Part shown: positions 1 to 64,000 of the stretch, piece by piece
Layout of the letters: each line of letters starts with the position of its first letter
How positions within the stretch are numbered: the first letter of the stretch is position 1
Assembly (NCBI RefSeq): GCF_028009165.1
Contig: NW_026611618.1
Span: 868,001-932,000 of the forward strand
Direction: 5' to 3'
Length of the DNA: 64,000 nt
Origin: Akanthomyces muscarius
Taxonomy: Eukaryota > Ascomycota > Sordariomycetes > Hypocreales > Cordycipitaceae
The notes under the pieces: model-generated
What the model saw: the letters and a program-made list of their open reading frames with translations, nothing else
What the model was told of the DNA's origin: nothing
The model's database searches: none
Translations under genes and position numbers: made by a program

Positions 1-235
1 TGCCAAGCCGTGATCACTTTCCCCTGTACCACATAGACTATGGGGAGTAAGTGACAAAAGCAGCAATCGAGGCTTTACCAGGGCTGAAGCGCTGTTGCGG
101 TACTCAGTGCTGGCCAAAGCTTGGCACTGGGATTGACCACTGCACGCGTGTGATTGTGTTGCCGTCAAGTCATCTCACGCAAGTCAACGGCGCTTGATTC
201 CGTTTTTTAGATGACTTTGAAATTTACACTTCAAA

Positions 236-2079
236 ATGCTTTCGCGAGGCATAAATAGCCATAAAATCAGCCTCCACGGTACCTTTCAATCTGACATGTA
301 CGCACAACACCACTTGCTTCTCTTATTATACACTCTCACATTGATCAATTCTTTCCTTCTTGCAATGTCCGTCGCTGCGCTTGATGGGGCAACCTGCACT
401 GAACAGGCTGTTGCAGACTTACGGAAACTGCCGGAATCATCAGTGGAATGGTCAAGACATGTCACGACGCAGGGCCACAAAGACTCCTCCCTTATAAGTG
501 TCAAGCCAGAATCTGCCTCAGAGGCCAACCTTGTACAGTTCTTCATGCTGAAGACGCTATACCTTCGGCTCAAGTCTCGGAATCAGCTTGAAAGAGATCT
601 CAAACATCTCCTGCCGGATCCCCCTAATGATCAGCCCATGAATGAAGCGGCCATTACTTGTGATGAGTCCCTCAACAATTATTTTGTGAGAGCTGTCAGT
701 AAGGCTCAAACCCTTTTGGCAAGCTCTCTTTATTGGTCGAATTACAAGAATTCCTTCTCTCGTTACGATCTATCCGCTAGTTGCAGGCCGTCAGAGGATA
801 TGTTTGGCTTAGTCAAGCTCTATCAGCAAAGGAGTTCGGATGGCCTGGAAGATAATGAAGCTGTCCGTCGGATTGCCTTCGACCTAGATACATCCCCCGA
901 TCCCCAGTCTACACCTGCCGAGGCGGGTCCTCAGCCTACTTTGACGAAGGAAACCTCTTCGGCTTCCATCTGGACCAAAATGAGTGCTGATGCAGTGCCC
1001 GATAAGCTAGAGGTGGAAGACGAAGAGATCGTGAACTTTGCACTTATTACCTTGATGAACGCATTGATTCGTACAACTCCCGCAGAAGACGTCCGGGGCA
1101 ACTGGTGGCCGAACCGCTCTAGTTTCACAGTCAGAAATTCCATTATCAAGAAGGAAGGAGGGAAAGTCTATAAAGCGCTTGTCGACGGCATGTTCAGGGT
1201 CGAGGGAGCCAGCTATCGTCAAAGGTGGGACCAAGTTCAACACAAAGATCGAGATCTGTCAGCTCATTCAACAGTCGGTATATCTGACGTGGCAGAGGAT
1301 ATAAAGATATCTTCTAGCTCGGCAGCCGAGCCGGCCGTAGAGAAGAGTACCAGAAAGAGACGAAACGTGAGCCCAGACCAAAATTCGACTAGCAAGAACA
1401 AAGTGCCCGGCACAGGCAGATCCCGCCCGAGGGGGTCCAGAGCAGGCAAGGGTAGTAGCAAAGAATGCTCCGGCAAAGAAAATGCTTCTGTATCATAATC
1501 TGTTAAAGCCGTGGTGATCAGGGATCGTCAGACGCCAGGCTCGACTGTCATCAAAGATGCTACTCAGGAAGCAGAAGACCACCAGCCAAGTGACATCCCA
1601 CCACCGCTGGTGGAGACCTCCAATATAACCATAATCGCGGAAGTAAAGCGTATGGCCCGGTGCCATTCGCGCTTGGCATTGTGCCAACAGATTCTGATTC
1701 AGGAATCGGCACAAATGGCGGCTTGGATCGCCGACGTCCCAATGCTGCTGGGCCAGAGTGCCGACGCGGCGGGAAGATATCGGTGAGTTTTTCTGTCATG
1801 CATATCTCTTCTTTTCCCCGTACTGACGATGTTTAAAGGCATCTGCTTCTATCACAAGGCCAGCGCGAAATTTACCTCACGATCGTGACCTACACTGACA
1901 AGTAAATTCATTACATTACGGGGTCCACTGACAAGGCCGCCTACGATGCTTCAACTCTCGGTGCATATTTTTTTCTCTCTATGCAACCGTATGGCCCATT
2001 CCGCGTTGACGTGCTGGAGCACATGGAACTGTTCGCGGTGATTCTGGTAGCACTTTCCTTTCAGAACTATGTCATCTAG
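236..2079 (+). pseudogene. PD-(D/E)XK nuclease-like fungal protein, interrupted by two TAA codons
   Basis: This reads as the fungal PD-(D/E)XK nuclease-like family (Pfam PDDEXK_12 type), a repeat-associated family of unknown role. Seen: 'ALVDG' near 1183 (candidate catalytic Asp), then a Ser/Lys-rich linker, then 'IIAEVKR' near 1640 (the E-x-K) followed by 'QESAQMAAWI', a hallmark of the family. An intron at 1783-1838 (GT...AG, 56 nt) joins 'AAGRYR' to 'LLLSQGQREIYLTIVTY'; the typical C-terminus 'YGPF...' runs to a TAG at 2077-2079. Two in-frame stops break this frame, TAA at 1496-1498 and TAA at 1903-1905. Both would be CAA after one C-to-T change in CpA context. A 42-nt intron (about 1490-1531) could hide the first but not the second. 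The start may be 236 or the later ATG at 365. Family placement is fairly secure; whether any product is made is unclear. Confidence 0.6.
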
Positions 2080-5000
2080 ACTGAGTGTTCCCTGAAGCTA
2101 GGGTCCGATGAGGCGAGGTATTACTAGCATCAAAACGGAGGACGCTTCTACTGGGATCTTTTGCTCGATTTTCTGCTTTTTTTTCTAGTTGTTTCAATTT
2201 GACTTTTTCTTTCCCTCGTTTGGACATTTGTGGTTTTCGTTAACTGGCTACGATTGACCCCGTCGGCATTCAGGCTGCCTTTTTACCAGTTGCCAATCCA
2301 ACAATCCCCCACCCCCGCACTAAACTAGCAAAGCCGTGTCGTGTGCCTTTCCGCCCCCGGAAAACGCAACCCTCCGGATATCGTCAGCACGCGGCGGGCA
2401 ACAGGCCACACTGGTCACTTTCTCTCTCTGGCTAACTCATGCTCGCGCCATGCGACAGTCCGCCCTGTCAGATGGGGAACCCTCAACGATGCCCGCGCCG
2501 CAACTTGTGCCCCAGAATCGGAACAAGGTGGCGGGGGAGGGGCCCGCGAGCGAGTGATCAGGTGGGCAACTTTTTGGTCGCTGTTGGTGGGGTGGCCACA
2601 ATGAAGCCTATCCGATGACTGGTTGGCCTTGGGGAATTCACTTTTGGTATCTGGGGCAGAGCAGGTCGTGAAGTGACAGCCAATGGCCAACATGGCCAGC
2701 GGAACAGCAACGACAAGGGGGAAGAAAAGAACCCTTGTTTTTCGAACGAACCAGGGCGCAAAGTACGGAAGCGGGGATCAAATGATGACGTGGGTAGTAG
2801 GATGGTCGCCCTTACGACAAAGCGATACGGGTGCTGCTTTTGTGAGTGCTGCACGAGTTGCATTATCAATAGTCAATTATTCAGAAGACCTTGTTCCTTT
2901 GCGGCTTCGATTTTACATTGGAAGAGAAATGCGCACGGCAACCTTGACTAGGAGTAGACGTCCTGCAACACCCCGCGCTTTGCAGTGCAGGGAAGGCGGC
3001 TCGCCGCGTTGGGAAAGGCTCAGCTTCAGCTTTTCCCTTGGAGGCAAGTCGGGGGGACAGGACGAAAGAGCAGCAGGATCAACAGTCCATCGCGGCGCCG
3101 ATCGTGTGGTTTGCATGCGAGGTGCCCCAGTACTATTAGTCTTTGGCCCTTGCCCTGTTGGCAGCCATTCACCACTCGAGCTAATCAGACTGTTGCAAGC
3201 GAGCAGTACCCCCACGATAATCAGAACTAGGCACTAGGAAATGACGGCATTCTGCAGGAGAAGGATGCGAAGGGCACCCAATGCAGATGAGCTGAGTTAT
3301 CAGGACAACAGGTCGGCCAAAATTAAAAGGGAAAGAGAGAGACAATGTCAGGCAGACGTGTCAATGTGATGTGTAACAAAAATACGTCGCGCATGTTTAT
3401 ATTGAATCAGCCAAACAAGGAGGGCAGCTGAAAGCCTGAGAGCCGGCAGCAAATGAGACGCACCTGGGCTGTTAGTGCAGCGCAGGCGCATCAGCTGTGG
3501 TCGCTATCATTGGGCGAGTAACGTTGGCAAACTGCGGCGCACGCACACACAAGACACGGTAATGAACCATCAGGTGTCAATGCATGAGCCGTCGTGGTGC
3601 GTGTCACAGGCTGGCTGGCTGGCTGGCTGGCTAGCTAGTCCATCGGCTTATCGACGTGCACGTTGATATTTTTCTTTTTTGTGTGCTCTGCAGCCTGCCG
3701 GCGGTCGAGGCCGGTCTAGAATGGAGCGGCACGATTATTTCCGCGTTGCATTCCAAACTTTGGGCCGAAATGTAAGCTGCGGGCGTCACCAGAGAGTTTG
3801 CCGTTGGACAGTTACTAACTAACGTTAGCGAGGGTTTTGCAAGCCTCGTTCACAACTAGCAAAAGTGGCGTGAGGAAACAGACTTTCCAATACTGCTCGC
3901 CGGGCAGACATAGGGCCCGGAACGGGTAGGCTAGCCGGTTCGTTAACTGCTCGCCGTTAATGGAGAATGCCACATGTCTTTTATACTGATACTGTTTTCG
4001 CCGAAAATGAATACTTCAATATTCATTTTCAAAGACCCAAGAGGACACGGCAGCAGATTGGAAAGCGATTCCAGGCTCTTTAAGGAAGGGTTGCTGTCGG
4101 AATGGGGCGGAGGAACGGGTGTGTGTCGCACAGAGACCAGTCCAGTGCACGGGCATTGATTAAGACAATCTAATGTTTCTAAATAGGCGGCAACAACCTT
4201 ACTCTTAAACTAGCGCTGTAACAGAGCCAGCGAGCAAGTTAGCTAGTCCTTGCGCTGGGATGGTCGCACAGTGAATAGGTTCGTTCGCGGGTCGGCATAT
4301 CGGGTGAGAACCGACGGCGATGATATTGCGTGCTGGGCTATTGCATCGCAGCGAGGCGAGCAGAAACATGCCACATAAGAGTATATCTAAAGTCTTGCTA
4401 TCCCGGTTCTAGCCTTTATTCCTTTTTTTTTTTCAATGTTTTTAATGATGACAATGATTACCCCAGACAGCACAGCAGCTTTCGCCGATGAGAAGTGGGT
4501 TGATAAGCAGCCGCTTGCTTGGCCCGCCCCCAGGGCCCGCACATCTTTTTGTGCGACATGCAGGTTTCGGGTGGTAGATAAGAGTCAATTGGGCATCAGG
4601 GGACCAAGCTACGCCCGGCGGGAAGAGGAAGTAAAATAAAATAAAAAGGCATGGGTCGAGTTGTCAGCAGCCATCGCTGTCTTGGCAGACACCAAGCCCG
4701 GGCTGCGCTCGTCAAGCGAGCCCCATTTGCACTCGGTTTTGGGTTACAGTCCATGTGAGCAAAAGGGCAAGCGCTTGCCGGATCTTTCGGATAACAAGGC
4801 TTCCTTTGGCAAGCCATGGCGGTATGACGCACACGACAGACGACAGCCTCGGTGTCAGTGTGTGTGGGCGGCGCAACACGAAGGACGATAGGGGAGCTGA
4901 GCTATTTGCTTTATTGTTTTCTTTTAATCGTATTAGTTTTGTATTAGCCACATAAGATCGTAAAGGCCGTCCGTCCATCGCCGTCGCCCCCCGCCTCGTA

Positions 5001-6880
5001 CCGCAATCGGAGGCGATACATTTCGTTATCTTGACAGATGACGGGCTCGACTGACTGATAGGAGAATACAGTACTGATAGTGATAGCTCGCCGCCGCCGC
5101 CGCTGAGAACGGCCGAATGGGGCAGGCGCTAGGGCTCCTGGTGATTGCGGAGGCGGGGCCAGCCCAGGGCTTGTTGGGGCCATTTTTAGGGTCTTTCTAG
5201 GCTGCACTTGTCTTCCAGGGCCTCACTTGCGCCGACAAGCCTATGGGCAGTGATTGGGAGATACGGATAAGTAGGTTTGGTTAAAAATCTTGGAATATTC
5301 TCAGTGGTTTCCTTTTCTTCTCTTCTTTCGACTGTTCTCTTGTCAAGCATCGCAAAATCGCCGACCTTTTTTTTTTTTTCAAGTCGTTAATTCTGTTTGC
5401 AGAAACAGGCTGACTCGGAATCAGCAAGCAGCACCCTTCCGCGCTGCTCTTACCAACACCTCACTAGGTACCTACCTACCTACTATCCACCGCGCCTCAC
5501 TGGCTGCCTGCGACTCTACGAACTCCCCCCCGAGCTGCCTCGTCGGCCTCCCCGTGACGCGCCCGACTCAAGCACCGACGACGCCAAGCCAGCCCTCCTG
5601 ATTCAAGGGGGTGACGAGATTGCTTTTTTGGATAACGTCTTGCCATATTCCGTGACGGCGCATCACGGCTTCGAATCTCATCATTTGCCCTGAATATCGA
5701 CCTACTTACCTGTCAACTGTCTACCGACCGACCTTGTCCCGGCTCCAGCCGACCGACCGACCGACAACTCGGTGCCTACCTGCCAGTACGCGTCCCAAGT
5801 CACAGCGACCGTCTCTTTTTTAGAGTTGGCCTGCAGCACGTCTGCTGAAAGCTTCCCGCCCCTCCTCTGCAAGGCACGCTACAGGTTGCATAGCCTTTGG
5901 TGGCGGACCCGTCAGCCACTCACTACCCACGACAGCCCAACGATATCCGAGCCTCTCAGCCAACCCAACCGGACAATTGCCAGATACTTATTACCAATCC
6001 GCACCGCAACTCTTCGTGCGACGTGTTACGAAATTAAAAACTAGGGACCTGCCCGAATCGCTCGAGGGTCCTTTTCCCCCCCTGCTCTTCCATGCAGTGG
6101 CCCTTTGTTAGACCCTGATCAGCGCCTTCACTTGCGGGCCCTCCCCAGCGACCTCCGTTATCCCGACGATACCGCCAGCACGCAACACGGTTGCCTCTAC
6201 AATTACGTACAGGCACCATCGGCCAACACTATTACCTGCCTGATTCGCCGGCACCAGCGTGGGGAAATTATCATCGTCGCAGTGCACCGGACTTTTAGGC
6301 CATCGCTAGTTTGCCTAGAGGTTGCCTGTTCAGGGAGTTGGGCAGTCATCGTCCCAAAAGCCTGCAGCGACTCCACTGAGGTGACACCCCAAAACCCACG
6401 CTACAGCGGGCCTGCCAGCGGGCATACTGGTACTGATACAGCGAGGGTGCAGTGGTTACAGCGCCCCGGTCCAGCGACTCCATCCACTGGAAGCACCGGG
6501 CCTCCAGGCCTTCTAGGCGGCTTCCATCTGCTAAAGCATGCCCCCACCGACTCGTCACAGGTGCCGAACAGTCCCCGGTCCCAGTCAGCTCCATGCCTTT
6601 CATGGCTCACGCTTCCTGGTGGTCCACCAGACATTCGCCTCGCCGCCCAACGGCTGCTCCTCTCATCCCGACTACTTGTACAAGTGAAGCTGCCCTTCCG
6701 CGTTCCTCCCTCCACACCTTCGTCAATACAACCTCATCCGACACTCCTCTATCCATCCGCGCCAAGTATGCCGACTGCAAGCTGGACGCCTCCGTCACAG
6801 TCACCACCGCTGCAGTCTCTCCCTCTCTGTCCTCCACCTCAGAGTCGAACGGCGAGGCAAACAACAACACCACCACCATC
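2080..6880. other. Intergenic region and long 5' leader of the next gene
   Basis: I see no convincing gene on either strand; the open frames are short and lack family features. Present are a short GGCT tandem repeat (about 3609-3632), CTAC repeats (about 5469-5483), GACC repeats (about 5748-5765) and a T13 tract at 5367-5379. From about 5300 on the + strand is pyrimidine-rich, typical of a fungal core promoter and 5' leader. The frame of the next gene stays open upstream to 6452 but only with a GTG, and with an ATG at 6593, so its leader is either long or coding. Confidence 0.5.
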
Positions 6881-8260
6881 ATGAGCAAAGGTCGTGGTGA
6901 ACGACGCTCCTCCACCACCACCAAGACGGCCGACTCCCTGCGCCAGGCAAAGACCTCGACCTCGACCAGCAGTCCCGTCCAGATCCCCCGTCAGTCTAGC
7001 CGCACAGGCAGCAACCGCGACAAACACCATGCTTCGCAACGCAGGCGCACCGCCAAAGATGTGCACTCGCCAGATGCCGTGTCTCCCTCTGTCGCGGCTC
7101 TCCTCGCCATGACTGATATCCCGCGCCAACGTCAATCATTACGACAAAAACAGAGAGCACAAAGGCCTATGACCGTCCAAGACATTGTGCACGATCAGCA
7201 CGTCTCCGAGAAGCACCTCAGCCTATCGCTGACAGGCAGCAACCCACTTGAGGTGTTGTTGTCACCACCAGATACATCACCCGCTGAGGATGATTTGAGC
7301 ACATGCGAAAGCGCCGATGGCTTCTCGTTACGGCACACGGTCTCCTTCGACTCGATTCCGTCGCTAGGCGACAGCTACGCTACCGATGCCGCGTCTTCGT
7401 TTGACTCATCACCCTACTTCACCGGCGCAAGACGCACGCGCAGCCCAGCACGCAAGTCCCTTGAACCTGTTCGCTCTCCTCCGCATATTCTAAGCGACGA
7501 GCACCCGCTATCTATCAAGCTGGAAGATGACGAGTATCCCATCGTGCTTGAGCAGGTTGATGACGAGCCGGCCATGTCGGTCTTTAGCGAACCCTTCAAG
7601 CCGCTCAAGGCCGCCTTCAAGTCTAATCTGACAGCCTCGCTGCGCGCTCTGCGCTCTGCTGCCAAGTCCTTCTCTAGCATCAATTTTCCCACCATTCCGC
7701 CCGATGACCTACTGTCCCGATCTATCCTCACCATTGACCCCAACGTCCCTTATACGGATGAACGCCGCCCCCCGGTGACCGAAGAGATGCCCTCAGCCGA
7801 GCTGCGCCGCTACCTCAACCCAACAACACGCCCGCTTGAGGCTCAGCCCCAAGATGGGCCGCAGCGCCCGCGCCTGGCGTCCATCCAGATGCAGACTTAC
7901 AAGGTGCAACGCGGTCGGGTGTCGCCGTCACGGAACCTTCCATCAGCCCTGCCGCCTGCAGCCAGCGCGACCGGTCCCGGCGTCGTAGGTGGCGGCAGCA
8001 GCCCCACTACAAAAGCAGAGCGGGCGGCCATGCTGCCAGCAGTGATGCGACCGCGAGAGATGCGCGAGAATCCTGACTTCATTCGCATTGCTGTCATGGA
8101 AATGGCAATGCGCAAGCGTGGCAAGCTCGACGACCGCAAGCCAGGCCGCGCTCGCTGGGCCCTGCCGCCTCGCAAAGCACCCATCAAGTCTGCCGACGCT
8201 GAAGAGATCGGGCCCAACGGAGTTCCAACCAGGTGGATCCCTATTGCCTACGAGCAATGA
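6881..8260 (+). CDS. Conserved fungal protein of unknown function, disordered
   Basis: Intronless frame of 459 aa from ATG 6881, chosen because the context (CACCATCATG) is good and the product starts with a basic Ser/Thr-rich tail like many fungal regulators; an in-frame ATG at 6593 would add 96 residues of low-complexity sequence. I do not recognise a named domain. Visible blocks are 'VAALLAMTDIPRQR', 'MTVQDIVHDQHVSEKHLSL', a Ser-rich 'HTVSFDSIPSLGDSYATD', an Ala-rich helix 'LTASLRALRSAAKSF', and a basic C-terminal part with 'REMRENPDFIRIAVMEMAMRK'. Ordered islands within disorder plus strong amphipathic helices suggest a scaffold or regulator, but that is only an inference. The third-position GC bias stays high over the whole frame, which supports coding. 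Confidence 0.75.
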   Translation: MSKGRGERRSSTTTKTADSLRQAKTSTSTSSPVQIPRQSSRTGSNRDKHHASQRRRTAKDVHSPDAVSPSVAALLAMTDIPRQRQSLRQKQRAQRPMTVQDIVHDQHVSEKHLSLSLTGSNPLEVLLSPPDTSPAEDDLSTCESADGFSLRHTVSFDSIPSLGDSYATDAASSFDSSPYFTGARRTRSPARKSLEPVRSPPHILSDEHPLSIKLEDDEYPIVLEQVDDEPAMSVFSEPFKPLKAAFKSNLTASLRALRSAAKSFSSINFPTIPPDDLLSRSILTIDPNVPYTDERRPPVTEEMPSAELRRYLNPTTRPLEAQPQDGPQRPRLASIQMQTYKVQRGRVSPSRNLPSALPPAASATGPGVVGGGSSPTTKAERAAMLPAVMRPREMRENPDFIRIAVMEMAMRKRGKLDDRKPGRARWALPPRKAPIKSADAEEIGPNGVPTRWIPIAYEQ

Positions 8261-11006
8261 AAGACGGGACAAAGAGGGAAAAAAGAGTCATAGGCCAACT
8301 ACATCGGCCATTTGCTCCGGCAGTGGGCCGCGATAATTTTTTTCTTGTCGCACCCTGTTTATCAGACCCTGGAAAAGTGCCACGTCATGGGCGACAATTC
8401 CGCATATTCTACTGGGCTGCTGGCACTTTTCTGGTTGGTCCCCTGCGGCGGTCGGTTCCCACCATTTTGGGACCGCCCCCTTGGGGCCGCGACGCCGCAA
8501 AGCGCCCCCCTTCCCCTCGGAGGCAGGCACGCCGGTCCCTTGCCCTGAGAGGCATGATGAATCGTTGCATTCAGAGAGCTCGGGCCATGGAAGGACTTTT
8601 GGAAACCCGCCAGAATACTCAATGACACTGCGCAACGACCACGGGCCAGCTTGGCGTACTCTATTTTCTTACACGGTACCAATCGGGACAGTCAGCAAAT
8701 GGCTGCAGTCGGATCGCCCCTCTCTCCTCGGATTTCGGATCCTTTTCATGCTCACCAAAGGAAAGTCCTCGAAAAGGAAAGGGAGGGGATGAAAAATTTT
8801 CCTTTTCTGATCCTGCAGGTTCCGGGATGACAATAACAGCTGTCACGAAAAAAAAGGCGTGCGTTGGGCAGCAGCAGGCCCACCCGGAATAGGAAGGCGG
8901 AAATCGTGGCCTCCATCCCTTCTCCCTGTGCGCCGCTGCATAACAGCGCGTATTATTATGCACGCGATTATGCACAAGGCCCGCCGCGAGCGAGCGAGCA
9001 AAAAAAGGTTCCCAGCCAAAATGAATGCGATGCTGGCAATTGCAGCGGCCCGCTACAAACGAGCCAAGTCTTTCGGCAATTCGCAGCTCACAGCAGCATG
9101 GCGGCACATCTGCATTTCCCGGCCTGGCTTCTCTCCCGCTGCAAGTAAATCACACAAGGTCCACCACAAACGAGGCAAAGCTTGCGTCCCAGTCGCATCA
9201 TTGGCGAAACTATTCACTACTTTCATGATGGCTTTCTCTTGCGTCGCAATCATGACACAGGGCCCGCCATAAACGAGCAAGCTTCAAATCCCAACCGCTG
9301 CCAATCGCAGCGTCACCTTGTCCGGCGGTATTTCCCAACTTGGATGGACACCACACTACCTTTTTTTTTTTTTTTTTTTTTCTTTTGTTCTTTTGGAGTA
9401 GCATATCATTGCGTAGGTGTTTCTTGTTTTCTTGAATTTTTCAACACTTTTTTGGATACATTTTTCTGGCTTTCTCAAGCACGCGGAATTATTGTATCCC
9501 ATGGCCGCGGTTGCGAAACTGGCGGTCTAGCATCACGATACCACCACTTTTTATTATTAAACAATAATGATTCTACATGAAGCTTATAGTCGTATACATC
9601 TTATCAATATGATTACTTTCTATAAATCCACCTTGCGTTTTTACTTTATGGTGTGCTTGCTTGCTTGCTGGCGCCTGCCACCGCCTTGTTGCTCGTCGCT
9701 CGTCTGGTGTGGAGCCAATCCGAATCCCGACAAGAGGGCAATGCCGGTTGTCGCTCGATGTCGGACGGTGCAGTATTTTAGTGTACGCCTTGGAAAAGCC
9801 CTTCTGTCCTTTTTTATTTGCTGATTTATTTCATGTAATTTTCACCCAAGTCCTACACAAATTTGAAGCATGAAGCGGCAGGTATTTGTCCTCAGCTTCA
9901 TCCATCACACATGTACAGGAAGAAGAGTGGTTATGTGGCTGTGAAAGGAACACATGACATGGCCCAAAAAAAACCAATAAACCGCCAGCAGCCTGTTAAG
10001 CAAGCTTCTATTCCATCTGGCTAGTTTTCGGGGATGTCCCTTTTTTCTTACCCAATACGTGGCGTGGCCATTTCATAGTGTCATCACCCCCTCGGTGATA
10101 AAGCACAGTGTGCGCACAGTGCCACTGGCTTCAACGGATCAGAATCCCGGCAATATATCATTTGGCCGATGTTGGGGATGAAAAAAGTAAGTCGGCAGTA
10201 AGTTCGCGTCGGGTCCGACATCAATTTAACGTTTTGTCTGACCAATAAACACGAGCCTTATCGGTGCTTGTTTGCCGGAAGAAGTGCTTGTAGGGCCAAC
10301 ATGCTCTGTCTGGTCAGCCCTCCTATGTGGTAAGGCTCCCGTGCCGGGGCGCATCGTCTCGGGAATTCATGCACCTCGTTTAGCGATATAGCTGAACTGG
10401 GAAAGGAACCATCGTTCCTTCGATGTTAATTTGGGATCTTCCGGGCGCCGACATCCCTGTGTTTTGGCTTGACGCAGCTACTAAGCACACAATACATGCC
10501 AGCAGCGCGGCGCCAATCCCACCTGGTAAGGCTCCGAGAAGAGGGGTTTCTCGTTTATCCAAGCAACCAGCGTATGACGACCAATGGGCGCCTTGTGGGT
10601 AAAATGGGTTAACTTTGCAAATTCGGGCTAGAGCCGTTGCAGGATGGAGATGAAAAGTGACCGTTTGTTCGTTCCGTTTATCATCAGGTGTGGGTGGCCC
10701 AACGCAAGCGTAATATCCGATCCAGATCAAAGCCATGTGCTGATACACTGATGGTGTCGGCCTGTCATAACTGTCATAAAGTAAAGCCCCTTCGACAAGT
10801 CGCCGACCTGTAACCTTCTTGCTTCCCTTTCCTCCCGTTTCTCCTTCTTTTTAACCACGTTTCCACCTGTTATCGGCGCCCGATTTAGTATACTAGTATA
10901 CAAAACGCTTGTTAACTGCCCAAAACGAGGCTCTTTTCCGTGGTGGGTTCTTGCAGGTGGCGGTGCCTGGTAGGGAAAAAATAGCATCATACCGCCTAGG
11001 TGCTTA
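8261..11006. other. Intergenic, no gene seen
   Basis: Both strands show only short overlapping frames without recognisable protein features. A T21 tract lies at 9361-9381. The stretch is long enough to hide a small or non-coding gene, but nothing in it supports one. Confidence 0.5.
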
Positions 11007-12765
11007 ATGATGGCATACGTCGAGACCGAAACGACTACCCATTTCATGCGAATTCGTCCCATGGACCAAAACCTCCATCAGCTCTCTGCCACAGTCCTGC
11101 AAGCCAAACTCACTGCTGGCGAGATCACCAGTGTCGATCTGGTTGAATCATGCTTGGCTCGTATCGAGAGGTACAACAGCCGTCTCCACTGTCTCTTGAG
11201 TATTCGACCGCGAATGCAGCTTGTCGCCCATGCCACATCCCTAGATGCTGAGCGCCGTGCGCGACCCAACGCCCTACGAAGCAAGCTGCATGGCATTCCG
11301 ATCATCCTAAAAGATGTGTTTGTCACAGGTCCCGAGCTTGGTATGCCAACAACAGTGGGCGCCGCCGTATTTTCTGGCATGACGGCCAAGCGCAGCGCCC
11401 CGTTGGTAGACCGGCTGCAAGAGGCCGGCATGATTATCCTGGGAAAGGCCAACATGACGGAGTTTTGCGGTCTCAAATCGAATTCCATCAAGTCTGGCTG
11501 GAGTACGTACGGTGGGCAGACAAACTCTCCCTACAGGAGAAGAAACCTAGTGGAAGAGGATCAGCCAATCACCGCAGGGTCATCATCGGGCTCGGCCGTA
11601 GCAGTTGCGGCCGGTCTTGCCCCTCTGTCTATCGGGAACGAAACTTCAGCCGCGCTGGTATATCCAGCAAGTGTCTGTGGTGTATATGCGTATAAGTGTG
11701 GGTATAAGACGGTACCGATGGAAGGCGTGTTCTGCATCAGCGACAGCTTCGACTGCGTTGGTCCAATCGCAAGGGATCCGGCGGACATTGTTGCCCTGGC
11801 TGAAATTCTAGAGCAAAACCCCAGCTTCGGTGTAGCCATCGCATCAAAGGAAGGTGGCCCTAGACAAGAGTTCCGCGGCCTTGCTGTGGGTGTCGTTTCA
11901 AGCACATGGGGGGTGCATGAGAGCCTCGTTGCTGGGAAGTGGGGAGATGCTCGAGTGGTAAGTACACCCTTCATATGATGTACAATGGGATATTGTGTTT
12001 TAATCCATGTTTCAACAGATAAAGGAGTACGAGAATGCTGTCTTCAAAATGCGAAGTCGAGGAGGTCGTGTCGTCTATCCACTTCAGGCCCCGGAGCCTG
12101 ACGGCATAAGGTATGACGGAGAGACTCTGATCAGTACAACGTGTAAGTCATGTGAGAGTCATTTTGCTCGGTTTAGTATTTGACTAATTTCTTTTCTCGG
12201 CAGATGGCGAGTTTAGCGACAAAATCAAAGAATTCATTCAATGCTTCGAATACGCCGGCATCAAAGACTTGAAAGATGTTATAGCCTGGAATCACGCTCA
12301 TGCCAGCACGGCGTTGCCTTCTCGTAGGTGAATCTTCGAGATTTTTCTCATGCGAGAAAGATGAAAAAATCAAGTGAAATGTGATACTAACATTGCGTAG
12401 CATATGATACGCAGAGCGAGCTGGTTGCCGCTGTCAACAGCAAGATGCGACCCGAAATGCTTCAAAACATCATCCCACGTCTCCGTCATCTGGCTGGTGA
12501 GAACGGCATGTCCGAGATAATGCGACGCAGCGGAGACCTCGATATTGTGCTCTCATCGTCTGAGTGCCAACTGGTTACCTATGCTGCCGCCGCGGGTTGG
12601 CCTTGTGCGACAGTGCCACTGGGCAACTGGAGGAAGAACGGGCAGCCGTATGGCATGTTTGCTTTGTCGAAAGACGGTAGTGAAGAAACGTTGCTGCGAT
12701 TTATGAATGCATGGGGGAAGGTCTTCGACGGCGTACAGGCTCCAGATTTGGAGATGATGCCGTAG
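11007..12765 (+). CDS. Amidase-signature family protein, nucleophile Ser replaced by Ala
   Basis: Four exons (11007-11957, 12019-12142, 12204-12323, 12401-12765) give 519 aa. Introns have GTAAGT or GTAGGT donors and CAG/TAG acceptors, and a TACTAAC branch is visible before 12400. The fold is the amidase-signature family (hydrolysis of C-N amide bonds by a Ser-cisSer-Lys triad): 'HGIPIILKD' carries Lys102, and 'AGSSSGSAVAVAAG' carries the cis-Ser (about Ser192). The block that normally reads G-T-E-T-D-G-S-I-V-C-P reads 'GNETSAALVYP' here, so the nucleophile position (216) is Ala and the preceding Asp-Gly is Ser-Ala. The rest is intact to 'WPCATVPLG'. The protein is therefore probably catalytically dead or altered, although the gene looks maintained: full length, no stops, good splice sites. 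In-frame ATGs at 11046 and 11061 are alternative starts. Confidence 0.88.
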
Positions 12766-13320
12766 GTAGGAAAGAGCTTGGGCAACTCGGAGGAGGAAGG
12801 TGTGGTCCGTCCACTGTGGGATACTTTGGTTTGCCAAGATCCCGGACAGCGCAGCGCCGATAGCATACACTTGATGAAATGATTCCCCTGTGATTTGATG
12901 CAATTGATCCAAAATACGAGATAAATCACTTTTTTTTGCTTCTAATCGGTGCTCCTTCCGCCTCCCTTTGCGCGCTCGAAGGCTTGTCAGAAGTTGCAAA
13001 CCAGGATCTAACCCAATAATACGGCACGCTCAGAAAGGTACTTACTCACCACGGCCGATTCCACTGTAATGGGGGTACCGGCAGCTCTCCAAAATGCAAA
13101 AAGTTACATCATATTTCCCATGGGTTTGCAGGATCTAAAATCCTTGTATGCGTACCTTGTTGTATGACAAAAGAGTGGAAATCACCTCTTCGAGGTGCCA
13201 CAGTGAAGCATCGCCGCTATCGATAACCCCAGGCAGCGAAGCTAGTGCGGGGCAGCGCTTCTACACTCGACCAACTCACCTCCTACATCGCCATCCGTCT
13301 TGACGGCAAACGCAGTCAAG
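12766..13320. other. Intergenic between amidase-like gene and csn5
   Basis: Holds the 3' end of the amidase-like gene and the promoter and leader of csn5. No additional gene is visible; the minus-strand frame over 12553-12999 is mostly antisense to the amidase exon. Confidence 0.5.
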
Positions 13321-14385
13321 ATGGAAACGGCTCTCAAGTCATGGGGTAAGATTGCGTTGATTCGGATATACTTAACAATACTAATTCGGATAGAGCTCGA
13401 CAACAACATAAAACTCATCGACCCGAAGCGAGATGCTCTCTACCAATACGATGCTGAGGCTCAAAAGGCTGCGCAAAATGCCCGGCCTTGGATGGCTGAC
13501 CCAAACTATTTCAAGCACGTCCGCATCAGCGCTGTAGCGCTCATCAAGATGACCATGCATGCCCGCTCCGGTGGCAATCTCGAGATCATGGGTCTGATGC
13601 AGGGCTACACCGAGGGCGACACGTTTGTCGTCACCGACGCATTTCGACTTCCCGTCGAGGGCACCGAGACCCGCGTCAATGCCCAGGGCGAAGCGAACGA
13701 ATACATTGTCGAATACTTGGATCTTTGCCGTGCTCAGGGTCGACAGGAAAACGTGGTCGGATGGTATCATAGCCATCCTGGTTACGGTTGTTGGCTGAGT
13801 GGGATTGATGTCGAGACTGAGGCTATGCAGCAGCAGTACCAAGACCCGTTCCTGGCCGTTGTCGTGGATCCGGATCGCACAATCAGCGCCGGCAAGGTCG
13901 ACATTGGAGCATTCCGCACCTACCCGGCATCCTATAAGGCCGACGCGACTGGGGCGGACGGTTTCCAGGCAGTGCCGCTAGACAAGGCAGCCGAGTTTGG
14001 CGCGCACTCGAGCAGATACTACAGCCTTGAGGTGTCGCACTTCAAAAGCTCACTCGACACACACCTCCTCGAGCTCTTGTGGCACAAGTATTGGGTGCAG
14101 ACACTGAGTCAGAACCCGTTGCTGACGAACCGTGACTTTGCAAACAAACAGATGCTTGACCTCGCATCTAAGATCAGGGAGGCCACCGCGGGTATTCGTC
14201 GTAGCCGCGGGTCGCAGATGTTGGTGATGGGCGGTGGCGGTGGGGCTGGCAAAGCTGGGGACAAGGCCATGCAGAAGCTGTCGAGCGAGGCAAGCATGAT
14301 TGCAGCAAAGGAAAAGGCTGGTCTGCTAGCTACAGGCGTCAAGGCGTCTCTTTTCAATAACCTGGGAGATCAAAACAGGGCATGA
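13321..14385 (+). CDS. csn5: COP9 signalosome subunit 5 (JAMM deneddylase)
   Basis: Two exons (13321-13345 and 13394-14385) give 338 aa. The 48-nt intron is a multiple of three and contains no stop, so an unspliced reading also stays open; splicing restores '[19 protein letters not shown]', the usual CSN5 N-terminus. The MPN domain has the JAMM zinc motif '[14 protein letters not shown]' (His134, His136, Asp147) with the upstream Glu in '[13 protein letters not shown]'. CSN5 removes Nedd8 from cullins as part of the COP9 signalosome and so controls SCF ubiquitin ligases; in filamentous fungi the complex links light, development and secondary metabolism. Length and all catalytic residues are as expected. 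The Gly-rich stretch near the C-terminus ('[11 protein letters not shown]') is a common fungal linker. A frame from TTG 13300 is an artefact. Confidence 0.97.
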
Positions 14386-17300
14386 AGAGTTTGTGAATAT
14401 AGATATGGAACCTGATTACAGGAATGAGATTACTTTACGACACGTATTGCTGTAGCAAATTGGTGTAGACCATGCTGGAGATGCCTCTGAAAGTCCCAGA
14501 GTCCCTTGCTGGGGAACCTACCCTGTATATCAGCTTTTGTACGCTATGGACGTCTCGCGCCACGATGCCAGCGCATTGCAAAGACAAAGGCTGGTGTGCA
14601 GGCAGGTTTTTATGAACAAGTACTCAGTAGCACTGCAAACGTGCCGTGTCAATGCGGCGAACAAAATGGTAGCAGCGCATCAGAAGGCACTTGAGGAGCA
14701 TGATTTTTTACCACTTTCAGTTTGTGATTAACAGCAAAGCCAGACAGAGGGGCCGAGACGAACTCGTTCACAAATTTTTTCTAGAATTCAAGGTGTCGAA
14801 GCCATTGTGCCCAATGGTTTCGTCCAATACAGATTTATAAGGGTCGCCCAATGTTGGCGGTGTGATGTCTTGTAGGGACTGAATACGCTGACATCACGGC
14901 GGAACAAGTTGTGAGACATGTCCAGCTAACTGAAGCGGGGTAAATAGAAAAGAATTGAGACGCAAAGGCTAGCTACGCATCAACCAGGGCCAAGAAAAAT
15001 TGTAAGAGGTATCGTTCAATGGCCGCCATGACATGACTCTTCCAGCAAGGTAGGGAGAGACGTCTCTGCAGGTAGGGTAGTGTGGGAGTTTACAGCACAG
15101 CTCCCAACCAAAAGCAGCTACGGCTCAAAATTCAATCGTGTTATCGCGTTATTGTTAGATTAAGTTTTATAATGACAACTTCCCACCGCGAACGTTTACA
15201 ACCGACGTGGCAGAGCAAAAGGGGACCAAAAATTTGTGATGGTGTGCTACCCTGAATCCTCACGAGAGGGCGCGCAACTAAGAGAAGACCCTGGTACAAC
15301 TGGCAGGAAAAGTAACGAAATGGGAACGAGAAAATCGGGAACTGAAAAAAAAAAAAAAAAAACGTGTGCATGACATGGCAATGGCTACGCGATCTGGTCG
15401 TGATGGCTACGTCATGAAACTCAAAAAAAGCCGTTGCCAGTCCAAGCATCATAATGGCATCAGCACATGCAGGCCCTGGTCGTGTCAATCGTTGCCCAGT
15501 GTGGCTGATCTGGGGCTTGTGGGCGCCACAACTGTACACAGGCGGAGGAAAATCTTTCTGGGTGGAGGGGCGTGCCCAGGACGCTGTGGGCGAAAACCGA
15601 TCGAATTCGGTAATGCTCGGACGACAAAAAGTATATTTGCTCAGGGATAAGAATAGTAGGTACTTAAAACGGAGCGGTGCTGGAAAAGAGGGATCTCAGG
15701 GGAAAAGCAGGAATGTGCCTGACGGTCGGGGAAAGGAGACGTGAACTATCGCGGAACCATCAATTGGCCGTACAAGTGTTGGCACAAGAGGGAGAAGCAA
15801 GCAAAAATGACTTGAGAACATGTAGCGGAATGGGAATTTGCGATGAGACTCGATGGTGAATATTCTGCTTCCCTGTCGTCAAACTACCAGTATCAGTACA
15901 GATCAGTGGGACAATCAGTGGGTTCCTGGGAGGATCACCACGACGGCGCGACGGCTGTTGAGCGAGACGAGTCCATTAAACATCAGTCGCGTACGCGGTC
16001 ACAGTAGTCGATGGTGTCAAGTAGCTTAGGTTGCTTTGAGTCGCAGATGTTGAAAGGAGCAATTGGAATGGATGATGATCGGAAAAGTCCTCTGCAAGGG
16101 CCATGCAGCCTGTTGAGAAAACCATGAAACAATACTGGGCGATGCTGCCTGCGGCTTGGGCGCGCTGCAAGGTTCATTCGCTGGCCATTGCCATGGTCGT
16201 GTGCTCCCTGTCGTGCTGAAGCGTGTGGGCCAGAGACGCCTTCACATGCACCGCGAGCTGGATGGACAGACATCGTATGGAGTGGTTGAGTGGGCACTTG
16301 GCACCCTCGAAGATGGATGGCCAGATGAATGGAGAATATTGGTTTCTTGGCCACGTTTTTTGATGCAGCGGCGTCAGAAGGGCGCGGGCAAGAAAGGGAG
16401 ATGTGACAAACCGGCGACCACGGAAAGCACATGGTGGCTTTCGTGCAAAGGGGCCACCAAGGAACGAATCAATTGCAATAGGGAGACGGAGAGGCTAGTT
16501 GGTGAACCATTACTACTATTGCTGCTTGTGATGGACGATGTCTGCACAGAGGAAGATCGAGGGGCGTGCCAATATTCATGCCAGACCTTGATTTATCAGA
16601 TAGGTGGAGAGCTTTAGCCTGCACCGCCACAGCCGGAACCAAGCTTTGGGCGGGCCTGGCAGATTGGTAGGTGCTGCTAGCGGCGTAGCTGGGGGGATGT
16701 TTTCAATAGAGCTTGGACACGGCTGGGCTACCAAGTCACCTAGTGAAGCTCCTTTGAGATGGACCATCCAGGCGAGCTTTTCGTTGGCTCGTAGATTTCA
16801 CAGCGTCCTCTCCATCTCAGCTGGCGCTGGCGCTCCCAATTTGCGTGCGCTGCGGTCTGCGGCAGACTAGGTGTGGCTAGTGCCGGTGCAGCAGTTCTGG
16901 AACTCGCATTGACGTCATGACTTTCTTGGTCTTTGTGCAAGGAAAATCATGCAAGCTCTGCTTCATCTTACCCAGGGAAAGGAAAAAGAGAAACCAAGAA
17001 CGGGCGGGATCTTGCTGGCAAGTGAGATGAAATTTACAATCTGCTTGAAAGGGGCTCTTTTTCGCACATGGCATGGAGGAATTCCAAAGACAAAAAGAGC
17101 TTTGCTTGATGCGGAGGGAGAAGGAACCTGATGCTACCGGCTGCGCCCAGCGACCGGATTCAACTCCGGCGGTTGGGGGGCCAGCAGGAGGTGTGGCACG
17201 GATTGAGCACCTCCCTATGGCGTGCGGAGTACGGAGTACACAGTGCTTGTCCAGTGGCCGAGTGTCTTGCTCCTTGACTCTGTTTGCGTGGGCAGACACC

Positions 17301-18575
17301 CAGAAACTCAATTTGGTCTCGCAACGTCCAGACCATCACCATCGGCCCATATACTCGCTTGCTAGCTGGTGTGGGGCTCGGCATCACCCAGGCAATGCAC
17401 CTGGACAGTGGTATTCTGCGCGAGGGCGAGAGCACCGCAACGGGGAGGGGGGGTGGACATGGGCGGTCAAACCGAAAATTGATTCAGATTGAATGCACGA
17501 TAGATGCAAAAGAAGAAGAACAAGAAGGATAGATGACCAAACACGGCTGCGCATTCGGCACAATGGGCTCGACTGCTGGCTGCTCTGTCGTGTCCATGTC
17601 GTCAAACAAGCTTCGCAGCTCATGGCTGCAACTGTGGCTTGCCTCCACGCGCCGCACCAAGATCGCCGACGGCAGCCCTTTCGCGCCGCCCCAGTGCATA
17701 AAGTCGAGTCGCAACGATCCACTGTCAATTTCCCTGGCGTGGCGTGGCTCGAGTTCAATTCAGCGACAGAGTACGTGAATCACCAGCACAGTGTACCTAT
17801 TTTCCGCTGGCCGACCTGACCATCGTGATGTGGCTTGACCCATTACCAGCTTTTGCAGCGTCCTCGCTGTGCCAGTAGCCACACACCCCTCCCCGTGCTT
17901 TCCACCCCTGGGAATCCTGGCCTGATGAATGCGTTCCTGGTTTCAATTGCAAGCGTTGGCGTCCCGTCCATCGACCAGACACGGACCAGCAGCACCCAGC
18001 ATGGACAATGCCACCCGCGTACGGATACGTACCAGGCCGAGACCTATTTTTTTCTGCCCGCTGCTGCCCTGCCCTGGCTAGCTAGCTCTGTCTAGTGTGT
18101 CTGGCACGGTGGCACACCCCTCCCCTCCCCTCCCCAAAGCAGAGTCCAGCTGTGCTGCTGCGCTGCACCACCTCGACTGCTATGACGTATCCACGCTTCC
18201 CGCCCAACGTCACCATCCAAGCAAGCTTTACAAGCTCCGGCCCCAGCTAGCTCAGTCTCGCCGTGGCCCTGCAGCTGGTATAAACACCCCCTCGACTGCC
18301 GTTTCGCTCGCAACCGCCCCTTCTTCTTCTTTCCTGCTCATCAACTTCTCCTGTATACCCTCTTCTCCTAATACCCAAACACGAATCCTCGATTGTGATA
18401 CCCCAAGAAGAAGATACCCCAAAACACAATACCTCTTTTCTAATTTTTTTTAACGACTACCCTCTTATCGCTCCCGTCTCTTGCTTCACCTTTTACTAGA
18501 CTGAAGCATCTAATTTCATCAATCTCAAACTCGAAAAACAACAAAACAGATCTCGAATCAGAATTGTTGCCCGTC
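14386..18575. other. Intergenic, includes promoter and leader of the HAM1-like gene
   Basis: About 4.2 kb without a convincing gene. Frames such as 16156-16617 (+) lack domain features and coding bias. An A18 run lies at 15345-15362. From about 18100 the + strand becomes C/T-rich with a TATA element, marking the promoter and 5' leader of the next gene. Confidence 0.5.
18279..18284 (+). promoter_or_regulatory. TATA box of the HAM1-like gene
   Basis: TATAAA stands 297 bases before the start codon and is followed by a long CT-rich leader, the usual arrangement of strongly expressed fungal genes. Confidence 0.55.
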
Positions 18576-21266
18576 ATGGCTAGCGCCAACGTCAACCGCC
18601 CTACGAACGTCAAGGAGAAGGACGCGGATATCAACCGCAAGCTCCAGATCTACGGCATCTTCCGCGCCTTCAAGGCTGGCAAGGTCCCCTCGGTAAGCTA
18701 TATAACACCCCCAGGCAACGAAACCATCAATTGCTAACTGCCTCCACAGAACGACCAGATTGATGTCGCATTAAACAGCTTCCTGCAATCCGATGCTCTC
18801 ACCAAGCCCAACACCAAGCTCTCCGCCGACGGCAAGCTGCTCGTCGAGGACACCCGTGAGGTCATCAGACTTGCCAAGAACCTGCTCCTCTCCAAGAACG
18901 ACGGCAACCTCATTCAGGATTTCATTTGGCAGACTACCCAGTTTGACCCCAAGGCCGTTCAGGGCCCCAACGTTCCCGTCAGCAAGGATGCTGCCCAGAA
19001 GGACGGCGAGGAGGCTCTCCAAGGCCTAAGAACCCTCGGAACGCTGCTCATCACCAACGGGCAGTTCCGCAAGCTCCTCAAGGACTCCACCGTTCTGCTC
19101 CGTGATATGGCTGGTGACGCCGCTAGCAACGCTGCCGGTCGCATCCGCCCCGACGACGAGGACCTGTCTCAGCTGGACCAAGCTGCCGAGGACAACACCT
19201 GGCACGAGGCTCCCAAGTTCAGCAAGGAGGACCTTAAGAAGCAGGCCCAGGGCCTGTACAAGGGCGACGCCAAGAAGGATGCCCAGGACATCGCCGACAG
19301 CGCTAGATCTGCTGGTGCGCCCGCTTCTGGCGAGCCTAGGGATGCCAACGTCGCTGCCGGCCATAACGCCGCCAAGTCAACCCTCAAGGACAAGATCAAC
19401 AAGAATATCGATCCTGAGACGCAGGAGAACATTAAGGCAAAGAAGGAGGAGCAGCGCCGCAAGGCCAAGGACTACCTGAACAAGAAGATGCCTGCTGAGC
19501 GCAAGGACCAGATCATCTTCCGCCTTAAGAAGATGGTTATTGAGTGCCAGCAACACACCGACTACTCCCAGGCTGTCCAGAGCCTGCTCCGTCTTGCCCG
19601 CACCTATGGTGAGCATGGCCGCTCCGTGAGCAAGGAGTCAGGCGGGTCCGTTAACCAGGCCCGCAGCGGCCTTGCTGCCGCCGAGGCTGATCTTCGCACT
19701 TTGATTGAGCGCTTCGCCAACGGTACCTCCACCTCCAACCTCTGGAAGGCTATTGGCCAGATCTACCAGGATGCTCAGAAGGACAGTGAGCTCAAGGGCT
19801 GGTTCAAGAACATGGACCACTATGTCAACCGCCTTCTCCTCGAGCAGGGCTACGTCCTGGAGGAGCAATCTACCAAGGATTGGGATGCCCTCTACCAGCA
19901 GGGTCGCTACCTTCTGCGTGAGAAGTACAAGGCCCATACCGACAATGTCTTCGACGAGATTAAGTTTGTCGGCGACCAGTTCGACAAGGACCCTCAGAAC
20001 AAGCAGTTCGGCGCTGCTGTCCAGAAGCTGTTCAAGGACCTTGGCAATGGTTCTGATGGCAAGTCCGAGTTCAAGCCTCACCTCGCCAAGGATGTCTTTG
20101 ATGTCATCCTGCCTGCTGTCCTCCGTGACATTGCCTACATCCCCATTCCTCGTATTGAGTACTCTGATCCTGGCTTTGACGCTGTCATTGAGAATCTCAT
20201 TCTCGAGAGTGACAACTTCACGCCCAACGTCGCTGAGCTCGTCTCCAACAACAACTGGAAGTGGGGCCGTAAGAACATTACCAACCACAACCAGAACGTT
20301 ATCGACCTCAAGGTCTCTGGCATCCAGATGGATCTGCGCGATGTTAGCTACCACATCAAGCGCAAGTCTGGCTTTCCTAAGATCACTGACACTGGCGTCG
20401 CCGACATCCTGCTGCCGGGTGATGGCTTCTCTTTCCGCATGAAGGTCTCTACTGCCGGTAAGAGGGATTCTCAGAATTTCTTCAAGGTCGAGAAGGTCGA
20501 TGTCGACTTCAAGAGTCTTAATGTCAAGCTCAAGAAGTCCAAGTTCAAGGGCCTCTTTGCCATCTTCAAGCCCATCCTGCTCCGCGCTCTCCGCCCTGCG
20601 CTCCAGAAGGCTGTTGAGAAGGCCATCAAGGACAAGTGCAACGAGTTTGACCGCACCCTGTACGAGCTCAAGAAGGAGGCTGATGCTGCTGGCGAGAACG
20701 TTGGCGAGGACGGTACGAAGACCAACTACTTCAAGCGCTTCTACGACGCCGGCCAGAACCGCGCCCTCAAGGCGAAGCAGCAGAAGGAGAAGGTCAAGAA
20801 GGACATCCAAGACGAGAACAAGAAGGTCAACATTACTATGACCGATGATGATTCCATCTTCCCCGACCTCAAGTTGCCTGGCGGTGTTAGCTCCAAGGCC
20901 ACTGAGTACAAGCAGCTTGCTCTCAAGGGCGAGAAGTGGGAGAGCCCCGTCTTCTCCATTGGTAAGGCCAGCAAGAGCACGGACATTCCCTCTGCTCCTC
21001 AGATCGTTAACAAGACTCGCGGTGCAGGCAACAGTGCCGCACACGGAAACAACGGTCATGCTAGCGGAAATGGTCTCGCCACCGGTGGAAACAGTCTTGC
21101 TGCCAACACCGGACTTGCCAGCGGCAATGGCATTGCCAACGGCCAGGGCCTTCATGCCAACGGCAACGGCCTCCACGCCACCGGCAATGGTATTGCCAAC
21201 GGTAACGGCATCAAGAAGACTACTGCCCCGGCTCTTGATACTACCAACCCTGTTCCCCTCAACTAA
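18576..21266 (+). CDS. HAM1-like protein (HAM1_N and HAM1_C domains)
   Basis: Two exons (18576-18692, 18750-21266) give 877 aa. The intron has a GTAAGC donor, a GCTAAC branch and a CAG acceptor. The N-terminal two thirds match the fungal HAM1-like N-terminal family: a helical, Lys/Asp-rich region ('KEDLKKQAQGLYKGDAKKDAQ', about residues 170-220), then 'LPAVLRDIAYIPIPRIEYSDP', 'ESDNFTPNVAELVSNNNWKWG' and 'VSYHIKRKSGFPKITDTGVAD', a TULIP/BPI-like beta region thought to bind lipid. The HAM1-like C-terminal part follows ('FKPILLRALRPALQKAVEKAI'). The last ~65 residues before the end (about 797-860) are a Gly/Asn/His-rich set of short G-N-G repeats not needed for the fold. Codon bias is the strongest in the window, suggesting high expression. 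Proteins of this group are linked by homology to membrane and lipid functions; the precise role is unknown. Confidence 0.88.
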
Positions 21267-22373
21267 GCTGCTGCTAAGTGACTAGGGGCTGTTAAAAAAC
21301 ACGGCAAAAATATGGTGCGAAAATGTTTGCGTGGATACGAATTATACCCATGGTGTGTCTATTTAGTTAGTCTTTTGCTGGAGACTTTGGTTTGCAGCGT
21401 CGCACCACAACCCTACAACGGCTCAGGCCGACCATCCTTAATTATTTCCTTACTGTAATAGTTTTCTATATTAATGAGACGGATTGCGACTATGTTACTC
21501 AGAAGCTCCTATTAAACACCTGTGACACATGATGGACAACTTGTCTTCGACGGGCTCAAAGCTAGATTAGCTGCGTCAGAGTGGGACACTCAGATGGATA
21601 TTATGTTCCCTAAAAGCAACAACCCCTGAGGCCCAAACATGTAGCGGCTTACTGGGATGTCAACGTTTAATGCTCTCTGCAGGATGAAGGAAGAGGTAGC
21701 CAAATACTAGCAATCATTTGATTTGCTGCAAAAGAATGCGAAGTCAGGAGAAAGAAGCTGCCAGTGTGACCCGAGATAATTATCACGTGCTCAAATCCAA
21801 GTTCTCCGTTTACATCACCTCAATATTTGTGCAGTGCGGGGCGGAAACTGCCAATGTGCAAACTGTTAATGCTGTCCGAGAGTTACCTATGTGCATCGTC
21901 ACAGACAGTAGGCATTTAATGCATAAATCTAAATCAAATACAAACCGAGGCCTAGAGCTAGATGTAATGTGCCAACTAGGTGCGGGGGACAGAGTGCAGC
22001 AATACATTCACTGAAGTGGGGACTTTTTATCTTCAACGTCATCTACCCAAGTTAACACACGGAAGCTTCTCATCCAGCTTGACAGTCCCCATTTACACTT
22101 GGCGCAGGCCTCCTTAATTCATCATAATATATAGCCCCGCATCAAATATCGCAATTCACGCATTATCAGAGAGGCGCACTCATAAACTCAAGACAAGCGC
22201 TGCCTCGTCAATATTAATCCCTTCTCCGAAGTATCCTCAGGGTCAAACGCGACCCACGATTCACCAGCACCCGAGTTATCTGCACGCGCCCATCTCGGCT
22301 GTCTAATCGCTTTTACTACAATTTTAATAGTATAATAGAGCAGCAAGACCGGCGTACACTGCCTGCAGACGCC
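21267..22373. other. Intergenic, no gene seen
   Basis: Contains the 3' end of the HAM1-like gene and the promoter of the next gene. The 98-codon frame at 21718-22014 has no recognisable features and poor coding bias. Confidence 0.5.
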
Positions 22374-24638
22374 ATGTCTCAGTCACAGCTCCTGACGCCG
22401 GAGCAAACACACGCCCTCTTTGACATTCTCACTCATCACGAGACTTACTCTGAAATCGAGGCCTTCAAATCTGCAGACGCTGTTCTCACACATGGATTCC
22501 CTTTTCGCGATGAACAGCAGCAAGCGCGCGCTGCCCAGAAATCCGATATTGCCGCCCCGGCACCGACAAGCGGCGGCGGTGGGCTGACTGGCTTCGCGCT
22601 CAGTCTATGGGGACGCTCTGGCAGCTCCGGTGCCACGCCGACGCCCTCAGCACCGGATTCGCCGCGCGCATACACGCCTTCGATGGCGGAATCGTCTCTG
22701 GATAGCGACGGCAGCGATGCGGAGGGTGACGAGGAAGACCTCAGCAAGCTGTCGGCCCTGCCGGTGATGCAGCTACTCACGTCGACATTTGTGATGCGGC
22801 TACCGGCTCTCAAGACGATGCCTAGAGACTTTTGGGCAGTGCGCGTACAAGGGCTGCTGAGCCGGTTCGCCGAGGCGGACCTATCGGAGAGCTACGACAA
22901 AGGGACCATGGGTGCGCGCAAGACGCTGGCCTCGGGATCGGGATCGGTCATTGAAATGATTTCCAGAGGTTTTCTCGGCGGCGTTGGGAAAAAGACCGAC
23001 GAGGCCCAGGGCGCGAAGCCAACCACGGAAGAGCTAAAGAAGAAAACGTACAAATTACAAGACGGCCAGCAGCTTGTTCGTGCGTGGGAAGATGTCCTCG
23101 ATGGACTGGTGTATGGTGACTTGGTGGACAACATGTTTGACTACCTCGCCGAGACGGATAAGCTGGAGGAACACTCGGCCGCCGTTGATGCATCCAGCAG
23201 CTACATTGTCTTTCATCTCGCCGCGTTACTGCACCAAATCTTCGCACTAAGCCCCGACGGCCAATACCTTCTCAAGCTGCTAGACAACATACACGGCTTG
23301 ATCCCCTACAAGATGATCAAACAGACGCTGCATATAGGCAATGCTGCTACCATGATTAACGGAATGATGCGACTGCTGCTCGCCAAGCTAAGTGTCACTG
23401 GTCTGACAAACTGGCTCGGCGTCACCCAGAACGAGGACGACGGCATGAACTTACTGCAAAACATTATTTCTCTTGTGCTGTCCCGGGACGCTAGCGAGTT
23501 TAAAAAGATCATCCACCGCATCGACAAGATGCAGGCCAAAGACGCGCCGACCGAGGAGATGCTCGAGGCGATTCAGGCATGTGCCACGAGCAGTAAGGCG
23601 GAGCACGAGGCGCTGCGGAAGATGAGCCTCGAGGCCAAGGAATCCATCATCGTGTCCATGCTCAAGGCGCGCGACCCGACGCTCGTGAGCCAGCTGAGCG
23701 AGGCGCAGCACGCGCTGTGTCTCGAGTACTACTCGGCGCTGCTGTCAATTCGCGACCGCGACGCCATCACCAAGGTGCTGTGCCGACAGCCGCCGGATCT
23801 TTTCACCAAGGCGTTGAAGGAGGCGACCGCGGCGTACAACCCGATGATCCGCGTGGTACATGAGCGTATTGATCTCGGCGACCACCTGCAGGATCTGCAG
23901 GAGTTCATCTCGCAGTTTGTCCGCGTGACCACACCAAAAGGTGGCCAGGGCGGCACCGTCACGGTGGAGGACTACGTCAAGCTGCTCAACGACCACAAGC
24001 CGCTGCTGCATAAGTTTGTTCACGTTGTGGCGAAGAAGTGCCCCGAGGTGTGGCGTGACTTTCGCGAATGGAGCAACGCCTCTATTGTGCGCTTCCGGCA
24101 GGAGACAGTGGACACAACTAGCGAAGAAGACGGCAAGAAGAGAAGCGTCATGGAGGAGGCACTCGGCGGGCTCGTGGCCGGGCTAGACGATGCTGCTCGG
24201 AAGTCGGTGCTCGCCGCCGTGGACACTCACGCTAGCTACCTCGCGACCTTGAAAAAGGGCTCCGACGCCCGCCTCGCCCAGCTAGCTGCTCGAGCAGGCA
24301 CGGATGATGAAGCGCCAGTCGGCGATGGTGACGGCAGCTGGGGACCAGGCATCTACCTCGCGCGCTGGCAGGACATTCTCGACGACACGCTCATCACTGC
24401 CGGTGACGCCGGACAGCCGACCAAGGTGCGCCGCGGAGCCGACGTCCGGCACCTGACGACGCAAGGCAAGACGGGCGTCGCGGGCGGTGACCTTGCGGCA
24501 GGACAAGCAGCCGAGGCTGGGCAGAGGACGATGCCGCGCGCGCCGGACGTGGAGGTTGTTGTGAAGGAGCTAGGTGAGGCGTTTAGCGCGCTGATGCAGG
24601 CTGTGAATATGGAACGCCGGGTCTTTGGGAAGAAATAG
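22374..24638 (+). CDS. PX-associated (PXB/DUF3818) family protein lacking a PX domain
   Basis: Intronless 754-aa protein with start context GCCATGTCTC. The N-terminus 'LTPEQTHALFDILTHHETYSEIEAF' is the PX-associated PXB-type helix region, interrupted by a low-complexity Gly/Ser/Asp-Glu insert (about residues 60-125). The DUF3818-like core follows with 'PRDFWAVRVQGLLSRFAEADL', 'SESYDKGTMGARKTLASGSG', 'LSPDGQYLLKLLDNIHGLIP', 'IGNAATMINGMMRLLLAKLS' and 'NEDDGMNLLQNIISLVLS'. In the family's better-known members, such as yeast Ypr097w, these domains accompany a phosphoinositide-binding PX domain; no PX signature (R-R-Y/F with a Pro-rich loop) is visible here, so membrane recruitment, if any, must use another route. 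Probable role: organelle membrane lipid handling, by inference from relatives. The C-terminal ~100 residues are variable. Confidence 0.72.
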   Translation: MSQSQLLTPEQTHALFDILTHHETYSEIEAFKSADAVLTHGFPFRDEQQQARAAQKSDIAAPAPTSGGGGLTGFALSLWGRSGSSGATPTPSAPDSPRAYTPSMAESSLDSDGSDAEGDEEDLSKLSALPVMQLLTSTFVMRLPALKTMPRDFWAVRVQGLLSRFAEADLSESYDKGTMGARKTLASGSGSVIEMISRGFLGGVGKKTDEAQGAKPTTEELKKKTYKLQDGQQLVRAWEDVLDGLVYGDLVDNMFDYLAETDKLEEHSAAVDASSSYIVFHLAALLHQIFALSPDGQYLLKLLDNIHGLIPYKMIKQTLHIGNAATMINGMMRLLLAKLSVTGLTNWLGVTQNEDDGMNLLQNIISLVLSRDASEFKKIIHRIDKMQAKDAPTEEMLEAIQACATSSKAEHEALRKMSLEAKESIIVSMLKARDPTLVSQLSEAQHALCLEYYSALLSIRDRDAITKVLCRQPPDLFTKALKEATAAYNPMIRVVHERIDLGDHLQDLQEFISQFVRVTTPKGGQGGTVTVEDYVKLLNDHKPLLHKFVHVVAKKCPEVWRDFREWSNASIVRFRQETVDTTSEEDGKKRSVMEEALGGLVAGLDDAARKSVLAAVDTHASYLATLKKGSDARLAQLAARAGTDDEAPVGDGDGSWGPGIYLARWQDILDDTLITAGDAGQPTKVRRGADVRHLTTQGKTGVAGGDLAAGQAAEAGQRTMPRAPDVEVVVKELGEAFSALMQAVNMERRVFGKK

Positions 24639-25394
24639 GGGTTTCTCTATATAGGCTGGCGAGGGTATTCTATAACTCTACATGTTTGGCGTTATTATGA
24701 GGAGTTTGCTTTGTGTTTTATTGCTTTTTGGGGATCGACGGGCTCTACTATACATGTTCCACCTTGATTGTGCTTATATCAAGAGAACTTAAGATTCAGT
24801 TTATACGAGCCTTAGGGGTAGTTTTGCTATAATACTGTAGATATTGATACGCTCTATCTGACTTTGTGGACGAACATGCGATCTGTAGCCGCCGCGTTGC
24901 GGCATCTATACAACATTGGTAGGAGTGCCCAAGGCCCTCCGGCCAGTTACATAGAGGTACGCACGCCATAGATAAACTCCTCTAGTAGATGGAAGTGTTT
25001 TGGCAGTACCTTTAAAAATTGGAAAAGTATCGCCACAAGAGAACTAGCTATCGCCCTGCTGGGAGGCGACAAGGTTGCGTTGTACAAGAAAAAGTCCAGA
25101 CCAGTACCAACTGTGCACGTAAACACGCACTTTAAAAACGTGATTAATATTAATTCGCTACCTAAACCCAATAATTGCCAAAGGGCACTGTAGATTGCTA
25201 CAAAAGGGTTTCATTATTAGTAAAGTAGTGTCTGCGCCGAGATGTTATCCCACGTTAAAACTGCCAATTCTTAGTTGCCGCTTTTGTCATACTTGCTCGG
25301 GCGCTATGTGGTCTGCGCTTACTGGGGGTGCCGAAATTCTCCGAGCCTCGACTAAGCTGCCTTGCCCCTTCGCCTAAGTAGCCCCCGCGCAGCT
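24639..25394. other. Intergenic, transition to the AT-rich block
   Basis: No gene is visible. GC content falls gradually and TA-rich words appear towards the right, marking the left border of the RIP block. Confidence 0.5.
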
Positions 25395-25449
25395 CTTAAG
25401 CAGCTCCTAAGCAGCCCCTAAGTAGCTCCTGAGCAGTTCCTAAGCAGAT
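25395..25449 (+). repeat. 11-bp minisatellite, five units
   Basis: Five tandem units of consensus CCTAAGCAGCT, each with 1-3 changes, directly at the border of the AT-rich block. Degenerate units extend the array a little on both sides. Confidence 0.7.
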
Positions 25450-25556
25450 TGTGAGCGGCCCCTAGACTCGCTAGGATTATAAGGAAGAATTAAGCTGTGT
25501 GTAGTGTGTTTATAGTAGCACCTAAAAATAGAGGCTGTTAAGCTAATAAGGCAACT

Positions 25557-25744
25557 ATTACGAACGACGAAAAGTAACATAAAGGCGGCCTAGGGCGGCC
25601 GGGCTGACAGCCTAGACGAAGGCGCCTACACTCCGCCCGATTAGGACATATATTTATATAACCACCTAGATTAGTAGAGTCTACTAAGTGCTAGCTTAGT
25701 AGATTAAATAGAGTGGATATTTAGTAAGGAATACTAATTAAAGG
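25557..25744 (+). repeat. LTR fragment L0 (5' part)
   Basis: Begins TATTACGAACGACG and shares further words with the other LTR copies (GGCGCCTACA..., then ATTAGGA...TATATAAC). It has lost its 3' half, where the ATT microsatellite begins. Confidence 0.55.
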
Positions 25745-25936
<192 letters not shown>

Positions 25937-26180
25937 CTAACTAGGCTTAGCCTATCTAGTACTTCTATAGGTAATAATAAGGGGAGGAAAAACTAGAGTG
26001 CCTAGGGGAAAACCTCCACTTCTATCTATTCTAGTACTAGTCCAGCTTAGTATATAGGTGGGGTCGTTACGAACCCCTTCTCTTAATATTTTTAAGTGCT
26101 GTCTTTACGTGCACTAAATAAAGATTACCTTAATAATAAAACCCTTAAAGATAAAATAACTTAAATCTTTACTTATATTA

Positions 26181-26292
26181 GGGACCTTAAAGCTATATAG
26201 TAGATACTAGGGATATTTAGCTACAGTCTAGTATTACTTAATCTTTTTAATCTCTATAACTAAGTAGTTTACCTAGCGCCCTATTTCCTTAC
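26181..26292 (+). repeat. 112-bp direct repeat, copy 1
   Basis: Starts GGGACCTTAAAGCTATATAG and ends CCCTATTTCCTTAC. About 90% identical to copy 2 some 440 bp downstream; the differences are all C/T or G/A apart from one, as expected of RIP drift. Confidence 0.85.
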
Positions 26293-26620
26293 AGGATACT
26301 AGACTGTTATAGTGTACTGTATTAAGGATTGCGAGCTTAAGGCGCCTAGAAGAGGTCGCTAGTTTGAATCCTGGCTGTGGATATAGTTGCTAGGTTAGCT
26401 AGGGTATTACAGTATAAGGTTATTAGTACTAGTGTTTAACTAGCTAATCTTTATTATGCTAATAGGTGAGCTATAAAGGCGGCTATAGGGAGCCTAAGGG
26501 TCCTAATACTATATACTTCTAGGTGGTCTAATAGGTAGGTAAGACTTATATCTAGCTATAGTAGCTAGGGACAGCTATAGTAGCTAGGGATAGCTATATA
26601 GGAGGACGGGTAGCCTATTA

Positions 26621-26732
26621 GGGACCTTAAAGCTATATAGTGGATACTAGGGATACCTAGCTATAATCTAGTATTACTTAATCTTTTTAATCTTTATAGC
26701 TAAGTGGTTTACCTAGCGCCCTAGTTCCTTAC
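26621..26732 (+). repeat. 112-bp direct repeat, copy 2
   Basis: Second copy of the 26181-26292 repeat. It keeps a tRNA-like A-box (TAGCTAAGTGG at 26697-26707) that is partly mutated in copy 1. Confidence 0.85.
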
Positions 26733-27305
26733 ACTACTTATAATATATTATATATAACTATACTACCTACTACCACTATATCTGCCTCTATCTTATAATT
26801 AGCTAATTCTACTAACACTACTAATACTATAATATTCCTAAAAGTACTAAAGGACGTTAAATTTAATAATACTAGAACTAGTCCGGCTCCTACTTGTCCG
26901 GCTCCTACCACTTCTTCTAGGGCCACACTAATAATAACTAGAACTTCTATAGTAAGTTCTCCGTCAAACTTAGCCTCTAGTATAACACTAATTACTATAT
27001 TAACTTTACGCCCTAGTTAAAACCCAGAATTAGTACTAAGTTTAACACACAGTCTTTTAGTAAGTACACTATTAGCTAGCTTAGCTATTAGTTTGTAGCC
27101 TAGTTTGGCCTCTAACTTAGTATTAGGCTGAGCTATAACTTCTAACTCTAATATAATATCTAGCTTAACGTCTAATTTAACTTTAAGCTCTACTTAAGAG
27201 AATATCTTAACCTTAACCTCACCTCTAGTATCTAGCCTAGCGTCTAGAATAAGCCCTACTTTAATATCTAACTTAACACTTAGGCCTAAGCCTTTAGTAG
27301 GTAAG

Positions 27306-27701
27306 TGTTACGAACGATGGAGGTGACGTAAGGCGACCGGGGAAGCGGCCCAAGAGGACGACCTCATGGCGCCTGCAAGCTTCTCGATCGGGCCGCGTGA
27401 CCTTACTGGATCACTGGAGCGAGTGAGCCAGTGAGCCATGAGGGGATCACGGGAGCGAGTGAGCCAGTGATCCAAGGAATATAATAGAGAGATAGACAGG
27501 TACTTAAGGAGGAGGTGTTCTAGTAACTAGGTAGTCTAGATCTCTATTAATCAATCTAAGTAATAGTTTCACTATTAAGAGTTCTACTCTTAACGACTAA
27601 CTTACTACACTACTTAAACGTGCTACCCTATAGCTTTAAGCCTAACTTACTTCCTAAGAAATAGACCTACTATAACTTAGATTTAAGCTATTATTATAAT
27701 A
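27306..27701 (+). repeat. LTR copy L1 (about 396 bp)
   Basis: Starts TGTTACGAAC and ends AAGCTATTATTATAATA, the RIP form of an end reading ...TAACA. The 5' third is GC-rich and barely mutated; it contains an inverted repeat GGATCACTGG (27418-27427) and CCAGTGATCC (27464-27473) with internal direct repeats. The 3' two thirds (from CTAAGTAATAGTTTCACTATT) are shared with L2, L3 and L4. It belongs to an LTR retrotransposon family; no flanking coding region survives to assign it to gypsy or copia. Confidence 0.75.
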
Positions 27702-30346
27702 AGGTTAGTAATATTTGTAATTTATACTCTCTTAATAAACTAGACCTATTAGAATTCTCTTATATTTATAATAGAAAGAAAGTTATAGGTGACTTAAATA
27801 ATTATTTATAGAACTAAGCTAGTGTTCTTAAGGTTTTTTCCTAGTAAGTCCTTTAAGGAAGCCTTTTCTATAACTAAGCTAATAAGAAATAGTAGAAACT
27901 AGTTATCTACCTATCTAGATACTAGAATTATAGTATATCTAGGTAAAAATATAAGAAAGATATTCCGCTTCTTTATAGCGTGCTATACTAGTAATAAAAG
28001 CTCTTATTCTGTATTATTAGCGGGCCTAATATCTCTAGGTAAGTTAGAAGCTATAAGAGAAAAGCTATTAGTACTAACTATTATAGGGGTAGAGGAATAT
28101 TTTAGCTGCTAGAATAAGTAGTGTTTAACTTAGTTTTCTTTTTAGTAGAAAGGGTTATAGTGTGGTATATATAGTCTTATAGATTTAGTGAGAACTTATA
28201 GGGTAGGACTTATTATCTATCTTACCTTTCTTTATTACCTCCTACTAAAGTATAGCCTCCCTACAAATATTAATTAAGTATAAATAAGTACCTAATTACT
28301 AAGACATTACTAGTATAAGATATCTTATTCTTTTAGTTCTTAACTATTTAAAAAGGTTAACTTTAGTTAGTTACTAAGTTACATAATTTAAGAGAAACTT
28401 TGAGTATTACTTTAGTTTTTAGAGTGTCTTTATATAAAAAGATTACTAATAGAGGAAACTTAACTTATATATTATAAATCTTCTTTAATCACTACCTATA
28501 TTCTTTAACTTATACGTTATATTATAAATAAATCTAGTTGTAGAATATAATTTAAACCTATAATACTATCTAGGTGAGGAATGCCCTCTACTAAAGCTAG
28601 TCTAGGACAATTCGCCTAAACCTATTATTTACGCCCTTATAAGGTAATGTCCTTCTGTAGGACGTTATTACCCCTCTTTCGAGCTATAGTGGTATACTTG
28701 TCACTACTACCTGGAGTGTGCTGTAAAGGCAGCTACTTAGGTCCTCTATACTAGGCTAGTATTAGTAGTGGCTTTTCGCTACACATCTTACTAATATCCG
28801 CTATAGTTCCACTCTTTAAATAAGTAGCGTTTTTTAGCTACACTCTTAGTATAAGTAGTAGCTTCTCCTACCTACTAACTTATAGATTTAGCTATATTTA
28901 TAGTACTAGGCTAGTATTAGTAGAGTCTTTTTATTATATATACTATAAATACTAACTACTTAGCTTAACTATTAGTAGTGGTTTTCCGCCCTATTAGCCT
29001 CTAGCTTAAAGCTACTTACTAAATACTAGCTATAATCCCGCCCTAACTATAAGTATTAGCTTTCTAGTGCCTATATATACTAAGAATAGTAAGTAGGTAC
29101 TCTAGTATATACTCTACCTAAAGTTAATATATTAGCTTTATATATATAATTCCTAATTTACTTATTCTTTTATAAAACTTTATAAGTATAATATCTTAAT
29201 AATCTTTTTACTTATAATAGTTACTAGTATTATATTAGTTCTTAGTATATTAGCTTTAGCTTACCTACTAAATCTCCTACTATTATAAAGAGAGTGAGCT
29301 CTTAAGGTAGTAATAGTTAATATATATACTAACTATACTTATCTCTAACCTAACACTACTAACCTTCTATAGTAACATTATAGCTAACCCTAATTTAAAT
29401 ATAGTAAATAAATAGATACTATTAGATAATAATATATAATCGCTAAAACATTCTATAGAAATAAAGAAACCTATATTATAAATTAGATTTATAGTTTTGA
29501 ATAAGATAGAATTATTAAGCTTACTAGCTTTACTATATAAATAGCTAAGAGTAGGTAAATATATATTAAGAAGGGAAATCTACTATAATAGCTAAAAATA
29601 GGAGTATAAAAGCTATAAGTAGGTAAAATAAGGTATTCTATCCTTAAGACTAATACCTATTAGATTAGATAAGATTAAGTTTATCTATAAGAGAGATATA
29701 TAACTTAATAATTAAAAAGGCCTTTTTTAATTATAAAAAGATATTAGTTAACTTAAGCCTAAGAATAGATTATATTAGCTATTAAGAATTCTTAATAAAA
29801 TAGAGGATAGGAAATATAAAATACACTAGATAGGTTTTAATAAGGAGTTAAATATACTAGAGTTAGTATCGAAAATAAGGAAAGTCGCCCTAGACTTAGT
29901 AGAGGAGTACTATAGGTAAAGATAACACGTAGGAAACTATCTCGATAAACACTATATAAAACGCTGAGCGAATAGCGTGGCAGCTAGCGGGCGTAGCTTC
30001 CACCAAGCCCAAGACGTCAACCTGCACACCGCCCACGAGCCCGCGGCAGGAAAAGACCCTCAACAAGGCAGCGAATTTGATCGGCGCAGGGTTGCTACTG
30101 CCACAGTAGTCGACCTGATATGTATGGGCTTGGTAGGAGCTGTCAGTCGCCAGAATTCAGCTCTACTTTCGCCAACTCGCAAGCAGACACCTGTTATAAT
30201 ATATTTGCCGCGTCCCGTGTTTCCAGCAGCAGCCTTCACCGCCTTCTCTGTAATAGTGATCTGGTCTCCTCGTGGATCGAAACGCACCACCACGCTGCTC
30301 TGTAGACATATAAACCCGAATGGCAGAACGACAGGTTTGGAACTAT

Positions 30347-32934
30347 TTATCGAAGGAAAACCATCTTACTGCCAAGTTCAGTCTTTTCAAAATCGCTGTT
30401 ATCCAGACCCAATACGAAACGGACGGCAATCAAGACGGCTCTGAATACCAACATAGCACGTATAACCCGTTGCTCTGTGAAAATGACCATTATTGTTCGA
30501 TTAGCCTCGGCATGGGGAGGAGTGCTTCCTCCAGATGAAGACATCTGGTTGAGAATCTTGGACGTCTCACGTGCCGCCAGGGTCTGTTTCCTGTCAAGCC
30601 ACCAGTCCACCTCCTGCAGTTGACAGCTCAGACATGTATCAAAGTACGCCTTATCGGCAGCGGGTTCGTAGAGCCGGCTTATTTCGCCACACCTAAGGAA
30701 GTTATCGCAGGCCAACAGAGCGTCGTCGAGAGCCATAAAGTTAGCATCGCCAACCCAAGGCCACTCAGGTCTCGCCTTAATTCTACGATCTCCACCCGCT
30801 TCGTGGACGTAGTCATGGTGCGTGGCTAGCCAGGAGAAACCCAAGTCAACGAATTTCGCATCCCCTCTTACTCTTGATAATGCGACCACCCGTGGCTCAA
30901 CTCGGTCTCCCCAAAATGGCATGCTGAGAAATTGATCCCTCGATATGGCGGCGGCGCTGCCCAAAGCAGGTCTAAAACATTCCGTGAGGCAAGAAACTGT
31001 GCGATTTTCTTTCCTGCTCCAGAATGGACATAAACTTGAAAGTTCCTGTACGGTTTCCAGGACCTTGCTACTCCGCGTCGGAAACACCCGACTGGTAGTC
31101 GGTGAGTCGCCAGCTAAGAGCGCCAGCGCAGGTATACGGAGGCCCTCGTACTGGTTCAGTGTGAACGGAATTTCGCCGACGGCTTTGAGCTGGAGATCCT
31201 GTAATAATCTTTGGGGATGAAGTTCCCTTGCTAGCGACTCGAGAAGCGGTATTGTGTCACTAAATCCGTACGCGATGCAGCCGCTGGCGTGCTGAGACGC
31301 TCTTGCCACGGTTCTTGGAGCGTAGCCCATGCGTGTTGGAAGGCCAGGATCTTGCGTGAAGCGTCCGATCCATGTGTTGGATCCGCCGAGTTGGAACTCC
31401 AGTCTAGCACCGCTACCGGTGAAGACGGGCATGCCGCTGACAAATTCCAACATATCGCAACCAACGATTCCCACGAGATTCGCTAGTAAACTAAGTTCGA
31501 TGGCAAAAGGATTCGCAATATCTTGCGGGATGTCGTCTTCGTCAACGGGCACCTGGTGGATGAAATCCGACGTCAGAATACTCGCAGCGCCGAAAATCAT
31601 AAGCAGGTTCATCCAGGATTCGGAGTACATCCCAATCCTAGCGAGGCCGACTTGAGTTTCTCCTCCCCAGGTCCTTCCGACGAGCGGGATTGCCTTGTAC
31701 CAATTCAGCCACGTTAGATACGGTATTCTCCGCCGCTCACGTAGTCTCAAATGGCTGGGAAAGTCGTCAAGCAAATGTGACGAGGTTTCCTGCTTGAGAA
31801 CGCCCAAGATGGCCCGATACAGCGGGTCCGATCTGTCACCGCATTTGGCCATCTGCCTGTGGTTCGCGTTGATAGTCTCTACTGTTTCGAGTTGACGTGG
31901 TAGATCGAGCTTCGAAGAGAAGTCGTCAACGACCTATCCGCGCCATGATCAGATTAGCGAGGACATTGCCACATGGCGAGGTATATTGACGACTCGCCTT
32001 GTTGTCTAATCCCTTCATGCCTGACATTCCCTGCGACTCTTGAAAAGAGTGAATTTTGATTTCCGAGTTATGCACTATAGTCTTGAACTCTTCGTGAATG
32101 TTGTCTAGTACCTCGCTGTTCACCTCAAGCGTCTCAAGAATCCTCTTGTTTGAGTCTTGTAAGGCCAACCGCGCGAGGTTCGCCGCAATCTCACCCCATC
32201 CCGCGTATGAGCTACCCCGGTGTGGGGTACCGAGGAAGACGATCAGCTTCGTGCGCGACCGACACGTCTCCGACTTGTGCATCGCCTGCGAAACGTAAGC
32301 ATCTAATGACCGGCCACCTTCAGCACCAGTAACACCGGAGACGTACATCCTTGACGATTATACCACCGAGGCTGTGTGCCACAAAATAAATCGGGTCCTG
32401 ACACCACCGGTCAGTAAGTCTTGCCACTCTGCTGCAGTTGTAGAGGACAAAGTCACCGTATTGTCGATCTCCCGCTCGACCCGCACAGCAAGGTCTCTAC
32501 CGTGCTGCGACACGCTGTTCTTGTTGTTCGCCTCGAACAGGCCTCCAATCACGTCCGCGACATATCCGTACGTCCACACTCTCGCCTCGGGTATATCATG
32601 CGCGAGGAGCTCGTCAGGCCAGAATAGCCTACTGGAAACAGAGTCTCGTTCGCCGGTTTTGGAGTCGGCGGTTGACTTTGACGTTTTGGCTCGGAACAGG
32701 GAATTGAACCTTCGTTTCCTCGACGTTGCAACAGTCGTTTCTCCACTATTCGCTGGATCTTCCTCCCATGTGTGCTTCGGATGGCCTCGCAAGCCGTGGA
32801 TAAAGACGATGCTGCACACCGTCAGTCACACATCACCCAAACTAGCGATCCTCATACTTGACTCGGTACGGCCCCCTCCCAGCGCCCTGGCCGCCGAGGA
32901 GATGCGTAAAGCCGATGCGATGCACGTCGGCCAT
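30347..32934 (-). CDS. SERAC1-like alpha/beta-hydrolase fused to an unknown C-terminal region
   Basis: Five exons (32858-32934, 32457-32811, 32347-32397, 31998-32285, 30347-31933) give 785 aa. Introns are 46, 59, 61 and 64 nt; the last is a GC-AG intron (AAG|GCGAGT...ATAG). Joining restores the lipase-like domain that heads many fungal NLR/STAND proteins: 'IVFIHGLRGHPKHTW' (oxyanion loop), 'YFVAHSLGGIIVKD' (nucleophile Ser153), 'KLIVFLGTPHRGSSYAGWG', 'LDNIHEEFKTI', 'GLDNKVVDDFSSKLDLP' and 'INANHRQMAKCG' (His282). Where relatives continue into NACHT or NB-ARC and repeats, this protein has about 480 residues I do not recognise, with hydrophobic segments ('WMNLLMIFGAASIL', 'SLLANLVGIVGC'), a Trp/Cys-rich part ('CLSCQLQEVDWWLDRK') and a basic hydrophobic C-terminal helix. 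It has no stops despite sitting in a RIP block. A self/non-self or defence role is inferred only from the N-terminal domain. Confidence 0.78.
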
Positions 32935-33223
32935 GGTCACGTTCTGAATCTGCCGCTGGTGCGGGTTACGAAGAAGCGTTGGCGAGGTGGTTTGTATCTG
33001 CGCAAGGCTCAGTCGCAAGGCGCATACGTCTTGGCGCTTATGTGGCATTTTCAGCTCTAGCTACTCTATGGTACTCGGATGATTATTTTTACGGCGCGGT
33101 ATTTCTCACCAGAAAAGAGCGAACTACATGCTACTTTTGAAAGCACAGTACCTCGCTGGGTATCCCTCCAGGCAGATCTAGAAATGAATTGGGGACCGTG
33201 CATCTAGACATTCGAGCGCCATA

Positions 33224-34046
33224 ACGTCAGCCACCCACTTCTTGGCCCTAACCACATCTCGGCAGCGTTTCACACCAAAACACACACTTTTAATCTAGCT
33301 ATATTATAGCTACTAAAGAAAATTAAAATATACTAAAATATAGATAATATATTCTCTAACTTAGTATTTATTATAAAAATATATAAGTATTTTCTATAAG
33401 ATAGTTATTTTTAAAGAGATTTTTAAAGTTAAGGAAAATAGTTTACTAGTTATTCTACCTAATTTATTTTTATTTTTATTTTTTAGATATCTTCTTTAAT
33501 AAACTTATAGTCTTAATAAAATAATTATATAAGACTCTTTTACTTATAATCTATATAAAAAAGATTTTGTCTTATTTTTAATAAAAGTTTAATAATAGTT
33601 TAATATTAAGTACTTTTTTAAAATTCTTTTTTACTCTCTTTTTTAAGCTTTCTTAAATATCTTTATATATATAGAATAAAAAGACTATCTATTAATAGAC
33701 TTTATAGTATATATTTATATCTAATTATCTATAATTTTTTTAATATAATATATAAATATATTAAATAGTTAAATAAAAAATAAAAGTGTTAAGATCTCTT
33801 AGTACTTTATACTTAAACCTTAACACTTTATTTTTTTATTTTGAAAAGAATTACTACTATTTAGAAAAATTTAGTTTAAGTATACAAAAGATAGAGTATA
33901 TAGACATCTATAGAAAGAAATTAATTAATAATATTATTTCTTTTATATATAAAAAGTGGACCTAGGGTAGGTGGGTAAAAAGTGGTACTTTTAGTGTAAA
34001 AACGCTGCCGAGATGTGGGTAGGGCCAAGAAGTGGGTGGCCGACGT
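33224..34046. mobile_element. 823-bp non-autonomous DNA transposon with about 48-bp TIRs
   Basis: The first 48 bases, starting ACGTCAGCCACCCACTTC, recur in inverse orientation at the right end with only two differences, flanked on both sides by TA (33222-33223 and 34047-34048). TA duplication and ACGT termini fit the Tc1/mariner group. The TIRs are GC-rich and keep CpA, whereas the core (about 33290-33960) is extremely AT-rich with no frame that could encode a transposase. Confidence 0.85.
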
Positions 34047-34319
34047 TAGCGGCTCGGCCTCCGCTGTGGCCTTCTCGCTGTCCGCGCCGAACAGGCCAGC
34101 CCCACCAAACAGAGAGGCTTCTTGCTCAGCGTAGCACTTTAGTTCAGCGTCGTTCCGACCCTCTGCTTCTGCTGTCTCCCTTGCTTTCTTATCCTATTGT
34201 TCTTCTACAAGGTTGCCAAGGAGTGGAGGTATGCTGTTCGGGACCGCCGCCGGCTCCTGGAGGATGATGGTTCATGTGCTTACAACTTATGGAATCCATC
34301 TGCGTTGCCAGAAGCACGA
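34047..34319. other. Short GC-normal segment between TIR element and LTR L2
   Basis: About 270 bp of ordinary composition without CpA depletion. Short frames ('YKVAKEWRYAVRDRRRLLEDD' in the frame from 34197) look protein-like but match nothing I recognise. Possibly the remaining flank of the 30-33 kb island. Confidence 0.4.
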
Positions 34320-34738
34320 TGTTACGAACCAGAATGCACGCAAGGCAGACCGGGGGAGCGGCCTAAGGAGCGACCAGGCGGGCACCTACAAGTCACCTAA
34401 TTAGGATACTAGATTATATAACTAGATCACTATAGATTACAGTGAGCTAGCAGTAATTTAAGGTAGCACCTATAATAATAGATCACTTAGGACTACTAGT
34501 ATATAAGTGATCTAAGGAATATAATAGAGAGATAGATAGGTACTTAAAGAGGAGGTATTCTAGTAGTTAGGTAGTCTAGATCTTTATTAATTAATTTAAG
34601 TAATAGTTTTACTATTAAGAGTTTTACTTTTAATAACTAACTTATAATATTACTTAATATACTACCTTATAGCTTTAAGCCTAACTTACTTTTTAAGAAA
34701 TAGACCTATTATAACTTAAAATTAAGTTATTATTATAT
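34320..34738 (+). repeat. LTR copy L2 (about 419 bp)
   Basis: Starts TGTTACGAACCAGAATGCAC and is homologous to L1 over its last ~270 bp, in the same orientation. Its 3' end is more heavily RIP-mutated than that of L1. Confidence 0.72.
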
Positions 34739-35038
34739 TTTAATTAATCCTATTTAGTAATATAATACTAGATAACACGCTTAATATATACACACTATAC
34801 TACCCTTATATTATAACTATAAAAGCCTAATACCTTATAGTAGGTAGTAGAAGAATAACCTTTTTTCCCTTAATATAATATATTTTTAAAATACTATAAT
34901 TAATTAATTATAAAGCTTTATATTTATAGGCAGGAATTACCCTTCTAGGTATTCTCTTTTAACCTATAATAATAACTTATTATTAAGGCCCCTACTATAA
35001 TATATAAAATATAAATTTAATTTATATAAAGTAACTTA

Positions 35039-36897
35039 ATGTAGTTTATAAGCGAGTAGGCTACCTAAGTAAGTAGGCTACCTTCTAGGACCTTATAATA
35101 AAAAATATACTTTAATAAACCGAAATAAAATCTAGTTAATAAAAATTAATTATAATTATTTAAAGAAGTAATTTCTATTACCTTTTTATATATCCTAGAA
35201 TTATAACTAATTTTGCTATAATTACTATAACACTAATAGTATAGCTTAGGCTATATTAATAGACCTAGACTTTTAGACTTATTATATCTTCTTTTACCCT
35301 TCCCTTATAACTAAATAGCTAAACTTTTACTAGCCTTTAAAGTAAGAGATCTTCTAGTTTATAAGCGTTTTTTTTTTATATATTAGCACTAAAAAAGTTA
35401 TATATTTACTACCTTTAGCTTATTAATTTATTTTTATATTAGTACTATCTATTATATTACTTTTATTATATACTTTAATAACTAAAAGATATTTATAATA
35501 ATTTTACTTAGAGAGCTACTTTAATAAATCCTTATCCTTTTTTTAATATATTCTATTTAAGATAAAATCTCTATTAGGTTATTAGGGGTTTTTAGAAGTT
35601 AGGGAAGTTCTTAACTATTAGTAGTACTAAGAGGTAATAAAGTTTATAACTTTATATTAAGCTATAAAATAATATATTTTAGATTAAAAGGATAAATCTT
35701 AACACTTTAAAAACTACTAAAAATATTTAATTTAGTTATAAAAGCTTTATATACTAAGTAAACTATAAAGAATTTTTTTTTTAGTAGTATAAGTAACTTT
35801 AATATATATTAGATTATTAATTATATTACTATATATATATTTTAATAGTTAAAAATAAGTAATATCTAATAGTTAGAGTATATATAATAAATAAGTAAGT
35901 ATATATAATATAATTATATTATTTACCTTATAATATAGCTTAAAATCTATAAAGTAATAGCTTTTATACCTATTAAAGATTAATAACTTATATTTACCAA
36001 TTCTTTTAGTCTTTATATATAGATTAAAATACTTAAACTATTTTAAGTACTTTTTATTTATAGTCTATCTATTTTTAGTAATAAAAATAGCTTAGTTATA
36101 AGATAAAAGGCTATTTTTATACTAAAAAGAGAGATAAGTTTTACTTATAATAATAATAAATAAAGGAATAATAATACTAACTATACTAATATACTTTATT
36201 ATTATTACCTAAATATAATTTCCTTATTATATTTTCTAACCTTTTTAATATCTTTTTATACTTATAATAACTATTTTAGATAATATTTAGCCTATTATAA
36301 AGCCTATCTTATTAAAATTATAAATCTCCCCCTTTTATATACTATATTTTATAATAATATTTTCTATTAACTAAAACTAGTCTTAATATTACTTTAGATC
36401 TTTATATTAAACTCTTTAATAGTTAATTTAATATAATAAATATATAATAAGTTCTAAGTATTACTTAATAAAGTTTATAGACTAGTACCTTCTAACTAAA
36501 ATATTATATTTAAGCTCTAATAGGTAGTTAGTTATAACTTTTATATTATATAGATAAGATAGTTAAGATTATAAATTTAAATTAAAAATATACTAAATAA
36601 GAAGATCTTCTTCTTTATTTATTAATTTTTAAGAGTATATTATTATATTAGTTTAGCTTAGTTATTCTTATTAATAATATATTAATATTATTTATAGTAT
36701 ATTATAAATATAAGCTATACTTTAAAGTAATAGTATAAAGTCTTTTTTTAAAGCTTTAAAGGTATTAATAATATTTTTTTTATTTAAAGTTAAAACTATT
36801 TTATCTTATTAAGTTAATAAAGTTTAAATATAGTTAATTAAAAAATAATATAAAATAGCCTTCTTATTTAGATAGCTTACTCGCTTATAAACTATAT
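35039..36897 (-). mobile_element. Fot1/pogo-like transposon A (subfamily 1), RIP-killed
   Basis: 1859 bp bounded by inverted repeats (left ATGTAGTTTATAAGCGAGTA; right the reverse complement) with TA on each side. The TIR contains an internal direct repeat of the GAGTAGGC...ACC type. The minus strand keeps a shadow of a Tc1/mariner DDE transposase: near 35990 a frame reads 'GKYKLLIFNRYKSYYFID', the RIP version of the G-K-Y-R-L-L-I-L-D-G-H-G-S-H motif of Fot1/pogo transposases (D to N, G to R/K, H to Y), with stops throughout. Nonfunctional. Confidence 0.85.
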
Positions 36898-38409
36898 TAA
36901 CTTAAATTAACTTACTTTCTAAAAATTAGAATTAATTACTTAAAAGCGCCTTTTATTATACTAATATTTAATATATAACCTTTATAGGAGTAATATCTTA
37001 ATATTAGAGTATATAGAATATTTCTATAAGTTAGTATATAGCTTTATTTAGTGTTTATATTCTTAAAATTATAATAGAGGTTATAGTAAGAAGATAACTT
37101 AAAAAGAGAATTATTAGAATTAATTATACCCTAAGAGTACTAAAAGAGCTATTATAATAAGAACCTAAGAACTTAAAGGGAATATAGAGTAATAGGAGAC
37201 TTTAGGTACATCTTAGGAAACCTAAATAAAGGATAGACTAAAGTTAGCTATACTTTAGAAATTAGGAATAATTAATTAGTCTTTAATTAATAGGGATAGC
37301 TTTATTATTATACTAGAAAATAATTACTAAAAATTAAAGTATAAGGGCCTTAATTAGTTAGATATAATATAAGGCGTTAAAGTATAAAAAATAATATAAT
37401 ATAAAAAAAGGGAAATATAAATAAAAAGAAAGAGATAAGAAGTAATATCTATTATTAAGTAGATAAGAAAAAGGGGTATAAAAGGTATAAATAACCTATA
37501 ATAGTTAACCTTTTATCTTTTTCCTCTTAATTAATTACTACTAAGATAGTACTATTATTACTCCTACTTTTATATATAAGAGTACCTTAATATACACTAA
37601 AATACCTACTAACTATCTAAAAGATTAATAATAACTATACTAACCTTAAATAATAGTAAAAAGGTAAATAAAGGTTTTTTAAGACCTATATTTATAGTTA
37701 TAAGGGATAAACTAGCTATAATACTTAATAACTTTTTATCTAATTAATTATAAAAAGAAGATACTAGAAGTATCTATAAAAGAGAGTCTATTTTAAGAAA
37801 AAAGAAAAAGGGAAAAGAGGGTAAATTACTACTAGGAATAAAAGGCTTTAATAAGTAAGGAGTTAATAATAATCTATCTAATAGAAAGAAAAATACTAAT
37901 ATATTTACTATATAAACTAACTAACTAATAAAAGCACTCTTAAATTCCTACTTTTAACTAGATATAACTTTTAATAAGGTATTTATAGGAATTAATATAA
38001 TAGAATATTTAGCTAAATTTAATAAATAGGTAAGTATTAAGAGAATCCCTAATAACTATAAAATTAAATAACTCTTAGAATTTACTTATAGTAAGGAATA
38101 TAAGTAGATTAAAGTACTTACTTATAACCTTTCTTAGGAGAAGGTAAAAAAGAAGTTAATTAATTATTACTTTATAAATAATAAGGACTAGTATTAGACT
38201 CCTACTTAAAAACTAGTAAAGTTTAACTAGAAGTCTATTAGATCTATATATAAAGTAATAATTAAATACCTTAATAAGTACTTCTATCTCTACTAATAAG
38301 TAAGACTTAGTATTCTATTAGATAGTAGTTAGATAAGTTACTTTTAGTACTCTCTATTAGCTATTATATAAGGAGAGATAAATAAGAAATATAATATATT
38401 ATAAGACTA
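36898..38409. other. AT-rich relic between transposons A and B
   Basis: Strongly RIP-like. A + strand frame at about 37980-38390 reads protein-like once stops are ignored (polar, Tyr/Lys/Gln-rich), so it may be the remnant of a retrotransposon Gag-type or other repeat gene. It is not related to the Fot1-like elements and I cannot name it. Confidence 0.45.
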
Positions 38410-38853
38410 ATATAGTTAATAAGCGAGTTACTTAGATAAGTAAGTCACCCACTCTACCTAGTTTTTAACACCCTTTATCTTAGTACTTTTATTACTTAAT
38501 AATAATTTATAGAAATCCCTTTAAAAAAGGCAGGTATTATTCTTATCCTTTAAGCTCTTAAAAAAGACCTAAAACTAAGTTATAAAGAAACTATATTAAT
38601 TTATAATATATCTTAAATAACTATTTATAACTAATATAATAGCTAAGTTATATAATATAACTTTATACTTAATTTAAAGAAACTTATTAATTTAAAAAAG
38701 AAAGCTATAATAAAATATATTCTTTAACTAGATTTATAAAAACTACCCTTTTAGTATATAAATATAGAAGATATAGTAAATTAACTACTTATTAAGTATA
38801 ATAGTAGATATATTAGAGTATACTAGATAAAAAACCTTATATAATAATAATTA

Positions 38854-41800
38854 ATATAGTTTATAAGCGAGTAGGCCACCTAAGTAAGTAGGCCACTTTA
38901 TATTATTTTTTAATTAACTATATTTAAACTCTATTAACTTAATAGGATAAAATAGTTTTAACTTAGAATAAAAAAGATATTATTAATACCTTTAAGGCTT
39001 TAAAAAAAGACCCTATATTATTACTTTAAAGTATAGCTTATATTTATAATATACTATAAATAATACTAATATATTATTAATAAAAATAACTAAACTAAAC
39101 TAATATAATAATATACTTTTAAAAATTAATAAATAAAGAAAAAAATCTCCTTATTTAGTATATTCTTAATTTAAATATATAATCTTAGTTACTTTACTTA
39201 TATAATATAGAAGCTATAATTAACTACCTACTAGAGCTTAAATATAATATTCTAGTTAAAAGGTACTAGTCTATAAACTTTATTAGGTAATACTTAGAAC
39301 TTATTATATATTTATTATATTAAATTAACTATTAAAGAGTCTAATATAAAGATTTAAAGTAATATTAAGACTAGTTTTAGCTAATAGAAAATACTATTAT
39401 AAAATATAGTATATAAAAGAGAGAGATTTATAACTTTAATAAAATAGGCTTTATAATAGGCTAAATATTATTTAAAATAGTTATTATAGGTATAAAAAGA
39501 TATTAAAAAGGTTAGAAAATATAATAAGGAAATTATACTTAGGTAATAATAATAGAGTATATTAGTATAGCTAGTATTATTATTTCTCTATTTATTATTA
39601 TTATAGGTAAAACCTATCTCTTCTTTTAGTATCAAAATAGCCCCTTACTTTATAACTAAGTTATTTTTATTATTAAAAATAGATAGACTATAAATAAAAA
39701 GTATTTAAAATAGTTTAAGTATTTTAATCTATATATAAAAACTAAAAGAATTAGTAAATATAAGCTATTAATTCTTAATAGGTATAAAAGCTATTACTTT
39801 ATAGATTTTAAGCTATATTATAAAGTAAATAATATAATTATATTATATATAATATAGTTAATAAGTAAGTCACCTAAATAAGTAAGTCACTTATATTCCC
39901 TAACCCTTCCCCTTTTAACTATTAATAACTTAACTATAATATAAAAAAGTATCTAAAATTAATTAGAATCCTCTTCCTTACTAATATCTATATTTATAAT
40001 ATAAGTATATATATTATAGCTAGTCTAGCTATATACACTATATTACTAACTATATATTTTAACCCTTATTTTATAATAACTATAAGCTTATATTTTATCC
40101 TTTACTTAACTATCTATATCTATCTACTCTTTTAAATCTCTTATATTTTATATAAAAAGAGATCTTTTAGTTTATAGCCTTATTTTTTTAGCTTACTAGT
40201 ACTTACTAATTAGCTTATTTATAGCTTTAAGGCCTTATACCTAAGTATATAAAAACATAACCTTATATATAATAGCTATTATACCTTTCTTAAAACTATT
40301 AAGTATATTAAGACTTTTAGTTAGAGAGCTATTTAGGTAATTAGTAATTTATTTTTTTAAAATTAAAGACTATAAAACTACTTTATTTACTATACTTAAT
40401 ATCTAAGAGATTTAAGATCTAGCTAATCCTAAATATAAGTTTAGAGGACTTAGTGTTATAAACTTAAGTTCTAAGATAGAAATAACCTTTTTAGGATTAA
40501 AAGGGGTAATTTTAGTGCCTTAAAAACTACTTTAAATATTTTCTTTTATAATAGACTTATTAAAAGTATTAAAAAATATAAGAAAAAAGTCTTTTTTAGT
40601 AATATATATAATACTAGCCTTTATAAGATCTTTAATTTATTACCTATAAGCCTTTTTTAGTAGACTAAAATAGCTAATATCTAAAAGCTAGAGTATATAA
40701 GAAGAATATATAGGTATATAAAGGGTAATAATATTCTTCTTTTAGTAGAAAAGCTTAAAGGTAGTTAAGTAGTAACTTTTATAGCTATTTAGAATTAGGA
40801 GGTAATAACTACTCTCTTTTTAATCTTTTATATATTTATTAAAATACTTAATCTAATCTATACTAATTTTATTTATTATCTAGCTATTTAAGCTTATATT
40901 AACACACTAATCTAAAAGTAAGCATTTATCTTTATACTAAGATATAAAGTGTTTTTAGCCCTTTACTATAATATATAATAATACTATTAAGCCCTAAGAA
41001 TTTACCGTCTAAATTATAATAACCTATTCCCTATTATTAGGCTATACTACTTTTACTTTTCTAACCTAATTAGAGTTTATAATAACTATTCTTATTATAA
41101 TAAAGCCTATTAGAAACCTAGTCTTATTAAAGTTATAAATATTAGACTTTATAATACTATATTTTATAATTATATTCTCTAAAAGTATAAACTAACTATA
41201 AATAATAGTTAGATCTTTATATTTAGCCCTCTAATAATTATATCTCTATTAAAAACATATAGTAAGCTCTAGTTATTATTATATAAGGTTTTTCACCTAA
41301 TACACTCTAATATATCCGTTACTATACTTAATAAGCAGTTAATTTACTATTTCTTCTATATTTATATACTAAAAGGGAAGTCTTTATAAATCTAACTAGA
41401 GAATATCTTTTACTATAACTCTCTCTTCTAAATTAGTAAGTTTCTTTAAATTAGGCGTAAAGTTATATTATATAACTTAGCTATTATATTAGTTATAGAT
41501 AGTTATTTAAGGTATATTATAGATTAATATAGCTTCTTTATAACTTAGTTTTAAGTCTTTTTTAAGAGCTTAAAGGGTAAGAATAATACCTACCTCTTTT
41601 AAAGGGATTTATATAAATTATTATTAAGTAATAAAAGTATTAAGATAAAGAGTGCTAAAAACTAGGTAGAGTAAGTGACTTACTTATCTAAATAACTCGC
41701 TTATTAACTATATTACTTACTTATTTATTATATATACTTTAACTATTAGATATTACTTATTTTTAGCTATTAAAATATATATATAATAATATAATTAATA

Positions 41801-42576
41801 ATCTAATATATACTAAAGTTACTTATATTATTAAAGAAGAGTTTTTCCTTATAATTTACTTAGTATATAAAGCTTTTATAACTAAATTAAATATCTTTAG
41901 TAGTTTTTAAGGTATTAAGATTTATCTTTTTAATTTAAAATATATTATTTTATAGTTTAATATAAAGTTATAGACTTTATTACCTCTTAGTACTACTAAT
42001 AGTTAAGAACTTCCTTAACTTTTAAAAACCCTTAATAACCTAATAGAGACTTTATTTTAAATAGAATATATTAAAAAAAGGATAAGGATCTATTAAAGTA
42101 ACCTTTTAAGTAAAATTATTATAAATATCTTTTAGTTATTAAAGTATATAATAAAAGTAATATAATAAATAGTATTAATATAAGAATAAATTAATAAGCT
42201 AAAAGTAATAAATATATAACTTTCTTAGTACTAATATATAAAAAAAAATACTTATAAACTAAAAGATTTTTTACTCTAAAAGCTAGTAAAAATTTAGCTA
42301 TTTAGTTATAAAAAAAAGATAAAAGAAAATATAATAAGTCTAAAAGTCTAGGTCTATTAATATAGTCTAAGTTATACTATTAGTATTATAATAATTATAG
42401 TAAAATTAGCTATAATTTTAAAGTATATAAAAAGGTAATAGAAATTACTTTTTAGATAATTATAATTAATTTTTATTAACTAGATTTTATTTTAGTTTAT
42501 TAAAGTATATTTTTTATTATAAGGTCTTAAAAGATAACTTATTTACTTAAATAGCCTATTTACTTATAAACTATAT
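38854..42576 (+). mobile_element. Fot1/pogo-like transposon C (subfamily 1), carrying D inside
   Basis: TIRs ATATAGTTTATAAGCGAGTA and reverse complement, TA duplication at 38852-38853 and 42577-42578. Without D and its TA copy the element is 1859 bp, exactly the size of A. The transposase shadow is on the + strand ('SKYKLLILNRYKSYYF' near 39750-39800) and continues after D at 41716. Confidence 0.85.
39852..41713 (-). mobile_element. Fot1/pogo-like transposon D (subfamily 2), inserted in C
   Basis: 1862 bp with TIRs ATATAGTTAATAAG... and reverse complement and a TA duplication (39850-39851, 41714-41715). A minus-strand transposase shadow is visible around 40740-40800 ('YYLLILNSYKSYY', RIP version of the DDE aspartate block). 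As the innermost copy it is the youngest of the nest, and it keeps the most CpA/CpG. Confidence 0.85.
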
Positions 42577-42869
42577 TAGAGTTTATTATATATTTTTAAT
42601 AGAGATATAATTATTAAAGGGCTAAATATAAAGATCTAATTATTATTTATAATTAGTTTATACTTTTAGAGAATATAATTATAAAATATAGTATTATAAA
42701 GTCTAATATTTATAACTTTAATAAGACTAGGTTTTTAATAAGCTTTATTATAATATAAATAGTTATAATAAACTCTAATTAGATTAAAAAAGTAAAAATA
42801 GTATAATTTAATAATAATAAAAAAGTTATTATAATTTAAGTAGTAAATTCTTAAAGCTTAATAGTACTA

Positions 42870-44729
42870 ATATAGTTTATAAGTAAGTAAGCTATTTAAG
42901 TAAGTAAGCTACCTTTTAAGACCTTATAATAAAAAGTATACTTTAATAAACTAAAATAAAATCTAATTAATAAAAATTAATTATAATTATCTAAAAAGTA
43001 ATTTCTATTACCTTTTTATATACTTTAAAATTATAGCTAATTTTACTATAATTATTATAATACTAATAGTATAGCTTAAACTATATTAATAAACCTAAAC
43101 TTTTAGACTTATTATATTTTTTTTTACCTTTCCTTTATAACTAAATAGCTAAAGTTTTACTAGCTTTTAGAGTAAGAGATCTTTTAGTTTATAAGTGTTT
43201 TTTTTATATATATTAATACTAAAAAAGTTATATATTTACTACTTTTAGTTTATTAATTTATTCTTATATTAGTACTATCTATTATATTACTTTTATTATA
43301 TACTTTAATAATTAAAAGATATTTATAATAATTTTATTTAAAAAGCTATTCTAATAGATCCTTATCCTTTTTTTAATATATTCTATTTAAAATAGAGCCT
43401 CTATTAGGTTATTAGGGGTTTTTAAAAGCTAAGAAAGTTCTTAACTATTAGTAGTATTAAGAGGTAATAAAGTCTATAACTTTATATTAAGCTATAAAAT
43501 AATATATTTTAAATTAAAAAGATAAATCCTAATACCTTAAAAACTACTAAGGATATTTAATTTAGTTATAAAAGTTTTATATACTAAGTAAACTATAAGG
43601 AAAAATTCTTTTTTAGTAATATAGGTAATCTTAGTATATATTAGATTATTAATTATATTACTAAATATATATTTTAATAACTAAAAATAGGTAATATTTA
43701 ATAGTTAAAGTATATATAATAAATAAGTAAGTATATATAATATAATTATATTATTTACCTTATAATATAGTTTAAAATTTATAAAGTAATAACTTTTATA
43801 TCTATTAAGGATTAATAGCTTATATTTACTAATTCTTTTAGTTTTTATATATAGATTAAAATACTTAAACTATTCTAAATACTTCTTATTTATAGTCTAT
43901 CTATTTTTAGTAATAAAAATAGCTTAATTATAAAATAAGGGGCTATTTTTATACTAAAAGGAGAGATAGGTTTTACTTATAATAATAATAAATAAAAGAA
44001 TAATAATACTAGTTATACTAATATACTTTATTATTATTATTTAAGTATAATTTCTTTATTATATTTTCTAACCTTTTTAATATCTTTTTATACCTATAAT
44101 AACTATTTTAAATAATATTTAGCTTATTATAAAGCCTATCTTATTAAAGTTATAAATCTCCCTTTTTTATATACTATATTTTATAATAGTGTTTTTTACT
44201 AGTTAAAACTAGTCTTAATATTACTTTAAATCTTTATATTAAACTTTTTAATAATTAATTTAATATAATAAATATATAATAAGTTCTAAGTATTACTTAA
44301 TAAAGTTTATAAACTAATACCTTTTAATTAGAATATTATATTTAAGCTCTAATAGATAGTTAGTTATAACTTTTATATTATATAGGTAATATAACTAAGA
44401 TTATATATCTAGATTAAGAATATACTAAATAAGGAGATCTCTTTTTTTATTTATTAATTTTTAAGAGTATATTATTATATTAGTTTAGCTTAGTTATTCT
44501 TATTAATAATATATTAGTATTATTTATAGTATATTATAAATATAAGCTATACTTTAAAGTAATAATATAGGGTCTTTTTTTAAAGCCTTAAAGGTGTTAA
44601 TAATATCTTTTTTATTTAGAGTTAAAACTATTTTATCCTATTAAGTTAATAGAGTTTAAATATAGTTAATTAAAAAATAATATAAAATAGCCTACTTACT
44701 TAAGTGGCCTACTTACTTATAAACTATAT
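42870..44729 (-). mobile_element. Fot1/pogo-like transposon E (subfamily 1)
   Basis: 1860 bp, TIRs ATATAGTTTATAAGTAAG and reverse complement, TA on both sides. Colinear with A throughout but with more C-to-T and G-to-A changes. It lies at the truncated end of B. Confidence 0.85.
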
Positions 44730-44731
44730 TA

Positions 44732-45060
44732 GTTATAACCTTATTAAACTAAATAATAAGTAAATATATAAAGAAAAATAGTAATAATAAGGTAATTAAA
44801 CTTAGTAATTTATAAATTAAGTTAATAATAAATAAGATAATAATATATAAAGTAAATATAAGGATAATACTAAAATATATAATTTAAGGTTATTAAAAAA
44901 AGAAGAAAAAAAGAAGTAAGAAATTAAGTTTTTAGTAGCTATTTATTATTATAAGAGCTTATTAAAGCTAATAAGGTAACTAAGAATATAAGAATAAAAG
45001 TAAAAGGTAGCTAAACTTAAAAATAGAAAGGAAATAATAATATAAAGATAAGTTACTATA
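44732..45060. other. AT-rich segment between E and F, origin unknown
   Basis: It should hold the rest of B if E had simply inserted into B, but it does not match the corresponding part of D. It may come from another site joined through recombination between E-like copies. Confidence 0.4.
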
Positions 45061-46933
45061 ATATAGTTAATAAGTAAGCAGGCTAAATAAGTAAGTAGGC
45101 TACTTTACTTAACCTTTCACCCTTTAACCTTTAATAATTTAATTATAATATAAAAAAACACCTAAAACTAATTAAAATCTTCTTCTTTATTAGTTTCTAT
45201 ATTTATAATATAAGTATATATATTATATCCTATCTAACTATATATACTATATTACTAACTATATATTTTAACTTTTATTTTATAATAACTATAAGCCTAT
45301 ATTTTATTCTTTACTTAACTATTTATATTTATCTACTTTTTTAAATCTCTTATATTTTATATAAAAAGAGATCTTTTAGTTTATAGTCTAGTCTTTTTAA
45401 CTTATTAATACTTATTAAGTAGCTTATTTATAGCTTTAAAGGTATATACCTATATATATAAAAAAGTAACCTTATATATAATAGTTATTATACTCTTTTT
45501 AAAACTATTAAGTATATTAAGACTTTTAGTTTAAAAAGCTATTTAAGTAATTAATAATTTATTTTTTTAAAATTAAAGACTATAAAACTACTTTAATAAT
45601 AATACTTAGTATCTAAAAAACTTAAGACTTAGTTAATTTTAGATATAAGTTTAAAGAACTTAATATTATAAATTTAAGTTTTAAAATAGAAATAACCTTT
45701 TTAAGATTAAAAGAGGTAATCTTAGTACCTTAAAAACTACCTTAGATATTTATTTTAGTAAAAGACTTATTAAAAATATTAAAGAATATAAAAACAAAGT
45801 CTTTTTTAATAATATATATAATACTAGCTTTTATAAGATCCTTAATTTATTACTTATAAGCCTTTTTAAGTAAATTAAAATAGTTAATATCTAAAAGTTA
45901 GAATATATAGGAAGAATATATAGGTATATAAAAGGTAATAATATTTTTCTTTTAGTAAAAAAGCTTAAATATAGTTAAATAGTAACTTTTATAGTTATTT
46001 AAGATTAAAAAGTAATAACTATTCTCTTTTTAATCTTTTATATATTTATTAAAATACTTAATTTAGTTTATACTAATTTTATTTATTATTTAATTATTTA
46101 AGCTTATATTAATATACTAATCTAAAAGTAGTTATTTATTTTTATATTAAGATATAAGATAAATTTAGCTTTTAATTAGAATATATAATAGTACTATTAA
46201 GTTTAGAGAATTTACTATCTAAATTATAATAACTTATTTTTTATTATTAAGCTATATTACTTTTACTTTTCTAACCTAATTAGAGCTTATAATAACTATA
46301 CTTATTATAATAAAGCTTATTAAAAATCTAGTCTTATTAAAGTTATAAATATTAGACTTTATAATATTATATTTTATAATTATATTCTTTAAGAATATAA
46401 ACTAGCTATAAATAATAATAAGATCTTTATATTTAGCTCTCTAATAGTTATATCTCTATTAAAAATATATTATAAGTTCTAGTTATTATTATATAAAGTT
46501 TTTTACCTAATATATACTAATATATTATATATTATATTTAGTAAGTAGTTTATTTATTATATCTTTTATATTAATATAGTAAAAAGGAAGGCCTTATAAA
46601 TTTAGCTAGAGAATATAATTTACTATAGCCCTTTTTTCTAAATTAGTAAGTTTTTTAAAATTATTAGTATAATCTTATTATAATATTTAGTTAGTATATT
46701 ATACTTATATAGTTAAATATAGTATATTATAGATTAAAGTAGCTTACTTATAATTTAATTTAATATTTTTTTAATAGCCTTAAAGGTAAGAATAATTCTT
46801 ACTTCTTTTAATATATTTTTTAATATATTTTCTATCTATTATTATTAAGTAATATATATATTAGGATAGAAATTAGTAAAATATAATATAGTGGCCTACT
46901 TACTTATCTAGCCCGCTCACTTATTAACCACGT
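45061..46933 (-). mobile_element. Fot1/pogo-like transposon F (subfamily 2)
   Basis: 1873 bp; left TIR ATATAGTTAATAAGTAAGCA; the right end (reverse complement ACGTGGTTAATAAGTGAGCG) is less mutated and shows that the original terminus was ACGTGG. TA flanks at 45059-45060 and 46934-46935. Colinear with D. Confidence 0.85.
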
Positions 46934-47498
46934 TATATATATATAAAGTATATAATAAAGATATAAACTAATATTATAATATAAAATAAATAGTATATAA
47001 TATAAAAATAAAATAAAGCTTATTATAAAAAAAGCTAGAAAATACTAGAACTAAGTTAAATAAATAATAGGCTTACTATAAAGAAGCTTTAACTTTATAA
47101 TGTATAAGTAGTAATATATAGGTAGTAATAATATTACTAAGAGAAAAGTAAATTATAAAGTAAACCCTAGCCTTATAACTATATAAAAGGCGAACCTTTA
47201 AGATAGAAATAATATAAAGTAATATTATATTAGCTATATATATATAAGGAAGTAGAAGGAGAGAAGGCTTTATACTAAGATAGTGTATAAAAAGGAAGGG
47301 CAGCCTATTAGGGCACCTATAGGGTATACTAGTTAGTAGGAGGTTATAGGCAACTAGAGGTATTATATATAAAGAAGCTACTATATAGCTATAAGCTGCT
47401 AATAAGGGAGTAGTAAGGAGGTAGTAATAATTCTACTATTATTCTAAAAACCTAAAGATTATCTAGTAACTAGAGCTCTTTACTAATAGCACCTTATA
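46934..47498. other. AT-rich repeat remnant
   Basis: RIP-like sequence with a less degraded part at about 47280-47480 (G/A-rich, short GAAG and TAGG words). Nothing recognisable. Confidence 0.4.
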
Positions 47499-47710
47499 GA
47501 TAGATAGATACTTAAAAAGGAGGAATTCTAGTAGTTAGGTAGTCTAGATCTCTATTAATTAATCTAAATAATAGTTTCACTATTAGGAGTTCTACTCTTA
47601 ATAACTATTTATTACCTACTACTTAAGATCGTACTACCTTATAGCCTTTAGCCTAACTTACTCTCTAAGAAACAGACCTACTATAACTTAGTAAATAAGC
47701 TATTATTATA
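47499..47710 (+). repeat. LTR fragment L3 (3' part)
   Basis: Matches the last ~210 bp of L1/L2 (GTAGTCTAGATCTCTATTAA, TTTCACTATTAGGAGTTCTA) and ends CTATTATTATA. It directly abuts L4 in tandem. Confidence 0.75.
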
Positions 47711-47884
47711 GCTAGGTAGTCTAGATCTCTATTAATTAATCTAAGTAATAGTTTCACTATTAAGAGTTCTACTCTTAACGACTAACTTATAATACTACTT
47801 AATATACTACCTTATAGCTTTAAGCCTAACTTACTTCCTAAGAAACAGACCTACTATGACTTAGAATTAAGCTATCGTTATACA
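47711..47884 (+). repeat. LTR fragment L4 (3' part), least mutated copy
   Basis: Same 3' LTR segment repeated head-to-tail after L3, ending AAGCTATCGTTATACA. It keeps CG and CA, so it shows the pre-RIP end of the family and marks the right border of the AT-rich block. Confidence 0.75.
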
Positions 47885-48113
47885 CGAGTAAAGAAACAGG
47901 GTTTATCTCAAGTTGGTTGCGCAGATGTCTATATGCCCACAGCATTCGGAACCTGCACTACGCAGATACACACGCACACCGGCGTAAAAGGGAGGGGGAT
48001 TTACAGATTGTTGTAGCGCTTTAGCGCTTTGTCGCTGTACCCTGTCGGGTATAGGAGCCGTCTTGACGTATCATTTGCTTTGGGCAGTGGCAACATTATC
48101 ATTAGGCGTAAAA

Positions 48114-49071
48114 TTAAAACGTAAGTGCTTTGCTCTGCGTCTCGACAAAGCGCTTCTCTGCCCAGTCAAATACATTGTCGTGCTTGAAACCACTGGCATG
48201 GAAAAATCGCCTGAATGTTCGTCGTAAATACGCATAGTTGGGTCGTTCGTTGAATCCGAGAGAGCGAACGTAGATCATGTATGTTTTGAATTCGTCTGGA
48301 AGTCCGTGGCAGAGGGTTTCCATCGCAAAGCTGGACTTCACTTGTTTTACCAACTCGTCCCTCTCTTTCTCTTCGCGACCTTGAAACCCCGTCACGGAAG
48401 GGACTCTGAAAGCAGTATAGTAGCATGTATCCTAAGGACTCCAAATCGTGGCGCCAGGATTGCTCTATCTCATCATCAGTCTGGCGTCTCCTCGAGGCCA
48501 ATAACTGACGAACCTCGATCGTTGTGGGCATTAAGACTGGCGTATCGACGGGTCCCGACAGAAGCACGGCCCTTCAGAGGCAAATCCCGTTCATTTTCGC
48601 GCACTTCCCTCGATAGGCCCAAGTCGATTGCGTACAAGGTGTTTCCCCGCCTGCCAACACTCAAAAGGAAGTTATCGGGTTTAATGTCACAGTGTAAAAA
48701 TCCTTTGTTGTGTATATATTCGACTCGAGAAATAGCTTGGTCAGCTATTAGGAGAACGGTTTTCAGTGAGAAACGTCGGTCGCAATGGTCGAGCAAGGCT
48801 TCGAGAGACGGGCCGAGGAGTTCGTGGACCAAAACATAATAATCGCCTTCCCAGCCATGCCACAGAACATGCGGGATCCGGTGCCTCCAGATAGTGTTAT
48901 GTAAGTTTCTGCCTCATTCTGGAGAATTTCTAGCTCGTCTCTTGCATCCATGAGCTTTATTGCACGTTTCGCTCTGTGACTTTTCCAAAACGGGAAAGCG
49001 CGCTGACTGCCCTTTCGAACTTCACGTTGCTTCGTTCCCTGCAGCACATACCGGGAAGAATGGAAGGCCAT
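48114..49071 (-). pseudogene. Casein kinase 1-like protein kinase, frameshifted
   Basis: Homology to CK1 kinases is clear in pieces on three frames. In order: 'AKRAIKLMDARDELEILQNE' and 'YITLSGGTG' (beta3 Lys and helix C); then, after a one-base slip near 48885, 'HVLWHGWEGDYY'; then 'MVHELLGPSLEALLDHCDRR', 'IEYIHNKGFLHCDIKPDNFL' type catalytic loop (HCDIKPDN replaces the usual HRDIKPDN), 'IDLGLS' (DFG replaced by DLG) and 'RYASLNAHND'; another shift; 'DLESLGYMLLY'; two more slips around 48385-48415; and finally 'MDYCRGLGF'-equivalent 'MIYVRSLGFNERPNYAYLRR' and 'FDWAEKRFV'. The N-terminal glycine loop is not recognisable. At least three frame breaks, not all explainable by introns, make an active kinase unlikely. 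Confidence 0.75.
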
Positions 49072-49831
49072 CGAAGAATAGGGGTAAGCCTGTCAAGAAG
49101 AACGAGAATATGACTACCAAGACGAATTCACTGTTTCAACCCCCACTGTTTGCGCCTACTGGCAAATTCCGCTTCGACGCGACACTGGGCGTCCACTACC
49201 ACATTGAGCCAGCCACGACAGGAATGGACTAGCATGACACGATACCATAGCTTCATTTGTAAGCCTCTAATCTCGCTATCATTGCATTACTGTATGCTGT
49301 AGTACTAATTTGTGTTATAAGCGGCGGGATGAACTTACACTGTCCCTGTCAGACACAACACACGATACTTGGCAGTAGCGGTTCGGCAGCATTTCGGGAT
49401 ACTCATTTTTATGATACTGTAAATTAGTAGAAAATTCTGGCTCGTGCGCTGCATCTTTATAAAGTGAACAGCAGGTGAAGGCCGTGCATGCCACACCTAT
49501 CAATCACAACTCCGCAGACCTACAATCTTTGCTTCGCAGAAGTTCTCTGTTGGCGTCTTTTCCTTGCATCATCTTTATTACATTTTATTTCGAATCAATC
49601 ATCATCCGTTTTCCTTCATCTTTAGGCGCCGCATCGCCGCTTTCTCTTCTTCGCCAACCTGGCTAAGCTCCGCCTCAATTGCCCTAGCAGCTCCTCCTTG
49701 GACTCGTCCAGCCTCGAGAGTAGCCTCATCCAGACTCACAGACTGTGCTGGTCTTTTTTTCATGTCTTCAATCATCATTCTTATTACGTTCAATTTTTCT
49801 CAGTTCACCTAGAATATTATTTACAACAACC
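49072..49831. other. Intergenic, no gene seen
   Basis: Normal base composition without coding signals; the end forms the promoter and leader (TTTACAACAACCATG) of the deaminase-like gene. Confidence 0.5.
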
Positions 49832-50929
49832 ATGAGCCTACGCGGTACCTTCGACACCCGATTTCAGACTGAGGAGTCTGACCACACCTACTTCCTTCAC
49901 CATGTCGATGAAGACGCCAAAACACTTTGCGTGCAAGTTCTCGGCTATGGAATTTCAAACATCTTCCTCCATCAGCAGTCAGCGACCGACAATCGCAAGC
50001 AAATGACGCTTGCTAAAAAGACCAGCGGCTTTCTTGCTGCTGTGACGGCCTCGCGGAAACGCATTGTGCTGGCGTGGGCAGAGAGCGGACATGGCATAGG
50101 CCGCCATGGCGATCGCCTCAAGGCTAGCGGGCACGTCCTTGGCAACACGAAATGGGCATCCATGGCTATTAAACTAGCCAAAATCCTCGACCTTGATCTC
50201 GCGTCGCCGTTTGATAAGCCCACTACGCCGCCTGGCAGCTTCCAAGCCGCGCACGTGGAAGTTAAGCTAGCCGCGCATGCCGCAATGCTTCTACTGCAGC
50301 AGTCTAGGGCACATATTACAGAGCGCAGCAGCAGTGCCCTGACACGGGCGAATCTAGCACAGCTTCGGCATCTGCAATGGAGTAATGGCAGTCCGATCCA
50401 CTTTGAAGTATACGTCTCAAGGAGGAATTGCCCTCGTTGCGGGGCCTTTTTGAACAGGCTGCAGGAGCTGACCGGAGTGCGGATTGATCTCAAATAGGGC
50501 ACGAGGGTCGTCCCCATTCGTTATCATCAGCAGCAGCTCAAGGCCGCCGCGAAGCTTGGCCTAGGCCGCAGCCCAGGTGCAGAGAGCAGGAAGCGCAAGC
50601 ACAAGACTACGACTACAACTACGACTGTAACCACGACCAAGCTGCAAACTTACGAAGAAAATGGGGTCATCCATTATATGCCGCCTCAGAGGCCCGATGA
50701 GGAATCGGGTGCTTCACAGGCGAGCGCGCCTTTTCGAATCCCAATCCCCGTGCGCGTGTCGCCGCACCACCTTTCCGACGTTGACAAACCGCTCCCGGCC
50801 ACGCCAGTTACCGAAGCACCCGACGTGAGCTCTCAGGAAGCTGACGCTGAAAATATGCTGGCAGAGCCAGTCGATAACCTCCCATTCCCGCCACGGTCCC
50901 CGCGTCCCTATGGCATGTCCCTTAGTTGA
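49832..50929 (+). pseudogene. Deaminase-like zinc protein with in-frame TAG (nonsense allele or readthrough)
   Basis: ATG 49832 has an ideal context (ACAACAACCATGAGC). The frame runs 221 codons to TAG 50495-50497 and continues in the same frame for 143 more codons to TGA 50927-50929, giving 365 codons if the TAG once coded. 'FQAAHVEVKLAAHAAM' (His141-x-Glu143) and 'SRRNCPRCGAFLNRL' (Cys200, Cys203) form the zinc-binding H-x-E and C-P-x-C pattern of the cytidine-deaminase fold, like the OTT_1508-type deaminases common in fungi; this is a motif-level assignment. After the TAG come 'GTRVVPIRYHQQQLKAAAKL' and a Thr-repeat and Pro-rich tail. CAG to TAG in CpA context fits a RIP-type mutation. The zinc site is complete upstream of the stop, so the 221-aa product might still fold. 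Confidence 0.55.
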
Positions 50930-51612
50930 CCGTGTGCAGCTTGATTATAAAGCAACTCGCTATCTGCTCGAATTATCTCTGCGCGCGTGCGCCGTGCTAA
51001 CGACTATTATTAAATTGGCACATTGTTATGGAGGAATGCCATTATTGCGACTCGAAGCCTTTATTGTCTGAACATTGCTGCGCTTTAATGTATGGAAATA
51101 TGTTGGAATATGAGGCTAAAACTGCAGACGGCTGCTATAAAAAAGTTTATTTGGACGAGAAGAGATACAAGAAGCAATAAACAGACCAACATTATAGAAA
51201 AGAAGCATTCAGTAGAAATATTTGTATGCCCACCTGTTTGATAAAGTGATAATAATGATGACAGCATTAATTCCCGTATGTAAGAACTGACCGAGTATGA
51301 AGGAGGTAAGTAGAGGCTGTCTAGGTCCTGTGGAGTACTCATTTGTCCTCATCTCATTTGTCCCGACGGCCCATCTAGCTCTTCTGCCCAATTGTATTAA
51401 CGTATATTCAAGGCTGCTAGTGCGATACTAGAAAACGCATGTTATATACGCGTACCTCTTTAATTTGCATCAAAAACACATATATCTAGTACTTTATAGC
51501 TTCTCCTAAGATAGAATAAGTATCCTCTAACCGAGCTACACTGTAAATGTATGGTCTCTAGGGAAGGAATACTAATATAAGGCGGTTTTTAATGTAAACG
51601 CTACTAAATATA
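50930..51612. other. Intergenic, no gene seen
   Basis: Rather AT-rich without coding signals; separates the tail-to-tail deaminase-like and ABC transporter genes. Confidence 0.5.
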
Positions 51613-54600
51613 CTAATGACTGGCGCTAATTGCCTCGGAATCTGCCTTCTCTTGCCGCGACCCGGTGCTGATCTCTCCTCTACCATCGGACATGTGCAGA
51701 ACGACATCAGTGTCTGCAAGAACGGCCTCGCGGTGGCTGATAATAATCTTTGTGCACCCTGCAAAATACTCCTTGATCAAACTGTAGATGCGCTGCTCGG
51801 TCGCTTCGTCGATGCTCGAGGTGCCTTCGTCCATGAGGAAGAGCTTCGAGCCCGTGTTGTCCTTGTGCAGGATCGCGCGCGCCAGCTGGAAAAGCTGCCG
51901 CTCTCCGACCGAGAACTTCATGGCGCCCATGGCAGCGTCTAGACCGCCTCTGGCTTCAATGTGCTCCCACAGGCCAACTCGCTGCAGAATATCCGTCATC
52001 TGCTCGTCGGCTGATGCGTCCTCTGTTCCGACAAAAGGGTTCATGTTGAAACGGACGCTGGCTTTGATCGCGAGACCAGATTGCGTAACGGTCGTGATGC
52101 GGGCTCTGAGCTCGTTGCGTGGAATGGTTCTCAGCTCGCGGCCGTCAATGTAAATGTTTCCCGTGTACTCGAGCAGCCGAAGAAGCGCGAGCAACATGGA
52201 CGATTTACCACTAAATCCCCATCAGCTGCTGTATAACCTAAGAAGAACGGATTCCGCTACTTACCTTCCTGTGCGCCCAACCAAGCCGACAGTCTGCCCG
52301 GGTTGGATGGACAACTTGATGTTGGCAAGCGCCTGGTGAGGCTTCTCACTCTCCGACCTAAAGAGATAAAAATTAGCAGTCTAATGCGAGCTTTGGAGAA
52401 AATGACCTACTTGTATGAAGCGTTGACACCATCAAACTCAACTTTCCCAGAGGTGGGCCAGCGTTCGGGTGCATCCGACGCGCCGTCGTCCGACTCTCTC
52501 GGCGTCGACTGCGCAAACTCCCTGATCCTAGCGACAGCGCCAAACATGTTCTCCATCTGGACAAACCACTTAACACTAGCACCCGTAAAGTCACTAAATG
52601 AGATCAGTGTTAAAAGCGCAAGGCCCATGGCGCTGGCTGATGTTGAACTCTTAAAGTTGAGCGCCAGGCTGACCACGCATACCGCCGAGCCAGCTGTGGT
52701 AAAGTCCATCACAGCTGTAATCCACTGCTGGATAGCGAGTAGGTAGTAGTATGGCTTTTGCGTTTCATGCAGCATGTGGTGTAGCTGGGCGATGAAGTTT
52801 TGCTCCCACTGGAAGGCGCGGATGTACTCGATACCGCTCGCACTCTCGGTCAGATGCCGGATGAGGCTCTTGGTCGAGTCGAGCTCGGCAAGCCGTACTT
52901 GGCGCGACGTGCGGAGGTAGAAATGTGCAATGAGACCAACCACTACAAGGAAAAACGGGACGATGGGCAAAGCATAGGTCGCGCCGGCGGCAATGACGCC
53001 AACGTCGATGATGATTGAGCAAAGGCCCCAAACGACTGGCGTGATAGCAAGAGGCAACTGCTGAGTTGCCATTTGGACATCTTGGCTGAAGCGATTTAGG
53101 AGCGTGCCGGCATCTTCTGCAGCGAGAAACTCAAAGGTGGCTTGGGACGTCGCATCCAAGAGCTCCTGGTGCATGCCAGGCGCGCAATTTGTGATGATGA
53201 GTTTGTAATAAATTAGCGGCGTCCAGTAGTAAAGACAAGGACTCAAAACGCCTAGCAGCGCGTAGCCGATGAAATAGAGGCGATTTTGGGGAGCCTTTCC
53301 CAGCCAAATTCTGGCAAAGATGGGCGGCATTCTGTCGGCAACAGAGGCGCAGGCCACCGTAAGCAGCCATGTCATAACATTGAGGAGGCTAACGTGTCGT
53401 AGAAAGTATTTGTAAATCGTCCAGTCTCCATACCGCAGAGTGGATAGACTCTGGCGCAGTGCGTTGTCAGGAGCCGCTGCGACCTCTGGAGGCTCCCAGG
53501 TAGGCTCCTTGTCGTGATCGGATTCGCCAATGGACGCAGAAGCGGTTGCCGAAGCAGAATCTGCCGCATCGACTGGCTGATCCGGGCCCACAGCGGTGTC
53601 ACGTACTTCTTCATGCTTGGAGGACAAAGCAGCCGTTCCGTCGCCGCCCATCTCATAGGAGACATCGGCGTGGACAAGATGGCCTTGCATGCTAGTCGCC
53701 ATAATGACAGTGGTGTTTCCAGACTTGAGTAGATCACTCTCGGAAAAAAGCCGCGATCGAATGGCAGACGATGTCTTAGTGTCCAGAGCACTGAATACAT
53801 CGTCCAAGATGACGAGTTCGGCTTGGACATATAGGGTGCGCGCTAGTGAGACTCTTTGTTTTTGCCCACCACTGAGATTACAACCCTCACTTCCAGCGAG
53901 CGTCTGGTCTTGTGCAGACAGACGTTCAATGTCAACATCCAAGGCGCATACGTGGACGACCTTGTTGTACAAGGCCACGTTCAAAGGCCTTCCGCCTAGA
54001 ATGTTGCTCTGAATTGTCTCATTCTGGACCCAGGGCACCTGACTGCAGTAGGCAACAGAACGAGTTGCAAGTGTCACGGTACCACTGGTTGGCTTGACTT
54101 CGCCGAGAATTGCTCTTAGCAATGTGGTTTTGCCGCATCAAACAGGGCCAAAAACCATGGCTGTATGGCCGGTCTTGATCTTCAGCGAGACGTCCTTTAT
54201 AATGGTGATTGCCCCCGCGGACAGGGACACTTGCTGAAGCTGGACCACAAAGACGCTGCGCGAAGCCAGCACCACTCTGCTATCTTGTGGGTTCGAGGCA
54301 GAGGGGTTCGGCGTAGTAGTTTCAAGCACGGTCTTCTCTTCACTGATCGAACCATGCTGCATCGCAAATTCGCGAGGGTCCTCTGTCTCGGGCAGGTTCA
54401 AGTACGCTTGGAGGCGTCCCAAGCACGCAAACCCAGCTGACCAGCTTCCGACGGAATGGATCAGGTAGTACATGGGATTCGTCACTAGGGTTACGAGAGC
54501 CAAAGTGGTAAATATGCGGCTAGCGGATATTGGCTCCGAAGCTCTTGTCCAGAATATAATGGCAGCGACAACCAGGATAGGTGTCAACAACTCAGCGATG

Positions 54601-56229
54601 GCCGCTAATAGGGTCAGCAAAATTCTCGATGATCAGAGTCAACATAGTTCCTTACAGATGCCCATCGTCACTGCATAGTATTGCCGATTTTTCATCAACA
54701 ATACGACTTCGGTGTCAAACTGCTGCTGCACACGATCAGCTAGAATGGGAGTCAACCCAAGCATTTTAGCCTCTTTGATCTGTGCAAGAACATTCGATGT
54801 AGACGCCACTCGAGTCTCAATATTCTCATTCCAAGCTTTGCGTGTAACCATCACTCGATGGCCAACCCATATCGAGGCAATGGTGGTCCCTGGTGAAAAG
54901 AAGACTGCTGTCAGCGCATGAGACAGAGATATTAGGATACAGAGAATGCTCACCAATAACAGGAAGCGCGGTAAATATAGTAGCAGCTCCAGCATAAGCA
55001 CCAAGAATGCCAATACCCAAGCAAACTTCTAGCGTTTGTGCCCAACCTTCGTATGAGAGCGTAGCAAGTGATGCGATACCGGCTACATCCGCAGTCACGA
55101 GGGTAACGGCCGCCGCACCGTCGAGAGTTTCGGCGCCGAGCCGGAGGGACTTGTGGTAGACGGCTGAAATAAGAATGCCTCGAATACTGACCGACATCTG
55201 GTTCCTAAGAGTAGAATACCAGGATTTAGAAATCTGTAGTTGGTTAGTCTGCGTATGTGGCGCAGGGGAATGAAGAGATCTTACTGCTTTGCTGACATAT
55301 ATAATGGTCGTAGCGAGGATGAGTCCCTTTACCACATTTCCTGAGGGCGCAGCGTCGATGGAAATCTCGTTGACGACGTCTTGCAGTAAAAACGGCTGTG
55401 CAAATTCAAAGCCGATGGACAACAGCCGAGGCAGAATGATGTAAAAGAACGGCCACGGCATGGTGCAGACACAGGCTTGTACGAGAGCAAATTTCGAGTC
55501 TTTTCGGCCCTTCTGCCATTGACCGATAAAACCTCGATAAAGGACCTTGGAGTCGTACTCTGGCCCAAGATCGGCCATGGTAGACTGCGTAATTTCGCCG
55601 CGAAAGCCGAATAAAAGTATATAATTGGCCCACGCCAACACAGATCTGTTCCAGAAACCGGCAGTGGCTTCCCGGCTGATGAATGATGACGATTGGAGGG
55701 CTTCCGGGCGGAAGAGAGAGCGCTTAGAAACTTCTTCGAGAACGATTATCGCCACCTTGAGACAGGGTATAGCGATGTGCAGACGAGCGATCGTGCCAAG
55801 ACCCGTGCGATTAAAATAGGTCAGTGTCGTGGTAATGTCGAGAATGGTTGTCAGGCTGAGAAAGAAGCCTAGGAAGGATAGCGATCGCAGGTAGTAAACA
55901 TGCCCAGCATACATCAGAATAGTGATGCACAGGGCGCTGACAGCGGCCATGGCAGCCGCGGCTTCTGCGAGGCGAGAGTCCAACGGAGACCGCGCCCATA
56001 GCACGGCGTTGGCAATCTGGACGCCAACCAACGCCGCGGCGACTGCAAATTTGGCCCATAACAAGACGCCAGGGCGGACGAGGGGACTGCCGCGAAAGAA
56101 TATCTGGTGAATGTAAAAAGGCGTCACGAAGACGAGGATAGAGGAAGGGACCAAGTAAAATATGGTGTGCTCGAACAGCAGGGTAAAGTCAAAGTGGCCA
56201 AGCAGCCGCGGGCCGAAAGAGTCGTCCAT
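51613..56229 (-). pseudogene. ABCC/MRP-type ABC transporter, TGA inside first Walker A motif
   Basis: Six exons (55285-56229, 54954-55233, 54656-54889, 52411-54604, 52265-52357, 51613-52210) sum to 1448 codons, the usual length of fungal multidrug-resistance-protein exporters. Introns of 51-64 nt carry GTAAGA, GTGAGC, GTAAGG, GTAGGT and GTAAGT donors. Order: hydrophobic N-terminal TMD0, TMD1, NBD1, TMD2, NBD2. NBD1 keeps the signature 'LSGGQKQRVSLARTLY' and Walker B 'LVILDDVFSALD'; NBD2 has Walker A 'GRTGSGKSS' (rebuilt across an intron), 'FSVGERQLFQLARAI', 'LFLMDEGTSS' and the H-loop His. Codon 642 in NBD1 Walker A is TGA (54138-54140): G-P-V-stop-C-G-K-T-T, where Gly (GGA) is expected. That needs a G-to-T change, so it is not a RIP mutation. 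Everything else is intact, so this is a very recent loss, a strain-specific allele or a sequence error. Confidence 0.85.
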
Positions 56230-57494
56230 CGTGGGCGGCGCGTGGGCGTCAGCAGCTGCAGTTGGGCTTTGAGAGCGCTTACTCCAGGTGAAGGAGCTGG
56301 GGGAACGATGGGGGGAGGATGTGTGTGGGCAGCAGAGGATAGGAGTAATAGCTCAAGTTCTACGGATAGTGGTTGGCCCAGGACAGGCGAGCAGGAACTT
56401 TTGCAACCCCAGACCCAACTGCACAGGCATAGCTGCTGCAGTTGGCCGTGTGTGTTGTGCTCGTCCAACAAGAAACTAATTTACGGTCCTGCAGGTTGGA
56501 TGCAACTACACAAGGTGGAGGAGGGGGAAGCTAACTGGGGCCTAACAAGGGTCCGGCGACTGGAGCGGTGGTGGGATCAGGCTGTCGCACACCTGCCTAG
56601 CCTGGGAAGAGGGACCGTCGAGTTGCATTTTGGCGTCTAGCTAATGCGCAAAAGTTGAATAATAATAGGCGGGCGAGGGCCGAGGCTATGAGGGGAGCCT
56701 TCGAGTGTAAGATGGTGTGGATAAGAGGGGGGTGCGTTGGAGGATTCGTTGGCCCACTGGTGAAGAAAATGGCAAAGAAGATGGATGAAAAGAGGGGGAG
56801 CGTGTATTGGAGAGGTGGAATAGAGGTGTCTCTTGCGATTGACAGTGATGCAGACAGCAAGGGGGCGTCGAGGCTGTAGGTGCAACACAAGTCTTGTCTT
56901 CTAAAAGCCAACTTCGGCCGCATATGGGCATTTGCTGCCAAGATAACATCGCGAGTCGTGCCAGTCCTACGTTTGCAAGCATTCAAAAGGCAAGATGACA
57001 ATCGACCCAAGCAAGGTAAGCCAAACGATACATAGCCTCTCCCCGTGGTGTGGTGGGTGCTGCGCTCCGTCCACTCCTCGTCTTCACACTCGGCCGACGT
57101 GCGCCGCCCCCGCCAATAGCGCTCCGGATCGAGGACAATCAAGGCTGCCCGAGCTTCTCCTCCAACCGAGACAGACAAGGAATAAAGGCCCTGTCGTGTA
57201 ATCTCAGCCTCTTGCACTAGAGTGGCACACCTGTCCGACACACAGGAATACACTCGGACTGAGGAGGCAACAATCCTTTAGCATAGAGACACAATTCCCA
57301 ATCGTGCGCTTGTTAAAGGCGAAGCGCAAGAGGGGGGATCAGCGCCTCCAGCAACTGCGAGCCGATTACAGGGCGTCTGGAGCGCGCACTAGTTCGCGGT
57401 GGAGCGAAGAGCTGAAGCCGCTGGTGAGAGCAAAGGGCTGCTCGAGCATAGAGACTGTATAGTAGTAAGTAAGGGCGCTCGTCGGTAGAAAATA
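56230..57494. other. Intergenic, promoter side of the ABC transporter
   Basis: Long frames on both strands (56597-57253 minus, 56107-56640 plus) have no domain features. The minus strand is C/T-rich upstream of 56229, as expected for the ABC gene's promoter. Confidence 0.45.
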
Positions 57495-57637
57495 GGTAGC
57501 ATGCCAGAGTGGTTGTGAGTAGGCCCCGCCACCATCAGTCAGTTTGATGTACTAACATAGAATCAGAATGGGTGGGACTCGAATCCGACAGACATCCCAT
57601 GGCTTCGGCCGCGCAGGTTCAAATCCTGCTGCTATCG
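57495..57637 (+). tRNA. tRNA-Ser(CGA) with a 52-nt spliceosomal-type intron in the D-loop and a 10-nt anticodon-loop intron
   Basis: Acceptor stem GGTAGCA (57495-57501) pairs with TGCTATC (57630-57636), discriminator G73. T arm GCAGG-TTCAAAT-CCTGC and a class II variable arm (TGGCTTCGGCCGC) are perfect. The anticodon stem TGGGA/TCCCA encloses CTCGAA with anticodon CGA at 57580-57582, then a 10-nt intron at 57584-57593 in the canonical place after position 37. The D arm only forms if 57515-57566 is removed: the insert starts GTGAGT, has TACTAAC at 57550-57556 and ends CAG, and its excision gives D stem CCA/TGG with loop GAGTGGTTAA. The mature RNA would be 81 nt, normal for Ser. The A-box (TGCCAGAGTGG) lies just before the insert, the B-box (GGTTCAAATCC) is intact and a T7 Pol III terminator follows at 57638-57644. 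Confidence 0.85.
57515..57566 (+). other. mRNA-type intron inside the tRNA-Ser D-loop
   Basis: GTGAGT donor, TACTAAC branch with its A 11 bases before the CAG end, 52 nt long: every feature of this genome's protein-gene introns. It sits after G18-G19-T-T of the D-loop and before A-A. Confidence 0.8.
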
Positions 57638-57644
57638 TTTTTTT
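57638..57644 (+). terminator. Pol III terminator of tRNA-Ser
   Basis: T7 run directly after the discriminator base. Confidence 0.85.
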
Positions 57645-57865
57645 GCCTTTACTTTTTTGAACCTATCTGGTGCAAACTGTGGTAGCCTCACTTGGGATAA
57701 CACTCATTTTTCAGTTATGTTTTACTTTTTGGTCTATCAATGAAGCAGGTTGCATAATGGCGCCCACGATCTCATGAACGGGATCTTCACGACACATCAC
57801 CAAGTGAGCAACGACAGAGCCGCAGCACGAGTGTCGGAAAACGCAATGCGTCTACTTCAATCGAC

Positions 57866-59114
57866 CTACACTCTCCAGGTAAAAAGGCCCTTTTCATAAA
57901 GACCAGCAATCAGGCCGAATCCCGCCTTGCCATCCCACAACGTCGTGGCGCTGGAGCCATAGATGGACTCTACAAAGATGCTGCGCAGCCCATGCTTCTC
58001 GCTCCACTCCGCCACCCACGACAGGCCAGGAGTACTCGTGCACACGGCCTTTTCCTCGTCGCTCGCCGCCACGAGCACCTCCGGGTCGTTGCAGACGTGC
58101 CTGCTCTGCGCAAACTTGGCGAGGCTCGGCAGATGCGGGTGGCCGGTGATGAGCAGCGTCCTGCCGTCCTTGATCTCGACATTGTCCGGCAGAAACGGCA
58201 GCGTAATCTGCCTGCTGCGCGTGAGCGACCGGTCTGCCTCGACCGTGTAGAGCTGCACGGCGCCGGCGCTCGACGAGGCGACGGCCAGCGTGGAGTCGTT
58301 GAGCAGCGCGACGCCGTTGGCAAACGCCTGGTGGGCGACGACGCGCGCCGACTGGGCGGTGTAGTCGGTCGGGTCGAGGGCCAGGTGCACGACGCTGGCG
58401 AGCGGCAGCGCGAGGTACGTCTCAATCTTGGAGAGGAGCGGGGCGTCGCGCGTGGTGAAGTAGTGGTCGTTGGAGACGTAGAGCTCGTGGCTGCCGAGCA
58501 GCTGGATCGAGTTGGGGATGGTGATGAGCGGGTGCGTGAGCGTCGCGGCGTGCGTCGCGGTGAAGGCGTCGAGGTCGAGCTTGAAGATTTCGATGCGCGG
58601 GCCCGCCTGGGCGTGGTTGGTGACAAAGAGCGTCGACGTCGCCTCGTCAAACTCGAGGCCGAGCGTGTGGAAGTCGGTGGCGTTGGGGAAGCCGATGATT
58701 TGAAACGGCGTGAGGTTGCCGGCGCCGGGGCCAGAGGTGGCGTAGTTGTAGGCGAATAGCTCTGCGTGCGGGAGGTGACCTGGTACGTAGATTCCCTGAA
58801 GCAGCAATAGTCAGGCATCGCATTCATTATGCAAAAAAAGGCGATTGGCGTGGAATTGACATTGAATTGGGGGATGAGCTTACCATGACGACGTTCCACT
58901 TGTCGCGGCCGGGATCGCAGGCGGTGATTGCGAGCTGACGCTCCGTGAGCAGCACGGCGTCTTCGCAGTTGCGCAGGCGGTCCGCAAACTTGACCTCGTA
59001 GTTCTCAAACGTGTTCATCTTGGCCAAGCGGCCGGGCGCGTTGGCCACGAAGCTGTGCAGGACATGGCTGCGCGAGTAGAGAAAGGTGGCCAGCGCAGCG
59101 ACCAGCACGGTAAG
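57866..59114 (-). CDS. Paraoxonase/arylesterase-like lactonase
   Basis: Two exons are clear (58884-59114 and 57866-58795) with an 88-nt intron (GTAAGC...TTCAG), giving at least 386 aa. Six-bladed propeller motifs of the PON (serum paraoxonase) family are visible: 'FHTLGLEFDEATSTLFVTNH', 'IPNSIQLLGSHELYVSNDHY' (calcium-site Asn-Asp), 'FANGVALLNDSTLAVASS', 'LPFLPDNVEIKDGRTLLITG' and 'HPHLPSLAKF'. These enzymes hydrolyse lactones and aryl esters. The exon opens after a CTAG acceptor (GCTAAC branch) with 'LTVLVAALATFLYSRSHVLH', a signal anchor, so a short first exon with the true start lies further upstream; a candidate ATG at 59209 does not join in frame with any GT I can find. The gene is divergent from the Baeyer-Villiger monooxygenase. 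Confidence 0.85.
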
Positions 59115-59249
59115 CTAGGAGATGTTGTTAGCAAGCGAGCACGCGATCGCATACACCACCACATCGGAGTGCCCGTTGTTTGACTTGCAAAAATCGACCT
59201 CGCTGCCATGTTGACGACAATCTAGACTGTGTCTCGTTGAAAATGGTGT

Positions 59250-59251
<2 letters not shown>

Positions 59252-59280
<29 letters not shown>
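59252..59280. repeat. (CT)n microsatellite
   Basis: About 14 CT units upstream of the paraoxonase-like gene, possibly in its promoter or leader, seen from the minus strand as GA repeats. Confidence 0.9.
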
Positions 59281-59283
<3 letters not shown>

Positions 59284-60453
59284 AACTCTACTGATGATGC
59301 CAGTATGAACAAGAATTGCTCGTACGAGACCCCCGAAGCAGCCGTGCTTATAGATGTCAGCAACATGTGGAGTTGGTCTTTGATAAGCGCGCCTCGCCCG
59401 TTGCCGGCACAGCAAATGGTAGGCTCTCCCAAACTTTTGTGTAGCACACACGTGCCTGAACCGTTTTACCGTTGGCCAAAAATCCTTTCCCGCTATGTGA
59501 CGCTCATTGCCTCCGCAACTACCAGTACGTCTCCCCGGCTGCAAAGAGTCAAGTCCCGAGCAGGCCGTCCCAGCTGAGACACAGCGCCCGCACAAGGCAA
59601 ACAATGGAGATGAAAACGGGCAAGCTGAGAAATGTAGCTGAAGGATCTGGGTCCTTGTCCTTTCTCACTCCTACCGTGGACATCAACAACGTCTCGTCGT
59701 TTACCCCGTGGATACGGGAGAGCGGCCGCTTGCAATCCTGTGTCCCACACCGACCATTGTGAAGCCCCATCCCCATGAATTCTCGGGATGGCGCCACGGA
59801 TCCCCGATCGCGTGCCAAGTTTTGGCGCTAGCAATTGGGGATCTACAACCGGCTTAAAGCGGTGGAATTTCATTAATACAGCAGCTCCTGGACAGCTACA
59901 ACAGAACTCGTACTTGCTGCCCGCCGAGGCAGCGTCCTTACTCACGCCGGCTCTTACTCACACCAATTCTTACTCACACCAATTCTTACTCACACCAATT
60001 CTTACTCACATCGCCAGTTCGGCTTCGTTCGTATAGCTTGGTGGCTTGTGATGGCTCGAGACTGTCCGGTGCGCACTCAGTTACCCCAACAAGTTAGCGA
60101 CAAAAACTGACAAGTCACCGAAAGCACGCCGTGGCGCACCCGAGATGCTCGCCTGTATCCGTCAATTCGCAAACACATCAATTCATTGGTTCTGGTCCTC
60201 GCACCATGTCTCCGAACCGTTCCACACTAGCTAGCAAAAGCTGCCGCCAAATTGGTGCCAGGCATGAATGTAACAGTCCGCAAGCTATAAAGCCAGTCTA
60301 TGTCCGCCTCCTTCCCACCAAGCTCGTCCCAAAGTTTCGAGCCCTCTTCCAAGTCCAATACTTCCTCATTAACCGCCCCGGAGACCTGAACTTCTGGTCT
60401 CGACCCTCACTGGAAGCCCTGCCGTGTCACATCCCCCGACATCGAGCTGCATC
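59281..60453. other. Shared divergent promoter region
   Basis: About 1.2 kb between the paraoxonase-like gene (minus) and the monooxygenase (plus), with no gene of its own. It holds the 16-bp tandem repeat listed separately; the last 200 bases on the + strand are C-rich leader. Confidence 0.5.
59937..60009 (+). repeat. 16-bp tandem repeat, 3 exact units plus flanking partials
   Basis: Units CTTACTCACACCAATT at 59953-59968, 59969-59984 and 59985-60000, a diverged unit before and a partial unit after. Perfect identity means recent expansion. Confidence 0.9.
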
Positions 60454-62112
60454 ATGGTGGCTGCAGTCCCCGCAGAGGTCTCAGCCGACTGCATCATCGT
60501 CGGCGCTGGATTCTCGGGCTGCTACTCCATGTACATGCTTCGCCAGCAGGGCTACTCGGCCAAGATGATTGACGCGGGGTCCGACTTTGGCGGCGTATGG
60601 CACTCGCACAGGTACCCCGGGGCGCTGGTCGACTCGCCGCCGCCGCTCTACCAGCTGAGCATCCCCAAGGTCTGGCAGGGCTTCAACTTTCGGCTCAGGT
60701 TCCCCGACCAGCGGGAGATGCAAGCCTACTTTCAGCACGTCGCCGAGATCCTGGACCTGCGCCGCGACGCCATCTTTCGGCACTCCATCGTCGACACGAG
60801 ATACGACGGCGACACGGGCCTCTGGCATCTTCGTTCGGACAAGGGACTGCGCGCAACGGGCCGATACGTCTTTTTCGCGACGGGGACTACAAACAAAGCC
60901 TACATCCCCGAGTTCCCGGGCTTGGAACGCTTCAAGGGCCAGGTGGTGCACACGCATGACTGGCCAGACGATCTGTTCCTGGGGGGGAAGAAGAAGATTG
61001 CTCTCATCGGCCAGGGCTCTACCGGCACGCAGGTGGCGCAAGAGATTGCCAAGCTCGACGCAGATGTCACCGTGTTCGTGCGCACACCCAACACGGGCTA
61101 TCCGCTGCGCCAGGGCACATTGACCATTGGGGAGACTGAGCGGTGGAAGTCGCTGTATCACGGCTACTTCCCCGAGGCCAAGTCGTCGGGGTGGGCCACG
61201 CTCTCGATCAACACCCCCGCGCGCTCGTTCCACGAGGATGCCCTGGCGCAGCACCGCGAGAACTGGGAGCTGGCCTGGAGGAGCGGCGGCTTCGACGTCC
61301 TCGTGGGCAACTACCCCGAAATCATGGCCGACAAGACGGCCAACGCCGCCTTTTACGAGTTTTGGAGAGAAAAGACGCTTCCACGCATAAAGGACCCCGT
61401 GAAGCGGGAGATCCTGGCGCCGCGCGAGCAGCCGGTGTGGTTCATGGCCCGGCGGCCCGTCATGGAGGCCGACTACTACGAGATGATGGACCGCGACAAC
61501 GTCGCGCTTGTGGACCTGAAGCAGTCGCCCATCAGGGAGTTTACAGAAACCGGCATTATCACGCAAGAGACGGCTGGCAGCAAAGAGACGCGGCTGCACG
61601 AGTTTGACCTCGTCATTTTCGCCACGGGCTACGACTCCGTCACGGGCAGCCTCTACGGCATGAACATCCGCGACCGCCACGGCGCGCTGCTGCAGGACCG
61701 GTGGCGGGCCGGCGGCGTGCGCACGCACCTGGGCATGATGGTGGCCGGCCTACCCAACGCCTTTCTGCTGTACGGCCCGCAGGCGCCCGGCCCGCTGACC
61801 AACGGCCCGACGTTCATCGAGCTGCAGGTCGACATGCTGTGCGGGCTGCTGGCGCGGGCCCGCGCCGACGGGCGGCAGGTCCTCGAGGCAACGGCCGCGG
61901 CCGCCGAGAGGTGGCGCGAGAAGCTGCGCGCGGGCTACGAGGTGCTGCTCGCAAGCGAGGCCGACTCGTGGTGGGTCGGGAGCAACATCCCGGGGAAGCG
62001 GAGGGAGCCGCTGACGTGGTTCTCGGGGGTCCCGGCCTGGCGGGAGGAGTGCGAGGCGAGCCTGCGCAGCTGGGACGACTTTGAGCCGGGCAAGACAGCG
62101 GCCAAGCTATAG
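60454..62112 (+). CDS. Type I Baeyer-Villiger monooxygenase (flavin)
   Basis: Intronless, 552 aa from ATG 60454 (CATCATGGTGG); an upstream GTG frame is not needed. FAD Rossmann motif 'VGAGFSG' (16-22), the Baeyer-Villiger motif 'GGVWHSHRYPGALVD' (46-60), the fingerprint F-x-G-x-x-x-H-T-x-x-W-P seen as 'FKGQVVHTHDWP' (about 165-176), the NADPH motif 'GQGSTG' and the ATG motif 'FATGYDSVTG'. These enzymes use NADPH and O2 to insert oxygen into ketones, giving esters or lactones. Very high GC at third positions suggests strong expression or a separate history from neighbours. The divergent paraoxonase-like lactonase next door could open a lactone product. Substrate cannot be read from the sequence. 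Confidence 0.93.
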   Translation: MVAAVPAEVSADCIIVGAGFSGCYSMYMLRQQGYSAKMIDAGSDFGGVWHSHRYPGALVDSPPPLYQLSIPKVWQGFNFRLRFPDQREMQAYFQHVAEILDLRRDAIFRHSIVDTRYDGDTGLWHLRSDKGLRATGRYVFFATGTTNKAYIPEFPGLERFKGQVVHTHDWPDDLFLGGKKKIALIGQGSTGTQVAQEIAKLDADVTVFVRTPNTGYPLRQGTLTIGETERWKSLYHGYFPEAKSSGWATLSINTPARSFHEDALAQHRENWELAWRSGGFDVLVGNYPEIMADKTANAAFYEFWREKTLPRIKDPVKREILAPREQPVWFMARRPVMEADYYEMMDRDNVALVDLKQSPIREFTETGIITQETAGSKETRLHEFDLVIFATGYDSVTGSLYGMNIRDRHGALLQDRWRAGGVRTHLGMMVAGLPNAFLLYGPQAPGPLTNGPTFIELQVDMLCGLLARARADGRQVLEATAAAAERWREKLRAGYEVLLASEADSWWVGSNIPGKRREPLTWFSGVPAWREECEASLRSWDDFEPGKTAAKL

Positions 62113-62493
62113 CGGCCGTGGGGAGCAGAAAGAATAGTAAAAGTAATCGAGACGTAAGGAATACCAGAAGCAACCCACCTCAAGCCAGCTGTTCAGACCA
62201 GTCAATGAGGGCACATCTTCGTAGCATGGACACTTCCTGATCTGGAGCAAGACAAAGATTGAGGCATGCACTTCACCGGACAAGTAGTAGTTGAGCAACC
62301 AGAATGGCCCAAATGTAAAAGGGGAATCAAATTCATACAACATGTCAGAAATATCTATGACCTTTTTACGCCCAAATTCCATGTGCGGACCAAACCCAGC
62401 AGAATGAACAAAGACTGAGTTTTAAATTTTTTTCATTTTTCATTTTGTGAATGCTTTTCAAGCCGCGACCGTCATCATATCGGACAGCAGCGT
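62113..62493. other. 3' intergenic between monooxygenase and rps19
   Basis: Convergent gene ends; no further gene seen. Confidence 0.5.
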
Positions 62494-63659
62494 TTACTCG
62501 TCATCCTCGTCCTCCTCCTCAGCCTCGGCGGTGGTCTGGGCGATACGGTCCAAATCACGCTGGCCGGCCTGGGTGATGCGGCGGCCGCCCTTGTCGTCGT
62601 CCTGCTCCAGGACGCCAATCTTCTCGAGGGCCTGCATGACCTTGCGGTCGACGGAGCCGGAGGCGTCGACGTGCTTGGAGGGGCGGGCGCCGCGGTTCTT
62701 GGCGGTGCCGTGGACCTTGCGGAGGCGGCCGACACCGATGGTCTTGCGGAGGTAGACGTGGCGGGCGACCGAGGCGGCGCGGACGTAGAACCAGTCAATG
62801 TCCTGGGGGGGGAGCTCCTTGGAGGGGCCGGTCTTGACGGTGTCGACCCAACCTGTTACTGTGGTTAGTGGCACTGCTCGAGTACGGTGGTTGCGTGCGG
62901 CGGCAGGCCGCAAGGCGAGGAGAATGGAGGAAGGATAACATACCAGGGATGGGCAGCTTGCCCTGGCGCTTCAGGAAAGCAGCATAAGCAGTGATGAACT
63001 TTTGCGCCTGAACGAGAAAGAGAACCCATTAGCAAATATTCCGTCTTCAGAAGTCTTGCGACTCCCTCGCGCCTGCTCCTCAAAAAAATGGTTCCCCAAG
63101 TAGAATACATCGACAAGAATGATGGTGTGTTGAACGGCTCCGCATCGCTATATTTCAAGTAGATGTGAGAGTGGGCAGTCCCCCCCCAGGACATTGGTCA
63201 TGGAGATCGGAGGGGCGTGGGCATGCGGCAAGGAGAACGAGCAATTGGAAACCAGAGGGCAGTCGAGTCAGCGCCAGTATTCCACAGCAGCTGTCCGTCT
63301 TTCTCAAGAGCTCTCCATTCCCAATTGCCAGTCGTCTCAAGCGCTTCCATCAGCACCCGGCTCTGCCAGTCGCGTTCGGTACGGCGGGACTTTGTAGTTC
63401 CCTAGCATTCCGACGTGGATATAAAATTTTGGTTTCCGTTTTGTTTGTTTGTCGTCGGTTCTTTATCGTTCGAGGTTTCGAAGCGATGGAGGTGCGCAGC
63501 ATCACGAGGGAGTCGGGGCATATCACTCGATTTTTGCGATGGAAAATTCGTGCTTCAATCTCTCAATCGTCGCATGAAAAGTCGGCTCGCAAAAAATCGG
63601 CAAGAATTTTTTCAGGGAGTACCTACATCAACGTCGCGAACAGTAACGCCGCCAGCCAT
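62494..63659 (-). CDS. rps19: 40S ribosomal protein eS19
   Basis: Three exons (63627-63659, 62944-63007, 62494-62852) give 151 aa. Exon 1 encodes 'MAGGVTVRDVD', exon 2 'AQKFITAYAAFLKRQGKLPI', exon 3 starts 'WVDTVKTGPSKELPPQDIDW' and 'FYVRAASVARHVYLRKTIGV', ending in the acidic tail 'EAEEEDEDDE'. eS19 sits in the head of the small subunit and is needed for 18S rRNA maturation. Introns are 619 nt (GTAGGT donor, TTCAG acceptor) and 91 nt; a long first intron right after the start is typical of ribosomal protein genes. Confidence 0.96.
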
Positions 63660-64000
63660 TTTTTCGGTGGTTTTGGGGGGGTGAAAGGGGAGGGGTATTA
63701 GGTCGGTATGAAGAGGTTGCGTTGGTTGGGGTGGGAAAGAGAGGCCACTGGGGATCTTTCGCGATAGTATTGGGCGGCCCTGGAGCACTTTTTTTCGACG
63801 CTAGGGTTTGCGGCCCTAGCAAACTACTCTGTGTCTTTTGGTGGGTGGGACCGAAAGAAGCGAAGTGATGACTAAGTACAGTGCTCTCAGCTCTGCGACG
63901 CACCTCGCACTGTAATTAAAATGGGCCTGGGCATAACACGGCTTTAGTTTGTTCCTGTGTTGGCATGCTCAGCATTGGTTTTTTTAGCATTTCATCTCGA
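63660..64000. promoter_or_regulatory. Promoter region of rps19 with a Tbf1-like box
   Basis: Upstream of the eS19 start on the minus strand. AACCCTAG at 63801-63808 resembles the A/G-CCCTAA box bound by Tbf1 in many fungal ribosomal protein promoters, and a second CCCTAGC lies beside it on the + strand. Confidence 0.4.

Follow-up and report, generated by a model that had tools for sequence, protein, structure and literature searches.

Can a nuclear tRNA gene be interrupted by an intron of the mRNA type and still be a working gene? Introns of tRNA genes and spliceosomal introns are usually seen as separate systems served by separate machines. The question is raised by a tRNA-Ser(CGA) gene in the window (the whole 64,000-nt stretch of Akanthomyces muscarius DNA that was analysed), in which 52 nt interrupt the D-loop. 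The sequence data reported here make it very probable that this insert is a U2-type spliceosomal intron of a working nuclear tRNA gene, and that the gene is one of at least 22 of its kind in the fungus.

Table 1. Coordinates of the tRNA-Ser(CGA) gene and its parts in the window.
Feature	Coordinates	Strand	Basis
tRNA-Ser(CGA) gene, G1 to discriminator base	57495..57637	+	sequence, ARAGORN
Exon 1 (5' acceptor strand, positions 8-9, 5' D-stem strand, D-loop to T20a)	57495..57514	+	
A box (TGCCAGAGTGG)	57502..57512	+	sequence, box consensus
GT-AG intron in the D-loop, 52 nt	57515..57566	+	
5' splice site, GTGAGT	57515..57520	+	
Branch site, TACTAAC	57550..57556	+	
3' splice site, CAG	57564..57566	+	
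Exon 2 (remaining D-loop, 3' D-stem strand, anticodon arm to A37)	57567..57583	+	sequence, ARAGORN
Anticodon, CGA	57580..57582	+	ARAGORN
37/38 tRNA intron of the ordinary kind, 10 nt	57584..57593	+	ARAGORN
Exon 3 (3' anticodon-stem strand, variable arm, T arm, 3' acceptor strand)	57594..57637	+	ARAGORN
B box (GGTTCAAATCC)	57616..57626	+	pattern search
Pol III terminator, T7	57638..57644	+	sequence, pattern search

The sequence-only reading had described a class II tRNA-Ser(CGA) that is complete apart from the insert, and this description was correct. All seven pairs of the acceptor stem are formed (57495-57501 with 57630-57636, one of them G-T), and the D, anticodon and T stems are fully paired (3/3, 5/5 and 5/5). 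The D-loop is interrupted after T20a, that is at the 20a/21 bond. The splice signals GTGAGT, TACTAAC and CAG noted earlier are present in the insert, with 11 nt from the branch A to the last G, and excision of exactly 57515-57566 restores a 3-bp D stem and the loop GAGTGGTTAA, as had been claimed. Assignment of the A box follows the consensus of that promoter element. The gene has the full cloverleaf, long variable arm, internal promoters and terminator of a functional tRNA-Ser.

A comparison of tRNA finder output with and without the 52 nt, proposed in the same reading, was made with ARAGORN. After excision ARAGORN identified tRNA-Ser(cga) with a mature length of 81 nt and, as expected, a separate 10-nt intron at 37/38. 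With the insert in place it reported no tRNA in the bacterial setting, Gly(ccc) when introns of up to 200 nt were allowed, and, when the limit was 60 nt, a distorted Ser(cga) whose intron measured 54 nt. No family reached its cut-off in an Rfam scan of the window, and the tRNA model scored 16.8 bits on the unexcised gene against a cut-off of 29. The 52-nt insert is not a canonical tRNA intron by position, since it lies in the D-loop and not at 37/38, where the 10-nt intron is found. Self-splicing introns of group I or II were also considered and rejected: 52 nt in this gene, and at most 107 nt in the set described below, fall short of the minimum size of such ribozymes, and no Rfam family was above cut-off.

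Genes for tRNA in the genome that carries the window (36.2 Mb in 12 contigs) were located with the Rfam tRNA model, BLAST and patterns combining a B box with a T run, and the stretches obtained were parsed by script and by eye. The Rfam model placed 51 above cut-off, and the union of all approaches came to 111 distinct places, including the permuted gene discussed below. This inventory is possibly incomplete, because the model scored 63 of the 781 first-look candidates, genes of unusual form escape the patterns, and the permuted gene was not picked up by BLAST. The pattern GAGYGGTYGTRNGT occurred at nine places against 27 in a backward control; five of the nine are Ser genes, and at the other four (L110-L112 among them) the parser saw no tRNA. 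The pattern GTTCRANYCD..T-run occurred at 76 places against 91 in the control, and 20 of the regions were read. A tRNA-like parser match of 133 nt (L136, C6:2611093-2611225) was left out of the 111: its acceptor and T stems pair and a B box and T run are present, but the anticodon arm is unclear and the match was not convincing by eye. Two further loci were recorded in passing. In an Ala(TGC) gene (L105, C4:2650359-2650493) the 37/38 intron reaches about 63 nt, which is unusually long, and shows no GT-AG signals by eye, and a Met-like tRNA 3' end with a T run (L139/L160, C1:1695289), for which no 5' part was found in about 500 nt upstream, is probably a fragment.

A DNA search with the window gene revealed one further place, a tRNA-Ser(TGA) gene on contig C1 whose 51-nt insert occupies the same bond and carries GTAAGT, TACTAAC and CAG; the 37/38 introns of the two genes differ. 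Overall, the tRNA genes found with a GT-AG insert outside 37/38 number 22; they serve nine amino acids and fall into 13 kinds when the two Met tRNAs, initiator and elongator, are taken separately. By our own assignment in standard tRNA numbering, the inserts of Ser(CGA), Ser(TGA) (one gene each) and Ser(AGA) (three genes) are in the D-loop at 20a/21, so that all five Ser(NGA) genes found are interrupted at an identical bond. Three Ser(GCT) genes and one Thr(TGT) gene are split within the anticodon, at 35/36. The remaining inserts are at 33/34 in Lys(TTT) (one), 31/32 in Arg(TCT) (one) and 28/29 in Asn (three), at three further D-loop bonds in elongator Met (two), Leu(AAG) (two) and Pro(AGG) (one), and in the variable loop in Trp (two) and initiator Met (one). 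Several interrupted genes, that of the window included, also have canonical 37/38 introns, which differ from the inserts in position, length and signals.

Excision at the exact ends gave the correct isotype by ARAGORN in 20 of the 22 genes; the two failures, Trp-2 and Met-e-1, are perhaps due to a retained 37/38 intron. The unspliced sequence already gave the correct isotype in eight of the 22, because inserts in or near the anticodon arm can pass as ordinary introns. Some of the interrupted genes lie close together (L097, C2:4011558-4012411; L051/L064, C3:3658226-3658619; L145/L146, C4:4047945-4048870), Ser(GCT) and Asn as inverted pairs and Trp in tandem, and in these pairs the intron bodies differ more than the exons.

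Every one of the 22 inserts fits GT[AGT]NG[TC], followed by YTAAY and then AG. The 5' splice site is GTAAGT in ten, GTACGT in six and GTGAGT in two, with four other forms found once each. Insert lengths range from 51 to 107 nt, and 21 of them are within 51-65 nt. The branch A is 10-12 nt before the last G throughout, Trp-2 being counted at TCTAAC (11 nt) although a later TTAAC site, at 3 nt, also exists there. When each insert was shuffled 20,000 times, only four of 440,000 shuffles passed the same signal test; the test was written after the inserts had been seen, and the figure gives a scale, not an exact probability. Both this result and the number of genes, 22, speak against an origin of the signals by chance. 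For comparison, the window contains an mRNA intron of 57 nt in a HAM1-like gene (18693-18749; GTAAGC, GCTAAC, CAG), accepted as such because it joins the reading frame; it is built like the inserts. A first reading-frame scan for mRNA introns, run without a control, gave four candidates; in a second, counts with flanks of 120-150 nt did not improve on the control (13 vs 12, 8 vs 7), whereas those with flanks of 180-210 nt did (7 vs 2, 5 vs 1).

Comparison of paralogues, with any 37/38 intron still included in the exon sequence, revealed that the intron bodies have often diverged much further than the exons. Exon identity is 1.00 in the three Asn pairs, against body identities of 0.29, 0.31 and 0.75; it is 0.96 against 0.30 for Trp, 0.98 against 0.27 for Leu, 0.98-1.00 against 0.55-0.86 for Ser(GCT), 0.91-0.96 against 0.65-0.80 for Ser(AGA) and 0.77 against 0.36 for elongator Met. 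The exception is Ser(CGA)/Ser(TGA), with exons at 0.88, whole inserts 88% identical and bodies at 0.90, and this pair is by itself no demonstration of selection on the signals. The splice signals are kept in every pair compared, and the final 15-16 nt, which include the branch site, are often common to the copies (Ser(GCT), Met and two Asn). Extended GT-AG ends, a CTRAY-like branch site close to the AG and bodies that diverge while the signals stay are features of U2-type introns.

The same signals bear on the possibility that the inserts are non-canonical introns with a bulge-helix-bulge, removed by the tRNA splicing endonuclease. Endonuclease-type introns occupy many tRNA positions in archaea, Cyanidioschyzon and nucleomorphs, according to the account in PMC4090602, and the inserts of Ser(GCT) and Thr(TGT), at 35/36, are near 37/38. 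The inserts do not, however, show the structure (a central helix of 4 bp with 3-nt bulges): the full helix at the exact junction was found in one of the 22 genes, Ser(AGA)-2, and one of the four pairs can form in the window gene. Allowing shifts of up to 2 nt raised the count to three of 22, against 14% in shuffles. Among the introns of the ordinary kind that ARAGORN called in the genome, 23 of them distinct, eight had the helix, a weak control since eukaryotic enzymes tolerate relaxed motifs. Endonuclease cleavage also offers no reason why all 22 inserts should have GT-AG ends and a branch site, and we regard it as highly improbable.

Insert-free paralogues were found for two kinds, as two Pro(AGG) and two Leu(AAG) genes. 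The joined exons of the interrupted Pro gene are identical to the insert-free copy L068 over the first 36 nt, a stretch that spans the insertion site and reaches the 37/38 intron region. The insert-free Leu copies have one extra D-loop base beside the junction (GAGTATGGTT vs GAGTTGGTT), and for this reason the Leu insertion site is not the same letter for letter. BLAST was performed at E <=1 with joined-exon queries from 14 of the 22 genes, each kind being represented by one or two. The only contiguous matches were to Pro, Leu and initiator Met genes and to a related Thr gene (CGT). For Ser, Trp, Asn, elongator Met, Lys(TTT), Arg(TCT) and Thr(TGT) BLAST detected no uninterrupted gene of normal order, only one-sided pieces. 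The pattern CMGAGTGGTTAAKG, which describes uninterrupted class II D-loops, matched at six places, three of them Leu genes and the other three the Ser(GCT) genes, in which the interruption falls in the anticodon; CMGAGTGGTTAAKGG, a pattern incapable of matching Ser(AGA) or Ser(GCT), had no match.

Diverged copies can escape both the joined-exon BLAST and CMGAGTGGTTAAKG, and one Ser(CGA)-like gene did. It lies on the minus strand of contig C2 (L054, C2:3815661-3815746) and has no D-loop insert. Its 3' half comes first (3815746-3815703), followed by the 4 nt TGTA, the 5' half (3815698-3815661) and then TTTTCTTTTTTT. Pairing across the rearrangement is complete in the acceptor (7/7), anticodon (5/5), T (5/5) and D (3/3) stems. 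From this arrangement the locus looks like a circularly permuted tRNA-Ser(CGA) gene, and it may also supply tRNA-Ser(CGA). Permuted tRNA genes are named in algae and an archaeon (PMC4090602, PMC3978253). The presence of another Ser(CGA) gene in the genome, raised beforehand, jointly with a lack of mature reads, as a point against the interrupted one, was therefore borne out in part: an insert-free gene exists, but it is permuted, and no normally ordered uninterrupted Ser gene of any anticodon was found.

The permuted gene matters for the view that the interrupted genes are pseudogenes with insertions, the real tRNAs coming from other genes, as it is a possible other source. Short insertions in the D and T arms of eukaryotic tRNA genes are, moreover, supposed to mark pseudogenes, as stated in PMC4090602. 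Against this stand the 22 genes themselves, with exons that are intact and often near-identical between copies while the introns have diverged, and the failure of BLAST and patterns to find an uninterrupted Ser, Trp, Asn or elongator Met gene of normal order. The pseudogene view is exceedingly improbable on these grounds.

Another idea is that introner-like mobile elements have lately spread into tRNA genes, splicing being a by-product. Several insertion sites are in use, paralogues differ in the presence of the insert, the final 15 nt are identical in the introns of Ser(AGA)-1 and Trp-1, and other fungi are known to have introner-like elements (PMC4457414). The window intron was compared with the genome and the other introns with each other only. 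With up to three mismatches allowed, the opening 22 nt of the window intron matched the Ser(CGA) and Ser(TGA) genes and no other place, and the idea that the insert has a mobile copy elsewhere was rejected on this result. BLAST among the 22 introns (E 0.01) linked different kinds only through Ser(CGA)-Ser(TGA) and the shared 15-nt end, which holds splice signals. Recent spread of such elements appears very unlikely, and it would be compatible with a spliceosomal intron, because it concerns origin and not removal.

The reading of the insert as a spliceosomal intron of a working gene, already made from the letters of this gene, is supported by the 21 additional genes, the signals kept in diverged bodies and the insert-free Pro and Leu paralogues. 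These features and the anatomy of the gene were observed directly in the DNA; from them we infer transcription, splicing, the order of the steps and a dependence of the fungus on the spliceosome. Pol III would transcribe the window gene from its A and B boxes and end at the T run. The spliceosome would read GTGAGT, TACTAAC and CAG and take out the 52 nt in the nucleus, and this removal would restore the D arm and with it the tRNA body. The tRNA endonuclease and ligase would next remove the 10-nt intron at 37/38, a step placed after the spliceosome because the endonuclease measures from the folded tRNA body. The other genes would follow the same course, the spliceosome acting first and the endonuclease afterwards where a 37/38 intron exists.

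Introns of the mRNA type are known from some genes for structural RNAs. The gene for U2 snRNA, one of them, is not transcribed by Pol III. Its mRNA-type intron in Rhodotorula hasegawae (Takahashi et al. 1993) and the spliceosomal introns of ascomycete rDNA (Bhattacharya et al. 2000), both cited here from their titles in PMC2586383, resemble the present case in lying in non-coding genes, and differ from it in that the products are an snRNA and rRNA, not tRNA. The precedent cited for a spliceosome acting on a Pol III transcript, the mRNA-type intron of the fission yeast U6 snRNA gene, holds according to PMC8917221. Fission yeast U6 is an snRNA gene, whereas here 22 tRNA genes of 13 kinds are interrupted and the two U6 genes above cut-off (L058, L059), which by eye differ from each other at several bases, are both intron-free; not every Pol III gene is therefore affected. 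As in the fungus, tRNA genes of archaea, Cyanidioschyzon and nucleomorphs have introns in the D arm, the anticodon arm and elsewhere, but these are of bulge-helix-bulge type or very short and are removed by the endonuclease or by unknown means, and GT-AG ends and a branch site are absent from the description given (PMC4090602). The sequence-only reading knew of no described tRNA of this type; no spliceosomal intron in a tRNA gene was described in the titles and abstract openings of the literature matches listed, which does not prove its absence in print. Scans outside the genome gave a single match among prokaryote genomes, in a bacterial assembly, and a single one among viral contigs; by eye, neither is a tRNA. 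Protein similarity makes the Cordycipitaceae the probable family of the fungus: a flavoprotein encoded in the window shares 80% identity with a protein of Beauveria bassiana (over 97%), 77% with a Cordyceps javanica protein (over 98%) and 86% with a protein of Akanthomyces lecanii (over 78%).

The intron and the gene each belong to a known kind; the novelty lies in their combination and its extent, and the case is a genome-wide class, not a single odd gene. Judged from the genome, the making of tRNA seems to depend on the spliceosome in a fungus with many interrupted nuclear tRNA genes. It is likely that this fungus, and perhaps its whole lineage, has shifted much of its tRNA maturation to the spliceosome: tRNA-Ser from the genes of normal order, as well as tRNAs for Trp, Asn and elongator Met, would need it before they could decode, the anticodons of Ser(GCT) and Thr(TGT) are split, and gains at no fewer than nine sites, with insert-free paralogues, would constitute a live system for intron gain in Pol III genes. 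In genomes of this kind, essential tRNA genes can be overlooked or misread by the standard finders. If this picture is true, the fission yeast U6 case would be extended to a whole gene class and intron gain could be followed against insert-free sister genes. To decode its Ser, Trp, Asn and internal Met codons, the fungus would then rely on spliceosomal processing of Pol III transcripts, a point of coupling between mRNA splicing and translation capacity.
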